Shown: in pieces, positions 1-64,000 of the stretch
Numbering within the stretch: position 1 is the first letter of the stretch
How the letters are laid out: every line of letters starts with the position of its first letter
DNA from: Stutzerimonas stutzeri
GTDB lineage: Bacteria; Pseudomonadota; Gammaproteobacteria; Pseudomonadales; Pseudomonadaceae
Length of the DNA: 64,000 nucleotides
NCBI RefSeq assembly: GCF_002890895.1
Contig: NZ_POUL01000003.1
Location: forward strand, 1 to 64,000
Direction of reading: 5' to 3'
The notes under the pieces: model-generated
Told to the model about the DNA's origin: nothing
The model's database searches: none
The model's input: only the letters and a program-made list of their open reading frames with translations
Translations under genes and position numbers: made by a program

Positions 1-118
1 GGCCGCAGCGCTATCTACGTCGCAGGCTCAAAGCCTAAGGGTGGATACGGCTTCCTGGCCTTCCCCCGATGATCAGTCGGGAACTATCACCCCAACATAG
101 CGTGGTAGTCGAGATACA

Positions 119-188
119 AGGGTGGATATTGCTTTTTACATCCACCGTGGCCCGGGTTGGTGGATCGATGAAGCGTGATCCACCCTAC
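119..188. repeat. GTAGGGTGGAT-family nested palindrome, copy 1
   Basis: Ends are AGGGTGGAT and ATCCACCCTAC in inverted orientation. Internally there are two smaller hairpins built from GTGGAT and ATCCAC. Similar 70-112 bp units recur at 8798-8909, 27578-27648, 31715-31816 and 32257-32356, always outside or at the very edge of genes. No coding capacity; it resembles a REP/BIME-like or MITE-like interspersed element. Confidence 0.75.
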
Positions 189-556
189 GAGCCGTCACCC
201 AGTATGGCGGCGGCCTGACCAGCGCAGTGGGTGGGTGACGCGACGTTCGCCTTTTGCGCTGGTCGTTAGACGGAGCGGCGCGCCGCTCACCCTGCCTTGC
301 AAATGATGCACTTAAAGCAGCCTGCGGTTTCAGCCGGGTAGGGTGGGCCGGGCGGGGGGGGGGCGTTCAGCTTCAGTCCACCGCGGTAAGACGTGCACTG
401 TCGGCCTCCGGCAGGTGCCCAAAGCTTTGATGTATGCGGCATGCGGCATGCGGCATGCGCACGAGCGCTTGTGGGCTGAATCCCACCCTACGGACCCACA
501 TTCCTGATGTTATGAGCTGCACCAACTGGGCGGAGCGCCGAGCTTCGCTGCGCCCA

Positions 557-579
557 GTAGGAGCGAGCCTGCTCGCGAA
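557..579. repeat. REP element (GTAGGAGCGAG...CTCGCGAA)
   Basis: A 23-bp Pseudomonas-type REP sequence with the inverted core GCGAGC/GCTCGC. A nearly identical copy sits at 43738-43760. Such elements are typically moved by RAYT transposases, none of which is encoded in this window. Confidence 0.7.
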
Positions 580-604
580 TCCCCAGCACAACTCTCCCTG
601 CGCA

Positions 605-656
605 TTGACATGGCTCAATGCAATCACCGCTGCCGGCCAATCTTGATAGCCGTCAA
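605..656. promoter_or_regulatory. Tandem FNR/DNR boxes upstream of nosR
   Basis: Two 14-bp dyads fit TTGAT-N4-ATCAA: TTGACATGGCTCAA at 605-618 and TTGATAGCCGTCAA at 643-656. Each differs from the consensus in one or two positions. They lie 63-114 bp before the nosR start. This fits anaerobic/NO-responsive activation of the nos operon by an FNR-family regulator such as DnrD, whose gene is at 32698-33390. Which regulator binds which box cannot be told from sequence. Confidence 0.75.
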
Positions 657-718
657 GGAGAGGGTGGGGGACTGCTGCCTACCATCGGCTCACATTCGCA
701 ACATCAAGCAGGTCGCTC

Positions 719-2932
719 ATGAAGTCCCTTCTCTCTTTCGCAGCTGGCACCAGAGGCGCATGGGGGCTCGGCTTTGCTCTGCTGCTGGCGCTGATGCTCA
801 GTGCGCTCACCCAGGCCAAGGACTACGAGGCCGAGCAACAGCGCATCGAGCAGTTCTTTCCAGGCGCCGAGGCCTCTGCGGCAGAAGGTGATTACCAGGT
901 CCGCACCCTTACCAAGGGCGACGAGGTGCAGGGCTACGCGTTCCAGACCATCAACGTGGTCGATATCCCGGCCTATTCCGGCAAGCCCATCAACCTGCAG
1001 GTGTTGCTCGATCCACAGGGTGTGATCGTCGATGCCTACGTGCTCGAGCACCATGAGCCGATCCTGCTGGTCGGCATTCCGATTGAAAAACTTCACGCCT
1101 TCACAGCCAAGTACGAGGGGATCAAGGTCGATCAGCGGGTCGTGGTCGGCCACTCCAGCGATGAGAAGGCGGTCACCATCGATGCGGTCACTGGCGCCAC
1201 CGTTACGGTCATGGTGGTTAATGAAATCGTCATGCGCGCAGCCCATGACGTTGCCGTGTCGCTCGGGCTGGTGGAAGAAAAGGCCGGTGCGACGCAAAAG
1301 CCCGCCACCGTCCGCGAAGACTATTACGAGCCCGCCAGCTGGAGCGAGCTGACCGGCAATGGCGCGATTCGCCGCCTGCACCTGACCAAGGGCGACATCG
1401 ATCAGGCGTTCAAAGGGACCGAAGCCGAAGGCATCGACGAGGCCGCACCGGAGGAAGTCGGTGAGACCTTCATCGACCTCTACGCCACGCACCTGAACCC
1501 GCCCACTATCGGTCGCGCCCTGCTCGGCGACGCTCACTACGCCGACCTGAAGGGGGAGCTCAAGCCAGGCGAGCACGCCGTCGCGGTCATGGCCAGTGGT
1601 GAGTACTCGTTCAAGGGCTCGGGCTATGTACGGGGCGGGATCTTCGATCGGGTTCAGCTGCGCCAGTTCGGCAACGTGATCAGCTTCCGCGACATGGACT
1701 TCCAGCGCCTCGACGACGTGTACGCCGAAGGCATGCCGGATTTCAGCGAAATGGCGGTGTTCATCGTCCGTGAGCATGCGGCGTTCGATCCCGGCTCGCC
1801 CTGGACGCTGGAGCTGCTGGTGCGCCGCCAGACCGGCCCGATCAGTGGCATGTTCACCAGCTTCGAACTGCCCTACCAGATGCCTGAGCAGTACATCGAT
1901 CGCCCGCAGCCGACTGCCGAAGAACTGGCGGCAGCCGAGGAGGCCAACCGGCCGATGTGGGTCAACATCTGGTATCAGCAGAGCTTCCAGATTGGCGTGA
2001 TCCTGGCCGCGCTGCTCCTGCTGACCGTCATTCTGTTCATGCAGGACAAGCTCACCCAGCATCCCAACTTCCTGAAGAAACTACGCCACGGCTACCTGAT
2101 CTTCACTGTGGTGTTCATCGGTTGGTATGCCCTGGGCCAGTTGTCAGTGGTCAATGTGCTGACCTTCGTGCATGCCCTGGTACAGGACTTCCGCTGGGAG
2201 CTGTTCCTTACCGATCCGGTGATCTTCATCCTTTGGGTGTTCACCGCCGCCAGCATCCTGCTCTGGGGGCGTGGGGTCTTCTGCGGCTGGCTGTGCCCCT
2301 TCGGTGCGCTGCAGGAGCTGATCAACGAGGCCGCACGCAAGCTCAAGATTCGTCAGTACGAAGTGCCCTTCGCGGTTCACGAGCGGCTCTGGGCGATCAA
2401 GTACATCGTGCTGCTGGTGCTGTTCGGCATCTCGCTCGAATCGATGACGATGGCCGAGCAGGCCGCCGAAGTGGAGCCGTTCAAGACCGCCATCACCCTC
2501 AAGTTCGACCGCCAATGGTGGTTCGTCGCCTACGCGGTGGCCCTGCTGGCGATCAACATCTTCACCCGCAAGGTGTACTGCCGCTACGTCTGCCCGCTGG
2601 GTGCGGGTCTGGCGATCACCGGCCGCTTCCGCCTGTTCGACTGGCTCAAGCGGCGCAAGGAGTGTGGCAACCCCTGTCAGGTCTGCGCCAACGAATGTGA
2701 AGTCCAGGCGATCCATCCGGACGGGCACATCAATCACAACGAGTGCCACTACTGCCTCGATTGCCAGATGACCTATCACAACGAAAACAAGTGCCCGCCG
2801 CTGATCCTGAAGAACAAGCGCAGCAAGCGCGGCAAGAAAGCCCCGGCCGGCCCGACGCTGATCCCTGTAGTGCAAGTGGTAGACCCGCAGAGCGACACGC
2901 CTGATCGCGAGCGCTCGCAACCGATCGTTTGA
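719..2932 (+). CDS. nosR: NosR, membrane flavo/iron-sulfur protein for N2O reduction
   Basis: NosR is needed for nosZ expression and for electron supply from the quinol pool to nitrous oxide reductase. At 737 aa it has the usual family length. Visible in order: an N-terminal membrane anchor, a periplasmic FMN-binding domain with the DAVTGATVT flavinylation motif (about residues 154-162), several transmembrane helices from about residue 420, two CxxxCP motifs (CGWLCP near 522 and CRYVCP near 620) and a C-terminal ferredoxin-like region with about eight Cys (649-697). It is the first gene of nosRZDFYL-tatE, 30 bp before nosZ, and follows two FNR/DNR boxes. The ATG at 719 starts directly into the signal/anchor segment. 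Confidence 0.97.
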   Translation: MKSLLSFAAGTRGAWGLGFALLLALMLSALTQAKDYEAEQQRIEQFFPGAEASAAEGDYQVRTLTKGDEVQGYAFQTINVVDIPAYSGKPINLQVLLDPQGVIVDAYVLEHHEPILLVGIPIEKLHAFTAKYEGIKVDQRVVVGHSSDEKAVTIDAVTGATVTVMVVNEIVMRAAHDVAVSLGLVEEKAGATQKPATVREDYYEPASWSELTGNGAIRRLHLTKGDIDQAFKGTEAEGIDEAAPEEVGETFIDLYATHLNPPTIGRALLGDAHYADLKGELKPGEHAVAVMASGEYSFKGSGYVRGGIFDRVQLRQFGNVISFRDMDFQRLDDVYAEGMPDFSEMAVFIVREHAAFDPGSPWTLELLVRRQTGPISGMFTSFELPYQMPEQYIDRPQPTAEELAAAEEANRPMWVNIWYQQSFQIGVILAALLLLTVILFMQDKLTQHPNFLKKLRHGYLIFTVVFIGWYALGQLSVVNVLTFVHALVQDFRWELFLTDPVIFILWVFTAASILLWGRGVFCGWLCPFGALQELINEAARKLKIRQYEVPFAVHERLWAIKYIVLLVLFGISLESMTMAEQAAEVEPFKTAITLKFDRQWWFVAYAVALLAINIFTRKVYCRYVCPLGAGLAITGRFRLFDWLKRRKECGNPCQVCANECEVQAIHPDGHINHNECHYCLDCQMTYHNENKCPPLILKNKRSKRGKKAPAGPTLIPVVQVVDPQSDTPDRERSQPIV

Positions 2933-2962
2933 CCTGTCCGTACACGATAAGGAGCAAGACCC

Positions 2963-4864
2963 ATGAGCGACAAGAGCAAGAACACCCCCGAAACGCTGGA
3001 AAAGGGTGGCCTGAGCCGCCGCGGTTTCCTCGGCGCCAGCGCGCTGACCGGTGCCGCTGTGGCCGCCACTGCTTTTGGCGGCGCCGTCATGAGCCGCGAA
3101 GCCTGGGCGGCCGCCGTCAAGGACGCGCAGCAGAAGATCCACGTCGCGCCGGGCGAGCTGGACGACTATTACGGTTTCTGGAGCGGCGGCCACCAGGGTG
3201 AAGTGCGCGTTGTAGGCGTGCCCTCGATGCGTGAGCTGATGCGCATCCCGGTGTTCAACGTCGACTCCGCCACCGGCTGGGGTTTGACCAACGAAAGCCG
3301 CCACATCATGGGCGACAGCGCCAAGTTCCTGAACGGCGACTGCCACCATCCCCACATCTCGATGACCGACGGCAAGTACGACGGCAAGTACCTGTTCATC
3401 AACGACAAGGCCAACAGCCGCGTTGCGCGTATCCGTCTGGACATCATGAAGTGCGACAAGATGCTGACCGTGCCGAACGTCCAGGCGATCCACGGCCTGC
3501 GTCTGCAGAAGGTGCCGCACACCAAGTACGTGTTCGCCAACGCCGAATTCGTCATTCCGCACCCCAACGACGGCAGCTCCTACGACCTGCAGGCCGAAAA
3601 CGCCTACACCATGTTCAACGTCATCGACGCGGAAAAAATGGAGATGGCCTTCCAGGTCATCGTCGACGGCAACCTGGACAACACCGACGCCGACTACACC
3701 GGCAAATATGCCGCCTCCACCTGCTACAACTCGGAGAAGGCCACCGACCTGGGCGGCATGATGCGCAACGAGCGCGACTGGGTGGTGGTGTACAACATTC
3801 CGCGTATCGAGGCAGCGATCAAGGCTGGCAAGTTCAGCACCGTCGGCGACTCGAAAGTGCCTGTGGTCGACGGCCGCGCCGGTTCGGAATTCACCCGCTA
3901 CATCCCGGTGCCGAAGAACCCGCACGGCTGCAACACCTCGTCTGACGGCAAGTACTTCATCGCGGCGGGCAAGCTGTCACCGACCGTCACCATGATCGAG
4001 ATCGCCAAGCTCGATGACCTGTTCGACGACAAGCTGAAGGACCCGCGCGACGTGGTCGCCGCCGAGCCTGAACTGGGCCTCGGCCCGCTGCACACCACCT
4101 TTGACGGTCGTGGCAACGCCTACACCACGCTGTTCATCGACAGCCAGGTGGTCAAGTGGAACATGGCCGACGCGGTGCGCGCCTACAACGGCGAGAAGGT
4201 CAACTACATCAAGCAGAAGCTCGACGTGCAGTACCAGCCGGGTCACCTGCATGCCTCGCTGACCGAAACCAGCGAAGCCGATGGCAAGTGGTTGGTTGCG
4301 CTGTGCAAGTTCTCCAAGGACCGCTTCCTGCCGACCGGCCCGCTGCACCCGGAAAACGACCAGCTGATCGACATCTCCGGTGAGGAAATGAAGCTGGTGC
4401 ACGACGGCCCGACCTACGCCGAGCCGCACGACTGCATCCTGGCGCGCCGTGACCAGATCAAGCCACAGAAGATCTGGAAACGGGACGACCCGTTCTTCGC
4501 ACCCACTGTGGAAATGGCGAAGAAGGACGGCATCAATCTGGAGACCGATAACAAGGTCATCCGCGACGGCAACAAGGTGCGCGTGTACATGACCTCGATG
4601 GCGCCGACCTACGGCCTGACCGAGTTCAACGTCAAGCAGGGCGACGAAGTCACCGTGACCATCACCAACATCGACCAGATCGAGGACGTGTCCCACGGGT
4701 TCGTCATGACCAACCACGGCGCGAGCATGGAAATCAGCCCGCAGCAGACCTCGTCCATCACCTTTACGGCCGACAAGCCCGGCCTGCATTGGTACTACTG
4801 CAGCTGGTTCTGCCACGCGCTGCACATGGAAATGGTCGGCCGCATGATGGTCGAGCCGGCGTAA
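2963..4864 (+). CDS. nosZ: NosZ, nitrous oxide reductase (clade I)
   Basis: Periplasmic copper enzyme reducing N2O to N2. The 633-aa precursor begins with a Tat signal (SRRGFLG, Arg19-Arg20), the mark of clade I NosZ. This suits export of the folded protein and agrees with the tatA/E gene at the end of this operon. The beta-propeller carries CuZ histidines including the pair in CHHPH (Cys127, His128-129). The C-terminal cupredoxin domain has the CuA ligands in C613-SWF-C617-HAL-H621 and Met624. A ribosome binding site AAGGAG lies just before the ATG. A strong hairpin follows the stop. Confidence 0.98.
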   Translation: MSDKSKNTPETLEKGGLSRRGFLGASALTGAAVAATAFGGAVMSREAWAAAVKDAQQKIHVAPGELDDYYGFWSGGHQGEVRVVGVPSMRELMRIPVFNVDSATGWGLTNESRHIMGDSAKFLNGDCHHPHISMTDGKYDGKYLFINDKANSRVARIRLDIMKCDKMLTVPNVQAIHGLRLQKVPHTKYVFANAEFVIPHPNDGSSYDLQAENAYTMFNVIDAEKMEMAFQVIVDGNLDNTDADYTGKYAASTCYNSEKATDLGGMMRNERDWVVVYNIPRIEAAIKAGKFSTVGDSKVPVVDGRAGSEFTRYIPVPKNPHGCNTSSDGKYFIAAGKLSPTVTMIEIAKLDDLFDDKLKDPRDVVAAEPELGLGPLHTTFDGRGNAYTTLFIDSQVVKWNMADAVRAYNGEKVNYIKQKLDVQYQPGHLHASLTETSEADGKWLVALCKFSKDRFLPTGPLHPENDQLIDISGEEMKLVHDGPTYAEPHDCILARRDQIKPQKIWKRDDPFFAPTVEMAKKDGINLETDNKVIRDGNKVRVYMTSMAPTYGLTEFNVKQGDEVTVTITNIDQIEDVSHGFVMTNHGASMEISPQQTSSITFTADKPGLHWYYCSWFCHALHMEMVGRMMVEPA

Positions 4865-4871
4865 CACAACC

Positions 4872-4895
4872 GGGCGGGAGCGGTCGCTCCCGCCC
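4872..4895 (+). terminator. Strong hairpin between nosZ and nosD
   Basis: A perfect 10-bp stem, GGGCGGGAGC paired with GCTCCCGCCC around a GGTC loop, starts 7 bp after the nosZ stop. There is no T-run, so it may be a partial terminator or a 3' stabilising structure that lets nosZ mRNA exceed nosDFYL mRNA. Confidence 0.6.
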
Positions 4896-4929
4896 TTCAC
4901 CTGCCTGGAAGCTGAAGAGGAACAACGCT

Positions 4930-6237
4930 GTGCTCAGATCTCAGGCGATATCCACGTTTCAACCGCTGGCAGCGTTGCTGCTGGCCCTGTTCTGCGGGGT
5001 GGCCGCGGCGGCTCCGCAACCCATTACGGCCTTGCCGCTGGAGGCGGAAGAGGGCAACCGCTGGCGCCTGCCAGCCGGCGAATACACCGGCCAATTCATC
5101 ATCGACCAGCCCATGGAGCTGCGCTGCGAGCCCGGCGCCGTATTGCAGGCGCAAGGCGAGGGTAACGGCCTGCTGATCGAGGCATCGGATGTCACGGTCG
5201 AGGGCTGCACGCTGCTCGACTGGGGACGCGACCTGACGGCGATGAACGCCGCCATCTTCGTCCAGCCCAAGGCGCAGCGTGTGGTGATCCGCGACAACCA
5301 GCTGCGTGGCGCCGGTTTCGGCGTCTGGGTCGACGGCTCGAAGGATGTGAGCCTGATCGGCAACAGGATCGAAGGCGACACGAGCATCCGTTCCCAGGAC
5401 CGTGGCAACGGCATTCATCTCTACGCGGTAAGCGGCGCGCGGATCATCGACAATCAGGTGCGCCATACCCGCGACGGCATTTACATCGACACCTCCAACG
5501 GCAACCACATCGAAGGCAACGTGCTGGAGGATCTGCGCTACGGCGTGCATTACATGTTCGCCAACGACAACAGCGTGATCGGCAATGTCACCCGCCGCAC
5601 CCGCACCGGCTACGCGCTGATGCAAAGCCGCAAGCTCGAGGTCATCGGCAACCGCTCCGAGGGCGATGAGAACTACGGCATCCTGATGAACTACATCACC
5701 TACTCGACCATTCGCGACAATGTTGTCAGCGACGTGCGCAGTGGCTCGACCGGTGACAGCATGATCTCCGGCGCCGAGGGCAAGGCGCTGTTTATCTACA
5801 ACTCGCTGTTCAACACCATCGAAGGCAACCGTTTCGAGAAGAGCGCGCTGGGCATCCACCTGACCGCCGGCTCGGAAGACAACCGCATCGCGGGTAACGC
5901 CTTCATCGGCAATCAGCAGCAGGTCAAGTACGTGGCCACCCGCACGCAGGAATGGTCCATCGACGGCCGTGGCAACTACTGGAGCGACTACCTCGGCTGG
6001 GACCGCAACAACGACGGCCTGGGCGACCTGGCCTACGAGCCCAACGACAACGTCGACCGCCTGCTGTGGCTCTACCCGCAGGTACGGCTGTTGATGAACA
6101 GCCCGAGTATCGAGGTGCTGCGCTGGGTTCAACGGGCCTTCCCGGTGATCAAATCACCCGGCGTGCAGGACAGCCACCCGCTGATGCAGCCGCCAACCGA
6201 ATCATCGACAAGCAAAACGCAGGAGCCAACGCCATGA
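4930..6237 (+). CDS. nosD: NosD, periplasmic copper-site maturation factor
   Basis: NosD works with the NosFY ABC transporter in assembling the CuZ centre of NosZ. I chose GTG at 4930 because GAAGAGG sits just upstream and the protein then opens with a Sec signal peptide (hydrophobic [13 protein letters not shown]). The reading frame stays open further upstream into nosZ, but that stretch is an out-of-frame shadow. The mature part is a right-handed beta-helix of the carbohydrate-binding/sugar-hydrolase (CASH) type with many repeats of the form I-x-G-N-x-I. Length 435 aa is normal. The stop overlaps the nosF start (ATGA), so translation is coupled. Confidence 0.95.
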
Positions 6238-7160
6238 GCGCTGTAGAGATCCAGGGCGTGAACCAGCGTTACGGCAGCATGACCGTGCTGCATGACCTCG
6301 ACCTGACCCTCGGCGAAGGCGAGGTGCTGGGCCTGTTCGGCCATAACGGCGCCGGCAAGACCACCAGCATGAAGCTGATCCTCGGCCTGCTCACGCCCAG
6401 CGAAGGGCAGGTGCGCGTGCTCGGTCGAGCGCCGCATGATCCCGAGGTCCGTCGCCAGCTGGGTTACCTGCCGGAAAACGTGACCTTCTATCCGCAGCTC
6501 AGCGGCCGCGAGACGCTCCGCCACTTCGCCCGGCTGAAAGGCGCATCGCTGGGGCAGGTGGATGAATTGCTGGAGCAGGTGGGCCTGGCCCACGCCGCCG
6601 AGCGGCGGGTCAAGACCTATTCCAAGGGCATGCGCCAACGCCTCGGTCTGGCTCAGGCGCTGCTCGGCGATCCGCAGCTGCTGCTGCTCGACGAGCCCAC
6701 GGTGGGACTCGATCCCATCGCGACCGGCGACCTTTATCAGCTGATCGACCGCATGCGCCAACGCGGCACCAGCGTCATCCTCTGCTCGCATGTGCTGCCG
6801 GGAGTCGAGGCACATATCAATCGGGCGGCGATTCTCGCCAAGGGGCGGCTACAGGCGGTCGGCAGCCTGGCGCAGCTGCGCGTCGAGGCCGGGCTGCCGG
6901 TGCGGATTCGGGCCAGTGGTATCGGCGACAGCGCTGGCTGGTTGCAGCGTTGGGACGCCGCTGGGCATAGCGCGCGTTCGTTGGGCGAGCGCAGCGTCGA
7001 GGTATCAGCCATCAACGGTCACAAGCTGCCGCTGCTGCGCGAATTGCTGGGCGAAAGCGAGCCGGATGACATCGAGATTCACCAGCCATCGCTCGAAGAC
7101 CTGTATCGCTACTACATGCAACGCGCCGGTGACGTTCGCGCTGCGGAGGGCACGCTATGA
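6234..7160 (+). CDS. nosF: NosF, ABC transporter ATPase for NosZ maturation
   Basis: Cytoplasmic ATPase partner of NosY. The 308-aa protein has Walker [10 protein letters not shown] (about residues 37-45), an ABC signature in the [11 protein letters not shown] region and Walker [14 protein letters not shown], followed by the H-loop SH. The ATG at 6234 overlaps the nosD stop and restores the standard N-terminus MSAVEIQGV. The stop overlaps the nosY start by ATGA. Confidence 0.96.
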
Positions 7161-7984
7161 ACCAGATCTGGAACATCGCCCGCAAGGAATTCAGCGACGG
7201 TTTGCGCAACCGCTGGTTGCTGGCCATCAGCCTGTTGTTCGCGGTGCTGGCAGTGGGCATTGCCTGGCTGGGTGCTGCCGCGTCCGGGCAGTTGGGCTTC
7301 ACCTCGATTCCGGCGACCATTGCCAGCCTGGCAAGCCTGGCAACCTTTCTGATGCCGCTGATCGCACTGCTGCTGGCCTACGACGCCATCGTTGGCGAGG
7401 ACGAGGGCGGCACCCTGATGCTGTTGCTCACCTACCCGCTGGGGCGTGGACAAATCCTGCTGGGCAAGTTCGTCGGCCACGGTTTGATCCTGGCACTGGC
7501 AGTGCTGATCGGCTTCGGCTGCGCCATGCTGGCCATCGCTGCGCTGGTGGAAAATATCGAGATCGGTCTGCTGCTCTGGGCCTTCGGCCGCTTCATGATT
7601 TCCTCGACACTGCTGGGCTGGGTGTTTCTCGCCCTGGCCTATGTGCTGAGCAGCAAGGTGGGCGAGAAGTCCAGTGCCGCCGGGCTGGCGCTTGGGGTGT
7701 GGTTTCTCTTCGTGCTGGTGTTCGATCTCGTTTTGCTGGCGCTGTTGGTGCTCAGCGAAGGCAAGTTCAACCCCGAGCTGTTGCCCTGGCTGCTGCTGTT
7801 CAACCCGGCTGATATCTACCGTTTGATCAATCTGTCCGGCTTCGAGGGCGGCAAGGCCATGGGCGTACTGGCGCTGGGCAGCGATCTGCCGCTGCCGACC
7901 GCCGCGCTCTGGCTGTGCCTGTTGCTCTGGGTAGGTGTTTCTCTGCTGCTGGCCTACGGCGTGTTCCGCCGTCGTCCTGCATGA
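7157..7984 (+). CDS. nosY: NosY, ABC transporter permease for NosZ maturation
   Basis: Inner-membrane subunit of the NosDFY system. The 275-aa protein has about six hydrophobic helices and the typical ABC-2-type N-terminus ([16 protein letters not shown]) preceding the first helix. It overlaps nosF by 4 bp, and 22 bp separate it from nosL. The exported substrate is thought to be a sulfur species or a copper-delivery partner; sequence does not decide this. Confidence 0.95.
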
Positions 7985-8006
7985 CCACGAAAAGGAAACT
8001 GTAACG

Positions 8007-8558
8007 ATGAATGCGCTATACAGAGCGTCACGCGTACTGGTCGCCGCTGCATTGATGCTGGGCCTGGCCGCTTGCAACGAAGCCGAGCAGAGCGAGCAGC
8101 TGCTTGAACCCGTCGCCTTTCACAGCAGTGATGAATGCCATGTCTGTGGCATGGTGATCAGCGATTTCCCCGGACCTAAGGGGCAAGCGGTGGAAAAGGG
8201 CGGGGTACGTAAATTCTGTTCCACCGCCGAGATGCTCGGCTGGTGGCTGCAACCGGAAAACCGCATGCTCGATGCCAAACTCTATGTTCACGACATGGGC
8301 CGCTCCACCTGGGAGCACCCTGACGACGAATACCTGATCGATGCCACCAGCGCCTACTATGTCGCGGGCACATCGCTCAAAGGCGCAATGGGCGTAGTGT
8401 TGGCCACCTTTGCTGACGAGTCTGCCGCCAAGGGGCTTGCGGCCATGCACGGCGGCCGAGTGCTGCGCTTCGAGGACATTGATCAATCCGTATTACAACA
8501 ATCGTCCGGCATGCCTCACGCCATGCCCGGCCATCAACAGGCTCACGCCGGTCACTAG
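8007..8558 (+). CDS. nosL: NosL, copper-chaperone lipoprotein
   Basis: NosL is an outer-membrane/periplasmic Cu(I)-binding lipoprotein that supplies copper for NosZ. The 183-aa product has a lipobox LAAC (Cys about residue 23) after a hydrophobic segment, and the conserved CHVCGMVI metal-binding motif near residue 50. The ATG at 8007 is preferred over upstream in-frame codons because it gives the lipoprotein signal and follows AAAGGAAA. The His-rich tail (MPHAMPGHQQAHAGH) is an extra potential metal ligand region. Confidence 0.95.
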   Translation: MNALYRASRVLVAAALMLGLAACNEAEQSEQLLEPVAFHSSDECHVCGMVISDFPGPKGQAVEKGGVRKFCSTAEMLGWWLQPENRMLDAKLYVHDMGRSTWEHPDDEYLIDATSAYYVAGTSLKGAMGVVLATFADESAAKGLAAMHGGRVLRFEDIDQSVLQQSSGMPHAMPGHQQAHAGH

Positions 8559-8591
8559 ACCGCCAACCAACAACTCGATGAGGTACTTGAA

Positions 8592-8774
8592 ATGATGGGC
8601 ATCAGCATCTGGCAACTTCTGATCGTACTGCTGATCGTGGTCATGCTGTTCGGCACCAAGCGCCTGCGCGGCCTGGGCTCGGACCTGGGTGGTGCGATCA
8701 GCGGATTCCGCAAATCCATGAGCGACGGCGACAGCGCTACGGCGACCGAAACGGTCAAGCACGAGCCGAAGTAA
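8592..8774 (+). CDS. tatE: TatA/E-family translocase component of the nos operon
   Basis: A 60-aa TatA/TatE protein: a short N-terminal hydrophobic helix ([18 protein letters not shown]), the conserved FG-T-KRLR hinge, then an amphipathic helix [15 protein letters not shown] and a short charged tail. Tat export carries the folded NosZ across the membrane. A dedicated tatE as last gene of the nos operon is a known feature of P. stutzeri. No tatB or tatC lies here, so it must work with the main Tat system encoded elsewhere. Confidence 0.93.
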
Positions 8775-8797
8775 CGTCCCCCACGCTCCACCGCTGC

Positions 8798-8909
8798 GTA
8801 GGGTGGATGTCGCCTTTTACATCCACCGCGACTCAGCTCAGTGGCTTGCTGGATCGCGGGGTCGGTTGATCGATTACTCGGTGGATCGGTGAAGCGTGAT
8901 CCATCCTAC
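8798..8909. repeat. GTAGGGTGGAT-family nested palindrome, copy 2
   Basis: Begins GTAGGGTGGATGT 23 bp after tatE and ends in GATCCATCCTAC. The left arm forms a hairpin GTGGATGT/ACATCCAC, and the right arm is a GGTGGATC/GATCCATC hairpin. It may also act as the 3' end of the nos transcript. Confidence 0.75.
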
Positions 8910-9029
8910 GGCCGCTGGGCGTACGCACGATCCGAATCGCTCGTGCCCTGCGCGGCGGCGTTCCTGCGCCACTTCCTCAGTGCACTCGGACCTGCCGGCC
9001 GTCGCAGCCGGCCTCCCTCCCAAAAAAAG

Positions 9030-9043
9030 ATGATTGCAATCAA
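9030..9043. promoter_or_regulatory. FNR/DNR box upstream of nnrS
   Basis: ATGATTGCAATCAA matches TTGAT-N4-ATCAA in 9 of 10 fixed positions and is centred about 127 bp before the nnrS start. It suggests NO/low-oxygen control of nnrS. Confidence 0.6.
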
Positions 9044-9163
9044 GTCTGCCAGAGCCCCCTAAGCTGTAAAAAGTAGGCCTGGCTCCGCAACTCGGAGCAG
9101 TCACCTTTCTGACCGGCAGGGCTTCTTTCCTCCAGGCAGATACGAAAAGCTCAGGAGGCCTTT

Positions 9164-10354
9164 GTGCAAGTTATCGATCGGCGAAAAGCCTTGAGTATCC
9201 CGCCCGTGTGGCGGCTCGCCTTTCGCCCGTTTTTCCTCGCCGGCAGCCTCTTTGCGATGCTGGCGATACCTCTGTGGATCGCAGCATGGACAGGTTTCTG
9301 GCCGGGCTTTCAGCCAACCGGTGGCTGGTTGTCCTGGCACCGTCACGAGATGCTGTTCGGTTTCGCCATGGCTATCGTTGCCGGCTTCCTGCTGACGGCT
9401 GGGCAAACCTGGACCGGACAGCCTGGCGTATCGGGCAACAGGTTGATGGCGCTTGCCGTGGTCTGGCTGCTGGCCCGCCTCGGCTGGTTGTTCGGACTGC
9501 CCGTGGCCTTGCTGATCCCGCTGGATCTGCTGTTCATGCTGGGGGTGGCCGGGCTGATGGCGCGCATCCTCTGGAAGGCCAGGCAGAAGCGCAACTACCC
9601 GATCATCGCCGTGCTCGGCCTGATGACCGCCGCCGATGTGCTGGTGCTCTGCGGCGTCGCGCTCGGCGATGACGCTTTGCAGCGCCAGGGCGTACTCGCC
9701 GGGTTATGGCTGGTGGCGGCGCTGATGGCGATCATCGGCGGACGGGTGATTCCCTTCTTCACTCAACGTGGTCTCGGCCGCACCGAAGCGGTCAAGCCCT
9801 GGCTCTGGCTGGACGGGGCGCTGCTGGTGGGTACCGGCCTGATTGCCGTGCTCTACGCCGTCGGCGTTGCGCTGCAGCAGCATGTCTGGCTCGGCGTGCT
9901 GTTTCTCGGCATCGCCGCCGGGCATTTGTTGAGGCTGGCGCGCTGGTATGACAGCGGCATCTGGCGCGTGCCGCTGCTGTGGTCGCTGCACCTGGCCATG
10001 CTCTGGCTGGTGGTCGCGGCAACCGGCCTGGCGCTGTGGAATTTCGGCCTGCTGGACAGCTCCAGTTCGTCGCTGCATGCACTGTCGGTCGGCTCCATGA
10101 GTGGCCTGATTCTGGCGATGATCGCTCGCGTCACGCTCGGTCATACCGGACGGCCGTTGCAGTTGCCGCCTGGCATCGTGGGCGCCTTCGTGCTGTTCAA
10201 CCTCGGTGCCGCTACGCGGGTGTTTCTGATCACCGAATGGCCAGTGATCGGCCTGTGGGCTGCCGCGATTTGCTGGGCCCTGGCGTTCGCCCTGTATGCC
10301 TGGCGCTATGCGCCGATGCTGGTGACTGCGCGGGTCGATGGCCATCCAGGCTAG
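9164..10354 (+). CDS. nnrS: NnrS family heme- and copper-containing membrane protein
   Basis: NnrS proteins are polytopic heme/copper membrane proteins regulated with denitrification genes and linked to relief of NO stress. The 396-aa product shows about twelve hydrophobic helices and the family N-terminus VWRLAFRPFFLAGSLFAM, plus WHRHEMLFGF with conserved His. GTG at 9164 follows CAGGAGG at 9152-9158, so it is the likely start. An FNR/DNR-like box lies upstream. Confidence 0.92.
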   Translation: MQVIDRRKALSIPPVWRLAFRPFFLAGSLFAMLAIPLWIAAWTGFWPGFQPTGGWLSWHRHEMLFGFAMAIVAGFLLTAGQTWTGQPGVSGNRLMALAVVWLLARLGWLFGLPVALLIPLDLLFMLGVAGLMARILWKARQKRNYPIIAVLGLMTAADVLVLCGVALGDDALQRQGVLAGLWLVAALMAIIGGRVIPFFTQRGLGRTEAVKPWLWLDGALLVGTGLIAVLYAVGVALQQHVWLGVLFLGIAAGHLLRLARWYDSGIWRVPLLWSLHLAMLWLVVAATGLALWNFGLLDSSSSSLHALSVGSMSGLILAMIARVTLGHTGRPLQLPPGIVGAFVLFNLGAATRVFLITEWPVIGLWAAAICWALAFALYAWRYAPMLVTARVDGHPG

Positions 10355-10454
10355 ACGCTGAATTAACCAGCTTATTCCACCACCCCTACTGAAAACTGCT
10401 GCCTGCCCATTCCGGGACGGGCAGCCTGCGGCTCGGCGAGCGCCGGCATCGGAG

Positions 10455-11204
10455 ATGATGATGAAAAATGAATTCAATGAGCGCCTGGCCGTCGTTACCG
10501 GTGCCAGCTCCGGTATTGGGCTGGCGCTGTGTACCGCACTGCTGCAGCGCGGTGCGCGCGTATTGGCCATGTCACGCACCCTGGGCGGCTTGGCCGAGCT
10601 GGTGGAAACCTACCCCGAGCACCTGCATTGGCACGCTGGCAACGTGACCTCCAAAGACGATCTTCAAGCACTGGCCCGTCGCGCGGCGGAGCTCGGTCCG
10701 GTGGACTATCTGGTGCCGAACGCGGGTATCGCCGAGTTGGGTGACAGCCTGGATGTGGCCTGCTTCGAGCGCCAGTGGGCCGTCAATGGAGCGGGAGCCT
10801 TGAACACCCTGGCGGCCTTGCGTGCCGAACTGGCCAAGCCAGCATCAGTGGTTTTTGTCGGCACCTTCCTGACCCGCAGCACCTTCCCTGGGCTGGCCGC
10901 TTACATCGCCAGCAAGGCCGCGCTGGTCGCCCATGCCCGCACCCTGGCGGTGGAGTTCGCACCGCTCAACGTGCGCATCAACGTGGTGTCTCCGGGGCCG
11001 ACCGCCACCGCGATCTGGGGGACATTGGGTTTGGCCGAGGAACAGCTTGAGCAGGTGGCCGAAGGCGTCACTCAGCGCCTGCTGCCGGGGCATTTCCTCG
11101 AATCTGCCGCCGTCGCCAATGTCATCCTGTTCCAGTTGTCGCAGGGCGCACGTGGCGTATACGGCCAGGACTGGGTGGTCGACAACGGCTACACACTCAA
11201 CTGA
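10455..11204 (+). CDS. SDR-family oxidoreductase
   Basis: A 249-aa classical short-chain dehydrogenase/reductase. The N-terminal [11 protein letters not shown] motif binds NAD(P), the PNAG motif is present, and the catalytic YIASK (Tyr-x-x-x-Lys) follows a Ser region. The C-terminus ([16 protein letters not shown]) is typical of enzymes with a proline-glycine-like end. Substrate is not recognisable. It lies between nnrS and a chemoreceptor on the same strand, 16 bp before the latter, so the two may be co-transcribed. Start chosen at the first of two adjacent ATG codons; either is possible. Confidence 0.85.
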
Positions 11205-11220
11205 ATCCGCGAGGCAGCCG

Positions 11221-12342
11221 ATGTTTTTCAAATGGAAACGAGCCGCTCGCGAGCTGCAGCAGGAGCGTGATCGGCTGCAGCGGACCTGCGTGGAGCAAGC
11301 CGCGCGTATCGCCGCGCTGGAGGCGCAGGTGGCCGCCGTCAGCGCCACCAACGCCGAAGGGCAACGGCACCTGGACTATTACCGCGGCGTGGCCGGCAAT
11401 CTGGTTCGCTTCGGCCATTCGGTCGAGCATCTGGGTGACTCGTTCGAATACCTCACCGGCCAGCTCAGCGAAAACCGCACGCAAGCCGAGCAGGTCGCCA
11501 ATGCAGCGCTGAGTAACCAGCAGCATTTCGGCGAGTTACAGAGCAAGGCAGTCGACATGGAGAGCGGGCTTAATCAGGCATCGCAGCAGGTCGATGCCCT
11601 TGCGGCCCATTCGCAACAGATCAACGGGATCGTCGATCTCATCAGCGGCATCGCCAGTCAGACCAATTTACTTGCCCTCAACGCTGCCATCGAGGCGGCG
11701 CGGGCCGGTGACGCCGGTCGCGGCTTCGCCGTGGTCGCGGGGGAAATCCGCACCCTGGCGGAAAAGACCGCGCTGGCCACCGCCGACATCGTGCAGAAAA
11801 TTACCGAGGTGCAGGCCGAGATCGCCAGCGTGCATGCCTATATCCAGATGCAGGGCGGCCTGGCGCAAGGGTTCAGCCGCACCACCGAACTGGCCGTAGC
11901 AGCCATGCAGCACTTGCATCAGCTGGCGGGCAACATGCGCCACGGCATCGAGCGCTCCTCGTTCCGCGCTGGCATTGAATTGGCCAACCTCGATGAGCTG
12001 TCGCTTAAGTTCGTCGTCTACAACCAGGTGCTCGGTTCGAGCAGTCAGAGCGCGCCGGTGCTGCCCAGCGAGCGTGAGTGTCGCTTTGGCCGCTGGTATT
12101 ACGGGGAGACCAATCGCGGCATGCACCGCCTGGCGCATTTCCAGCAGATCGAACGTCCGCACACGGCCGTCCATCAACAGGGCCAGCAGGCCATCGAGGC
12201 GTTTCGCCGACAGGCGCTGGAAGACGCGCTCGCCCATATGAGCGAAATGGAAGAGGCCAATCTCGACGTGATGCGCATCGTTGCCGCACTGATCGGCGAG
12301 CACGAAAAAGAGCTGCGGCCGGCCATCAGCGAAGCGTGCTAA
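11221..12342 (+). CDS. Soluble methyl-accepting chemotaxis-type protein with C-terminal CZB domain
   Basis: 373 aa, no transmembrane segment. Residues about 5-45 form a coiled coil. The conserved MCP signalling hairpin ([20 protein letters not shown]...[19 protein letters not shown]) is near 145-185. The C-terminus is a chemoreceptor zinc-binding (CZB) domain with CRFGRW and HTAVH, 21 residues apart as in the family motif. The first zinc ligand of that motif, normally His, appears to be Glu in [11 protein letters not shown] receptors respond to zinc or hypochlorous acid and often sit in the cytoplasm. ATG at 11221 follows GAGGCAG. The frame is open upstream but only as a shadow of the SDR gene. 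Confidence 0.88.
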
Positions 12343-12626
12343 CACCCCGGATACGCCTTCATTTTTGGATATCAACGGCTGAAGCGAGGCCGGTTCTGTC
12401 TATTGCTGCAGGTCAGGCACGCCTGATCGCAAGGTTGATAACAAAAATACTGCAGCGAAGCACCAATACTATTCATTGGTCTGGAGTCTGGGATGCACCG
12501 ACAATGTGCGCCCGTTTCGGTCTGTGCCCCTATTTGTGGCGCCAGGCCTCTTCTGATCGGCTGACATGCCGGCCATGCAAACACTTGGCTGTCGCAGCGA
12601 TCGCAGACTCAACGCAAGCAGGAACC

Positions 12627-13766
12627 ATGCAGGAACGCCTTCTAGACTGGTGTCGATCATTTGCGCCCATACCTTTGTCGGCGCGTCCGGCTGAATGGCT
12701 GCGTGCCGCAACGGGCATGGGTTTGGCTCTGCTGGTGATCATCCCTTTCAGCGCCTGGGTGTTCGGAATCGCGGTCACGCTGCCACTGGCCGCACCGGCG
12801 GCTGCGTCCGCGGTGCTGCTGTTCGCTGCCTCGTCGAGCCCCTTCGCCCAGCCATGGTCGGTAATCGGCGGCAACCTGCTGGCCGCTGCCATCGGTATCG
12901 CCCTGGGCGCGAGCCAATTGCCCGTGGCTGTGGCGGCTGGCCTGGCCGGGGCGCTGGCGATCATCTGCCTGTTCGGCTTGCGCTGCCTGCATCCGCCGGG
13001 TGCAGCGCTGGCGCTGGTGGCGGTGGTCGGCAGCCCGGAGCTGCATGCCTACGGATTCCAGCTGCTCTACCCGGTGGCGTTCAACTCGTTGCTGCTGGTG
13101 GTGGTGGCGCTGCTCTACAACAATCTCAGTGGCCACGCCTACCCCAAGCCGCGCCCGCAGAAGGGCAACACGCATCACACCCGTGACCCGCTGCCCAGCG
13201 AGCGCATGAGCTTCAGTGATGACAACGTCGAGCAGGCGCTGGCCGAGTTTGGCGAATACGTCGACGTCACCCGTGATGACCTGGCCCAGCTGATCAAACA
13301 GACCGAAAAGCATGCGTTGCGGCGCAGCATGGGCGAGATAACCGCCGCCGATATCATGTCCCGCGATCTTTACTGGGGCACCCCGGACGGCTCCATTCAG
13401 CGGGCCTGGCAGAGCCTGCGCGAGCACCGCCTGCATTCGTTGCCGGTGGTCAAGGGCGACAGCCGTGAATTGCTCGGCATCGTCACGCTGGTCGATCTGC
13501 TCAAGCATCTGCGCTCGACGCCGGGGCGACTGCGTCTCAGCCAGCTGAAGCGCTCAGATAGCGCTCGTTTGCGCTCGATCATGACTACGCCGGTGGTGAC
13601 GGTTAACCCGGACACGCACATGGCTGACCTGGTGTTCCTGCTCTCCGACCGCGGTCTGCACTGCTTGCCGGTGGTAGACGCCGAACACCGTCTGGTCGGC
13701 ATGATCACCCAGACCGATCTGATCGCGGCGCTCTATCGGAACTGGTTGAAGCACCTGCCGGACTGA
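12627..13766 (+). CDS. HPP family membrane protein with two CBS domains (first of a tandem pair)
   Basis: 379 aa. Residues about 1-175 are an HPP-family membrane domain with about four to five helices, the SSSPFAQPWSVIGGN signature and the name-giving HPP in LHPPGAALAL. The C-terminal half has two CBS modules (about 235-290 and 310-375; e.g. DIMSRDLYWG and IMTTPVVTV) that probably bind an adenylate. ATG at 12627 follows AGCAGGAA and aligns with the start of the paralogue at 13900. Some HPP proteins of cyanobacteria and chloroplasts transport nitrite, so a nitrite/nitrate-related role is plausible given the place between nos and nir, but this is inference. Confidence 0.85.
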   Translation: MQERLLDWCRSFAPIPLSARPAEWLRAATGMGLALLVIIPFSAWVFGIAVTLPLAAPAAASAVLLFAASSSPFAQPWSVIGGNLLAAAIGIALGASQLPVAVAAGLAGALAIICLFGLRCLHPPGAALALVAVVGSPELHAYGFQLLYPVAFNSLLLVVVALLYNNLSGHAYPKPRPQKGNTHHTRDPLPSERMSFSDDNVEQALAEFGEYVDVTRDDLAQLIKQTEKHALRRSMGEITAADIMSRDLYWGTPDGSIQRAWQSLREHRLHSLPVVKGDSRELLGIVTLVDLLKHLRSTPGRLRLSQLKRSDSARLRSIMTTPVVTVNPDTHMADLVFLLSDRGLHCLPVVDAEHRLVGMITQTDLIAALYRNWLKHLPD

Positions 13767-13794
13767 AGCGCCACGATCTGGGGATGAGGCCCGA

Positions 13795-13808
13795 TTGACG
13801 ATCGTCAT
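13795..13808. promoter_or_regulatory. Palindrome resembling a DNR/FNR box before the second HPP gene
   Basis: TTGACGATCGTCAT contains the perfect 12-bp palindrome TGACGATCGTCA. It resembles TTGAC-N4-GTCAA, the form seen at 40586, with one mismatch in the right half. It ends 91 bp before the start at 13900. The match is weaker than the nir and nor boxes. Confidence 0.4.
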
Positions 13809-13899
13809 CAGCGTGCGCATCGCAGCCCGCGGCAGGAACTGCCGGAACCTGTGGCATAGTCGCAGTGCCTGAGTGCTATACCTCCTCCAAGCCGAGCCC

Positions 13900-15039
13900 A
13901 TGCAAGACCCTTTGAACAACTGGCTGCGATCCTTCTTTCCGGTGCCATTGAGCGTGGGACCGAAGGAATGGCTGCGCGCGGTGATCGGCGTCGGGCTGGT
14001 GGTGCTGCCGATGGTTTCCGTCGGCCTCTGGCTGTTCGGCGGCCCGGTTACGCTGCACATCGTCGCGCCGGCGGGCGCCTCGGCGGTGATCCTGTTCAGT
14101 GCCTCATCGAGCCCCTTCGCGCAGCCTTGGTCGGTATTCGGTGGCAACCTCATTGCCGTGACCATCGGCGTTGCCCTCGGGGCGAGTGCCTTGCCCACTG
14201 TCGCGGCGGCGGTGCTGGCGGTGTGTCTGGCCATTGCCTGTCTGTTCCTGCTGCGCTGTATGCACCCGCCGAGCTGTGCGCTGGCGATGGTCGCCGCCAT
14301 CGGTGGGCCGGGGATCAGCGAATTGGGTTATGGCCTGCTGCTCCCGGTGGCCTTCAACTCGCTGTTGCTGATCGCCGCTGCGCTGGTCTACAACAACCTC
14401 ACGCGTCATCCCTATCCCAAGCCTCGCGCTGCCAGTAGCGGCGAGCAGAGCGGCAGTGTCCCGTTGGGCGAGGAGCACATGAGCTTCACCAGTGACGACG
14501 TAGACCGCGCACTGGAGGATTTCGGTGAGTATGTCGACGTCACACGCGACGACCTGGTCGAGCTGATCAAACGCACCGAAACCCATGCCATCCGCCGCAG
14601 CATGGGCACGGTGGCCGCTGCCGACATCATGTGTCGCGAGTTGCACTGGGTCGATCCCGCGGCGCGCATGCGTCAGGCCTGGGATGTCGTGCGTCGGCAC
14701 CGGCTGCACTCGCTGGCCGTGGTTGAAGCAGGCAGTGGCAAGCTGGTGGGCATTCTTACCCTGACCGATCTGCTGCAGCATTTCGAGCCCAGCCCCTCAC
14801 GGCTCAACCTGCGGCGGCTGACGTTTGGTCGCGAAATGCGCGTGGAAGGGATCATGAGCGCGCCGGTGGTCTCCGTGCATGAGGATGCTCAGCTCGCCGA
14901 TCTGGTCCATCTGCTGGCCGACCGCCGCATGTCCTGCCTGCCCGTCGTCGACGCCGAGCAGCGCCTGGTCGGCATGATCACCCAGAGTGATCTGGTCGCC
15001 GGGCTGTACCAGAACTGGATGAAGCGGCTGAGCGACTGA
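13900..15039 (+). CDS. HPP family membrane protein with two CBS domains (second of a tandem pair)
   Basis: 379 aa, exactly the length of its neighbour at 12627 and clearly paralogous along its full length (shared PLSxxPxEWLRA, SSSPFAQPWSV, FGEYVDVTRDDL, RRSMG, RLVGMITQ blocks). The HPP motif is in MHPPSCALAM. Two CBS modules follow the membrane part. An in-frame GTG at 13873 would add nine residues, but ATG at 13900 matches the paralogue. The pair most likely arose by tandem duplication. Different residues in the loops suggest two subunits of one complex or two specificities. Confidence 0.85.
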   Translation: MQDPLNNWLRSFFPVPLSVGPKEWLRAVIGVGLVVLPMVSVGLWLFGGPVTLHIVAPAGASAVILFSASSSPFAQPWSVFGGNLIAVTIGVALGASALPTVAAAVLAVCLAIACLFLLRCMHPPSCALAMVAAIGGPGISELGYGLLLPVAFNSLLLIAAALVYNNLTRHPYPKPRAASSGEQSGSVPLGEEHMSFTSDDVDRALEDFGEYVDVTRDDLVELIKRTETHAIRRSMGTVAAADIMCRELHWVDPAARMRQAWDVVRRHRLHSLAVVEAGSGKLVGILTLTDLLQHFEPSPSRLNLRRLTFGREMRVEGIMSAPVVSVHEDAQLADLVHLLADRRMSCLPVVDAEQRLVGMITQSDLVAGLYQNWMKRLSD

Positions 15040-15076
15040 GCCGTCGCAGCGCCAGCACCTCATCGAAAGCGACCGG

Positions 15077-15937
15077 CTAGATTTCGTAGTTCCAACGCGA
15101 CCAGTCGTACTCCTCTTCGGCGGCTTCTCGCAGCAGGTCAATGGCAAGCCGCAACGCCGGCGACTCGGCGGCGCGCGGATACACCAGATAGACCGGGTAG
15201 CTGAACTCCGGCGCCTGCTCGACCCGCTTGAGCAGGCCTTCATCGAGGTAGCGCTGGACCACCCGCGTGCGGAAGTAGCCGCGACCGCCATGCTGCAGCA
15301 GAAACTGCAGCGCCAACGGGCCGAGACTGAAGGAGAGCGCGGCGCGGATGTGTTCCGGCAGCGCGCGATCATGCTGGCTTCGAAACGCCGGCCCCCAGTC
15401 GACGTACAGGTAGGGGTCAGGAACGTAGCTGTGAACCACCTGAATCAGCTTTTCTTCAAGCAGCTGCTCTACCTGCAGCCCTGGCCAATATTCGGGCTGA
15501 TGCACCAGCGCCGCATCCAGCGCGCCGAGGCCTAGCTGCTTCTGCAATTCCTCGCCGCTGGCCACCTCGTTACGAAAGGCATGGTCAGGCATCATCTGGC
15601 GCAGGCGCTGGACCCAGGCCAGCATCAGTGGATTGCACAGGCTGATCTCGGCGCCCAGCGACAGCAGCTTGTCGTAGCCGCGCGGCAGCGGCAGATCACG
15701 CCGGGCGGTTTCCCAGGTCTGCACCAACTGGGTGGCATGGGTGACGAAACGCTCGCCATTGCTGGTCAAGCGCGCGCCGGCGCGGTTACGCACGAAAAGT
15801 CGGCAGCCAAGTTGCATCTCCAGGCTGCGCACCCGTGCAGTGACTGCGGTCTGAGTGATATGCAGCCGCTCGGCGGTGGCGACGAAGCTGCCACTGCGAA
15901 TGATCTCGAGAAAGGTGCGGGCGAGATCGATGTCCAT
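15077..15937 (-). CDS. LysR-type transcriptional regulator
   Basis: 286 aa with the LysR winged helix-turn-helix at the N-terminus (LARTFLEIIRSGSFVATAERLHITQTAVTARVRSLEMQLG) and a substrate-binding-like effector domain. It lies downstream of nirN on the same strand and converges with the HPP-CBS gene. A perfect inverted repeat with a T-N11-A core sits directly before its start, suggesting autoregulation. Effector unknown. Confidence 0.9.
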   Translation of the reverse strand: MDIDLARTFLEIIRSGSFVATAERLHITQTAVTARVRSLEMQLGCRLFVRNRAGARLTSNGERFVTHATQLVQTWETARRDLPLPRGYDKLLSLGAEISLCNPLMLAWVQRLRQMMPDHAFRNEVASGEELQKQLGLGALDAALVHQPEYWPGLQVEQLLEEKLIQVVHSYVPDPYLYVDWGPAFRSQHDRALPEHIRAALSFSLGPLALQFLLQHGGRGYFRTRVVQRYLDEGLLKRVEQAPEFSYPVYLVYPRAAESPALRLAIDLLREAAEEEYDWSRWNYEI

Positions 15938-15945
15938 GGGCTGCT

Positions 15946-15966
15946 CATATCAAAAGGGTTGATATG
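15946..15966. promoter_or_regulatory. Likely LysR operator
   Basis: CATATCAA-N5-TTGATATG, a perfect 8-bp inverted repeat beginning 9 bp upstream of the lysR-type gene. It contains T-N11-A as LysR boxes do. It is not an FNR box, because the half sites face outward (ATCAA...TTGAT). Confidence 0.55.
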
Positions 15967-16027
15967 AAAGCAGTTTGGTATGAAAAAGGACAGCGGCTGG
16001 CTTCAGCCAACCGCCGATCTGCTGCTG

Positions 16028-17521
16028 TCAGTGCGAAGTGCCTTCGGCAAACTCGATCTTGTTGCCGACGTTGTATTTGCCGGACGGCTTGTTCATCGGG
16101 ATGCGTTTGACCTCCTCCAGTGTTTTGGCGTCATAGACGATCAAGGCGCCATCGGTGTCCCAAACGCTGAGCAGGGCGTAGCGGCCGTCGTTGGTGAACT
16201 CGACATGGGCAGCATTCTTCCCGGGCATCGGCCGTAGCGTATGGGCGACCTCCAGGGTCTGCTTGTCGATCAGGTGCACGGCATCGTTGTTCGGGCCGAA
16301 AAACACGTCTGTCCAGGCATAGGGCGAGTTCAGGTGACTGCGCATGAAGAAGCCCGGCCCTTCGGTGGGGATTTCCTTGATCAGTTTCCAGCTCTGCAGA
16401 TCGAGCACGGAGATCAGCCCCTTGCTCACGTTGGGTGTGGCGAACACCCAGTCGCCGCCGCGTTTCCAGTAGATGCCCGAGCCCAGGTGTGGCATGCCCG
16501 GCAGCGGGATATCGGTGACGGCCTTGCCGGTGTCCAGGTCGATGACCTGCCCACCGAGCGCCTTGCGCGAGGTGGCCAGCAGGTAGCGGTAATCCGGCGT
16601 GAACGAGAAGTCGTCGAGAAAGTCGGCCGCTTCGATGCGCCGTGGCTGGAAGTCGGGCTCGCCGGCGTAGGACAGTTCCCAGGCTTCCTTCACATCCTTC
16701 AGCGCCACCACGAAGCTGTCACGAGGTGGTGCGGTGTAAACGGCGCTGACCCGCGATTGGGTCCCGTCGGCAGCGACGGCAGGTATATGTTTGACCAGCG
16801 ACAGATCGCGCGCATCCAGCAACACCAGATTGCCCGGCAGGTAATTGCCCACCAGTACCCAGCGGCCATCGTTGCTGACGGCGAGGTTGCGGGTGTTCAG
16901 CCCCGCGCGCACCTCGGCGATCATGGTCAGGTTGTGCAGGTCGTACACACTGATCCAGCCGTCACGCGAGGCGAAGTAGACGAAGCGGCCATCCGGCGAG
17001 AATTTCGGCCCGCCATGCAGCGCAAAGTGCGAAGGAAAATTAGCCAGCTCCTCGAAGCGATCACCGTCCAGCACGCGCACGTGATGATTGCCGGCCTCGA
17101 CCACGACAAACAGGTTCAGCGGATCGGCGCCGTGCTGCGGTGTGCTCGGCAGCGCGGCGACGTCAGCGAGAATGCGGTGGCTGGCGCGAATGTCGTCGTC
17201 GCTCCAGGTCGGTGCTGTGGCGGCCGGCTGGTAGAGGTAGCTGACCAGCCCGTCTATCTGGGCGCTGCTCAGGCGGTCGCCAAACGCGGCCATCTGGCTG
17301 GCCGGACGACCGTTGTGGATCACCGCGCGCGCCTCATCGGGTTTGATTCGGCTGAGGCTCTCGGGCAGCAGTGCCGGCCCGGCGCCGCCTAAGCGGTTGA
17401 CGCCATGGCAGCTCTGGCAGTGTTGTTCATAGAGCACGCCAGCCTGATCCAGCGACACGACTTCGGGTGCGGCCTGAACGGCGCCACAGAGGATGAGCAG
17501 GGCGAAGGGAATCAGTCGCAT
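16028..17521 (-). CDS. nirN: NirN, cytochrome c / heme d1-binding protein
   Basis: 497 aa periplasmic paralogue of NirS that acts in the final step of heme d1 synthesis/transfer (dihydro-heme d1 dehydrogenase in Pseudomonas aeruginosa). A signal peptide (residues 1-17) is followed by a cytochrome c domain with CQSCH (about 35-39) and an eight-bladed propeller of d1 type. Last gene of nirJEN; its start overlaps the nirE end by 10 bp. Confidence 0.93.
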
Positions 17522-18357
17522 AGCGCCTCCAGAACGGCGGACTCAGAATTGTGCTCAGCACAGAGACGCGCCGGGAATTCCAGGGAATGATTCGCGAACA
17601 GGCCGACCACTTCACCAATCACAGTGAGCGTCGGTGGCTTCAATTGTTGTTCCTGTGCCATCGACGGCAGCTGTTTCAGCGTGCAGCGCACCACCCGTTG
17701 ATCGGCTCGGGTGCCGTTGCCGATCAACGCGGCGGGGGTGTCGACCGGCAAGCCAGCGGCTATCAGGTTACGCGAGATTTCACCGAGGCTGGCTAGGCCC
17801 ATGTAGAACACCAGGGTCTGCTTGCCCTCGACCAGGCTGTTCCAGGGCAGCTGCAGCGCGCCGTCTTCCTGCAGGTGACCGGTGATGAATTGGCAGGAAT
17901 GCGCCAGGTCGCGGTGGGTCAGCGGAATTCCGGCGTAGGCGCTGCACCCGGCGGCCGCGGTCACCCCGGGAACCACCTGACCATTGATGCCATGCGCCAG
18001 CAGGTATTCGAGTTCTTCCGCGCCGCGGCCGAAGATGAACGGATCGCCGCCCTTGAGGCGCACTACGCGCAGGTTCTGCTGCGCCAGATCGACCAGCAGC
18101 TGGTTGATCTGTGGCTGCGGCAGGCTGTGGTAGCCGCTGGTCTTGCCGACGTAGTGGCGGACGCAGCGGGCCGGCAAGAGCTTCATCAGATCGTCGCTCA
18201 CCAAGCGGTCGTAGACCACCGCGTCGGCCTGCTGCAGCAGGCTCCAGGCGCGCAGGGTGAGCAGGCCCGGATCGCCGGGGCCGGCGCCGACGAGGGCGAC
18301 TTCGCCAGGGGCCAGCGTGGCGCCGAGTGCAGCGGGGAGAATGGTTGGCTGATCCAT
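17512..18357 (-). CDS. nirE: NirE, uroporphyrinogen III C-methyltransferase for heme d1
   Basis: S-adenosylmethionine-dependent methylation of uroporphyrinogen III to precorrin-2, committing tetrapyrrole to heme d1. The family motif [13 protein letters not shown] is near residues 19-31, and [12 protein letters not shown] and GVTAAAG are present. I start at ATG 18357 (MDQPTIL), 281 aa, preceded by CAGGAG; the frame is open 23 codons further but without a good site. It sits between nirJ and nirN. Confidence 0.94.
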
Positions 18358-18422
18358 GCGAACTCCTGAAAATCTCATCGGACGGCGGTAGGTCTCGGGC
18401 GGCCTCGGGGCCGCGCTCGGTA

Positions 18423-19610
18423 TCAAAGGGCGATGCTGGGGATGCGCTGCGGTTGCGGCAGGCCGATCTCCTGGTCACTGAGGTAGCAGCCAGGGTCTTC
18501 GCCCCAGAGGTTGCCCTCGGCCCAGGCGCGGGTACGGGTGTTGCCATTGCAGATCGACAGCCAGCGGCACTCGGCGCAGCGGCCTGTCACGGCACGTGGG
18601 TGCTGGCGCAGCTCGGTGAGCAGCGGCTCGGGCTGGTCAAGCCACAGCTCGCGAAACGACTGCCGGCGCACATTGCCGACGGTGTGTTGCCACCAGTAGG
18701 TATCGGGATGCACATCGCCGATGTTGTCGATATTGGCGATGCCGCTGCCCGACGCGTTGCCGCCCCAGGCGCGCAGCATCCGCTCCAGGCGCTCGCGGTG
18801 CTCGGGCAGGCGGGCCTCGACCCACTGCAGCAGGAGCACCGCGTCGGCGTCGTTGTTGCCGCTGACGAAATCGGTCTCGCGGCCGTGCTGCACGTCGTCC
18901 CAAGCCTGCTCGAACAGCTGGTACATGGCGTCGCGGGTCATCTGGTGATGCGCATCGGCCTTGCGGCTGCGGCTGCGTTTGCCGCGGCCGCTGTAGTTGA
19001 GGTGTGAAAGGTAGAACTTCTGTACATCGTGTTCGCGCATCAGCGCCAGGAGGGCCGGCAGCTGCGGGTAGTTGTTCTGGGTCAGGGTGGTGCGCAGGCC
19101 GACGCGAATGCCGTGCCCGCGGCACAGATCGATGGCGTGCATGGACGCGGCAAAGCTGCCCTTGAGCTGGCGCCAGTCGTCATGCACCGCTTCCAGGCCG
19201 TCGATGCTGATGCCGACGTAGTCATACTTCGCGGCGGCGATCTGCTCGATGTTCTGCTCGTCGATCAGCGTGCCGTTGGTCGACAGTGCAACGAAGAAGC
19301 CGCGCTGGCGCGCGTACTCGGACAGCTCGAAGATGTCGTCGCGCAGCAGCGGTTCGCCGCCGGAAAGGATCAGTACGCGGACACCGGCTTCGTGCAGATC
19401 GTCGATGACCTTGAGGGCTTCGGTGGTGTCCAGCTCGTCGCGAAATACGCTGTCGGCGGAGGTGGCGTAGCAGTGCTTGCAGGTCAGGTTACAGCGCCGC
19501 AGCAGGTTCCAGATCACCACCGGCGGCCGTGCGCCACCGGTGCTGCGTGCGCCCAGTACCGGCATGGCGGGCCGGGCGAGGGCACGCAGGTAATGGCTGA
19601 TTCTCAACAT
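18423..19610 (-). CDS. nirJ: NirJ, radical SAM enzyme of heme d1 synthesis
   Basis: 395 aa. Radical SAM CxxxCxxC motif in [10 protein letters not shown] (about residues 40-49) and a C-terminal SPASM-type Cys cluster ([12 protein letters not shown]...CYLSDQE). NirJ removes propionate side chains from 12,18-didecarboxysiroheme. It is the first gene of nirJEN, separated from nirH by a 362-bp gap that contains a DNR-like box and a repeat, so this part likely has its own promoter. Confidence 0.95.
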
Positions 19611-19685
19611 GTGCTTTCTCCTGCCGCATCACGCTTGGTTGCGCGGTCTGTGGATGCAGCATCCCCGAGCGACACTCGCCAATCC

Positions 19686-19699
19686 TTGACTGGAAACAA
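19686..19699. promoter_or_regulatory. DNR/FNR-like box upstream of nirJ
   Basis: TTGACTGGAAACAA matches the TTGAT-N4-ATCAA dyad in 8 of 10 fixed positions. It lies 75-89 bp before the nirJ start, a plausible distance for class I or II activation. Confidence 0.5.
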
Positions 19700-19877
19700 T
19701 AAAAGCCATGGTCCTGGCAGGGGTATGCACCGCTTGTTCGAAAGCGAGCTGTTTCTGGCTGTCTTCACAAAGCAAACGTCTGCTCATCAACCGCGGTAGA
19801 GGCCAGAAAGCCGTCCCCAGGAACCTCAATGATGCGCAGATGAGCATTACCGATACTGTCGTGAGTCCGGGCATTTC

Positions 19878-19954
19878 GTAGGGTGGGCTTCAGCCCACCA
19901 GCACAGCACATGGTGACGGTGGGCTGAAGCGGAGCGCCGCCCGGCCCACCCTAC
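19878..19954. repeat. GTAGGGTGGGC-family palindrome
   Basis: A 77-bp unit with GTAGGGTGGGC at one end and GCCCACCCTAC at the other. An inner hairpin is GTGGGCTTCAGCCCAC, followed by GGTGGGCTGAAGC. It lies 19 bp downstream of the nirH stop and could terminate or protect nirS-H mRNA. Shorter members are at 32014-32035, 43813-43836 and, partly, 27669-27690. Confidence 0.7.
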
Positions 19955-19972
19955 AGGGGCACGCGCGTCGCC

Positions 19973-20485
19973 CTAGCGACGACTGCTGACACGCAGTCCG
20001 GTTTTCTTGAGGATGCGGCTGCTGACCAGCATTTCATCGGCGCGGCAGGCGCTGCCGAGCAGCTCACGGATCTCGGCGCGATAGACGTCGATCTCCTCGG
20101 CACTGCGTCCATGCACCATGGCAAACAGGTTGTAGTGCCAGCCTTCCTGGCGCGGGCGACGGTAGCAATGGCTGACGAAGGGTTGCGCGCCGATCAGCGG
20201 ACCAAGGCGGGCAATTTCGGCATCGTCCACGTCCCAGACGGTCATGCCGTTGTGCCGGTAGCCGAGGCGGTAATGGTTGGGCACGGCGGCGATGCGGCGG
20301 ATTGCACCCTCGGTCTGCAGCTGCTGCAGGAGCTCAAGGGTGGCGTCAGCACTGATCTCCAATCGCTCGGCCAGCCAGCCCCAGGGATCCTCGACCAGCG
20401 GCAGACCGCCCTCGGTGAGCGCAACCAGGCGTTGGGCTAGCTCGTCCCGCTCGGAGGAGTCAAACGGCGAAGTGCAAGCCGACAT
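19973..20485 (-). CDS. nirH: NirH, siroheme decarboxylase subunit
   Basis: 170 aa Lrp/AsnC-like protein of the NirDLGH siroheme decarboxylase, which makes 12,18-didecarboxysiroheme for heme d1. The conserved YRLGYxxNGMTVW and WHYNLFAMVHG blocks are present. ATG at 20485 (MSACTSPF) follows a strong AAGGAGGAG. The start overlaps the end of nirG by 26 bp. Confidence 0.92.
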   Translation of the reverse strand: MSACTSPFDSSERDELAQRLVALTEGGLPLVEDPWGWLAERLEISADATLELLQQLQTEGAIRRIAAVPNHYRLGYRHNGMTVWDVDDAEIARLGPLIGAQPFVSHCYRRPRQEGWHYNLFAMVHGRSAEEIDVYRAEIRELLGSACRADEMLVSSRILKKTGLRVSSRR

Positions 20486-20903
20486 GGTAAGTCTCCTCCT
20501 TGGGCAGGTTAAGCACCGGCAGGCTGGTCTGCGCTTCGATCCGCGCAATGGTGTCGGCGATGCCTTGCGGGGTGGCGCAGCCAAGCACGAACCACATGTT
20601 CCAGGCGTGTTCGCGGCGGTAGTTGTGCGCCACTTCAGGCATCGCTGCCAGCAGTTCGGCGACCGTATCGAAACGATCTTCGGGCACCGACAATGCAGCG
20701 AGAGTGAAGGCGCCGCCCAGTCGCTCGATGTCGAACATCGGCCCGAAGCGGGTCAGCGTGCCATCGTCGAGCAGGGCCTGGACGCGCTCGCGCAGCGTCT
20801 GCGGGCCTGCGCCCAGCTCCTCGGCCAGTTCCTGCCACGGATGACGGACCAGCGGCAGGCCATGCTGAAGACGATTGATCAGGCGGCGGTCCAGCTCATC
20901 CAT
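20460..20903 (-). CDS. nirG: NirG, siroheme decarboxylase subunit
   Basis: 147 aa, Lrp/AsnC-like fold. [18 protein letters not shown] at the start is shared with Nir[17 protein letters not shown] corresponds to the substrate-side block of the family. ATG at 20903 chosen because it matches the paralogues and overlaps nirL by only 8 bp. Confidence 0.92.
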
Positions 20904-21411
20904 GGGCGCGCTCCAGCGCGGCGGGCGGTGCGTAGCGGCCGCCACACTGCTTGAAGGCGCGGGTGCTGAACAGCAGTTGATGCGGTACATCACTGAGCCC
21001 GCGCTCGGCGAGCATCTCGTCGATCAGGCGGCACACCTGCTCGCGTTCGCGGCCGTGAACCATGCAGAACAGGTTGTAAGGCCAGTCAGGCAGTCGCCGC
21101 GGGCGTTGGTAACAGAGGTTCACGCCTGCGGCCTGGCCAAGTTTGCGGCCGACCTCATCGACCTGATCATCAGGAATGTTCATCACCAGCATGGCGTTGG
21201 CGCGAAAGCCCATGGCGCGGTGCTTGAGCACCAGGCCCACGCGGCGAAACAGTCCGCTCTCGCTCCAGCGGCGGACCTGATCAAGCACCGCCTCCTCACT
21301 GGCGCCGATGCGCTCGGCCAGCACCTGATAGGGCCGCGCGGCCAGCGGCAGGCCAGCTTCGAGCAGGCGCCGCAGCTGCAGTGCCTGCAAATCGTTGAGG
21401 AGTGACGTCAT
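20896..21411 (-). CDS. nirL: NirL, siroheme decarboxylase subunit
   Basis: 171 aa, NirH-like member of the NirDLGH set ([32 protein letters not shown]). The start overlaps the nirD stop by 4 bp, so translation is probably coupled. Confidence 0.92.
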
Positions 21412-21866
21412 GGCGTATCTCCAATCGGAAAGCCGAGGTCGATGCGGTAGGCCGCCTGCATGGGCAGGTCGAGGGGGACAAGCCCGGTTTGCGCTTCGAT
21501 TGCAGCTAGAAGCGCGTCGATGTGCTGACGATCCGGCCCGGTGAGTACGAACCAGAGGTTGTAGCGGTGTTCACGCAGGTAGTTGTGATTGACCTCGGGG
21601 TAGCTGTTGATCAGTTCCGCAATCTGTTCGAGCTGTGCTTCCGGCACGGCCAGCGCCACCAGGGTGCTGGCACCGGCGCGGCTGTGTTCGAACACCGGGC
21701 CGATGCGCGAGAGGCCGCCGCTGCTTTCCAGGTTTTCAAGGCAGGCCAGTACCTGGTCTTCGCTGCATTCGAGGGCATCGGCCATGGCGCGGTAGGGTTC
21801 GGCGCACAGCGGCATACCGTGCTGGAAGCGGTCGATCAAGCGGCGGCTGAGAGCATCGATATGCAT
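21408..21866 (-). CDS. nirD: NirD, siroheme decarboxylase subunit
   Basis: 152 aa, NirG-like member ([33 protein letters not shown]). The four proteins are encoded as separate genes D, L, G, H, as in P. aeruginosa and P. stutzeri; some other bacteria fuse D and L. The start lies next to the nirF stop, with a 1-bp gap. Confidence 0.92.
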
Positions 21867-21867
21867 G

Positions 21868-23046
21868 TCACAACCCCGTCTCGTGCGCGCGGCTGGTGAA
21901 GAAGATGCCGCTCGGACTGTCGGCCGGCAGGCGCTTGAGCAGCTTCAGCGTGTAAGGGTCCCAGACCTGCACCTCGTTGCCGTCGCGTACCGACAGCCAG
22001 AGCTGGTCGCCGCGGGCGGTGAATTCCATGTGCAGTACGGCGGGGCCGGGTTCCAGCTGAGCGATGATCTCGTGGGTCTCGCTGTCGATGACCTGGACCT
22101 TGCCGTTGTCGGGGTGGGCAAAGTTGACCCAGATCTGCCGGGCGTCTGGGCGTGCCATGACAAACACCGGCTGGCCGGCGACATCGATGGCGTCGGTCTG
22201 CTTCCAGCTTTGCGAATCCATCACCAAGACCTGGTGATGGCCGATGGCGGGGACAAAGGTCTGATTGCCGGCGACCGTCCAGCCTTCCAGATGCGGCATC
22301 TTATAGACCGGCAGTTTCTCCTCACCGCGGCCGTAACCGTCGATGATCCGCTCGACACCACGGTCGGGGTGCCAGAGGTCAATCTTGGCCATGCCGTCCT
22401 CGCCGAACAGGCCGGCGATGTAGTAGCGACCATCGGGAGTCAGCAGACCGTCGTAGGGCTGCTTGCCGATGTTCTCGAAACGGGTGATCTCGGGGCTGTT
22501 GCCTTGGCTGAAGTCCAGCAGCCAGGTTTCATGGGTGTCGAACAGGCTGTAGATGAAGCGGCGGCCGGGGGCGTCGATGACACCGACCACCCGCGAGTTG
22601 CGGCTGCCATCGGCCAGCGGCGTGGCGGGAACATCGGCCACCAGCTCAAGGGTGTCGGCGTCGAATACCTTGACGCCGCCGGGTTCGTAATTGCCGACGG
22701 CAATCAGCTTGCCGTCCTGGCTGATGGCGCCGCCGATGCTGTTGCCACCCTGGATGACGCGTTTGTCGATGCGCTGGCGCAGCAGGTCGACCTTGGTCAG
22801 ACCACCATCACGGCCAAAGACATAGGCGAAGCGTTCATCGCGGGAAAACACCACCGAGGCGTGGGACAGATCACCCAGGCCTTCGACGCGCGCCAGCCGT
22901 GTCTGGCCGCTGCTTTCGATGATCTGCAGGGCGCCGGTGGCGCGCTCCACCACCACGCCCATGTCACCGGTGCCGCGCGGCGGTTGCCCGGCACAGGCAC
23001 TAAGCAGCAGGCTGGCAGCGGCCAGCAACAGGGTAGGACGCATCAT
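21868..23046 (-). CDS. nirF: NirF, heme d1 biosynthesis lipoprotein
   Basis: 392 aa d1-propeller protein acting on a late heme d1 intermediate. A short lipoprotein signal ending LLLSACAG indicates a membrane-anchored periplasmic protein (Cys about residue 18). The propeller resembles NirS without the cytochrome c domain. Overlaps the end of nirC by 4 bp. Confidence 0.93.
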   Translation of the reverse strand: MMRPTLLLAAASLLLSACAGQPPRGTGDMGVVVERATGALQIIESSGQTRLARVEGLGDLSHASVVFSRDERFAYVFGRDGGLTKVDLLRQRIDKRVIQGGNSIGGAISQDGKLIAVGNYEPGGVKVFDADTLELVADVPATPLADGSRNSRVVGVIDAPGRRFIYSLFDTHETWLLDFSQGNSPEITRFENIGKQPYDGLLTPDGRYYIAGLFGEDGMAKIDLWHPDRGVERIIDGYGRGEEKLPVYKMPHLEGWTVAGNQTFVPAIGHHQVLVMDSQSWKQTDAIDVAGQPVFVMARPDARQIWVNFAHPDNGKVQVIDSETHEIIAQLEPGPAVLHMEFTARGDQLWLSVRDGNEVQVWDPYTLKLLKRLPADSPSGIFFTSRAHETGL

Positions 23047-23384
23047 GGCTTTGGGTATCCTTTGCGCAGTAGGTCAACCAGCCAGGCGATGTCCTGATCG
23101 TCGAGCAGGGCATTCCAGCCGGGCATGGCGGTGCCGGGCCGTCCGTGGGTCACGGTGGCGATCAGAGCGTCGCGGGGTTTGTCGGCGATGGCGTCGCGGG
23201 TCAGTGCCGGGCCAAGGCCGCCGGTCATACGCAGGCCGTGGCAGGAGCCGCAGTCCTGCACCAGCAGGTGTTCGAGCTGAGCCTGGCGAGCGGCTGTAGG
23301 CGTATCGGCCAGGGCAGCGGAAAAGGGGAGGAGGGACACCAGAGTGAGCCCCAAACCGAATACTGCGTGTCGGGACCTGATCAT
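23043..23384 (-). CDS. nirC: NirC, periplasmic c-type cytochrome
   Basis: 113 aa with signal peptide and one heme site CGSCH (about residues 51-55). NirC can feed electrons to NirS and has been linked to d1 assembly. 16 bp downstream of nirM. Confidence 0.92.
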   Translation of the reverse strand: MIRSRHAVFGLGLTLVSLLPFSAALADTPTAARQAQLEHLLVQDCGSCHGLRMTGGLGPALTRDAIADKPRDALIATVTHGRPGTAMPGWNALLDDQDIAWLVDLLRKGYPKP

Positions 23385-23400
23385 GATGCCCTCCTGGGTG

Positions 23401-23715
23401 TTACTTGAGGCTCAGAACCCACTCAGCGAGGGTTTTGGCTTCTTCTTCGGTGACGGGGTTTGGCGGCATCGGGATCGGACCCCAGTTACCCTGGGTGCCG
23501 TTCTTGATGTGGCCGGCGAGCAGATCGGCAGCGCCATCCTGACCGGCGTATTTGGCGGCGACTTCTTTCAGAGCCGGGCCGACCATTTTGGCGTCGATGC
23601 TGTGGCAGGCCGCGCAGGGCTTGCTCTTGAACAGCGCTTCACCGTCCTGAGCCACGGCGGGCTGCAGGACCATCGCGCCGCCGAGGGCGAGCAGTGGGAT
23701 GAGAACTTTTTTCAT
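23401..23715 (-). CDS. nirM: NirM, cytochrome c551
   Basis: 104 aa precursor with signal peptide [22 protein letters not shown], heme site CAACH (about residues 35-39) and an axial Met in the MPPN region (PIPMPPNPV). It is the periplasmic electron donor for cytochrome cd1. It directly follows nirS here. Confidence 0.95.
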
Positions 23716-23737
23716 GAGTTACTTCCTCAAGGCTAGA

Positions 23738-23757
23738 GGGGGATCTTGGCGTCCCCC
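23738..23757 (-). terminator. Hairpin between nirS and nirM
   Basis: GGGGGA paired with TCCCCC around an 8-nt loop, 11 bp after the nirS stop. It lacks a clear T-run and may partially terminate or stabilise nirS mRNA. Confidence 0.45.
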
Positions 23758-23767
23758 CCGGTTTTAC

Positions 23768-26621
<2,854 letters not shown>

Positions 26622-26638
<17 letters not shown>

Positions 26639-27206
26639 TCGCACCAGCCTCTCCCGGCGATTGCCCGGTGATCTGGCGATGTGGTTCTTCATCCTCGCCG
26701 AGTTGACCGTCTTCGCCATCCTGATCCTGGCGTTCGCGGTAGCTCAAGTGCTCCATCCAGAGTTGTTTCGTGAAAGCCGTGCGGCGCTGGACAGCTCGAT
26801 CGGGCTGGCACTGACCCTCAGCCTGCTGACCTCCGGTCTGCTGGCCGCCCTGGCCGTGGAGCAGGTGCGCCTGGCGCGGCCGCAGCGCGGGGCATTGCTA
26901 TTGCTCGGCGCGCTGCTGATCTCCTGTGTCTACGTAGTGCTCAAGCTCAACGAGTACGGCCATCTGTCATCGCTCGGGCTGGGGCTCGAGCACAACACTT
27001 TCTTCACCCTGTACTGGATCCTTACTGGCTTTCACTTCCTACATGTGTTGCTGGGGCTGGTCATCCTCGGCTGGATGGCCGAACGCTGTCGTCGGCGCGC
27101 CTACAGTGCGCAGGACTGTGCGGGGCTGGAATCAGGGGTGCTCTACTGGCACATGGTGGATATGGTCTGGGTGCTGCTGTTCCCGCTGGTCTACGTCATC
27201 AACTGA
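26622..27206 (+). CDS. nirO: NirO (NorE-like), cytochrome c oxidase subunit III-like membrane protein
   Basis: 194 aa from ATG 26622; an in-frame ATG at 26613 would add three residues. Five hydrophobic helices with the subunit III signatures DLAMWFFILAELTVF and HFLHVLLGL...YWHMVDMVWVLLFPLVY. NorE/NirO proteins support NO reductase activity by an unclear route. Overlaps nirQ by 17 bp and precedes nirP by 10 bp. Confidence 0.9.
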
Positions 27207-27216
27207 GGAGGCCGAG

Positions 27217-27468
27217 ATGTCCGCTTCAAAGGTGCTGATCGGGTGTTGGCTGGCGCTGGCCGTTCTGTCCACGGCCACCGTATTGCTGGGGAACGCCGGC
27301 TCGACGTTGTTGCTCGCTGGCGCCGTGCTGGCTGTCGCGCTGGTCAAGGCCTGGGTGATCACAGAAGGATTCATGGAGCTGCGCCATGCGCCACCCATGT
27401 GGCGTTTGCTGTTGTTTGGCTGGCCGCTGGCGATGGCTGGCGGGATTCTATTGGCGATGAGCTTCTGA
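27217..27468 (+). CDS. nirP: NirP (NorF-like) small membrane protein
   Basis: 83 aa with three hydrophobic stretches, resembling the NorF/cytochrome oxidase subunit IV-like family (VKAWVITEGFMELRHAPPMWR). Preceded by GAGGAGGCC. Last gene of nirQOP; followed by a GC-rich hairpin and then the norC promoter. Confidence 0.88.
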   Translation: MSASKVLIGCWLALAVLSTATVLLGNAGSTLLLAGAVLAVALVKAWVITEGFMELRHAPPMWRLLLFGWPLAMAGGILLAMSF

Positions 27469-27477
27469 TGGCTAGGT

Positions 27478-27507
27478 AGCCGGCGGCACCGTAGATGCAC
27501 GCCGGCT
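27478..27507 (+). terminator. Hairpin after nirP
   Basis: AGCCGGCG...CGCCGGCT, 8-bp perfect stem with a 14-nt loop, 10 bp after the nirP stop. No T-run. Confidence 0.45.
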
Positions 27508-27577
27508 CTCAGCAAAGCGCCAGCCCAAAAAGCAAAGCACCGGAACGCTGCGTCACGCCGTGATGGAGAGCCCGATC

Positions 27578-27648
27578 GTAGGGTGGATCACGTTTCATCG
27601 ATCCACCGAACCTGAGCTCGGTGGATGTAAAAAGCGACTCCACCCTAC
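27578..27648. repeat. GTAGGGTGGAT-family nested palindrome, copy 3 (inverted orientation)
   Basis: Starts GTAGGGTGGATCACG and ends CTCCACCCTAC. Arm order is reversed relative to copies 1, 2, 4 and 5. Confidence 0.75.
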
Positions 27649-27850
27649 TGTGCTCGCGGTATAGCGGTTGGTGGGCTTCAACCCACCAACACAGCACTGG
27701 CAGCCGCCTTTCCCGCCGCATTTTCATCCAGATCCGATCCAATCCCTACCCGCCGTTTTGCCTGGCTATCGGTAAATCCCGACTGCAAGCCTGCGGCCGA
27801 CGCTAACGGTTCGGGCCTGCGAAAGACCAAGTGTTGCGTTCAGGTTTTTC

Positions 27851-27864
27851 TTGATTGCCATCAA
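27851..27864. promoter_or_regulatory. DNR box of norC
   Basis: TTGATTGCCATCAA, a perfect TTGAT-N4-ATCAA dyad ending 58 bp before the norC start. Confidence 0.85.
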
Positions 27865-27922
27865 GCAGGTTTCGATAGCTCCCTTCTTAAACTGGCCACG
27901 CCAACGCCATGAGGAGGCGACC

Positions 27923-28363
27923 ATGTCCGAGACCTTTACCAAGGGAATGGCCAGAAACATCTACTTCGGGGGAAGCGTGTTCTTCCTCCTGGTATTTCTG
28001 GGCCTGACCTATCACACAGAGCAGACCTTTCCAGAGCGATCCAACGAGTCGGAAATCTCCGAAGCAGTGGTGCGAGGCAAAGCGGTCTGGGAAAACAACA
28101 ACTGCATCGGCTGCCACAGCCTGCTCGGCGAAGGTGCCTACTTCGCGCCGGAACTGGGCAACGTCTTCGTCCGTCGCGGTGAGGATGCGGCCTTCAAGCC
28201 CTTCCTGCAGGCGTGGATGAAAGCTCAGCCGCTGGGCGTGCCCGGACGCAGGTCGATGCCTCAGTTCAATCTGAGCGAGCAGGAAGTCGACGATATGGCC
28301 GAATTCCTCAAGTGGACCTCGAAGATCGATACCAACAACTGGCCGCCAAACAGGGAGGGCTGA
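27923..28363 (+). CDS. norC: NorC, cytochrome c subunit of NO reductase
   Basis: 146 aa with one N-terminal transmembrane anchor (about residues 12-30) and heme site CIGCH (about 61-65). It passes electrons from periplasmic cytochromes to NorB. ATG at 27923 follows GAGGAGG. 3 bp separate it from norB. Confidence 0.97.
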   Translation: MSETFTKGMARNIYFGGSVFFLLVFLGLTYHTEQTFPERSNESEISEAVVRGKAVWENNNCIGCHSLLGEGAYFAPELGNVFVRRGEDAAFKPFLQAWMKAQPLGVPGRRSMPQFNLSEQEVDDMAEFLKWTSKIDTNNWPPNREG

Positions 28364-29794
<1,431 letters not shown>

Positions 29795-29815
29795 GGCAAG
29801 GCACCGATGTAACTG

Positions 29816-29850
29816 ACGGCCCGGCTGACACAGCGGGCCGTTGCTGTTTT
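29816..29850 (+). terminator. Terminator after norB
   Basis: ACGGCCCG paired with CGGGCCGT, with three more base pairs across a single bulge, followed by TTGCTGTTTT. It lies 21 bp after the norB stop and 24 bp before norD, so norD is probably expressed at lower level or from read-through. Confidence 0.7.
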
Positions 29851-29873
29851 CAAACCGCTACGGAGCGATCGTC

Positions 29874-31718
29874 ATGGCCTTTACCATCGAAGTCGAAGAG
29901 TGGGTCGGCAGTGTCTGGCACCGTTTCATCACCCGCCGCGCCAGCCCGGACTTTCCCGACGCCAGCGTTTCGTTGGAAAGCATGCAACGGCCACTGTCGG
30001 TGCTGTTTCGCGCCATGGGCGGTGCCAGCGGTATTGGTGTCGAAGCGGCCAACGCGCGCGATCTGATGCTGCGTCGGACGCTGCTCCAACAGGTTGCCGG
30101 TACCTGCAAACAGCTGCCGGTCGCCTGGTGCGATGCCAGCAACCTGCGGCTGCCACAAAACCTTGCGGTCTACCCCGACGTTTCACTCAACCAGGATCTC
30201 TATCGCTGGCTGGCGCTGCTTGCGGCGCAGGCTGGCGAGATGCGCCATTGGGCGCGTGACAACCAACGCTGGACGCAGGTCATCCTCGAGCGTTTTCCGG
30301 CCATGCAGCCTCGCTACGCGCGCTTGGTCGAGGCGCATCTGCAGCTGCGCCCCGACCCGGATACGCTGCCCCGCGCGGAGGGTGCGCTGGAGCGTGCCAT
30401 CTGCCAGGCCCTGCGGGAGCCGGGCAGTGTTCAGCAATTTCCGCGTAGCGAAGTGGCCCCCTGGCCGCTGCCCATGTGGCTGTACCCGGCGGAAAATCTC
30501 GGCGTGCCGCAGGCCACCGAACTCGCTGAAGAAGATCAGGACAACAACCTGCAGGCCCCGCCTACCGAGCAGAAGGGCATGCGCAAGCGCGCCAAGCGTG
30601 TCGAGGACAGCACCAGCAAGGGCGGCCTGATGCTGTTCCGTCTGGAAAACCTGTTCAGCTGGTCCGAGCATGTCGAGCTTGATCGTCAGGGTGACGACAG
30701 CGAAAACGAGGACGCTTCCCGCGTCGCCGAGGACCTCGACGAGATTGCCATGTCGCGTCAGCGCATGCGCAAGGGCGGCGGCCTCAAACTGCATCTCGAT
30801 CTTCCGCCCGCGGACGTCGATGACATTCCGCTGGGCGATGGCATCAAACTGCCTGAATGGGATTACCGCAAACAGCACATGCAGGAGAACTTCGTCAGCC
30901 TGCAGATGATGCTGCCGCGAGGCTCCGAACCCATGGGCCTGCCGCTGCGGCTGAGCCCGCTGGCGCGCAAGCTGCGCCGGCAGTTCGAACACCTGCGAAA
31001 TGATCGGCAATGGCTGCGCGGTCAGCCCCAGGGCTCGGAGCTGGACATGCAGGCCTGGTTGGACTTTCACGTCGAGCGTCAGCATGGCCAATGCGCCGAA
31101 CGTGGGTTGTTCATGGAACAGCGGCAGAATCGTCGCGACCTGGCGTGCCTGCTGCTGGCCGACCTGTCGATGTCCACCGACGCGCACCTGGACGACGAGC
31201 ACAAGGTGATCGACGTGATCACCGACAGCCTGCTGCTGTTCGGCGAAGCACTGTCTGCCGTAGGCGACGATTTCGCGCTGTATGGCTTTTCCTCGCTGCG
31301 TCGACAGCAGGTCCGCATGCAGGAACTCAAGAGCTTCAAGCAGCGTTATGGCGACGACACCCGCGGCCGGATCCAGGCGCTGAAACCCGGTTATTACACG
31401 CGCATGGGCGCAGCCATTCGCCAAGCCACCGAGCTGCTCGGCAAGTGCAAGCAACGGCGCAAGTTGCTGCTGCTGGTCACCGACGGCAAGCCCAACGATC
31501 TGGATCTCTATGAGGGACGCTACGGCGTCGAGGACACCCGCCAAGCAGTGCTCGAGGCCCGGCGCCATGGCCTGCTGCCGTTCTGCATCACCATCGACCA
31601 GGAAGCCGGCGATTACCTGCCCTATATGTTCGGTGCCAACGGCTACACCCTGATCAAGGAGCCGCAGCAACTGCCGTTCCGCCTGCCGCAGTTGTATAAG
31701 CAGCTGACCCAGCCGTAG
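29874..31718 (+). CDS. norD: NorD, VWA-domain protein for NO reductase activation
   Basis: 614 aa. The C-terminal von Willebrand factor A domain has the MIDAS motif DLSMSTD (about residues 429-435). It pairs with the NirQ ATPase in a MoxR/VWA chaperone system that matures NO reductase, probably inserting the FeB iron. ATG at 29874 follows ACGGAGCG and is preferred over an upstream in-frame start. The TAG stop lies inside repeat copy 4, so the last codons and the repeat abut. Confidence 0.95.
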   Translation: MAFTIEVEEWVGSVWHRFITRRASPDFPDASVSLESMQRPLSVLFRAMGGASGIGVEAANARDLMLRRTLLQQVAGTCKQLPVAWCDASNLRLPQNLAVYPDVSLNQDLYRWLALLAAQAGEMRHWARDNQRWTQVILERFPAMQPRYARLVEAHLQLRPDPDTLPRAEGALERAICQALREPGSVQQFPRSEVAPWPLPMWLYPAENLGVPQATELAEEDQDNNLQAPPTEQKGMRKRAKRVEDSTSKGGLMLFRLENLFSWSEHVELDRQGDDSENEDASRVAEDLDEIAMSRQRMRKGGGLKLHLDLPPADVDDIPLGDGIKLPEWDYRKQHMQENFVSLQMMLPRGSEPMGLPLRLSPLARKLRRQFEHLRNDRQWLRGQPQGSELDMQAWLDFHVERQHGQCAERGLFMEQRQNRRDLACLLLADLSMSTDAHLDDEHKVIDVITDSLLLFGEALSAVGDDFALYGFSSLRRQQVRMQELKSFKQRYGDDTRGRIQALKPGYYTRMGAAIRQATELLGKCKQRRKLLLLVTDGKPNDLDLYEGRYGVEDTRQAVLEARRHGLLPFCITIDQEAGDYLPYMFGANGYTLIKEPQQLPFRLPQLYKQLTQP

Positions 31719-31816
31719 GGTAGATGTGGCCTTTCACATCCACCGTGACTGCACTCGGTGGATCGCAACACGGTGGACCGCCACCCCGTGGATCGGTGAG
31801 GCGTGATCCATCCTGC
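31715..31816. repeat. GTAGGGTGGAT-family nested palindrome, copy 4, containing the norD stop codon
   Basis: Begins GTAGGGTAGATGT. The TAG at 31716-31718 is the norD stop. The right end is GTGATCCATCCTGC, slightly degraded. Confidence 0.7.
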
Positions 31817-32363
31817 TAATCGGCTGGGGCAGATGGCGTGGCTACCGTAGCGTAAAACGGGCGGCGTTCCGTTTGCGCCCACAAGCCTTTGCGCCGCTTG
31901 ATATCTCGCCGTTCACCTGCGGACATGGCCTGTTCATGCCGCGACATTGACGCAGTGTTCCGAGGCCATGTTGTTATAGGGCAGCTGTGTCGTTTGACTC
32001 TGACGTATTCACCGGTGGGCTGAAGCCCACCCTACGAAGTTATGGCGCGCCGTACTCTGGCTTGCCCGTTTGGGAAGGACGTTGCTTTGATGGACGCAAG
32101 CCCACTCTGCCGGATGGCCGAGCTATGCGGTCGGAGCACGCCGGCGGTTTTGTAGGGGGCTTCAGCGCACCAAGGCATCTATCGAGCGGCTGTTGCCCGC
32201 CAAGCTTGATGCCGCTATCCATTCTCCCGAAGCTGCCTCGGGGGACGGTGATTCCAAGGGTGGATGTCGCGCTTTACATCCACCACCACACCGCTCGGTG
32301 GATCGCTACCCGGTGAATCGCCACCCGGTAAATCGTTCAGGCGTGATCCACCCTACCAACGGC
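31719..32363. other. Repeat-rich region between norD and dnrP
   Basis: No believable gene. It contains most of repeat copy 4, a short GGTGGGCTGAAGCCCACC hairpin with CTAC (32014-32035) and repeat copy 5 (32257-32356), which ends 8 bp from the dnrP stop. Confidence 0.7.
32257..32356. repeat. GTAGGGTGGAT-family nested palindrome, copy 5
   Basis: AGGGTGGATGTCGCGCTTTACATCCACC at the left and GCGTGATCCACCCTAC at the right; orientation as copy 1. Located between the convergent norD and dnrP genes. Confidence 0.75.
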
Positions 32364-32555
32364 CTAGAACAGGTTGCGCGGCAGCCAGACGATCATCACC
32401 GCGCAGAACACCGCAAGACCGATACAGAACCAGAAGAATCTGTTTTGACGGCGATCCCCTGCGGTGTCGGCCAGGGCGGGTAGGGGCATGCCGCAGTTGC
32501 TGCATTCGGCTTCCTGCGGCGGATTGGGTTGCTGGCAATACAGGCATCTGGGCAT
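32364..32555 (-). CDS. dnrP: DnrP, small zinc-ribbon membrane protein
   Basis: 63 aa. The N-terminal zinc ribbon has CLYC and CSNCG (about residues 4-7 and 18-22); a single C-terminal transmembrane helix follows (FFWFCIGLAVFCAVMIVWL). This is the small protein called DnrP in Pseudomonas denitrification clusters; its function is unknown. It lies 142 bp downstream of dnrD on the same strand and has its own DNR box. Confidence 0.8.
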   Translation of the reverse strand: MPRCLYCQQPNPPQEAECSNCGMPLPALADTAGDRRQNRFFWFCIGLAVFCAVMIVWLPRNLF

Positions 32556-32610
32556 GGCAGCGTCCTCTCTAGTTCACTTCCAGCTTGCCATGCACTGCTG
32601 CTGTTAGAGG

Positions 32611-32624
32611 TTGACGGTAATCAA
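32611..32624. promoter_or_regulatory. DNR box before dnrP
   Basis: TTGACGGTAATCAA, 9 of 10 fixed positions. It lies between the dnrD stop and the dnrP start, 56 bp upstream of dnrP. Confidence 0.75.
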
Positions 32625-32697
32625 TGAGTTGCAAGAGGTTCGCGCCCCTGCATCAACTGCCCCCAAGGGGCTGGTGAGCAGGTGTATCGCTGGCGCG

Positions 32698-33390
32698 TTA
32701 CTCGAAGGATTCGAGCCGTTGACGATCAAGGATGGTGATCTGCCGGCCTTCCTGGGTGATGATCTCCTCATCGATCAAGCGCCTGATGATCCGCGAGAAT
32801 GTCTCCGGCTGGATCGACAGATGGCCGGCGATCAGCTGCTTGGCCATGGGCAACTCAAAGCTGCTGCCTTCATCCTTCAAGCGTGCCAGCTGAGTCATCA
32901 GATAGCGCACCACGCGGTGAGTGGCGTTCTTCAGCGAAAGGGTTTCGATTTCGTTGATGCGCTGGTGCAAGCGCACGCTGAGCTTGCCGAGCAGGGCGAA
33001 GGAAAGCTTCTGGTTCGCTTCCAGCAGGCGCATGTAGGCCGCATTGGAGAAGCGATAGACCTGCGTCGGACAGACAGCCTGGGCCGAGGCGACATAGTTG
33101 GGCGTGTCCATCAGCATCATCGCTTCGGCAAAGGTCTGGCGATTGCCGATCACCTCGAAGACTTTCTCCTGCCCGTCCGGGGTGAGGCGGTAGATTTTCA
33201 CCGCGCCGGAAATCACGAAATAGAACGAATGCGCCGGTTCGCCCTGATGAAAAAGGTTGTCGCCCTTGTCCAGGTTGAGCAACTGACTTGCGCTCATCAG
33301 CTCGTCCATCTGTTCGTCGTTCAGGGGTTCGAACAGGTGGTGGCTGCGCAGAATCTGGTTGTGTACGCGGTGAAGCACCATGCAAGGCAT
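32698..33390 (-). CDS. dnrD: DnrD, NO-responsive CRP/FNR-family regulator of denitrification
   Basis: 230 aa, Dnr subgroup: cNMP-binding-like sensor fold (about residues 20-140) and a C-terminal HTH with recognition helix PETFSRIIRRL, where E-xx-SR reads TTGAT half sites. The Cys cluster of FNR is absent (only one Cys near the N-terminus), so oxygen sensing through a 4Fe-4S cluster is excluded; Dnr proteins sense NO through heme. In P. stutzeri DnrD activates nirS and nor genes, and perfect boxes for it are present here. Name given by position between nor and dnrN. Confidence 0.88.
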   Translation of the reverse strand: MPCMVLHRVHNQILRSHHLFEPLNDEQMDELMSASQLLNLDKGDNLFHQGEPAHSFYFVISGAVKIYRLTPDGQEKVFEVIGNRQTFAEAMMLMDTPNYVASAQAVCPTQVYRFSNAAYMRLLEANQKLSFALLGKLSVRLHQRINEIETLSLKNATHRVVRYLMTQLARLKDEGSSFELPMAKQLIAGHLSIQPETFSRIIRRLIDEEIITQEGRQITILDRQRLESFE

Positions 33391-33578
33391 CCTTAATTTC
33401 TAATAATTGAGTCGTCTGCAATCATGTTTGCAGAGCGGAACGGTACCTGCGCTCGAACAGGCAGGCCGAAGCTGCTTCGAGAGCGCAGTGAAAAGTCTTA
33501 CAGAGCCTAGCCCAGATGCCATGGCGCGAGTATTGATGCAGGCCGGATTAGGCTGACGCAGATCCTTCCGCGCATGCC

Positions 33579-33794
33579 TTACCGAAGCGGTTTTCGGTCT
33601 CGCTCCAGTGAGGCGCTGTCGGTGGTCCATCGCTGATCGATGTCAGTGGGCAACGCAGGGCGCGTACCCAGCTCGTTGTGACTGCCTGTCGCCTGTGCGG
33701 TATCGATCACCACGTCGAGTGCCACGCCGCTGGCCAGCGCCAGCATCGACGCCATTGCAAGGCCCCAGGCCAGGGGTTGGATGACTGCTTTCAT
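33579..33794 (-). CDS. Small exported or membrane-anchored protein of the dnrN operon
   Basis: 71 aa. ATG at 33794 has GGAGG five bases upstream, the best ribosome binding site nearby. Residues 1-28 (MKAVIQPLAWGLAMASMLALASG) are a signal peptide or membrane anchor. The rest is a short polar tail (ATGSHNELGTRPALPTDIDQRW) without Cys and without recognisable domain. It begins 56 bp after the dnrN stop on the same strand, so it probably shares the sigma-54 promoter and would be NO-induced. Family not recognised. Confidence 0.6.
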   Translation of the reverse strand: MKAVIQPLAWGLAMASMLALASGVALDVVIDTAQATGSHNELGTRPALPTDIDQRWTTDSASLERDRKPLR

Positions 33795-33850
33795 GTGCAC
33801 CTCCGGTACTGCAGGGGGCGGGCCGTCTGGCCCGTAGCGTTGAGGTCGTT

Positions 33851-34522
33851 TCAGTGTGCGGGTGCCTGGGCGAACAGGATGTTGTTCTCCAGATGAATGT
33901 GCTGCATCAGATCGCCACGCAGTTCTTCGAGCCCGCGATACAGCGCACGCCAGGTGTTGCAGGCGTTCGCGGGCGGGGTGATGTCGTTGGTCAGTTCGGC
34001 CAGCCGTTGCAGCGCGGCGCCGTGCTGATCGTGTTCATAGCGCATCACCGCAATCGGACCCTGGGTCTGGGGTAGCTGAGTGTTGCGTTGCAGCATGGGG
34101 AAGAGAATCTGCTCTTCCTTGAGCATGTGGCTCTCCAACTCCTGCTGCATGCTCCAGAGGTGCTCGGCGAGGCCGGTCGGGCAGTCCGGCTTGTTGCCGT
34201 GGACTGTTTCGACACGACTGGCCAGGCGAATGAGTTCGGGCAGTTGGTCGCGATGACGCTCGTGGAAGCGTTCGAGGATGAATTCGATCAGCGCACTTGC
34301 GGGCTCGCCGCGCCAGTCTGGCTCCGTCGCCGGTTCCCCCGTCAGTGCGGCGAGCTCGCCTGCGATGACCTGGGCGTCGAGGTTGCGCTGCAGGGCGGCG
34401 TCGCGCAGCGGGGTGTCTCCACCGCAGCAGAAGTCCAGTTTGTACTGGCGAAACACGCGTGTGGCACCAGGGATCCGGCAGGCCAGGCTGCCCAGGGTTT
34501 GGTCGGTAAGTGCAGTCGTCAT
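33851..34522 (-). CDS. dnrN: DnrN, RIC/YtfE-type di-iron protein for nitrosative damage repair
   Basis: 223 aa. The N-terminal ScdA-like domain has the Cys pair C32-C33 in DFCCGG, followed by a hemerythrin-like four-helix bundle with conserved His/Glu (FHERHRDQLPEL, HMLKEEQILFPM, HDQHGAAL, HIHLENNILF). RIC proteins repair iron-sulfur clusters damaged by NO. The ATG at 34522 is used; a longer frame exists, but the sigma-54 promoter would start transcription near 34547, inside it. Divergent from norR. Confidence 0.93.
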   Translation of the reverse strand: MTTALTDQTLGSLACRIPGATRVFRQYKLDFCCGGDTPLRDAALQRNLDAQVIAGELAALTGEPATEPDWRGEPASALIEFILERFHERHRDQLPELIRLASRVETVHGNKPDCPTGLAEHLWSMQQELESHMLKEEQILFPMLQRNTQLPQTQGPIAVMRYEHDQHGAALQRLAELTNDITPPANACNTWRALYRGLEELRGDLMQHIHLENNILFAQAPAH

Positions 34523-34558
34523 GGCGGCGTTCCATGAGTGGATGTTGCTTGTACTGGA

Positions 34559-34573
34559 GCAAACCCTGTGCCA
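34559..34573 (-). promoter_or_regulatory. Sigma-54 promoter of dnrN
   Basis: On the minus strand TGGCAC-N5-TTGC: GG and GC are separated by exactly 10 bases, as required at -24/-12. Predicted start of transcription is near 34547, giving a leader of about 25 nt before dnrN. It fits with the neighbouring sigma-54 activator NorR. Confidence 0.8.
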
Positions 34574-34613
34574 TGGGCAAGTCATTGATTATCAGAAGGA
34601 AAATAATTTGATT

Positions 34614-34669
34614 GGTGAAATTTACCCAGGCGGTATAGGGTTTAAAAAACCTTACGGGTAGTAATCACC
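34614..34669. promoter_or_regulatory. Three NorR enhancer sites between dnrN and norR
   Basis: Three perfect GGT-N7-ACC dyads at 34614-34626, 34639-34651 and 34657-34669, matching the GT-N7-AC core known for NorR. They lie about 67-122 bp upstream of the predicted dnrN transcription start. The third ends directly before the norR ATG, so NorR binding may also limit its own expression. Confidence 0.8.
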
Positions 34670-36199
34670 ATGATGGAAGAAGCCCTGCTTGCCGATCTTG
34701 TCACCGAGCTGCCCAATGCGGTTCGCCTGCAACGCTTGGTGCACACGCTGCATCAGCGCTTTCGCTGTGGAGCAGTAGTGCTGCTACGCCTCGATGACGA
34801 CACGCTGCGCCCGCTGGCGGCGGTGGGGCTGGTGCAGGAGGCACTGGGGCGGCGCTTCGTGGTGGCTCAGCATCCCCGATTGGCGGCGATTCTCTCGCAA
34901 CGCGAGCCCACCTGGTTCGAGCCTGACAGTCGATTGCCCGACCCCTACGACGGTCTGCTTGATGCGCATGTCGGCGAACCCTTGCCGGTGCACGACTGCA
35001 TGGGCGTCAGCCTGTTCGTCGAGGGCAAACTGTGGGGAGCGCTGACCCTCGATGCACTGCACGCAGGGACTTTCGACGACGACGCGCGGCGCGACCTGCA
35101 GCGCTACACCCTGGTGATCGAGGCGGCCATCCGTATTACCCGGTTGGAGCACGAAAACCGCGGTCTGCGCCTCGCACGCAGTGACGTGCTGGAAACCACA
35201 CAGGTGCCGGGCGACGGCGAGATTCTCGGGCAAAGCGCCGTGATTCGCGAGCTGTTGCGTGAGCTGGAAGTGGTTGCCGACTCGGAGCTGCCGGTGCTGC
35301 TCCTGGGTGAAACCGGCGTGGGCAAGGAGTTGTTCGCACGCTGGCTGCATCGTCACTCGCGGCGGCGCAACAAACCGCTGGTGCTGGTCAATTGCGCGGC
35401 GTTGCCCGAATCGCTGGCCGAAAGCGAGCTGTTCGGTCATGTGAAGGGTGCCTTCTCCGGTGCAACCACCGACCGGCCTGGCCGTTTCGATGCGGCGAAC
35501 GGCGGCACGCTGCTGCTCGATGAGGTAGGCGAGCTACCGCTGGTGGTGCAGGCCAAGCTGCTGCGCACCTTGCAGAATGGGGAAATCCAGCGCCTCGGGG
35601 CTGACAAGCCGCGTCAGGTCGATGTGCGCATTATCGCGGCGACCAACCGCAACTTGCGCGACAGCGTACGTGACGGGCATTTCCGCGCTGATCTCTATCA
35701 CCGTCTTTCGGTTTATCCAGCGCCGATTCCGCCTCTGCGCGAACGCGGCAACGATGTTCTGATTCTGGCGGGCTACTTTCTCGAATTGAACCGTGCGCGT
35801 CTGGGCCTGCGCAGCATGCGGCTGTCGCCCGCTGCCGAACGGGCATTGCTCGGCTATGGCTGGCCGGGCAACGTCCGGGAGCTGGAGCACGTGATCAGCC
35901 GAGCGGCGCTGCGGTTGCTCAGCCGGGGCGCCTCGCGCAGCGAAATCCTCACGCTGGAACCGGACCTGCTGGCGCTGGACAACGAGCACGCCAGCTCTTT
36001 CGCCCCGGCTGCCGATGTAGCGCCCGCGCCCGCAGTAGAGGAGATCGTTTCGTTGCGCGAAGCCGTCGATGGCGCCCAGCGCCAGGCGATCATCCGGGCG
36101 CTGGAGGCCAGTGGAGAGAACTGGGCGCAGGCCGCGCGGTTGCTGGACGTCGATTCGAGCAACCTGCACAAACTGGCGCGGCGGCTGAAACTGAAATGA
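34670..36199 (+). CDS. norR: NorR, NO-sensing sigma-54-dependent activator
   Basis: 509 aa: N-terminal GAF domain (about 20-165), AAA+ domain (about 185-415) and a C-terminal Fis-type HTH. The likely non-heme iron ligands of NorR can be aligned: Arg70, Asp91, Asp94, Cys110, Asp128. Walker A is GETGVGKE. The sigma-54 contact loop reads GAFSGA instead of the usual GAFTGA. No ribosome binding site is visible before ATG 34670, where a NorR site directly abuts the start. Target: divergent dnrN with its sigma-54 promoter. Confidence 0.95.
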   Translation: MMEEALLADLVTELPNAVRLQRLVHTLHQRFRCGAVVLLRLDDDTLRPLAAVGLVQEALGRRFVVAQHPRLAAILSQREPTWFEPDSRLPDPYDGLLDAHVGEPLPVHDCMGVSLFVEGKLWGALTLDALHAGTFDDDARRDLQRYTLVIEAAIRITRLEHENRGLRLARSDVLETTQVPGDGEILGQSAVIRELLRELEVVADSELPVLLLGETGVGKELFARWLHRHSRRRNKPLVLVNCAALPESLAESELFGHVKGAFSGATTDRPGRFDAANGGTLLLDEVGELPLVVQAKLLRTLQNGEIQRLGADKPRQVDVRIIAATNRNLRDSVRDGHFRADLYHRLSVYPAPIPPLRERGNDVLILAGYFLELNRARLGLRSMRLSPAAERALLGYGWPGNVRELEHVISRAALRLLSRGASRSEILTLEPDLLALDNEHASSFAPAADVAPAPAVEEIVSLREAVDGAQRQAIIRALEASGENWAQAARLLDVDSSNLHKLARRLKLK

Positions 36200-36307
36200 G
36201 GCGGTCGACCAAGCCGCAATACCGCTGGCGGTTGTTCCGCCAGTCGGCGTGAGTTGTCTTCGAGGTGTCGCGGTCTAAGCTCCAACTATCACCAACAGGA
36301 GACTTCC

Positions 36308-36517
36308 ATGGCTCTGGACCATGACCAGTTCAACCAGCTGCTGAGCGAGGCCCAGGCCCACGCCGACCGTGCCGCCAGCGAGAACAACCCGCAGCACTAT
36401 CAGCAGGCTTTCGAATCCAGCCTCAAGGCGATGCGCCTGCTCGCTGAAGAGTCCGGCAACTGGCGGGACGCCGTTGTTCGCGCGACCGAGGAGTTTCAGG
36501 GCGACGAAGGGATATAG
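36308..36517 (+). CDS. Conserved-looking small hypothetical protein
   Basis: 69 aa, acidic and helical (MALDHDQFNQLLSEAQAHADRAASENNP...RATEEFQGDEGI), no membrane segment, no Cys. ATG at 36308 follows CAGGAGAC. It lies 108 bp after norR on the same strand and may be a separate unit. Family not recognised. Confidence 0.6.
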   Translation: MALDHDQFNQLLSEAQAHADRAASENNPQHYQQAFESSLKAMRLLAEESGNWRDAVVRATEEFQGDEGI

Positions 36518-36826
36518 CGCGACGCCAGTCCGAGACGGAGGCCGCGCACCATTGCGCTGGCCTGATCGCCCGGCCGCGCACGCGTCTGCTTGGGACTTGC
36601 CTCGCCGGGCAGTCTTGAGCCTCCGCCAGCGCTGCCCTTTACCCTGTCCTGGCGACTCGTTTCGCTCGGGGCGCCCTGTTCAGAGCGCCTCCTCAGCTTT
36701 GCCTCCTTGACGCTTATCAATGCCTCCCACTGGAGGCCTACCTAGACTGCCGACTTTCCGTCCGGCCCGGACGGGCACCTTTGCCGCAGGCAGGGTGCGC
36801 ATGATTCCGCATGTCTAGGAGTTGCC
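36518..36826. other. Intergenic region before ubiU
   Basis: No gene seen. It contains a DNR box at 36707-36720 and otherwise only ordinary GC-rich sequence. Confidence 0.6.
36707..36720. promoter_or_regulatory. DNR/FNR box before ubiUVT
   Basis: TTGACGCTTATCAA matches the dyad in 9 of 10 fixed positions and ends 106 bp before the ubiU start. It implies anaerobic induction of O2-independent ubiquinone synthesis together with denitrification. Confidence 0.75.
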
Positions 36827-37822
36827 ATGCACTTGGTCTGTCCAGCAGGTAGCCTGCCCGCGCTCAAGGCTGCCGTCCAGCAGGGTGCCGATGCCGTTTA
36901 TGTCGGCTTTCGGGACGACACCAACGCCCGTCATTTCGCCGGCCTCAACATGGATGCGAAGCAGCTCGACAAGGGGCTGCAGTTGATCCGCGAAAAGCGT
37001 CGCCAGCTCTATATTGCCGTCAACACCTACGCCCAGCCGCAAGGCTGGTCCCGCTGGCAGCGTGCGGTCGATCAGGCCGCCGACCTCGGTGTCGACGCGC
37101 TGATCGCCGCCGATCCAGGCGTGCTCGGTTACGCCGCCAAACACCATCCGCAGCTCAACCTGCACCTGTCGGTCCAGGGTTCGGCGACCAATGCCGCCGC
37201 GCTGGCCTTTTACCAACAGCGCTACAACATCAAGCGCGCCGTGCTGCCGCGGGTGCTGTCGCTCAAGCAGGTCAAGCAGGTCGCCGCCAGCAGTCCGGTG
37301 CCTATCGAAGTGTTCGCTTTCGGCAGCCTGTGCATCATGGCCGAGGGCCGTTGTCACCTGTCTTCCTACCTCACCGGCGAATCTCCGAATCTGTGCGGCG
37401 TCTGTTCGCCAGCCAAGGCGGTGCGCTGGAGCGAGGAGCCGGAAGGGCTGACTTCGCGGCTGAACAACGTGCTCATCGACCGTTATGCCGAAGGCGAATC
37501 AGCCGGCTATCCGACGCTTTGCAAGGGCCGCTTCATGGTCAACGGCGAGCGCTTCCATGCACTGGAGGAGCCCACCAGCCTGAATACCCTCGACCTTATT
37601 CCGGAGCTGGCCAACATCGGCGTCACGGCGATGAAGATCGAGGGGCGGCAACGCAGCCCCGCCTATGTCGAGCAGGTCACCCGCGTCTGGCGCTCGGCGC
37701 TCGATGCCTATCTGCAGGCGCCGCAGCGTTATGCCGTGCAGCCCGGCTGGCGTGACGTGCTCGACGGCTTGTCGGAGGGCTCGCAAACGACCCTCGGCGC
37801 CTACCACCGGGCGTGGCAGTGA
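36827..37822 (+). CDS. ubiU: UbiU, O2-independent ubiquinone hydroxylation subunit (U32 family)
   Basis: 331 aa peptidase-U32-like protein. With UbiV it forms the iron-sulfur heterodimer that hydroxylates the ubiquinone ring without oxygen. Cluster cysteines are seen in GSLCIMAEGRCHLSSYL, LCGVCSP and LCKGRF. N-terminus MHLVCPAGSLPALKAAVQQGADAVY is typical. Called YhbU in older annotations. First of ubiUVT; the quinone it makes serves the respiratory chains encoded in this window. Confidence 0.93.
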   Translation: MHLVCPAGSLPALKAAVQQGADAVYVGFRDDTNARHFAGLNMDAKQLDKGLQLIREKRRQLYIAVNTYAQPQGWSRWQRAVDQAADLGVDALIAADPGVLGYAAKHHPQLNLHLSVQGSATNAAALAFYQQRYNIKRAVLPRVLSLKQVKQVAASSPVPIEVFAFGSLCIMAEGRCHLSSYLTGESPNLCGVCSPAKAVRWSEEPEGLTSRLNNVLIDRYAEGESAGYPTLCKGRFMVNGERFHALEEPTSLNTLDLIPELANIGVTAMKIEGRQRSPAYVEQVTRVWRSALDAYLQAPQRYAVQPGWRDVLDGLSEGSQTTLGAYHRAWQ

Positions 37823-37844
37823 ACCTCTTCAGCAAGGAGCAGTT

Positions 37845-38735
37845 ATGAAACTCAGCCTAGGCCCCGTGCTGTTCTATTGGGATCGCCAGCACACCCTCGA
37901 TTTCTACGCCGACATGGCAGACATGCCGCTGGATGTGATCTATCTCGGCGAAACCGTCTGTTCCAAGCGCCGCGACATGGGCCTGGACGACTGGCTCGGT
38001 CTGGCCCGCGAGCTCAAACAGCAGTCGACGGCGCAGCTGGTGCTGTCCGGCCTGGCGCTGGTCGAGGCGGCTTCGGAGCTGTCCAGCCTGCGCCGGCTCT
38101 GCGAGAACGGCGAACTGCTGGTCGAAGCCAATGACATGGGCGCCGTGCAGTACCTGTCCGAGAGAGGCTTGCCCTTTGTTGGCGGTCCGGCGCTCAACCT
38201 CTACAACGGCCATGCACTGGCCGAACTGGTCAGCAGCGGCATGCAGCGTTGGGTTCCGCCAGTGGAAATCTCCGGGACCATGATCCGCGACGCGCGAGCG
38301 CAGTTGTCGCAGCTCGGTGTCGCCATGCCGGAAATCGAGATCTTCGCCTACGGCCACCTTCCGCTGGCCTATTCGGCGCGCTGCTTCACCGCTCGCGCCG
38401 AAAACCGACCGAAGGATGATTGCCAGTTCTGCTGCCAGAACTATCCCGAAGGTATCCCGCTGTTGAGCCAGGAGGGCGAGGCGCTGTTCACCATCAATGG
38501 TATCCAGACCCTGTCGGCCTCGGTCAGCAACCTGCTGGCGGACTATCCGGCGCTGGTCGACAGCGGGGCCGAGCTGCTGCGGCTAAGCCCGCGTGCGTCG
38601 GGCATGATCGAGGTGGTGCAGGCATTTGACGCGGTGCGCAACGGCGGCCTGCCACCGCTCGCCGTCGACGGCTGCAACGGTTACTGGCATGGCCAGCCCG
38701 GCATGCTGCGCGCCGAGGAGGCCGGATTATGCTGA
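37845..38735 (+). CDS. ubiV: UbiV, O2-independent ubiquinone hydroxylation subunit (U32 family)
   Basis: 296 aa partner of UbiU, with cluster cysteines in VCSKRRD and in the RCFTAR...DDCQFCCQNYPEG segment. ATG at 37845 follows AAGGAGCAG, 22 bp after ubiU. The stop overlaps ubiT by 7 bp. Confidence 0.93.
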   Translation: MKLSLGPVLFYWDRQHTLDFYADMADMPLDVIYLGETVCSKRRDMGLDDWLGLARELKQQSTAQLVLSGLALVEAASELSSLRRLCENGELLVEANDMGAVQYLSERGLPFVGGPALNLYNGHALAELVSSGMQRWVPPVEISGTMIRDARAQLSQLGVAMPEIEIFAYGHLPLAYSARCFTARAENRPKDDCQFCCQNYPEGIPLLSQEGEALFTINGIQTLSASVSNLLADYPALVDSGAELLRLSPRASGMIEVVQAFDAVRNGGLPPLAVDGCNGYWHGQPGMLRAEEAGLC

Positions 38736-39223
38736 AGCCTCGGGCGCACCTGTTGAAACTCGGAGAGCATCTGTTGCCGCTGGCTGCGCGAACCCCGTTC
38801 GCGCTGCAACGTATCGCGCTGGAGCGCAGCCTCAATCAGGTCTTTGCTGAGCCCCTGGCTGATGATGCCTTCGAGGCACTGGAAGGTAACTGGATGCGCC
38901 TGGAAGTCGCCGACCTCAACCTGGCCTGGTGCCTGAGTTGCGATGGGCAGAAGCTGCGCATCGCCGAGCAGGTGCCGGTTCAGGTCACCATTCGCGGCAA
39001 CTGGCGGGAATTCCTGCTGCTCGCCAGTCGCCAGGAAGACCCCGATACGCTGTTCTTTCGCCGCCGGTTGGTGATCGAAGGCGACACCGAACTCGGCCTG
39101 GCCATCAAGAACCTGATCGACAGTCTGGACCCGGACCTGCTGCCGCCATGGCTGTGGAAACTGCTGCAGGGCGCGGGAGAGGAAGTGGCGCTGGCTGGTT
39201 GTGCGCAGCCGGTCAGTGCCTGA
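38729..39223 (+). CDS. ubiT: UbiT, SCP2-domain accessory protein of anaerobic ubiquinone synthesis
   Basis: 164 aa with a C-terminal SCP2 lipid-binding domain (DLNLAWCLSCDGQKLRIAEQVPVQVTIRGNWREF onward). UbiT is thought to bind ubiquinone intermediates. Translation is coupled to ubiV by overlap. Confidence 0.9.
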   Translation: MLKPRAHLLKLGEHLLPLAARTPFALQRIALERSLNQVFAEPLADDAFEALEGNWMRLEVADLNLAWCLSCDGQKLRIAEQVPVQVTIRGNWREFLLLASRQEDPDTLFFRRRLVIEGDTELGLAIKNLIDSLDPDLLPPWLWKLLQGAGEEVALAGCAQPVSA

Positions 39224-39277
39224 TCGAGCATTGACCGGTTAGGCCGACATCTCCCACCCAGTCGCCGCGGTGAGCCG

Positions 39278-39673
39278 CTACACCGAGTGCAGCTGGTGCC
39301 GCGGTTTCATCCGGTCGCTGGTGATGATGTTGCGCATGTCCTCGAACAGCGCATCGGCTTCGGCTTCGGAGCAGTCTTCGCGATAACGCTTGCGCAGACC
39401 GTAGCTGCTGAGGGTGATGTGAACGTTGGCAACAACGCCGTGCTGCGCCAGGCAGGCACGCGCGCAATGCAGCGGACAGCCGTCGATGGCCAGGATCGCC
39501 CGGCCGGAGTTGGCCTTGTTGACCAGCGAGCTCACCCGGCCACCGACACCGGCGATGCAGGACATTTCTGCCAGGCCGGCACGGTCCAGACGCACTGCGA
39601 GGGTATTGGCCAGTTGCGCCACATTGGAACAGCCCGAGCAGGCATACACCAGGGGCAGGCGAGGTTTGGACAT
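39278..39673 (-). CDS. DGC-domain putative zinc-binding protein
   Basis: 131 aa, Cys-rich: CSGCSN (near residue 13), CIAG, and the family motif DGCPLHCARACL. Start at ATG 39673 with GGGAGAAC before it; the frame is open 24 codons upstream without a good site. Function of the family is not known; Cys pairs suggest metal or redox chemistry. It is downstream of dnrS on the same strand, with a weak DNR-like box between them. Confidence 0.82.
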   Translation of the reverse strand: MSKPRLPLVYACSGCSNVAQLANTLAVRLDRAGLAEMSCIAGVGGRVSSLVNKANSGRAILAIDGCPLHCARACLAQHGVVANVHITLSSYGLRKRYREDCSEAEADALFEDMRNIITSDRMKPRHQLHSV

Positions 39674-39731
39674 GCTGTTCTCCCGATCTGTTAGGGCTAC
39701 GCCAGTATCCGCATCAATCCTGAAGTGACCC

Positions 39732-39745
39732 ATGACGGCCATCAA
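39732..39745. promoter_or_regulatory. Weak DNR/FNR-like box before the DGC gene
   Basis: ATGACGGCCATCAA, 8 of 10 fixed positions, located between the dnrS stop and the DGC-protein start (59 bp upstream of the latter). Confidence 0.45.
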
Positions 39746-39769
39746 GAAGCTGGGGCAATCCGCCGCAGC

Positions 39770-40447
39770 TCAGTCCTGATAGGCGGCCAGTCCCTGGCTG
39801 TCGAGTATCTCGATGCGCCGGCGCTGCACACTGATCATTCCGGACTCGATGAGCCTGTGCAGGATGCGCGAAAAGGTTTCCGGTTGAATGCCCAGCTTGG
39901 ACGCGATCAAGCGCTTGGGCACATCGAGTGTGACGACGCCGCTGTCGTCCTCCTGCGATTGATAGAGAAAGCGCACCACGCGGTGGCTGGCGTTGGCCAG
40001 GGTCAGGGTATCGATCTCGTTCAGGCGCTGGTGCAGGCGGATGCTCAAGGTGCCAAGAATGTCCAGGCAGATGCTCGGGTGCTGCTCGAGCATGCGCCGG
40101 TAGTGCGGCCCATGGAGGCTGGCCACCAGGCTGGCTTTCAGGGCGGTGGCACTGACCGGATAGTTCGGCGCGCCGGTGAACAGCAAGGCTTCTGCGAACG
40201 ACTCGCCGGCGCGGATCACCTCAACCAGCTTTTCCTGCCCGTCACAGACCACGCGGTGCAGCTTCACCTGGCCACTGAACAGAAAGTAGAACCGCTCGGC
40301 CTTGTCACCTTGATGAAACAGCGAGGCGCCCGCAGGCACGCGCTTGAGGTTGGCCGAGGCGCACACCTCCTGCAGCGCCGCTTCGGGCAACCGGCTGAAC
40401 AGGTGGTGTCGGCGGAGGTCCGCAACAAGGGATGTTTCGGTCAACAT
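39770..40447 (-). CDS. dnrS: DnrS, CRP/FNR-family regulator without iron-sulfur cysteines
   Basis: 225 aa, paralogous to DnrD: sensor domain with SLFHQGDKAERFYFLFSGQVKLHR and HTH PETFSRILHRL. The FNR 4Fe-4S Cys motif is absent. In P. stutzeri dnrS lies upstream of nrdD and near dnrD, and it affects nrdD expression; the same neighbourhood is seen here. Divergent from nrdD with two FNR-type boxes in between. Confidence 0.87.
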   Translation of the reverse strand: MLTETSLVADLRRHHLFSRLPEAALQEVCASANLKRVPAGASLFHQGDKAERFYFLFSGQVKLHRVVCDGQEKLVEVIRAGESFAEALLFTGAPNYPVSATALKASLVASLHGPHYRRMLEQHPSICLDILGTLSIRLHQRLNEIDTLTLANASHRVVRFLYQSQEDDSGVVTLDVPKRLIASKLGIQPETFSRILHRLIESGMISVQRRRIEILDSQGLAAYQD

Positions 40448-40517
40448 GATTCCTCCGCCGGTACCTGTCCGGGATTGTTCGACGTTGCATCCTAGGAGAA
40501 CGCATCACCCAGCTTCC

Positions 40518-40531
40518 TTGATCGCAGACAA
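40518..40531. promoter_or_regulatory. FNR-like box nearest dnrS
   Basis: TTGATCGCAGACAA, 8 of 10 fixed positions, 71 bp upstream of the dnrS start. In P. stutzeri dnrS needs FnrA, so this may be an FNR rather than a DNR site. Confidence 0.5.
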
Positions 40532-40585
40532 GATCCTTAGCTGTGGATGTCTCGGCGCCTGTTTTAGAAATACGGCAGAGGTGAA

Positions 40586-40599
40586 TTGACGATGGTCAA
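40586..40599. promoter_or_regulatory. FNR/DNR box of nrdD
   Basis: TTGACGATGGTCAA, a perfect palindrome with TTGAC half sites, ending 85 bp before the nrdD start. Confidence 0.75.
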
Positions 40600-40684
40600 T
40601 TCGCTCTGCATCGCTTTTGCCTACATTCCACACCATCTAGTGCTTAACAAGTTTTTAACAACTACATATGGTGATGGAGGCGTG

Positions 40685-42691
40685 ATGCTGGGGCTTGGGG
40701 AAGTGGATCGGCCGGTTTCGTTGCGCAAGCGGGACGGACGCCTGGTGGCGTTCGAACTGGCCAAGATCGGTGCTGCGATCGAGGCCGCTGGCCTTGCGAC
40801 CGGTGAATTCGAACCGGTCACTGCCCAGGCGCTGGCTGCTCAGGTCCTGGTGCGTCTGCCGCAGCGGGTAGTGGCGGTCGAGCAGGCTCAGGATGCCGTC
40901 GAGCGTGTGTTGATGGAGGCGGGTTACTACGACACAGCGCGGGCGTACATCGTCTACCGCGAGCGTCATGGACGGCTGCGGCGCGATCGCAAATCGCTGG
41001 TCGACGTCGCCTCGTCGATGAACGAATACCTCTCGCGCGAGGACTGGCGGGTACGCGCCAACGCCAACCAGGGCTACTCACTGGGTGGGCTGATTCTCAA
41101 CGTGTCGGGCAAGGTCACTGCCAACTACTGGCTGGACGAGGTCTACAGTCCGGAAATCGGCATCGCCCATCGCGAGGGCGACCTGCACATCCATGATCTG
41201 GACATGCTCGCCGGCTACTGTGCGGGCTGGTCGCTGCGCACGCTGCTCAACGAAGGTTTCAATGGCATTCCAGGTCGGGTCGAGGCCGGGCCGCCTAAGC
41301 ACCTGTCCAGCGCGCTGGGGCAGATGGTCAACTTTCTCGGCACGCTGCAGAACGAGTGGGCCGGCGCCCAGGCGTTCAGCAGCTTCGATACCTATCTCGC
41401 GCCCTTCGTGCGCAAGGATGGCCTTGGCTTCGCGAAAATCCGCCAAGCGATCCAGGAATTCATCTACAACCTCAACGTGCCGTCGCGCTGGGGCACCCAG
41501 ACACCCTTTACCAACCTGACCTTCGACTGGGTCTGCCCGGAAGACCTGCGCGAGCAGATTCCCTACATCGGCGGCGAGGAAATGCCTTTCGCCTACGGTG
41601 ACCTGCAACATGAGATGGAGCTGATCAACCGCGCCTACATCGAGGTCATGCAGGCCGGCGACGGGCTGGGCCGGGTGTTCACCTTTCCGATCCCAACCTA
41701 CAACATCACCCACGATTTTCCCTGGGACAGCGAGAACGCCGAGCGCCTGTTCGAAATGACCGCGCGCTACGGGCTGCCGTATTTCCAGAACTTCCTCAAT
41801 TCGGACATGCAGCCTAATCAGGTGCGCTCGATGTGCTGTCGCCTGCAGCTGGATGTGCGCGAGCTCCTCAAGCGCGGCGGCGGGCTGTTCGGCTCAGCGG
41901 AGCAGACCGGCTCGCTCGGCGTGGTGACGATCAACTGCGCGCGCCTTGGCTACCTGCATGCCGGCGACTGGACCGGGCTGATCGAGCATCTCGATGCGCT
42001 GCTGGAGCTGGCGCGGCAGAGCCTGGAGGTCAAGCGCAAGGTGATCCAGCACCACATGGATGCCGGGCTGTATCCCTACACCAGGCGATACCTGGGCACG
42101 CTGCGCAACCATTTCTCCACCATTGGCGTGAATGGGCTGCACGAGATGGTGCGCAACTACACCGAGGACAGCGAAGGCCTGCACACCGAGGCCGGACGGC
42201 GTTTGGCCGTCGATCTGCTCGACCATGTGCGGGAAGAGCTGGTGCGCTTTCAGGAAGAAACCGGCCACCTCTACAACCTCGAGGCGACACCGGCCGAAGG
42301 CACCACCTACCGCTTCGCCAAGGAAGATCGCAGGCGTTTCCCAGAGATTTTACAGGCGGGCTCTGCCGAGGCGCCGTACTACACCAACTCGTCGCAGCTG
42401 CCGGTGGGTTTCACCGATGACCCGTTCGAAGCGTTGATGCTGCAGGACGAGCTGCAGACCAAATACACCGGCGGCACCGTGTTGCACCTGTACATGGCCG
42501 AGCAGATTTCCTCGGCGCAGGCCTGCAAGAACCTGGTGCGCACCGCGCTGGGTCGATTCCGTCTGCCTTACCTGACCATTACCCCGACGTTCTCGATCTG
42601 CCCGGTGCATGGCTATCTCAGCGGTGAACACGAGTTCTGCCCGAAATGCGACGAGGCGCTGATCGCCAAACAACAGAGCTGCTGCGTCTGA
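40685..42691 (+). CDS. nrdD: NrdD, class III anaerobic ribonucleotide reductase lacking its glycyl-radical tail
   Basis: 668 aa. An N-terminal ATP-cone (RKRDGRLVAFELAKIGAAIEAAG onward, about 10-100) is followed by the ten-stranded barrel. The chain ends with the zinc-binding segment SICPVHGYLSGEHEFCPKCDEAL and QQSCCV, then stops. The RVxGY glycyl-radical segment expected after this is missing and is encoded by the small gene at 42846. ATG at 40685 follows GGAGG; the longer open frame begins within the regulatory box. Supplies deoxynucleotides during anaerobic growth. Confidence 0.93.
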   Translation: MLGLGEVDRPVSLRKRDGRLVAFELAKIGAAIEAAGLATGEFEPVTAQALAAQVLVRLPQRVVAVEQAQDAVERVLMEAGYYDTARAYIVYRERHGRLRRDRKSLVDVASSMNEYLSREDWRVRANANQGYSLGGLILNVSGKVTANYWLDEVYSPEIGIAHREGDLHIHDLDMLAGYCAGWSLRTLLNEGFNGIPGRVEAGPPKHLSSALGQMVNFLGTLQNEWAGAQAFSSFDTYLAPFVRKDGLGFAKIRQAIQEFIYNLNVPSRWGTQTPFTNLTFDWVCPEDLREQIPYIGGEEMPFAYGDLQHEMELINRAYIEVMQAGDGLGRVFTFPIPTYNITHDFPWDSENAERLFEMTARYGLPYFQNFLNSDMQPNQVRSMCCRLQLDVRELLKRGGGLFGSAEQTGSLGVVTINCARLGYLHAGDWTGLIEHLDALLELARQSLEVKRKVIQHHMDAGLYPYTRRYLGTLRNHFSTIGVNGLHEMVRNYTEDSEGLHTEAGRRLAVDLLDHVREELVRFQEETGHLYNLEATPAEGTTYRFAKEDRRRFPEILQAGSAEAPYYTNSSQLPVGFTDDPFEALMLQDELQTKYTGGTVLHLYMAEQISSAQACKNLVRTALGRFRLPYLTITPTFSICPVHGYLSGEHEFCPKCDEALIAKQQSCCV

Positions 42692-42704
42692 GCCTCTTGT
42701 GACT

Positions 42705-42727
42705 GGGGCGCGGTCGTTGCGCGCCCC
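42705..42727 (+). terminator. Hairpin between nrdD and the glycyl-radical gene
   Basis: GGGGCGCG...CGCGCCCC, 8-bp perfect stem with a 7-nt loop, 13 bp after the nrdD stop. No T-run follows, so it is more likely a stabilising or attenuating element than a full terminator. Confidence 0.55.
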
Positions 42728-42845
42728 GGCGTCAATGCACCCCGGACCACATTAGGCGCCGGCTTGCTGGCGATCACCGTTATGGCTGCGTCGACCGGCG
42801 CATCCCGGATCTACAACAAATCATCCACCCCTGAAGGAGCGACAC

Positions 42846-43010
42846 ATGACTCAAACCACCCAACTGCCTGAAGCCCAACGCCAGCGTTGCGAGGTCTGGA
42901 CCCGCGTCATGGGCTATCACCGCCCGGTCGCGGCATTCAATCCCGGCAAGCAGTCAGAGCACCGTGAGCGGACTCATTTCACCGAGCAGGCTGCAGGGTT
43001 GGCTCGCTAG
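42846..43010 (+). CDS. Stand-alone glycyl-radical domain of anaerobic ribonucleotide reductase
   Basis: 54 aa, too short for routine ORF listing. It contains CEVWTRVMGYHRPVAAFNPG, the class III RNR radical motif RVxGY with the predicted radical at Gly22, then KQSEHRERTHF as in intact NrdD C-termini. ATG at 42846 has GAAGGAG seven bases upstream. It starts 154 bp after the nrdD stop and ends 2 bp before nrdG, so it is a designed gene and not the debris of a simple frameshift. It should be activated by NrdG and dock into NrdD, analogous to YfiD/GrcA for pyruvate formate-lyase (analogy is inference). Confidence 0.85.
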   Translation: MTQTTQLPEAQRQRCEVWTRVMGYHRPVAAFNPGKQSEHRERTHFTEQAAGLAR

Positions 43011-43012
43011 CC

Positions 43013-43708
43013 ATGGGCGCCGCGCTACGGGTCGGCGGCATGGTGCCGCTGACCACGCTCGATTTCCCTGATCACTTGGCCTGCGTGCTGTTCTGTCAGG
43101 GTTGTGGCTGGCGTTGTCGCTATTGCCACAACCCACAGTTGATCCCGACTTGTGGTGCCGAGGAGCGCGGCTGGGACGAGATTCTCGGCTTCCTCGACCA
43201 GCGTGTCGGGTTGCTCGAAGCGGTCGTGTTCAGCGGCGGTGAGCCAACCCTGCAGCTTGCCCTGCCGGACGCCATTGAGCAGGTCCGTGCCAAGGGATTC
43301 AAGATCGGGCTGCACAGCGCCGGCATCAAGCCGAAACTGTTTCGCCAGGTGTTGCCGCTGGTGGACTGGGTGGGCTTCGACGTCAAGGCGTTGCCCGAAC
43401 ATGGCCGGCTGATCACGGGCGTGGAAGGCAGTGGCGAGGCCAACTGGAAAAGTCTCGAAGCGCTTGTTGCGAGCGGCGTGGACTATGAGTGCCGCACCAC
43501 CGTGCACTGGCAGCTGTTCGATGCTGAACGCCTGTGGGACATGGCACAGCGCTTGCGCAAACTGGGTGTAGAACGGTTCGCCGTGCAATGCGTGCGCACC
43601 GCCCGGATGCTCGATGAGTCTCTTGCCGACAGCCGTGCGCCCTACGATCAGCGAAAACTCTGGGACCGCATGGGGCGGTTGTTTCCGTCGTTCGTTTTGC
43701 GAGGTTGA
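43013..43708 (+). CDS. nrdG: NrdG, radical SAM activase of anaerobic ribonucleotide reductase
   Basis: 231 aa. Radical SAM motif C31-GWR-C35-RY-C38 (CxxxCxxC), and FSGGEPTLQ binds S-adenosylmethionine. It generates the glycyl radical needed by NrdD, here presumably on the separate 54-aa protein encoded immediately upstream. Confidence 0.93.
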   Translation: MGAALRVGGMVPLTTLDFPDHLACVLFCQGCGWRCRYCHNPQLIPTCGAEERGWDEILGFLDQRVGLLEAVVFSGGEPTLQLALPDAIEQVRAKGFKIGLHSAGIKPKLFRQVLPLVDWVGFDVKALPEHGRLITGVEGSGEANWKSLEALVASGVDYECRTTVHWQLFDAERLWDMAQRLRKLGVERFAVQCVRTARMLDESLADSRAPYDQRKLWDRMGRLFPSFVLRG

Positions 43709-43737
43709 GTTCGTACCTAGTGGGCAAGCTCACTTCT

Positions 43738-43760
43738 GTAGGAGCGAGCTTGCTCGCGAA
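43738..43760. repeat. REP element, second copy
   Basis: GTAGGAGCGAG...CTCGCGAA, one base different from the copy at 557-579. Followed at 43813-43836 by a short GTAGGGTGGGC...GCCCACC hairpin. Both lie between convergent nrdG and ftrD. Confidence 0.7.
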
Positions 43761-43812
43761 CGGGCTTGTGCGCTCGCGCAGTCCGGGTGGGCTTCAGGCC
43801 ATGAATCAGTGC

Positions 43813-43836
43813 GTAGGGTGGGCTTCAGCCCACCGG
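43813..43836. repeat. Short GTAGGGTGGGC-family hairpin
   Basis: GTAGGGTGGGC followed by TTCAGCCCACC; same core as the 77-bp unit at 19878-19954. Confidence 0.65.
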
Positions 43837-43907
43837 TTCGTCACTCCAAACGGAGCGAGCCGATCCAGCCGGGTAGGGTTCGCTTCAACTCATCGTCAAA
43901 AGAACGA

Positions 43908-45284
43908 TCAGCTCCAGCCCCAGAACTGCAGATACCAGCCATAGCCAACCACCGCTGTCGCCAGTCCGACGCAACCGAAGGCGAGCAGCCGACGCAGGCC
44001 GTTGGCACCGTAACGGCTGATCACCTTCCAGGCCAGATACAGACTCCAGCCAATCGCACCGGCCAGAAGCAGGGCGCGTGTCGGCTGCGCCCAGGCGAGG
44101 ATGAAACCTTCGTACCGCAACAGTTTGATGGTGGTGGCTGAAAGGCCGAGAAACAGTCCGGCGCCACCCAGCGGCGTGAACGCCAGTGCCAGATGGTGGA
44201 ACACCTCACCTCGGCGATTCATCAGGCGCACTGCACCTTGCAACAGCAGCCAGAGCGCGCCGCCAATGAGCAGCGAACTGGCGCCGATATAGGTAAGAAT
44301 TGCCGCACCGTCGAGCCAGGTGAAGGCGTCGTTGTTCTGCGGGTAATGGGTCAGCAGCCACCAGGGTGCATTGGCCTCCAGCGGCCAGAAGATGTCGCGA
44401 TCGACCAACCACTCGGCAGCGGTCTGCTTGAGGCTGATGAACCAGGGGCTGACTGTCCATTGGAACGCCCCCATTGCCAGGCCGATCATGCCGAACAGCA
44501 GCAAGCTGCTGTCCCAGTGGCCATGCTGCGCCTGGTTGCCGACGATGAGGATTTCCTGGTTCGGCGAGCGGGCGGCGAGGGCGACGGCGCCGCGCTGGCC
44601 ACTGCAACGACCGCAGGCGTGACATTCACTGTTGCCCTGCATACGGCGGATGTCGATCAGCGGGGCGCAGTTGGGCGTGGCCAGTCGCGGCCCTTCGTTG
44701 GCCTGCCAGCGTTCTTCGTCGACCTTGTAATGCATCGGCGCCAGGCGGGCGAGCAGGCCGAACACGCCGCTGACCGGGCACAGATGTCGGCACCAGACAC
44801 GTTTGCCGCGCCCATAGAGATAGCCGACGAGCATCGCCGCGACCGTTGAGCCGCCAAGGATCAGCGCGGCAGCCCGGCCGTAGTCGTAGACGCTGATCAG
44901 CTGGCCGTAGACGGTGGTCAGCACGAACGCAATGGTCGGCCAGCCGCTCCAGCGGATCCATTGCGGGGTGCGTCTGTTCAACCCGCGCCAGCTGATCCAC
45001 TCGCTGAGCGAGCCCTCCGGGCAGAGCACGCCGCACCAGAGGCGACCGAACAGCACCATCGACAGCAAGACGAAAGGCCACCAGAGCCCCCAGAACAGGA
45101 ACTGGGCGAACACCGTAATGCTGTCGAGCATGCGCGCTTCGGACGGCGGCAGCGACAGAAACGCCGGCACCAGCAGCAACACCAGGTAGAAGCCCACCAC
45201 CAGCCACTGGATCAGGCGAATGGTCCTGGCATGCTGGCGCAGCAGGTCGCCGACGCGGGCCAGCCAAGGGGCATTGGTGATCAT
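43908..45284 (-). CDS. ftrD: FtrD-like polyferredoxin membrane protein of the Ftr iron uptake system
   Basis: 458 aa with about nine hydrophobic helices, CxxxCP motifs CGVLCPEGSLSEW (near 84-88) and CRHLCPVSG, and a further Cys cluster CHACGRC. Architecture resembles NapH/NosR-type electron carriers. In FtrABCD systems it is proposed to pass electrons to FtrB to re-oxidise or handle ferrous iron during uptake. It overlaps ftrC by 4 bp. Confidence 0.85.
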   Translation of the reverse strand: MITNAPWLARVGDLLRQHARTIRLIQWLVVGFYLVLLLVPAFLSLPPSEARMLDSITVFAQFLFWGLWWPFVLLSMVLFGRLWCGVLCPEGSLSEWISWRGLNRRTPQWIRWSGWPTIAFVLTTVYGQLISVYDYGRAAALILGGSTVAAMLVGYLYGRGKRVWCRHLCPVSGVFGLLARLAPMHYKVDEERWQANEGPRLATPNCAPLIDIRRMQGNSECHACGRCSGQRGAVALAARSPNQEILIVGNQAQHGHWDSSLLLFGMIGLAMGAFQWTVSPWFISLKQTAAEWLVDRDIFWPLEANAPWWLLTHYPQNNDAFTWLDGAAILTYIGASSLLIGGALWLLLQGAVRLMNRRGEVFHHLALAFTPLGGAGLFLGLSATTIKLLRYEGFILAWAQPTRALLLAGAIGWSLYLAWKVISRYGANGLRRLLAFGCVGLATAVVGYGWYLQFWGWS

Positions 45285-46138
45285 GCGGGGCTCGCCTCGA
45301 GACTGGCCTCCGACTTCGGTCGCAACCAGGCCCAGACGGCTAACCAGTAGAGCCCCATCAGGATGACCGCCGCCAGCGAAGGCATGGCCCGGTAACCGGT
45401 CAGCCCGGCAATGGTGCTGCCCAGGGTGCCACCGTCATCGAGCAGGGCGGAGGTGTCCCACAGCGGATCGCCGAAGACCGTGTACAGCATCTCCGGAACC
45501 TCCATGCCCATCAGCTGCCCGCTGAAGCGGTCTAGCCCACCCATCAACAGCGCCGCGCCGAGCAGCAGCAGCAGGACTTCGCTGACCTTGAAAAAGTGCT
45601 TCCAGGAAAACAGCCGGCTGCCGGCCTGCAAGGCCGCGTAGCTCAGCAATGCGAGCACAAAGCCCAGCACACCGCCGACGACGAAGCCGGTCAGGTCCGC
45701 TCCGTCTTTCTGATGACCGATGCCGTAGAGAAACACCACCGTTTCGCTGCCTTCACGCGCCACGGCGAGCATCGCCAGTACCAGCAGGCCGACGCCGCTG
45801 CCCTGGCTGAGGTGCGACGCGGCACTGTCCACCAGGTTGCGCTTGAGATCGCGGCCGTGGTGGTGCATCCAGCCGACCATCTGCAGGATCAGCAGCGCCG
45901 CAGCCAGCAGCATGGCGCACTGGAACCACTCACCGGCGGGACCGGCCAGCCAGTCGCCGGCGCTGAGAATGCCCCAGGCCAGCAGCGAAGCCAGACCCAG
46001 GCCGGCCACCACGCCGCCCCAGAGCATGCGCAGCGCCTGACGGTTGCCCGGCTGCTGACTCAGCCAGGCATGCAGGATGCCGATGACCAGTAGCGCCTCG
46101 ACGCTTTCACGCCAGACGATGAACATTGATTGGCCCAT
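45281..46138 (-). CDS. ftrC: FTR1-family ferrous/ferric iron permease
   Basis: 285 aa, about seven helices. Two REXXE iron-exchange motifs are visible: RESVE (residues 10-14) and REGSE in the middle helix. Inner-membrane permease of the FtrABCD operon. Confidence 0.92.
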   Translation of the reverse strand: MGQSMFIVWRESVEALLVIGILHAWLSQQPGNRQALRMLWGGVVAGLGLASLLAWGILSAGDWLAGPAGEWFQCAMLLAAALLILQMVGWMHHHGRDLKRNLVDSAASHLSQGSGVGLLVLAMLAVAREGSETVVFLYGIGHQKDGADLTGFVVGGVLGFVLALLSYAALQAGSRLFSWKHFFKVSEVLLLLLGAALLMGGLDRFSGQLMGMEVPEMLYTVFGDPLWDTSALLDDGGTLGSTIAGLTGYRAMPSLAAVILMGLYWLAVWAWLRPKSEASLEASPA

Positions 46139-46159
46139 GTCGCTTCTCCTGTTGAGAGA

Positions 46160-46492
46160 CTACTTGGCGATGATTTCGCCTTCCGGGAGGTCCATATGGA
46201 ACTCGTCGAAGAAGGGATAGCGGCCGGGTTTGAGGGGATGGATGACGACAAACGAGGTGACGCCGGGCGAGAGCACCTTTTCCACCCGCAGGGGCGTGCT
46301 CTCGAACTCGGTCGGGCCATTGCCGGCATTGATGACGACGATCTTGAAGCGCTGGCGGGCCGGGACTTCAATGGTCGCCGGCTCGAAATGGCCGTCGCGA
46401 ATGGTCAGCTCATACGTAGGCAGCCCGGCCTGGGCGCCGCCGGCAAAGCCGGCAGCGAGCAGGGCGAGGGCTGGAAGCAGGGCGCGTTGCAT
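46160..46492 (-). CDS. ftrB: Periplasmic cupredoxin-like protein FtrB
   Basis: 110 aa with a signal peptide and a cupredoxin-1-like domain (YELTIRDGHFEPATIEVPARQRFKIVV...EFHMDLPEGEIIAK). Start ATG 46492 gives the signal peptide; the longer frame runs into ftrA. Proposed to oxidise Fe(II) for the permease. Confidence 0.85.
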   Translation of the reverse strand: MQRALLPALALLAAGFAGGAQAGLPTYELTIRDGHFEPATIEVPARQRFKIVVINAGNGPTEFESTPLRVEKVLSPGVTSFVVIHPLKPGRYPFFDEFHMDLPEGEIIAK

Positions 46493-46505
46493 GCTCACCT
46501 CCGAC

Positions 46506-47039
46506 TTAGTAACCACCTTTCTTGCCGATGCCGGCATAGGTGAACTCGTAGTTCAGCGTGCACTGCTCGAACCAGGGCGCAACGCCGGTTTCCTTGTCGA
46601 CGTGACGGCCGAACATGGTGTGCTTGCCATCCGGCGGGGAGACGATGAAGGTCAGCTGGTACTTGCCTGGCCCCATCAGCTTGACGTTGTCGCCATAGTG
46701 CGGGCCGTCATTGGCGACCATCGGGTGGAAGTCGCCTTCGATCTTCTCGTCCGAACCCTTCTTGCTCAGCGCATAGCGGATGTTCAGATAGGAGACGAAG
46801 CTGCCTTCCTGCCAGCCGTTGCGGTTGCCTTCGGTGGCGGCGATGTCGGCCTCCAGATGCACGTCGGATTTAGCGGCATCGAGCATCATGCCGGCAGGTT
46901 CCATCTCGACCGGTTGCAGGTAAACGGCACCGACTTCCATGCCACCGCACTGCTGCGGTTCACCGATGGGGTATTCCTTGGCCTGAGCGAGGGAAGCGAG
47001 CAGCAAAGAAGTGATGGCGAGGGTAGCGGGAATGCGCAT
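46506..47039 (-). CDS. ftrA: P19/Tp34-family periplasmic iron-binding protein FtrA
   Basis: 177 aa with signal peptide MRIPATLAITSLLLASLAQA and the family core KEYPIGEPQQCGGMEVGAVYLQPVEM, with Met and His ligands for iron/copper (MEVG, MMLDAAKSDVHLEADI). ATG 47039 follows CGGAGG. First gene of ftrABCD with a Fur box upstream. Confidence 0.9.
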   Translation of the reverse strand: MRIPATLAITSLLLASLAQAKEYPIGEPQQCGGMEVGAVYLQPVEMEPAGMMLDAAKSDVHLEADIAATEGNRNGWQEGSFVSYLNIRYALSKKGSDEKIEGDFHPMVANDGPHYGDNVKLMGPGKYQLTFIVSPPDGKHTMFGRHVDKETGVAPWFEQCTLNYEFTYAGIGKKGGY

Positions 47040-47367
47040 GAAGCCTCCGAGGAGAAGAGATGAATGACGTGGAGAGGTTCGCACCTGTGATGCTTAACGA
47101 TAATGATTCGCGTCAATTTTGAATGAAATACTTTGTAACGTATACCCTCGATTGCTGCTTATCGTTGCGTCTGATAGAGCGCCAGGCGGCGTCTCTAGGG
47201 GCTTTTAAGCCCTTTGTGCGTTGAGTTGTCACACCCGGTTCGAGCGCTCAGTCGGCAGCGATCTGTTCGCTGCAGCTGCGACGGGTGGGTAACGCTGCAG
47301 ACGATTTAAAGCTGCGAGGCAGATCGATAGCGGCCTACCATATGCACTTTCGGAGTCGGGGAATTTC
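47040..47367. other. Divergent promoter region ftrA / MFS gene
   Basis: No gene. It contains the Fur-like box for ftrA. The right half (about 47180-47365) holds the MFS promoter; no clear regulator site was seen there. Confidence 0.6.
47099..47117. promoter_or_regulatory. Fur-like box upstream of ftrA
   Basis: GATAATGATT followed by CGCGTCAAT: the first half of the Fur consensus (GATAATGAT-AATCATTATC) is perfect, the second half is poor. It lies about 60 bp upstream of ftrA and agrees with iron-repressed transport genes. Confidence 0.6.
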
Positions 47368-48777
47368 ATGACTCAAGCTGTACTGGATGCCAGAACCGCC
47401 CGTGTACTGCCCTGGCTGGTTGCTATCGCATTCTTCATGCAGACCCTGGATGGCACCATTCTCAATACCGCCTTGCCGGCGATGGCCCGCGACCTTGCTG
47501 AAGATCCACTGCGGATGCAGGGTGTGGTCATCGCCTACATGCTCACCGTGGCGCTGTTGATTCCGGCGTCGGGCTGGGTAGCGGATCGCTTTGGGACTCG
47601 GCCGGTTTTCTTTTCCGCTATCGTGCTGTTCACGCTGGGTTCGCTGTTGTGCGCGGTGAGCACCAGCTTCAACCAACTGGTGATGTCGCGTGTGGTGCAG
47701 GCGGTTGGGGGCGCGCTAATGCTGCCGGTCGGACGGCTGGTGATACTGCGGGCCTACCCGCGCAGCGAGTTTGTCCGGGTTATGACCTTCATCGCGCTAC
47801 CGGGCATGGTCGGGCCTCTGATGGGTCCGACGCTCGGCGGTTGGCTGGTCCAATATGCGTCCTGGCACTGGATCTTCCTGATCAATCTGCCGGTCGGGCT
47901 GATCGGCTGCATCGCTGCCTCTCGTTTCATGCCCGACCTGAAGAGTGCCGAGCGCATGCGCTTCGATACCGTCGGCTTTCTGCTATTCGGTGGCGCCATG
48001 GTGCTGATCACCATTGCGCTTGAAGGCCTCGGCGAGATGCAAATGCCCCACGCCCGCGTGATGTTGTTGGTGGCTATTGGCGGTGCTTGCCTCGCGGCCT
48101 ACTGGTTGCGCGCCGGTCACATCGACAAACCGCTGTTCAGTCCGACGCTGTTCCACACCCGCAGCTTTGCCGTTGGTATCTTTGGCAACCTGTTCGCGCG
48201 ATTGGGCAGCGGGGCATTGCCGTTCCTGCTGCCATTGCTGCTGCAGGTCGCGCTGGGCTATTCCCCGTCGCAAGCGGGCATGACCATGATTCCGTTGGCG
48301 CTGGGTGCGATGTTCATCAAACCCTTGGCCAAGCCGCTGATCGACCGACTCGGCTATCGGCGAATCCTGATCGGCAACACGCTGCTGCTGGGCAGCCTGA
48401 TCGCCAGTCTGGCGACCATCGACGGGCAGACTTCGACTGTGTTGTTGCTGCTGCACCTGAGCCTGATCGGCATGGTCAATTCCATGCAGTTCACGGCAAT
48501 GAATACCGTGACGCTGGTGGGGCTCAGCAACCAGAACGCCAGCAGCGGCAACAGCCTGCTATCGGTGGTGGTGCAGTTGTCGATGAGCCTGGGTGTCGCC
48601 TCGGCCGGTGCCCTGCTGGGCGGCTTTACTGTGCCGGGTGCGGATGGGACGGCGTTGCTGGAGGCGTTTCACCTGACCTTTCTATGCATCGGGGCGATGT
48701 CGATGCTGGCCGCATCGTTGTTCTTTCAGCTGGACAGCAAGCAAGCCATGGCCGCTCGACACATAGACACTGAGTGA
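47368..48777 (+). CDS. MFS multidrug-type exporter (DHA2, 14 TMS family)
   Basis: 469 aa with about 14 hydrophobic helices. Signatures of the DHA2 family: LDGTILNTALPAMARDL in helix 1 and GWVADRFGTRPVFFSAIVLF after helix 2, and VGPLMGPTLGGWLVQYASWHWIFLINLPVG in motif C. Substrate unknown. Monocistronic, divergent from ftrA. Confidence 0.9.
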   Translation: MTQAVLDARTARVLPWLVAIAFFMQTLDGTILNTALPAMARDLAEDPLRMQGVVIAYMLTVALLIPASGWVADRFGTRPVFFSAIVLFTLGSLLCAVSTSFNQLVMSRVVQAVGGALMLPVGRLVILRAYPRSEFVRVMTFIALPGMVGPLMGPTLGGWLVQYASWHWIFLINLPVGLIGCIAASRFMPDLKSAERMRFDTVGFLLFGGAMVLITIALEGLGEMQMPHARVMLLVAIGGACLAAYWLRAGHIDKPLFSPTLFHTRSFAVGIFGNLFARLGSGALPFLLPLLLQVALGYSPSQAGMTMIPLALGAMFIKPLAKPLIDRLGYRRILIGNTLLLGSLIASLATIDGQTSTVLLLLHLSLIGMVNSMQFTAMNTVTLVGLSNQNASSGNSLLSVVVQLSMSLGVASAGALLGGFTVPGADGTALLEAFHLTFLCIGAMSMLAASLFFQLDSKQAMAARHIDTE

Positions 48778-48789
48778 CCGAGCCCCGGA

Positions 48790-49005
48790 TCAGCCGATGC
48801 AAAGCTCGGCTTCTTCCTCGTCCTCGGGGATCTCATCGGTGACGATCACTCGCGCGTGGTGGCTGGTTTCCTCCTCCATGCGCAGGCCGAAGTAGCGGTT
48901 GTCATACGCATCCCAGAATGCTTCGACCTGCTCCATTGTGGCGGCCTCAAGGAGTACCTCCAGGCTGTGCTCCAGGACAATGGTGTAGAGTTTTTCGGCA
49001 GACAT
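48790..49005 (-). CDS. Small acidic hypothetical protein
   Basis: 71 aa from ATG 49005 (MSAEKLYTIVLEHSLEVLLEAATMEQVEAFWDAYDN...). Strongly acidic C-terminus (IPEDEEEAELCIG). No membrane segment or known motif. The ribosome binding site is weak. Convergent with the MFS gene, 12 bp apart. Family not recognised. Confidence 0.55.
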   Translation of the reverse strand: MSAEKLYTIVLEHSLEVLLEAATMEQVEAFWDAYDNRYFGLRMEEETSHHARVIVTDEIPEDEEEAELCIG

Positions 49006-49452
49006 GATTAGCAGGCTCGTGCTCGATTCAAGAGGCGGCTGCTCCTCTGCAGCCGTGATGTCATTCTGACAGCTGAAGGGCCTTTGCAAGCTTCCGCTCA
49101 TCGCCTGAAAAGAGATTCCCGCTGAACGGTTAGCCTCGATTTGGAACTGTTTGAATCGGGCAGATCCGGCCAATGTTCTGTTCAGCCAGACCGCGAATCG
49201 CGCATCGATGTGTCGTTATTTGCGACATAGGGGTTCGCTTACAGGTCACTGCTGAGGTCTCCTCTCACTTAGCCTTCTGGCACGCAGCACTAGGTATGCC
49301 ACCGCTGGACACCCTTGGGACCCTCATTGAGTTCGCCCAAAACCCGCTGCCTTTGTTTACCTGTACGAGTAAACATTATCGACCTGTAAGTTGTGGCGAC
49401 ATATTGTTTAGCCATCGCCGGATATGCCGGTGGCAACAGAAGGATTTGATCT
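49006..49452. other. Intergenic region with an operator-like inverted repeat
   Basis: No gene supported. It contains TGTTTAC-N8-GTAAACA at 49354-49375 about 80 bp before the gene at 49453. Confidence 0.6.
49354..49375. promoter_or_regulatory. Operator-like inverted repeat TGTTTAC-N8-GTAAACA
   Basis: A perfect 7-bp inverted repeat with 8-bp spacer, the size of a TetR-family or similar dimer site. No TetR-type gene lies nearby. ATTATC follows at 49375-49380 and could be a -10 element. Confidence 0.45.
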
Positions 49453-49713
49453 ATGGGAACAATGGGGACGTTCTGGATGGTGACGGGAGGTTCGCTTTGC
49501 GCTGCGCTGGTGTTGGCCATCATTCTGTGGCTGCAGTGGTTGCAGCTCAGGCAACACAAGGTGGAACTCGCCGTGCTGCGTGATCTGCTAAAGGGGCTCG
49601 GTGAGATCATCCAGCGTCTGGAGCACGAAAAGGCCGAGCTTAGCGCAGGCCTGCGAGCGGAAACGGGGCAGGTCGAGTTGCTCAAGCGGCAACTGAGTCA
49701 GCTACGTGGATGA
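49453..49713 (+). CDS. Small single-pass membrane protein with coiled coil
   Basis: 86 aa: one N-terminal transmembrane helix (about residues 9-30), then a leucine-rich coiled coil (LRQHKVELAVLRDLLKGLGEIIQRLEHEKAEL). The start has AGAAGGA upstream. Stands alone on the plus strand, facing the convergent dioxygenase gene. Family not recognised; possible scaffold or envelope protein. Confidence 0.65.
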   Translation: MGTMGTFWMVTGGSLCAALVLAIILWLQWLQLRQHKVELAVLRDLLKGLGEIIQRLEHEKAELSAGLRAETGQVELLKRQLSQLRG

Positions 49714-49740
49714 CTCTTTCTGCTCGCGTTCTTTGTGTTT

Positions 49741-50490
49741 TTACCCCTGAGGGCTGTGTTCCGCCTGCTCGCAGTACTGCCGGTAGCTTTCTGATAAGTC
49801 GGACGGGCACACACCACACTGGCGATTGCCAGGAACCGCGTGATCGATGAACTTCGGATACGGCAGATCCAGCTCCGCCATGATCGTTCTGAATTGCTCC
49901 AGCGATACGGCTTCGCCCAGTCGCGGGTTGCGTCGCTTTTCCTGGGCGATGGTCGATACGCGGCGGTCATGGTAATCGTGGGCGGGATAAACCAGGGTGT
50001 CGTCCGGCAAAGCGAACAGCTTGCCTCTGACACTGTGGAACAGATCATCTGCACTGCCGTTCTGGAAATCGGTCCTGCCGCAGCCGTCTATCAACAGTGC
50101 ATCGCCACTGAACAGTCGATCGCCGAGCAGGTACGCGAAATGCCCGTCCGTATGGCCCGGCGTATGCAACGGCGTCAGCTGCAGGCTGCCGACCTCAAAC
50201 GGAGTGCCTTCCTCGATGCCTACGTCAGTACAGGCCAGCTTGTCGATGGCCGGGCTGGCGATACGGCAGCCGGTCTTCCGTTTCAGCTCCAGCGCGGCGG
50301 TGATGTGATCGGCATGTACGTGCGTGTCGAGCGTGAACGCCAGCTTCAAGCCCAGGCCGGCCAACTCGGCCAGATCGCGATCCATCGTTGAAATGACCGG
50401 GTCGATCAGCACTGCTTGTCCGGTATCCTCGCAGCCCAGCAAATAGGTGTAGGTGGAGGAAACGGGCTCGAATAGCTGGCGAAAGATCAT
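49741..50490 (-). CDS. ETHE1-like persulfide dioxygenase (metallo-beta-lactamase fold)
   Basis: 249 aa. The metal site motif THVHADH (about residues 55-61) and HTPGHTDGH, GDALLIDGCGRTDFQNG, YPAHDY blocks match ETHE1/Blh-type sulfur dioxygenases, which oxidise glutathione persulfide to sulfite. Cys-containing C-terminus (RQCGVCPSDL). Beside a DUF2892 protein and a BigR/SqrR-like repressor, the usual sulfide-detoxification set. Confidence 0.88.
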   Translation of the reverse strand: MIFRQLFEPVSSTYTYLLGCEDTGQAVLIDPVISTMDRDLAELAGLGLKLAFTLDTHVHADHITAALELKRKTGCRIASPAIDKLACTDVGIEEGTPFEVGSLQLTPLHTPGHTDGHFAYLLGDRLFSGDALLIDGCGRTDFQNGSADDLFHSVRGKLFALPDDTLVYPAHDYHDRRVSTIAQEKRRNPRLGEAVSLEQFRTIMAELDLPYPKFIDHAVPGNRQCGVCPSDLSESYRQYCEQAEHSPQG

Positions 50491-50502
50491 CGTCTTCTCC
50501 GT

Positions 50503-50937
50503 TCAGTTGTGGGATGGCTGCGGCGCTTGGTTCAGCGTTTCCAGCAGTGCAAACTTCTCACGATCGATCTCGCCGCGCGTGCGAATCCCCAGTCGACGCA
50601 TCACCGGCAGTGGCGGGCACCAGCCTTGCAGGCCGTGTTGCAGCAGAAACGGCAGCACAATACCGGGGAGCAGGAACCATTTACGGTTCACCGTCAGCCC
50701 GAGCAGCAGGCCGGACAGAGCAAGCGAAGAAGCGTTGACCTCCAGCGCGCGCTCGACATCCCACTCGCGATCGAGTGCTTCGATGCGTTGGATGATCGAG
50801 TGTCGATCCAGATTGCTGAAGTGGCGGATGTTTTCTTCGGTTTGCTGATCAATAGCGTGATTGATCGAGGCGGATGTCGAGCGGCGAACTCGATCCGTCT
50901 GGTCACTTGTGGCAAGGTCCTGATGGATTGTGGTCAT
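50503..50937 (-). CDS. DUF2892-family membrane protein
   Basis: 144 aa from ATG 50937. The polar N-terminus precedes the hydrophobic hairpin typical of DUF2892 (LALSGLLLGLTVNRKWFLLPGIVLPFLLQHGLQGWCPPLPVMRRLG). Such proteins accompany rhodaneses and sulfur dioxygenases. 12 bp upstream of the dioxygenase gene, same operon. Confidence 0.85.
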   Translation of the reverse strand: MTTIHQDLATSDQTDRVRRSTSASINHAIDQQTEENIRHFSNLDRHSIIQRIEALDREWDVERALEVNASSLALSGLLLGLTVNRKWFLLPGIVLPFLLQHGLQGWCPPLPVMRRLGIRTRGEIDREKFALLETLNQAPQPSHN

Positions 50938-51069
50938 GGCAGTCTCCTGATGCACGCCCACCAGTGGGGCTGGCGTGGTGAGAAAATGACTACTGGAACA
51001 GGTGCGAGGCAGTACAACGCCCATAAGTTCCGATGAAAACCGCTCCGACGAGCAGGGACACTTTATTGA

Positions 51070-51079
51070 GATATATATC
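51070..51079. promoter_or_regulatory. AT-rich palindrome between the sulfur operon and its repressor
   Basis: GATATATATC, perfect 10-bp palindrome in the divergent region; AT-rich palindromes are bound by BigR-type repressors. It could control both directions. Confidence 0.5.
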
Positions 51080-51120
51080 GGTAAAATGTTCCGTCAACCT
51101 GTCCTGATTAACGGTGGAAA

Positions 51121-51465
51121 ATGGACGCTGCGTCAGAAATCGATATGGAAACGCTCCGTAGCAGTGCAGCGCAGGCCTGCGGTTTGCTCAAGGTTTTGGG
51201 TAACCCCGACCGGTTGCTGCTGTTGTGCCAACTGACTCAGGGCGAGTACTGCGTGGGCGATCTGGCGACCCAGACGGGCATCACTCAGCCGACCCTTTCT
51301 CAGCAACTGACCGTGCTGCGACATAACGGCATGGTCAGCACCCGTCGCGAAGGCAAGCAGGTCTACTACGGCATCGCCAGTCCACAAGCGATGGAGGTCA
51401 TGCAGGTGTTGTACAAGCTGTACTGCCAGGCGCCTCACGTCGAGGAGAACGTCAGCGAACCTTGA
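51121..51465 (+). CDS. ArsR-family repressor, BigR/SqrR-like persulfide sensor
   Basis: 114 aa winged helix protein (LGNPDRLLLLCQLTQGEYCVGDL; TQPTLSQQLTVLRHNGMVSTRREGKQVYY). Cysteines at 20, 36, 44 and 101. The pair Cys36-Cys101 has nearly the spacing of the sensor pair of SqrR/BigR (about 66 residues), which forms a polysulfide bridge. Divergent from the DUF2892-dioxygenase operon, as expected for its repressor. Confidence 0.85.
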   Translation: MDAASEIDMETLRSSAAQACGLLKVLGNPDRLLLLCQLTQGEYCVGDLATQTGITQPTLSQQLTVLRHNGMVSTRREGKQVYYGIASPQAMEVMQVLYKLYCQAPHVEENVSEP

Positions 51466-51514
51466 GCAGGGCGCACGATGGCGCGTCTCGCATGCGGCAT
51501 ACGTAGCGTAAGCG

Positions 51515-52897
51515 TCACCGGTCAGTCGGTTGAGGTGGCGGATCACTCAGCCGCGAAGTCTTCTCGATAACGTCCTCCTGCAGACCAGCAATCAGCTCAA
51601 CCTGCAGTCCATCGCCGTGAGCGACGAACCTGAGTTCACAACCGCAGCGCTCGGCGATGGCCTTGACGATGGAGAGCCCGAGCCCGCTGCCGTCCCCCTC
51701 GCTGTTTCGCCAGAATCGTTCGGTAAATCGTTCGACCTGTTGTGCGGCGATGACCGGTCCGTGATCGACCACCGTGAAGCAAACCTTGTCTTCAGCATGC
51801 TGCTGCAGTGACAGCTGAACGTGGGACCTTGGGCGCGTATGCCGACGTGCGTTGTCCAGCAGATTGCGCAGTGCGGCGATGGCCAGAGCGGGCGGCATGG
51901 CCAGGGCACGTAGGGACACGTCTGCCGCCGCGTTCAACTCGATGCGGGGACCTGGCTGCTGACTGGAGTCAGCGATGGCCAGTTGCGCCACCTCGATGGC
52001 CGTGCACCGTTGGCCGTCATCGAAGGACACCCGTCCCTCCACACGGGCCAGCATCAGCAGCTGCTCCAGTGTTCGGTGCAAGCGATCGGTGCCGAGCTCG
52101 GCCTGGGCCAACGCCCGCCTGGCGGTATCGCCCTCGGTCATGGCTGCGACCTGCAGATGGGTCTTGATGGCCGTCAGCGGGCTGCGCAGCTCGTGGGCGG
52201 CGTCATCGGTGAGCCGGCGTTCACGTTCGAGCGCCTGCGCGATCCGTGCAAACAGCTGATTCTGTGTTTCTACCAAAGGCGCCAATTCCGGCGGCAGCCG
52301 TTCGATGATCAGGGGGTCGACCGAGTCGGCACTGCGCTGCGCCAGAGCGGTGCGGATTCGCCTGAGTGGCGACAGGCCTTTGCCAAGGCCAATCCAGAGC
52401 ACGACCAAACTGCCGAGCAGGGCGACCAGTACCGGCAGTGCTGCAGCCAGCAGCACCGAGCGCTTGAGCGTAGCGCGTTCATCGAGTCGATCAGCCGTGG
52501 TGATGCGCATCCCGTCGCGGATCATGGTGAAGGTTCGCCAGGCCGTGTCGCCGATCAGCTGGTTGTGAAAGCCGGTGTGCTGGGCGTCGAGCACGCTGTC
52601 TGGCGCCGAATGGCTGCGCGCGAGCACCTCACCGCGCAGCGAGCTGACCTGGCAGGCCAGCCCGTTCTCGATACCGAGTTGCTCTGCGCTCAAGCGAGTG
52701 ATACCGCCTTCACCCAGCTGCGGCTGCGGCAGTTGCACCAGCAGCCCGGTGACCATCCGAGCCGAGGCGGCCAGTCGCTGATCGAGCGACAGCATCAGCT
52801 GGTTGCGTACATCGAACAGCATCCAGGTCGCTGCCGCCGACCAGAGCAGCACAAAAGCGGCGCCGAGGGCGAGGGTCAGACGCAGGCGCAGACTCAT
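51515..52897 (-). CDS. Sensor histidine kinase
   Basis: 460 aa, inner membrane. Two transmembrane helices (about 7-28 and 150-172) bracket a periplasmic sensor of about 120 residues. Then a HAMP-like linker, the H-box DDAAHELRSPLTAIKTHLQ, and ATP-binding motifs (GDGSGLGLSIVKAIAERCG). QseC/PmrB-like. Start overlaps the response-regulator stop by 4 bp. The neighbouring dsb and tsd genes suggest it senses periplasmic redox, copper or sulfur stress, but the signal is unknown. Confidence 0.9.
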   Translation of the reverse strand: MSLRLRLTLALGAAFVLLWSAAATWMLFDVRNQLMLSLDQRLAASARMVTGLLVQLPQPQLGEGGITRLSAEQLGIENGLACQVSSLRGEVLARSHSAPDSVLDAQHTGFHNQLIGDTAWRTFTMIRDGMRITTADRLDERATLKRSVLLAAALPVLVALLGSLVVLWIGLGKGLSPLRRIRTALAQRSADSVDPLIIERLPPELAPLVETQNQLFARIAQALERERRLTDDAAHELRSPLTAIKTHLQVAAMTEGDTARRALAQAELGTDRLHRTLEQLLMLARVEGRVSFDDGQRCTAIEVAQLAIADSSQQPGPRIELNAAADVSLRALAMPPALAIAALRNLLDNARRHTRPRSHVQLSLQQHAEDKVCFTVVDHGPVIAAQQVERFTERFWRNSEGDGSGLGLSIVKAIAERCGCELRFVAHGDGLQVELIAGLQEDVIEKTSRLSDPPPQPTDR

Positions 52898-53589
52898 GTG
52901 TCGGTGGCTCGGGCCGGTTCGGTCACGGGCCCGGCGGGTCCCAGTCGATAGCCGAGTCCCCTGACGGTTTCGACAATGCCGTTGCCCAGCTTGCGACGCA
53001 GATGATGGATGTGGACGTTGAGCGCATTGCTCTCGACCTCGTCATCCAGCCCGTATACCGCGTCTTTGAGCTGCTCGGCCGAAAGCACCCGGCCGGGGTT
53101 CTGCAAGAGCGCTTGCAGCAGCGCCTGTTCACGCCGGGACAGGTCAACTGGTTCGCCCGCCATGGAGGCGGAGCAGGCGGCCGGGTCATAGCTCAGCGGA
53201 CCGTGTTCGATCAGGTGCGTCGTTCGTCCGGCGACGCGGCGCAGCAGAGCATGCAGCCGCGCCGCCAGTTCGCGCAGATCAAAGGGTTTGACCAGGTAGT
53301 CGTCGGCGCCTGCCTGGAGCCCCGAGACACGTTCGGCCACCGCATCCCGGGCTGTCAGAACGAGCACGGGCAATTCGAGCCCGCGACGCCGCAGTCGCTG
53401 GAGAAAGTGCAGGCCATCTTCGTCTGGCAGCCCCAGGTCGAGAATCATCAGATCGAAGTGGGCAGTGCGCAGCAGCGCGTCCGCCTGAGCGGCAGTCGCG
53501 GCATGGGCCACGCCGAAGCCCTGGGCTTGGAGCCCGGCAACGATGCCACTCGCGATGAGCGCATTGTCTTCTGTCAGCAGTACCTGCAT
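52894..53589 (-). CDS. OmpR-family response regulator
   Basis: 231 aa. Receiver domain with phospho-Asp in MILDLGLPDEDG (about residue 51), TARDA and KPFDL; C-terminal winged helix of OmpR type (VHIHHLRRKLGNGIVETVRGLGYRLG). Divergent from dsbD. TTAA direct repeats lie before both genes. Confidence 0.92.
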   Translation of the reverse strand: MQVLLTEDNALIASGIVAGLQAQGFGVAHAATAAQADALLRTAHFDLMILDLGLPDEDGLHFLQRLRRRGLELPVLVLTARDAVAERVSGLQAGADDYLVKPFDLRELAARLHALLRRVAGRTTHLIEHGPLSYDPAACSASMAGEPVDLSRREQALLQALLQNPGRVLSAEQLKDAVYGLDDEVESNALNVHIHHLRRKLGNGIVETVRGLGYRLGPAGPVTEPARATDT

Positions 53590-53632
53590 GGGAAACTCGT
53601 CTTGAATGCACCGGCCAGTATCACGCTTCTCG

Positions 53633-53649
53633 ATTAACGGAGCGTTATC
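53633..53649. promoter_or_regulatory. Response-regulator-type direct repeat, operon side
   Basis: ATTAAC-N5-GTTATC, 44 bp upstream of the response regulator. Resembles PmrA/QseB-type boxes (YTTAAK-N5-YTTAAK) with one imperfect half. Confidence 0.45.
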
Positions 53650-53728
53650 AGAGGGTACGCTGAGTTGCTCGCGTAGCCTCGCATGTCGGTCTTTCTCTGT
53701 CGGTCAGTGGTCAGCTCCAAGCCAATTC

Positions 53729-53745
53729 GTTAACGGCCACTTAAT
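53729..53745. promoter_or_regulatory. Response-regulator-type direct repeat, dsbD side
   Basis: GTTAAC-N5-CTTAAT, a good TTAA direct repeat with 11-bp periodicity, 49 bp before dsbD. Suggests that the regulator activates the dsb genes. Confidence 0.55.
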
Positions 53746-53793
53746 CCCCAGTCGCCATGCTCGCATTGAATTTGCTGATGGGGTGTGTAGTTC

Positions 53794-55539
53794 ATGCGAG
53801 CGGTCCTTTTCTCTCTGGCCTGCTGCCTCTGGCTTGTGCAGCTGGCGAGTGCTGCGCCGTTCGCGCTTGGTCAGAAGCAGGAGACCTTCTTGCCGGTAGA
53901 CCAAGCGTTCAGCCTGCGGGTCGAGCGCCCAGCCAGCGGCGGTGTTGTGCTGCGTTGGGACATCGCGCCAGGTTATTACCTGTATCAGGAGCGGCTGCGG
54001 TTTGGTGGATTGGCAGCAGGTAACGAACCGCAGTTGCCACCGGGAGAGCCCTATCACGACGATTATTTTGGCGATTCACAGGTCTATCGCAACAGCCTGG
54101 AAGTCACCCTAGACGAGCCAGGTCTCGCCACGCTGGAACTGGGATGGCAAGGCTGCGCCGATGCCGGCTTGTGCTATCCGCCGCAGGCTCGCGCGGTCGA
54201 TCTGAGCGGGTCTGCAGCGGGACCCTCTGAGCCTGTTCAGGCCGATGATCAGGCACTGGCAAGCAGACTGGCGCAACAGCCGCTTGGCTGGAGTCTGATG
54301 ATCTTCTTTGGGCTTGGCTTGTTGCTCGCCTTTGCGCCGTGCTCCCTGCCGATGCTGCCAATCCTTGCCGGTATTGTGGTCGGCAGCCGGGCCAGCCCTC
54401 GCCGCGGCATGCTGCTTGCCGCTTCCTATGTGGTCAGCATGGCGCTGGTCTACGCCGCGCTGGGCGTCGTGGCTGCGCTTCTCGGTGCGAACCTGCAGGG
54501 ATGGCTGATGCAGCCCTGGCTGATCGCCAGTTTTGCCGGCCTGTTCGTTCTGCTTTCCTTTCCAATGTTTGGTTTCTTCGAGCTGCAGTTGCCGGCTGGT
54601 CTGCGTGATCGGCTGGAACAGGCCGGACGGAAGCGACAGGGCGGTAGCCTGGCTGGAGCCAGCGCACTCGGGGTGATGTCCGGCTTGCTGGTCGGGCCCT
54701 GCATGACCGCTCCGCTGGCTGCGGCACTGCTGTATATCGCCCAGAGCGGCAGTGCCGTCAACGGAGGGCTGGTGCTGTTTGCCCTTGGCCTGGGCATCGG
54801 AACGCCGTTGGTATTGCTGGTGACGGTCGGCAATCGCTTCCTTCCGAAACCGGGGCCCTGGATGGATCGCGTCAAAACCACGTTTGGTTTCATTTTTCTG
54901 GTCGCAGCCCTCTATGTGCTCCGCCCGTTACTGACGGATTCGTGGTGGGTGGGCGTGTGGGGTGCATTCTGGCTGCTGGTTGCCAACGTACTCCTGCAGT
55001 TGTCGCGTCAGCTCAAGCAGCATCGGGCGTTGCTCAGCTCCGTTGCAGCGTTATCCGGCGTATGGGGCGTGGCGCTGGTGCTTGGTGCGGCGGGTGGCGC
55101 GGAGGATCCGAACCGGCCGCTTGCCGTGTTCACCAGCAGCGTCGCTTCGACAACTGAGATCGAAGGTCCGCAGGGTTTCGTTGGTTTCACCGATCCGGCT
55201 GTTCTTGATCGTGAACTCGCTGCCGCCAAAGCTGCCGGGCAATGGGTGCTGATCGACTACTACGCGGACTGGTGTGTGTCGTGCAAGGTCATGGAGAAGG
55301 AAGTCTTTGGCAACGGCCAGGTGCAAGCTGCACTCAAGGGCGTACGCATGCTGCGACCGGATGTGACGCAGACCAATTCCGCCAGCCGCGAGCTGCTGGG
55401 GCGCTATCAGGTCATGGGGCCGCCGACGCTCCTGCTGATTGGCCCGGACGGGGCGGAGCGCCGCTCGCAACGCATAACCGGTGAGGTCGACGCCGGCCAA
55501 TTCCTGGGTACGTGGAACGAAACGATGGAGCAAGGCTGA
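53794..55539 (+). CDS. dsbD: DsbD-family thiol:disulfide interchange protein
   Basis: 581 aa. Signal peptide, N-terminal DsbD-alpha domain with CADAGLCYPP Cys pair, eight-helix membrane domain with redox Cys (FAPCSLPMLP, VGPCMTAP), and a C-terminal thioredoxin-like domain with WCVSCK. It moves electrons from cytoplasmic thioredoxin to periplasmic partners, here probably DsbE- and DsbG-type proteins encoded next. The arrangement with a divergent two-component system resembles the PA2476-PA2480 locus of P. aeruginosa. Confidence 0.93.
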   Translation: MRAVLFSLACCLWLVQLASAAPFALGQKQETFLPVDQAFSLRVERPASGGVVLRWDIAPGYYLYQERLRFGGLAAGNEPQLPPGEPYHDDYFGDSQVYRNSLEVTLDEPGLATLELGWQGCADAGLCYPPQARAVDLSGSAAGPSEPVQADDQALASRLAQQPLGWSLMIFFGLGLLLAFAPCSLPMLPILAGIVVGSRASPRRGMLLAASYVVSMALVYAALGVVAALLGANLQGWLMQPWLIASFAGLFVLLSFPMFGFFELQLPAGLRDRLEQAGRKRQGGSLAGASALGVMSGLLVGPCMTAPLAAALLYIAQSGSAVNGGLVLFALGLGIGTPLVLLVTVGNRFLPKPGPWMDRVKTTFGFIFLVAALYVLRPLLTDSWWVGVWGAFWLLVANVLLQLSRQLKQHRALLSSVAALSGVWGVALVLGAAGGAEDPNRPLAVFTSSVASTTEIEGPQGFVGFTDPAVLDRELAAAKAAGQWVLIDYYADWCVSCKVMEKEVFGNGQVQAALKGVRMLRPDVTQTNSASRELLGRYQVMGPPTLLLIGPDGAERRSQRITGEVDAGQFLGTWNETMEQG

Positions 55540-56354
55540 TGATGACGATGAACGTGGGGCCGTTCGCGCTGGCCGTTCCCCATGTATTGCTGCTGGCGAG
55601 CCTGTTCTTGGCGATGCTGACCGGTTGGTGGGTTGGGCGGCGCAGCGAGCGCAACCCCGAGCAGCAGTTGTTCAGGCTGCTGCTGGTGGCGCTGCTCGTT
55701 GCCCGGCTGGCGTTCGTGGTGGTCTACGTCGAGCATTTCCGAGATGAGCCCTGGCGCGTGATCGACATTCGTGACGGCGGGTTCATTGCCTGGCCGGGCG
55801 TGCTGGTGGCCGTGCTGCTTGGCGTATGGCTGGCCAGGCGTGAGCTCGGGTTGCGCAAACCGCTGGGCGCTGCGGTCGCTGTCGGTGTGCTGAGTTGGGG
55901 GTTCGGGACCTTCGCATTGCATGCCTTCGAGCAGGGCACGCGCCTTCCCGAGATGGGGCTGCGCGACAGTCAAGGTAAACCGGTTGCCCTGCAGGATTTC
56001 GTCGGCAAGCCGCTCGTCGTCAATCTGTGGGCCACATGGTGTCCGCCCTGCCGACGGGAGATGCCGGTCCTGGCAGAAGCACAGCGCAACCAGTCCGAGG
56101 TGACCTTTCTCTTCGTCAACCAGGGCGAAGGCGAGCGGGTCATCGCGGACTTCCTCAGCGCTGAAGCGCTCGGTTTGGACAACGTGCTGCTCGACACCGG
56201 CGGCCGCCTCGGCCAGCACATAGGCTCTTCGGCACTCCCAACAACGCTTTTCTACGACGCCGACGGGCGGCAGGTTGGCAGCCACCTCGGTGAGCTTTCT
56301 CGCGCCAGTTTGGCGCGCGCCCTTGAACAACTGGAGGTAACCACTCAGCCATGA
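55539..56354 (+). CDS. DsbE/TlpA-like thioredoxin with N-terminal membrane domain
   Basis: 271 aa. Residues about 10-125 form four hydrophobic helices reminiscent of a truncated prolipoprotein diacylglyceryl transferase. A periplasmic thioredoxin domain follows, with WCPPC (ATWCPPCRREMP) and cis-Pro in ALPTTL. ATG at 55539 overlaps the dsbD stop by 1 bp. Likely reduced by DsbD. Confidence 0.88.
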   Translation: MMTMNVGPFALAVPHVLLLASLFLAMLTGWWVGRRSERNPEQQLFRLLLVALLVARLAFVVVYVEHFRDEPWRVIDIRDGGFIAWPGVLVAVLLGVWLARRELGLRKPLGAAVAVGVLSWGFGTFALHAFEQGTRLPEMGLRDSQGKPVALQDFVGKPLVVNLWATWCPPCRREMPVLAEAQRNQSEVTFLFVNQGEGERVIADFLSAEALGLDNVLLDTGGRLGQHIGSSALPTTLFYDADGRQVGSHLGELSRASLARALEQLEVTTQP

Positions 56355-57130
56355 AAAATCTGCGACCGCTTTCTTTGTTCTGTTCAACGCTGGCCTTGCT
56401 GCCCGCATCCGTGGCGCTGGCACAGGATCTGCCTCCTGCGGTCCAGGCCGTTGAGGCTCGCGGCGCCGAAGTGGTCGGTAGCTTCGACGCGCCGGGCGGA
56501 TTGAAGGGCTACGCAGCACGCTATAACGGACAGGGCATCGCGCTTTATCTGACGCCCGACGGTGACCACGTTCTGATCGGCAGCCTGCTCGATGCCACCG
56601 GCGAAGATCTGACGCGGGCTCCCCTTGAAAAACTGGTCTACGAACCTCTCAGCAAGGAAATGTGGCAACGGCTCGAGAGCAGCACCTGGATTCAGGACGG
56701 CGCTGTTGAGGCGCCGCGAATCGTCTACCTGTTCTCCGATCCGAATTGTCCGTACTGCAACATGTTCTGGAAGCAGGCCCGGCCTTGGGTCGAGTCCGGC
56801 GATGTCCAGCTGCGCCATGTCATGGTCGGCATGCTGCGCCCGGACAGCGCGGGCAAATCGGCCGCATTGCTGCAGGCTGAGAATCCAGCGGCCGCTTTGA
56901 ACAGGCACGAAACAGCAGGAAAGGCGAGCAAACTGGAACCGCTTGAAGAGGTATCGCCTAAGCTGACTGAAGAGCTTGAGGCGAACCTGACGCTGATGGG
57001 GGCGATGGGCGCCTCGGCAACGCCAGCCATTTACTACCTGGACGGCAACGGACGTTTGCAGCAGCAACAAGGTGCGCCTCGCCCCGATTCCCTGGCCGAG
57101 ATCATGGGGCCGCTGTCACCGAAACGGTAG
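56351..57130 (+). CDS. dsbG: DsbG-like periplasmic disulfide isomerase
   Basis: 259 aa with signal peptide, N-terminal dimerisation domain and thioredoxin domain with active site CPYC in DPNCPYCNMFWKQARPW. DsbG protects single Cys from over-oxidation. Overlaps the preceding gene by 4 bp. Confidence 0.92.
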   Translation: MKNLRPLSLFCSTLALLPASVALAQDLPPAVQAVEARGAEVVGSFDAPGGLKGYAARYNGQGIALYLTPDGDHVLIGSLLDATGEDLTRAPLEKLVYEPLSKEMWQRLESSTWIQDGAVEAPRIVYLFSDPNCPYCNMFWKQARPWVESGDVQLRHVMVGMLRPDSAGKSAALLQAENPAAALNRHETAGKASKLEPLEEVSPKLTEELEANLTLMGAMGASATPAIYYLDGNGRLQQQQGAPRPDSLAEIMGPLSPKR

Positions 57131-57186
57131 AAAGGTCAAACAGTACTGCCTGCTGCCAAAACTATAAAAAACGATCTGGAGGCTTT

Positions 57187-57834
57187 ATGAATATCGCTCA
57201 CTGGCCGCTGACGGGAGTGCTGATAGCAGCCTTTCTGCCCGCCCATGCCGCCGATTCGACGGTTGTCTATACCAAGGGCGGCTCCAATCCTGCCGCCATG
57301 GCTTGCGTCACCTGCCACGGAGTCGAGGGCGAGGGAATGGCGGCAGCTGGCTTTCCCAGGCTTGCCGGACTCCCGGCTGGTTACATGAGAAAGCAACTGG
57401 CCGATTTCGCTTCTGGCGCACGCGCCAATCCCGTCATGCAGCCTATTGCTGCTGCCCTGAGTGCCGAGGAAGCGGACGCAGTCACGGCGATGCTGGCTGA
57501 CAAGCCGGGACCGCAGGTGGAACGGGTCGGCCGTACTGCGGCGGCCGAAGGCCCAGGTGAAACGCTGGCCCTGCGTGGGGCCTGGGAGCGCAACATCCCT
57601 GAATGCGTCGCCTGCCACGGCCCCAGCGGAGTGGGTGTCGGCGACGCCTTTCCACCGTTGGCGGGACAGTCCGCGCAGTACCTTGCCTCGCAGCTGACCG
57701 CCTGGCGTCAAGGCACGCGCAAGAACGATCCCAACGATCTGATGGGGCATATCGCCCGTAGCCTGAGCGACGACGAGATCAAGGCCGTCTCGGCGTACTT
57801 CGCCGGTTTGACCGACCAAGGAGCAGCAAGATGA
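57187..57834 (+). CDS. tsdB: TsdB-like diheme cytochrome c4-type electron acceptor
   Basis: 215 aa with signal peptide and two c-type heme sites: C40-VT-C43-H44 and C140-VA-C143-H144, in two similar halves (cytochrome c4 fold). TsdB takes electrons from TsdA in P. stutzeri. Overlaps tsdA by 4 bp. 56 bp after dsbG; may continue the dsb operon. Confidence 0.87.
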   Translation: MNIAHWPLTGVLIAAFLPAHAADSTVVYTKGGSNPAAMACVTCHGVEGEGMAAAGFPRLAGLPAGYMRKQLADFASGARANPVMQPIAAALSAEEADAVTAMLADKPGPQVERVGRTAAAEGPGETLALRGAWERNIPECVACHGPSGVGVGDAFPPLAGQSAQYLASQLTAWRQGTRKNDPNDLMGHIARSLSDDEIKAVSAYFAGLTDQGAAR

Positions 57835-58748
57835 ACACTCAAACCAGCGCCTTGCTGTTGATCGCCCTGGCCGCACCAGCCTATGCCGATGACATCGTGA
57901 TGGAGGATCAGTCGCAGATTCTCACCGGGGCGGGTGAGACGGCCAGCAGCCGCTACTTTCAGCCACCCCAGGAGAGCGAACTTCCCGACAATGCTTACGG
58001 AAAGCTGGTGCAGGAAGGCCGCGCCATCTTTGTCGATACCAAAAACCGGGCTACGGAATACGTGGGCAACGGCCTCGCATGCGCGAACTGTCACCTTGAG
58101 CAGGGCCGCAAAGCCAACTCCGCTCCACTGTGGGCGGCATACACCATGTATCCGGCGTACCGGAAGAAAAACAACAAGGTCAACAGCTACGCCGAGCGGC
58201 TACAGGGGTGTTTCCAATTCAGCATGAACGGCAAGGCCCCAGAAGCGGACGGACCGGTGATCGCGGCACTGTCGGCCTATTCCTATTGGCTCGCTACCGG
58301 TGCCCCGACTGGTCAGGAGCTCCCCGGTCGTGCCTATCCGGAAGTGCCAAAACCTGAAAACGGCTATGACCTGGCCAAGGGCGAGCAGGTCTATGCGGCC
58401 CAATGCGCTGTATGTCATGGGCAGAACGGGGAAGGGCAGAAGTCCGGTGACGATTATGTGTTCCCACCCCTTTGGGGCGCTGACTCGTTCAACTGGGGGG
58501 CAGGCATGCACCGGATAAACACTGCCGCCGCGTTCATCAAGGAGAACATGCCCTTGGGCAAGGGCGGCAGTTTGTCGGATGAGGACGCCTGGCACGTGGC
58601 CGCATTTATGAACAGCCACGAACGGCCCCAGGATCCGCGGCTGATCGACGGTTCGGTCGAAAAGACCCGCGACAAGTACCACGCCAACGATGGCGTGAAC
58701 CTCTACGGTGAAATCGTCAACGGCACCATGCTGGGCAAGGGCCTCTAG
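57831..58748 (+). CDS. tsdA: TsdA-like thiosulfate dehydrogenase, diheme cytochrome c
   Basis: 305 aa with signal peptide. Heme 1 site C84-AN-C87-H88 and heme 2 site C192-AV-C195-H196. The TsdA hallmark GCFQFSMNG places the unusual axial Cys at residue 127; Met240 in KENMPLG is a likely ligand of heme 2. It oxidises two thiosulfate to tetrathionate, or the reverse. Together with the dsb genes it suggests periplasmic thiol/sulfur metabolism. Confidence 0.88.
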   Translation: MNTQTSALLLIALAAPAYADDIVMEDQSQILTGAGETASSRYFQPPQESELPDNAYGKLVQEGRAIFVDTKNRATEYVGNGLACANCHLEQGRKANSAPLWAAYTMYPAYRKKNNKVNSYAERLQGCFQFSMNGKAPEADGPVIAALSAYSYWLATGAPTGQELPGRAYPEVPKPENGYDLAKGEQVYAAQCAVCHGQNGEGQKSGDDYVFPPLWGADSFNWGAGMHRINTAAAFIKENMPLGKGGSLSDEDAWHVAAFMNSHERPQDPRLIDGSVEKTRDKYHANDGVNLYGEIVNGTMLGKGL

Positions 58749-59242
58749 GCGATAGGCGCCATCTCGCAGCGGGCAGGACTGCCCGCTGACGAGAACGTGA
58801 GTGACCGCTTCCCGAAGAGATGCATTTGCCGCGGTTGGCGGCCTTCTCGGACCGCCTGTCGCTATCACGCCTTGATGCTTGGCGGCAGCCGGCGGCGCAT
58901 TTGACTGGCTGATGTGATCCCCATATGCCGACTAGCCGCGCATCTAGGCGTGGGCGCGACCCGCGTGCACGAGTGACGTGAGCCAGCGCCGCTTCGGTGC
59001 AAAGCACGACTGAAAAGGATCAAGTCGCGCCGGCTGATCTCTCATGCTGAGAACCAACACTTTCATTCGGCATTCGAAGGTGCAGCGAACGGATGTCATT
59101 AACCTTGGGGATACACAGCTGGATACACGAAGGGAAGTTAGAGACGTAGACAGGCAAATACAGCCAGAAACAAGAAAGCCCGCACGGGGCGGGCTTCTTG
59201 AGGTGTTTCGTAGACTGTCTGAGACAGGTCTAAACAGCTATT
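58749..59242. other. Gene-free region downstream of tsdA and tmRNA
   Basis: No convincing gene. A hairpin at 59172-59199 is the probable tmRNA terminator. GGATACACAGCTGGATACAC near 59108-59127 recalls sequences near integrase att sites, but no integrase is present. Confidence 0.55.
59172..59199 (-). terminator. Terminator downstream of tmRNA
   Basis: On the minus strand AGCCCGC pairs with GCGGGCT (extended by an AAGA/TCTT pair with one bulge), then CTTTCTT. It ends 44-71 bp beyond the tmRNA 3' end. Confidence 0.65.
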
Positions 59243-59621
59243 TGGTGGAGCCGGGGGGATTTGAACCCCCGTCCGCCAGCTCTCCACTGTCGGTACTACA
59301 TGCGTAGCCAAATCTATTGAGTTAACTCCGCGCCGCCCGATTGGCAGGGTGCTTGGAGCGAGCTGCATGAGTTTTAGCCGTTACGTCTGCAGCGAACTTG
59401 GCGGCGATCCTGTTCTATCTGACAGTCATTTCGGGTTTACAGGCATCCCCTAGTGACCGCTGGCGCCGAAGCGACCAGATGAAGGTTAGGCGGCTAGCGC
59501 GTACCCTTCGTAGTTGTCGTCGTTGGCAACTATAAGTTTGCAACAGTGGATTTACGAGTTCTGTTACCAACTCGGCATGCACCTAGAGTTTTGTTACCGG
59601 CGTCGAATCCTAATCGGCCCC
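59243..59621 (-). ncRNA. ssrA: tmRNA (transfer-messenger RNA)
   Basis: 379 nt. The 5' end GGGGCCG pairs with CGGCTCC before the 3' CCA, forming the tRNA-like acceptor stem. A T-loop GGGGGTTCAAATCCCCCC lies near the 3' end, and GGATTCGACGCC near the 5' end is the D-loop analogue typical of ssrA. The tag reading frame at 59486-59527 encodes ANDDNYEGYALAA then TAA; it keeps the AND start and ALAA end recognised by ClpXP but is longer than the usual ten-residue tag. Rescues stalled ribosomes with SmpB. Confidence 0.95.
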
Positions 59622-59778
59622 ATGAAGCGTGTTGCTGCCTCATGTGTTGCGCAGTGTACGCCATAAGGTTTGGCTGCGTCGAACGCTTGATCTTCTTAAT
59701 TAGGGCAGCCCGTTGAAAATCAAGGGTAAACCGAGAATCGGCAAGGCCAACTGCTGGCGGCCTTGCCTCGCGGGCGTA

Positions 59779-60087
59779 TCAGTTACCGGTGCCCGAGCCA
59801 GTGCCGCTGGTGCCTGTGCTGCCGGAGCTGCCAGGACCTTCGAGTTTGCGCAAAGCCTGGGTGGTATGAACGATGCAGTTTTCAACGTCGCCAGCTTGCT
59901 GCGCTTCGCGGGCCTGCTTGATCAGTTCTTGCACTTCGCTGCGCGCCGGCTCACCGAGGGTGGCTCGGTTGGTGGCCATGTCGTCTTCGATTTCCTGCAT
60001 GTTCAATTGACACAGGTTTTTATCGTCGGCAAACACGGCAGGGCTTGCGATCAGAGCTGCGGCGGCAAGTAGGGCAAATTTCTTCAT
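59779..60087 (-). CDS. Small periplasmic protein of unknown function
   Basis: 102 aa with signal peptide MKKFALLAAAALIASPAVFA, two Cys (NLCQLN, ENCIVH) that may form a disulfide, a helical core (LNMQEIEDDMATNRATLGEPARSEVQELIKQAREAQQAGD) and a Gly-Ser-Thr low-complexity tail. Strong GGAGG before ATG. Family not recognised. Confidence 0.75.
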   Translation of the reverse strand: MKKFALLAAAALIASPAVFADDKNLCQLNMQEIEDDMATNRATLGEPARSEVQELIKQAREAQQAGDVENCIVHTTQALRKLEGPGSSGSTGTSGTGSGTGN

Positions 60088-60254
60088 AAAGTCCTCCAGG
60101 GAGTTAACTTCCCGGCGGGCCTGCCTGTTTCTGCAATTGCGCGGCGGCGCCGAGGCGGGTGAGCCTCTGTTGAAACTGGGCTCCTAACTTCCGACTGCGG
60201 CTGCGCTGAAGCGTTTCATTTACGTATGTCGTCGTCTTCGCCGGGCGCCGCTCA

Positions 60255-63089
60255 CTAGGGCGCTGCGGCCGCTCTGGCTCGGCTGTTTCGGTTAACCAGA
60301 TAAACCAGTCCGTGATAGTCGATACCGCCATGTTGTGACAGGCCGATTTCGCAGGTTCGGCTGGTGGAGATGCCTTCTTCGCAGACTTGCACGGCGTCTT
60401 TCAGGCTGCGCAGGGCATGGGCGTTGAGCTCGGGGGTGGTGAAGCCTTTGTCGCCAGCGAAGCCGCAACAATGGATGCCTTCTGGCACGACCACTTCTTT
60501 GGCGCAGCGGCGTGCGATATCAATCAGCGCTTGGGCTTCGCCGAGGTGTTGGGTGCTGCAGGTGACGTGCACGGCAATCGGCCCGTCCTGCGGCTCGAAG
60601 TCCAGCTTGTCGATCAGATGCGCACGGATGAAGCGCACCGGATCGAAAACCTGAAGGCGATCGTCCGCCAGGTCCTGAACCAGGCGCAGCGTGCAGGGGC
60701 TGGTGTCGCAGTAGATAGGGTCAAGCCCGCCGCGGCTGGCCTTGAGTAGGGCGTCCAGTGTTTCCTGACGCTTCTGCTCGGCCTGCTCTGCATAGCCTTT
60801 GGAGGCGAACGGTTGGCCGCAGCAGAGGTTGTTCAGCTCATCGGGGAAGATGACCTGGTAACCAGCTTTCTCCAGAAGGGTGCGGGTGGTGTCGAGCAGG
60901 GGTTCCTGTTCCTGATCGCGAGCTGCGGGACCCATGGCGCGCGAGACGCAGGCGGCGAGGTAAACCACCCTCGGGCGTTGGTCCTGGGACGATGGCTTGG
61001 GCAGATGGAGCCGCTGCAGCGGCTGCGGTGTGGCGGGGGTCCACAAGGGCACGCGACCTCTGCTGGCATTGGTGAGCGCAGCGGAGGTCTTGCTGAGCAG
61101 CCGCGTGCCCATGAGCAGGTGTGCGCCATTGGCGACATGCAGCATGAACCGCGCGCCCTGCACGGCGGTGCGGAAATGCTCGGCCAGCCAGGTGGCGGCC
61201 CGCGTACTTTCCGCATTGCGCCCTCGAAGTTTGCGCACAAGGTCGCCGGTGTTGATGCCTACCGGGCAGCGCTGTGCGCATAGCCCGGTCGCAGCGCAGG
61301 TCTCGACGCCCTGGTAGTCGTAGAGTTGCTCGAGTTCGCTTGTGTCGATGCCAGCGCGCTTTTTCGCTTGAATGTCGCGCCAGACGACGATGCGCTGACG
61401 CGGCGTCAGGGTCAGTCCATTAGATGGGCAGACCGGTTCGCAGAAGCCGCATTCGATGCACTTGTCGACGATTTCGTCGGCAGCCGGCATTGGCTTGAGA
61501 TGTTTGAGGTGGATCTGTGGGTCTTCGCTGAGCACTACGTCGGGATTGAGGATGCCCTGAGGGTCTAGCAGACGCTTGATCTGCCACATCAGTTGGTACG
61601 CATCGTTGCCCCATTCCAGTTCGACGAAGGGCGCCATGTTGCGGCCGGTACCGTGTTCGGCTTTCAGCGCGCCGCCGAACTCAACGGCCACAAGCTGGGT
61701 GACGTCTTGCATGAAGGCTTCGTAGCGTGCGACTTGCAGTGGATCGTCGAAACCCTGGGTGAAGACAAAGTGCAGGTTGCCCTCCAAGGCATGGCCGAAC
61801 AGGATCGCCTCACTGTAGGCGTGCTTATCGAACAGCTGGATCAACCGATTGACCCCTTCGGCAAGGCGCTCGATAGGGAAAGTGACGTCCTCAATGATCA
61901 CCGTCGTGCCGGTCTGACGCACCGCACCGACCGCGGGAAAGGTGTCCTTGCGGATCTTCCAGAGCTGGTTGTAGACGACCGGGTCTTCGCTGAAATCGAC
62001 CTGCTTCTCCACCGGGAAATGAGCGATCGAGACCATGATCTGGTTGATTTGCTCGTGCAGAAGCGACCCGCTGGCTGCGCGGGATTCGATCAGCAGCGCG
62101 CAGGCATTGGCCGACAGTTGCTTGACCCACTCCGGCATGCCGGCCTTGTTCTCCACCGAGCGCAAGCTGCGGCGATCAAGCAGCTCCACTGCCGACACCG
62201 GCTGTTGCTTGAGCACGGGTACGGCGAGGCAGCAGGTTTCTACGTCGGGAAAGACAACCAGCGCGCTGGCTTTGTGCGGGTGATCGGGCACGGTGTCGTA
62301 GGTCACTGCGCTGATGAAACCCAGTGTGCCTTCGGAGCCGACCATCAAGTGGTTGAGGATGTCGAGTGGCTCGTCGTAGTCGACCAGCGCATTGAGCGAG
62401 AAGCCAGTGGTGTTCTTCAGCCGGTACTTGTGGCGAATTTTCGCCGCCAGTTCGGTGTTGGCGCGGGTGGTGCGGCCGAGTTCGGCGAGCTGGTCGAGCA
62501 TCGCTGCGTGGCTTTGGCGGAAAGCTTCGACGCTGGTAGCGTCTTCGCTGTCGACGACGCTGCCATCTGCAAGCACCAGGCGCAGGCCGGCGAGGGTCTT
62601 GTAGCTGTTCTGCGCTGTTCCACAGCACATGCCGCTCGAGTTGTTGGCGACGATGCCACCGATTTTTGCGGCATTGATCGAGGCCGGATCAGGGCCGATC
62701 TTGCGCTGGAGCGGCGCCAGTATGGCGTTGGCATTGGCACCAATTACGCCGGGCTGAAGGCGTATCTGCTCGCCGCCGTTGCGTATCTCGCGACCGTTCC
62801 AGTTGTCGCCCAGTACGATCAGTACCGAGTCGGAAATCGCCTGGCCGGATAGGCTGGTGCCCGCCGCCCGGAAGGTAACGGGTACCCGTTGGCTGTGAGC
62901 CAGCTTGAGCAGTCCCACCACCTCCATCTCGGACTCGACCCGTACCACCAGCTTGGGAATCAGCCGGTAGAAGCTGGCGTCTGTGCCAAAGGCCAGCGTT
63001 GAAAGAGGGTCGTCGAAGCGTCGCTCAGCCGGAATCAGCTTTTCGACAGCGGCGAGAAAGTCGGTCGGTAGAGCGGCAGACGCGTTCAT
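60255..63089 (-). CDS. dld: Iron-sulfur FAD-linked D-lactate dehydrogenase
   Basis: 944 aa fusion. N-terminal FAD-binding_4 domain (about 40-230) and FAD-oxidase C domain, then a ferredoxin segment CIECGFCEPVCPSNG and CAATGLCAQRCPVG, and a C-terminal CCG-domain pair (e.g. VTCSTQHLG, CCGFAGDKGF). It oxidises D-lactate to pyruvate at the membrane or cytosol. Located downstream of lldD, as in the Pseudomonas lldP-lldD-dld operon; the 65-bp spacing supports co-transcription. Confidence 0.92.
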   Translation of the reverse strand: MNASAALPTDFLAAVEKLIPAERRFDDPLSTLAFGTDASFYRLIPKLVVRVESEMEVVGLLKLAHSQRVPVTFRAAGTSLSGQAISDSVLIVLGDNWNGREIRNGGEQIRLQPGVIGANANAILAPLQRKIGPDPASINAAKIGGIVANNSSGMCCGTAQNSYKTLAGLRLVLADGSVVDSEDATSVEAFRQSHAAMLDQLAELGRTTRANTELAAKIRHKYRLKNTTGFSLNALVDYDEPLDILNHLMVGSEGTLGFISAVTYDTVPDHPHKASALVVFPDVETCCLAVPVLKQQPVSAVELLDRRSLRSVENKAGMPEWVKQLSANACALLIESRAASGSLLHEQINQIMVSIAHFPVEKQVDFSEDPVVYNQLWKIRKDTFPAVGAVRQTGTTVIIEDVTFPIERLAEGVNRLIQLFDKHAYSEAILFGHALEGNLHFVFTQGFDDPLQVARYEAFMQDVTQLVAVEFGGALKAEHGTGRNMAPFVELEWGNDAYQLMWQIKRLLDPQGILNPDVVLSEDPQIHLKHLKPMPAADEIVDKCIECGFCEPVCPSNGLTLTPRQRIVVWRDIQAKKRAGIDTSELEQLYDYQGVETCAATGLCAQRCPVGINTGDLVRKLRGRNAESTRAATWLAEHFRTAVQGARFMLHVANGAHLLMGTRLLSKTSAALTNASRGRVPLWTPATPQPLQRLHLPKPSSQDQRPRVVYLAACVSRAMGPAARDQEQEPLLDTTRTLLEKAGYQVIFPDELNNLCCGQPFASKGYAEQAEQKRQETLDALLKASRGGLDPIYCDTSPCTLRLVQDLADDRLQVFDPVRFIRAHLIDKLDFEPQDGPIAVHVTCSTQHLGEAQALIDIARRCAKEVVVPEGIHCCGFAGDKGFTTPELNAHALRSLKDAVQVCEEGISTSRTCEIGLSQHGGIDYHGLVYLVNRNSRARAAAAP

Positions 63090-63154
63090 TTCGGGCTCCG
63101 GGAGGTAGCGACCGCGGCGAGTGCCGGCGGCCTTCTCGATGGGATCAGCCAGGC

Positions 63155-64000
63155 TCAGTCGACGTGGCGGCTGGTCTGATAGTGATCAACCTCGCGTACC
63201 AGCGAATCCGTGCTGATCTCGCTGATGGTCTTGGCGCCGGTCAGCACCATCGCAACACGCATTTCTTTTTCGATCAGGTCGAGCAGGTTGCTTACCCCCG
63301 CTTCGCCGTCCACCGCCAGCGCGTAGGCGAAGGCGCGGCCGAGCAGCACGGTATCCGCGCCGAGGGCGATCATGCGCACAACGTCAAGCCCGCTGCGGAT
63401 CCCCGAGTCGGCGAGGATTTTCAGGTCACCTTTGACCGCGTCGGCAATCGCCGGCATCGCACGTGCACTGGACAGAACGCCGTCGAGCTGACGCCCGCCG
63501 TGGTTGGAGACGATGATGCCGTCGGCCCCGAAGGTCACGGCGTCGCGGGCGTCATCGGCGTCCAGAATACCTTTGATCACCATCGGGCCATCCCAGAATT
63601 CGCGGATCCACTCCAGATCCTTCCACGAAATCGATGGATCGAAGTTGGCGGCAAGCCAGCCGATGTAGTCTTCCAGCCCGGTAGTGTGTCCGCGGTAGGT
63701 GGTGATGTTGCCGAGGTCGTGCGGCTTGCCGTGCAGTCCGACGTCCCAGGCCCAGAAGGGGTGTGTCATGGCCTGCAGAATGCGACGTACGTTGGCGTTG
63801 GGGCCACTCATGCCGGAATGCGCGTCGCGGTAGCGCGCGCCGGGGGTGGGCATATCGACGGTGAAAACCAGTGTGGTAACGCCGGCGGCCTTGGCACGCT
63901 CCAGCGCGTTCTTCATGAAGCCGCGATCCTTCAGCACATAGAGCTGAAACCACATCGGCCGCTTGATTGCCGGTGCGACTTCCTCGATCGGGCAGACCGA
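63155..64000 (-). CDS. lldD: L-lactate dehydrogenase LldD, 5' part outside the window
   Basis: FMN-dependent alpha-hydroxyacid dehydrogenase. The visible 281 C-terminal residues begin [21 protein letters not shown] and run off the edge. The FMN/active-site block [12 protein letters not shown] with catalytic His, and [25 protein letters not shown], are seen. The frame is open to the last base of the window, so the gene starts beyond 64000; about 100 residues are missing. Confidence 0.94.

Follow-up and report, generated by a model that had tools for sequence, protein, structure and literature searches.

A predicted NorR-type nitric oxide switch between the divergent genes dnrN and norR of Stutzerimonas stutzeri

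NorR systems already described and the present locus

Tandem NorR sites and sigma-54 promoters were predicted upstream of hmp and dnrN in Pseudomonas stutzeri by Rodionov et al. 2005 (PMC1274295), with the NorR sites of hmp located at -148, -173 and -192. The locus considered here belongs to the same group of organisms and combines the same gene with the same predicted elements. The hmp sites of the present genome, which start at -148, -172 and -191 from the hmp ATG, match the published ones. It differs from the 2005 prediction in the regulator gene: the unfinished genome used in that study yielded no norR, whereas here norR is the divergent neighbour of dnrN.

Does NorR activate dnrN in other organisms? 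The orthologue of dnrN, norA, is activated by NorR in R. eutropha (PMC9268430), and its expression falls 15-fold when norR is deleted in R. solanacearum (PMC9045102). In both Cupriavidus necator (norR-norAB) and Ralstonia solanacearum (norA-norR), NorR and three GGT-N7-ACC sites are found beside norA, as they are beside dnrN here; in the locus of Cupriavidus agavae the sites lie at -58, -33 and -13 from norR. Several loci of the Cupriavidus/Ralstonia type have qNorB after dnrN, whereas no qNorB is present behind dnrN in the locus described here.

The norR-norVW region of E. coli is similar in having divergent genes, three dyads and a sigma-54 promoter, with IHF reported between them (PMC4601167). 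In E. coli K-12 the dyads are 24 and 21 bp apart and are accompanied by TGGCACGCAATCTGCA. In contrast to dnrN-norR, the target of the E. coli system is a flavorubredoxin, the dyads follow a looser GT-N7-AC pattern, the distance between promoter and enhancers is longer and the third site stands away from the norR ATG. The FhpR-hmp system of Pseudomonas likewise consists of a NorR-like sigma-54 activator divergent from a gene for NO defence (loci L093-L096). Unlike NorR, FhpR belongs to a separate paralogue group, the sensor domains being about 45-50% identical, and its loci are without GGT-N7-ACC triples.

DnrN is a classical NorR target, and the arrangement is already known. An earlier note on this DNA had presented it as a NorR target that drives DnrN rather than a flavorubredoxin or norCB. 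That it is a NorR target is borne out by the family score of the regulator, by its iron ligands and by the conservation of the array beside dnrN; that it is unusual is contradicted by the 2005 prediction for P. stutzeri and by the dependence of norA on norR. The dnrN-norR case leaves the current understanding of NorR unaltered, and its value is that of a clean and complete example of dnrN in the NorR regulon that has the regulator adjoining, which the 2005 prediction lacked.

Genes, promoter and binding sites of the dnrN-norR region

The divergent genes are separated by a spacer of 147 bp, with the ATG of dnrN at 34522 on the minus strand and that of norR at 34670 on the plus strand (coordinates are those of the window, the whole 64-kb stretch of DNA that was analysed). 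Upstream of the dnrN promoter the spacer carries three tandem GGT-N7-ACC (GT-N7-AC) dyads, all of them exact: site 1, GGTGAAATTTACC, at 34614-34626; site 2, GGTTTAAAAAACC, at 34639-34651; and site 3, GGTAGTAATCACC, at 34657-34669. Pattern matching thus returned the dyads at 34614, 34639 and 34657 that had been reported on first reading. Site 3 also touches the norR start codon as claimed, since its last base is 34669 and the ATG begins at 34670; it covers the position of the ribosome binding site. Sites 1 and 2, which are conserved in the genus and family, overlap the probable -35 and the probable -10/+1 of norR, respectively.

The sigma-54 promoter of dnrN, TGGCACAGGGTTTGCT, lies at 34558-34573 on the minus strand and matches the -24/-12 consensus perfectly, with GG at 34572-34571, GC at 34560-34559 and the canonical gap of 10 bp between them. 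It faces dnrN, and the earlier description of a correctly spaced element in this orientation is confirmed. No other zero-mismatch match to the sigma-54 consensus is present in the 64-kb window, and there are seven, this one included, in the 4.45-Mb genome. If the C of the GC is taken as -12, transcription of dnrN is expected to start at about 34547, which would give dnrN a leader some 25 nt long.

The dnrN gene (also ytfE or ric; 33851-34522, minus strand) has its ATG downstream of this promoter and encodes a di-iron iron-sulfur-cluster repair protein of 223 aa. The product scores 334 bits against the NCBIfam model PRK10992 (YtfE), exceeding the curated cut-off of 254, and 257 bits against TIGR03652; its Pfam domains are hemerythrin HHE and ScdA_N, as in the YtfE/RIC family. 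A longer reading frame with a start at 34585 is not likely to be used because it begins upstream of the promoter, and in the shorter form the YtfE family match starts near residue 4.

The norR gene (34670-36199, plus strand) encodes a protein of 509 aa with the GAF-AAA+-HTH organisation of an NO sensor and sigma-54 activator. It scores 698 bits against the NCBIfam equivalog PRK05022 (cut-off 476), and the GAF and Sigma54_activat domains are recognised by Pfam; the C-terminus aligns with that of E. coli NorR, the HTH having no separate score. The protein is 48% identical in alignment to NorR of E. coli K-12, and 89% identity is found with NorR of the S. stutzeri BAL361 locus. In E. coli the non-haem iron is held by Arg75, Asp96, Asp99, Cys113 and Asp131 (PMC4601167), and all five of these NO-sensing ligands are kept here as R70, D91, D94, C110 and D128. 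The loop that contacts sigma-54 reads GAFSGA, as in the aligned copies from Cupriavidus and Pseudomonas, and GAFTGA in E. coli.

No consensus match to a strong sigma-70 promoter was found for norR; a putative -10, TAGGGT at 34636-34641 on the plus strand, is conserved in a 30-locus alignment and reads TATGGT in some relatives. The pairing of the norR leader with the anti-Shine-Dalgarno sequence is weak (-4.0 kcal/mol). Among the genus relatives most have GAGGGT (-6.1 kcal/mol) and some GGAGGGT (-10.0 kcal/mol), in each case overlapping site 3. The earlier note had stated that norR lacks a ribosome binding site and had taken this as a sign of tight self-repression; the site is indeed weak, but it does exist, and no argument for repression can be drawn from its weakness because most relatives combine a better Shine-Dalgarno sequence with the same site 3. 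Autorepression of norR is nevertheless probable, given that its likely -35, -10 and start region lie under sites 1-3 and that the annotation of the E. coli protein is that of a dual regulator.

The consensus for IHF binding is WATCAANNNNTTR. An exact match to it, AATCAATGACTTG, lies between the promoter and site 1 at 34578-34590 on the minus strand. Exact matches are found in 18 of 42 non-redundant spacers, compared with 0.22 expected in shuffles (maximum of 3 in 1000 shuffles), and 15 of the 18 share place and strand. Matches on the plus strand in three distant loci (L089, L092 and L101) were not counted as IHF sites, as they resemble DNR boxes (TTGACGNAAATCAAGG). The IHF-type sequence is absent from the GC-rich relatives and is therefore not essential everywhere; it is conserved in part of the family, where it is a candidate for looping. 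Because IHF has been reported to bend the norVW promoter of E. coli (PMC4601167), a site of this type at dnrN is to be expected and is not new in kind.

Conservation and genomic distribution of the array

The genus was sampled with 41 loci (L009-L038 and L060-L070), the genome under study included. The divergent neighbour of norR is dnrN in 39 of them, and each of these 39 has a sigma-54 element, differing from the consensus at one position or none, at -112 to -116; site 1 lies at -56 to -59 across the genus. Of the 41 loci, 40 have exact copies of all three sites, the distance from start to start being 25 bp and then 18-19 bp. Other Pseudomonadaceae share the layout, as far out as NorR proteins of about 58% identity, and so do Zobellella, Cupriavidus and other Burkholderiales; in this latter set qNorB often comes after dnrN (norA). 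Site 3 is at the norR start throughout, with ACC directly followed by ATG in most loci; in L088-L092 and L101 there is an in-frame ATG just before site 3, and the site would fall within the first codons. More distant NorR-like proteins have qNorB (L098-L100), flavorubredoxin (L097) or hmp (L093-L096) as neighbours. The array of NorR is retained whether its neighbour is dnrN or qNorB.

What happens to the array when genes are lost? Six genomes of the genus without this NorR are also without dnrN (one of these genomes is 71% complete). Two further genomes, G042 and G045, have kept norR but have lost dnrN altogether, together with the sigma-54 element. Sites 1 and 3 have decayed in G045, whereas G042 retains all three, and both genomes retain a triple array at hmp. 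These losses agree with the prediction that the array serves dnrN and norR jointly.

The second triple GGT-N7-ACC array of the genome under study is located upstream of the flavohaemoglobin gene hmp (G000:C16:337812-337867; locus L055, 3313-3368), 300 kb from dnrN-norR. Triples occur at only these two places genome-wide. In six relatives from the genus the spaced triple pattern gave one or two matches per genome, and a reversed control pattern gave zero matches. The ten triple arrays of these relatives comprise five at norR, four of them with dnrN adjoining, and five at hmp. Because a second triple array stands upstream of hmp, NorR is likely to be the activator of a small NO-defence regulon consisting of dnrN and hmp. 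The hmp array is accompanied by a DNR-like box, TTGATTCTGGTCAA, and by a degenerate sigma-54 element, TGGAACGATTATTGAA.

Proposed mechanism, competing explanations and minor observations

Taken together, the dnrN-norR region is, as judged from its sequence, a NorR-type NO switch that is real, strongly conserved and of standard arrangement. NorR made from the plus-strand gene would sit as dimers or as a hexamer on the dyads at 34614, 34639 and 34657. Binding of NO to the mononuclear iron in the GAF domain would release the AAA+ domain, and a bend introduced by IHF at 34578-34590 would bring NorR to the sigma-54 polymerase held at TGGCACAGGGTTTGCT. Starting at about 34547, the polymerase would then transcribe the minus-strand gene dnrN (YtfE/RIC). 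The three dyads also span the region in which norR has its promoter and translation start, through which NorR would probably limit its own synthesis. We consider it very probable that the locus works in this manner, that is, by NO-activated NorR on three sites, looped by IHF to sigma-54 polymerase at PdnrN, with probable autorepression of norR. The sequence itself establishes the sites, the promoter, their spacing and conservation, the exclusivity of the array within the genome and the identities of the genes; activation by NO, action as a hexamer, bending by IHF and autorepression are here inferred from studied relatives.

Could the three dyads be a chance cluster of a common palindrome? Single GGT-N7-ACC matches are frequent in this GC-rich genome, with 31 in the window against 10.8 expected from shuffles. 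GGT-N8-ACC gives 30, which makes the excess of single dyads a coding effect, and the excess was rejected as a sign of a larger regulon; other genome-wide pairs form no triples. When the 147-bp spacer was shuffled 20,000 times with dinucleotides preserved, three dyads arose once and a sigma-54 element seven times. The restriction of triples to NO-defence promoters, the empty reversed control and the retention of all three sites in nearly every genus locus already refute the chance reading, the probability of which is vanishingly small. It may alternatively be proposed that the three sites only repress norR, and that another sigma-54 activator drives dnrN. The sites do overlie the norR start region, and G042 retains all three even though dnrN and the sigma-54 element have been lost. 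Against this, the same triple array is found upstream of hmp, far from norR; the distance from the array to the sigma-54 element is fixed across genera; the array stays when the neighbour changes from dnrN to qNorB; and norA requires norR in R. solanacearum (PMC9045102). We regard a role confined to norR as very unlikely.

The remaining alternative is that DNR/DnrD, an NO regulator of the FNR type, activates dnrN directly, and that NorR is secondary or irrelevant. A review lists ric of P. stutzeri as positively regulated by DnrD and not by NorR (PMC9268430). DNR boxes (TTGAT-N4-ATCAA, at most one mismatch) are common elsewhere in the window, with 8 against 0.8 expected (for example at 25589, 25731, 27851, 32611 and 36707); hmp has a DNR-like box beside its NorR sites, and TTGACGNAAATCAAGG is found in the dnrN spacer of some distant relatives. 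Yet no DNR box with two or fewer mismatches is present between dnrN and norR, the closest sequence having three. The TTGAT half-site that is conserved in the genus pairs with an upstream YAA, as in the IHF pattern, and not with a downstream ATCAA. Moreover, the perfect sigma-54 element points to an enhancer-binding activator, which sigma-54 promoters require. Direct activation by DnrD is therefore improbable, if somewhat less so than a role of the sites in norR repression alone. As the dnrN spacer is without a DNR box, the DnrD dependence of ric in P. stutzeri is probably indirect, through the supply of NO, with NorR as the direct activator. A possible account of a DnrD-dependent dnrN without a DNR box is that NO comes from denitrification enzymes whose levels DnrD raises, and that NorR responds to this NO.

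In a distant NorR group (L088, L089, L092 and L101), TTGACGNNAATCAAGG-like sequences that resemble DNR/ANR boxes lie between the sigma-54 promoter and site 1, hinting at a dual input of NorR and DNR at dnrN in these loci. Within the window, ubiU (start 36827) has the DNR-type box at 36707 about 100 bp upstream of it. Elsewhere in the genome, a pair of dyads at G000:C3:2519, upstream of a small gene, was rejected as a NorR target: it consists of only two sites, and the distance to the gene is too short for a sigma-54 promoter.

A reading frame of 71 aa is found behind dnrN (33579-33794, minus strand), and over its first 60 or so residues it matches the N-terminal part of a roughly 170-aa protein from relatives in the genus. 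This protein has a signal-like N-terminus and a His-rich stretch, and its gene starts only a few bases from the dnrN stop codon (L016, 2908-3420; L033, 638-117). It gave no Pfam or NCBIfam match and was not found beside dnrN in other genera; the copy behind dnrN appears truncated in the window, in L010 and in G027. It is conceivable, though we lean slightly against it, that the NorR transcript of the genus includes this second gene, encoding a secreted or membrane-anchored His-rich protein, and that the two genes thus form a repair operon in which DnrN has an extracytoplasmic partner, which has been partly lost here.
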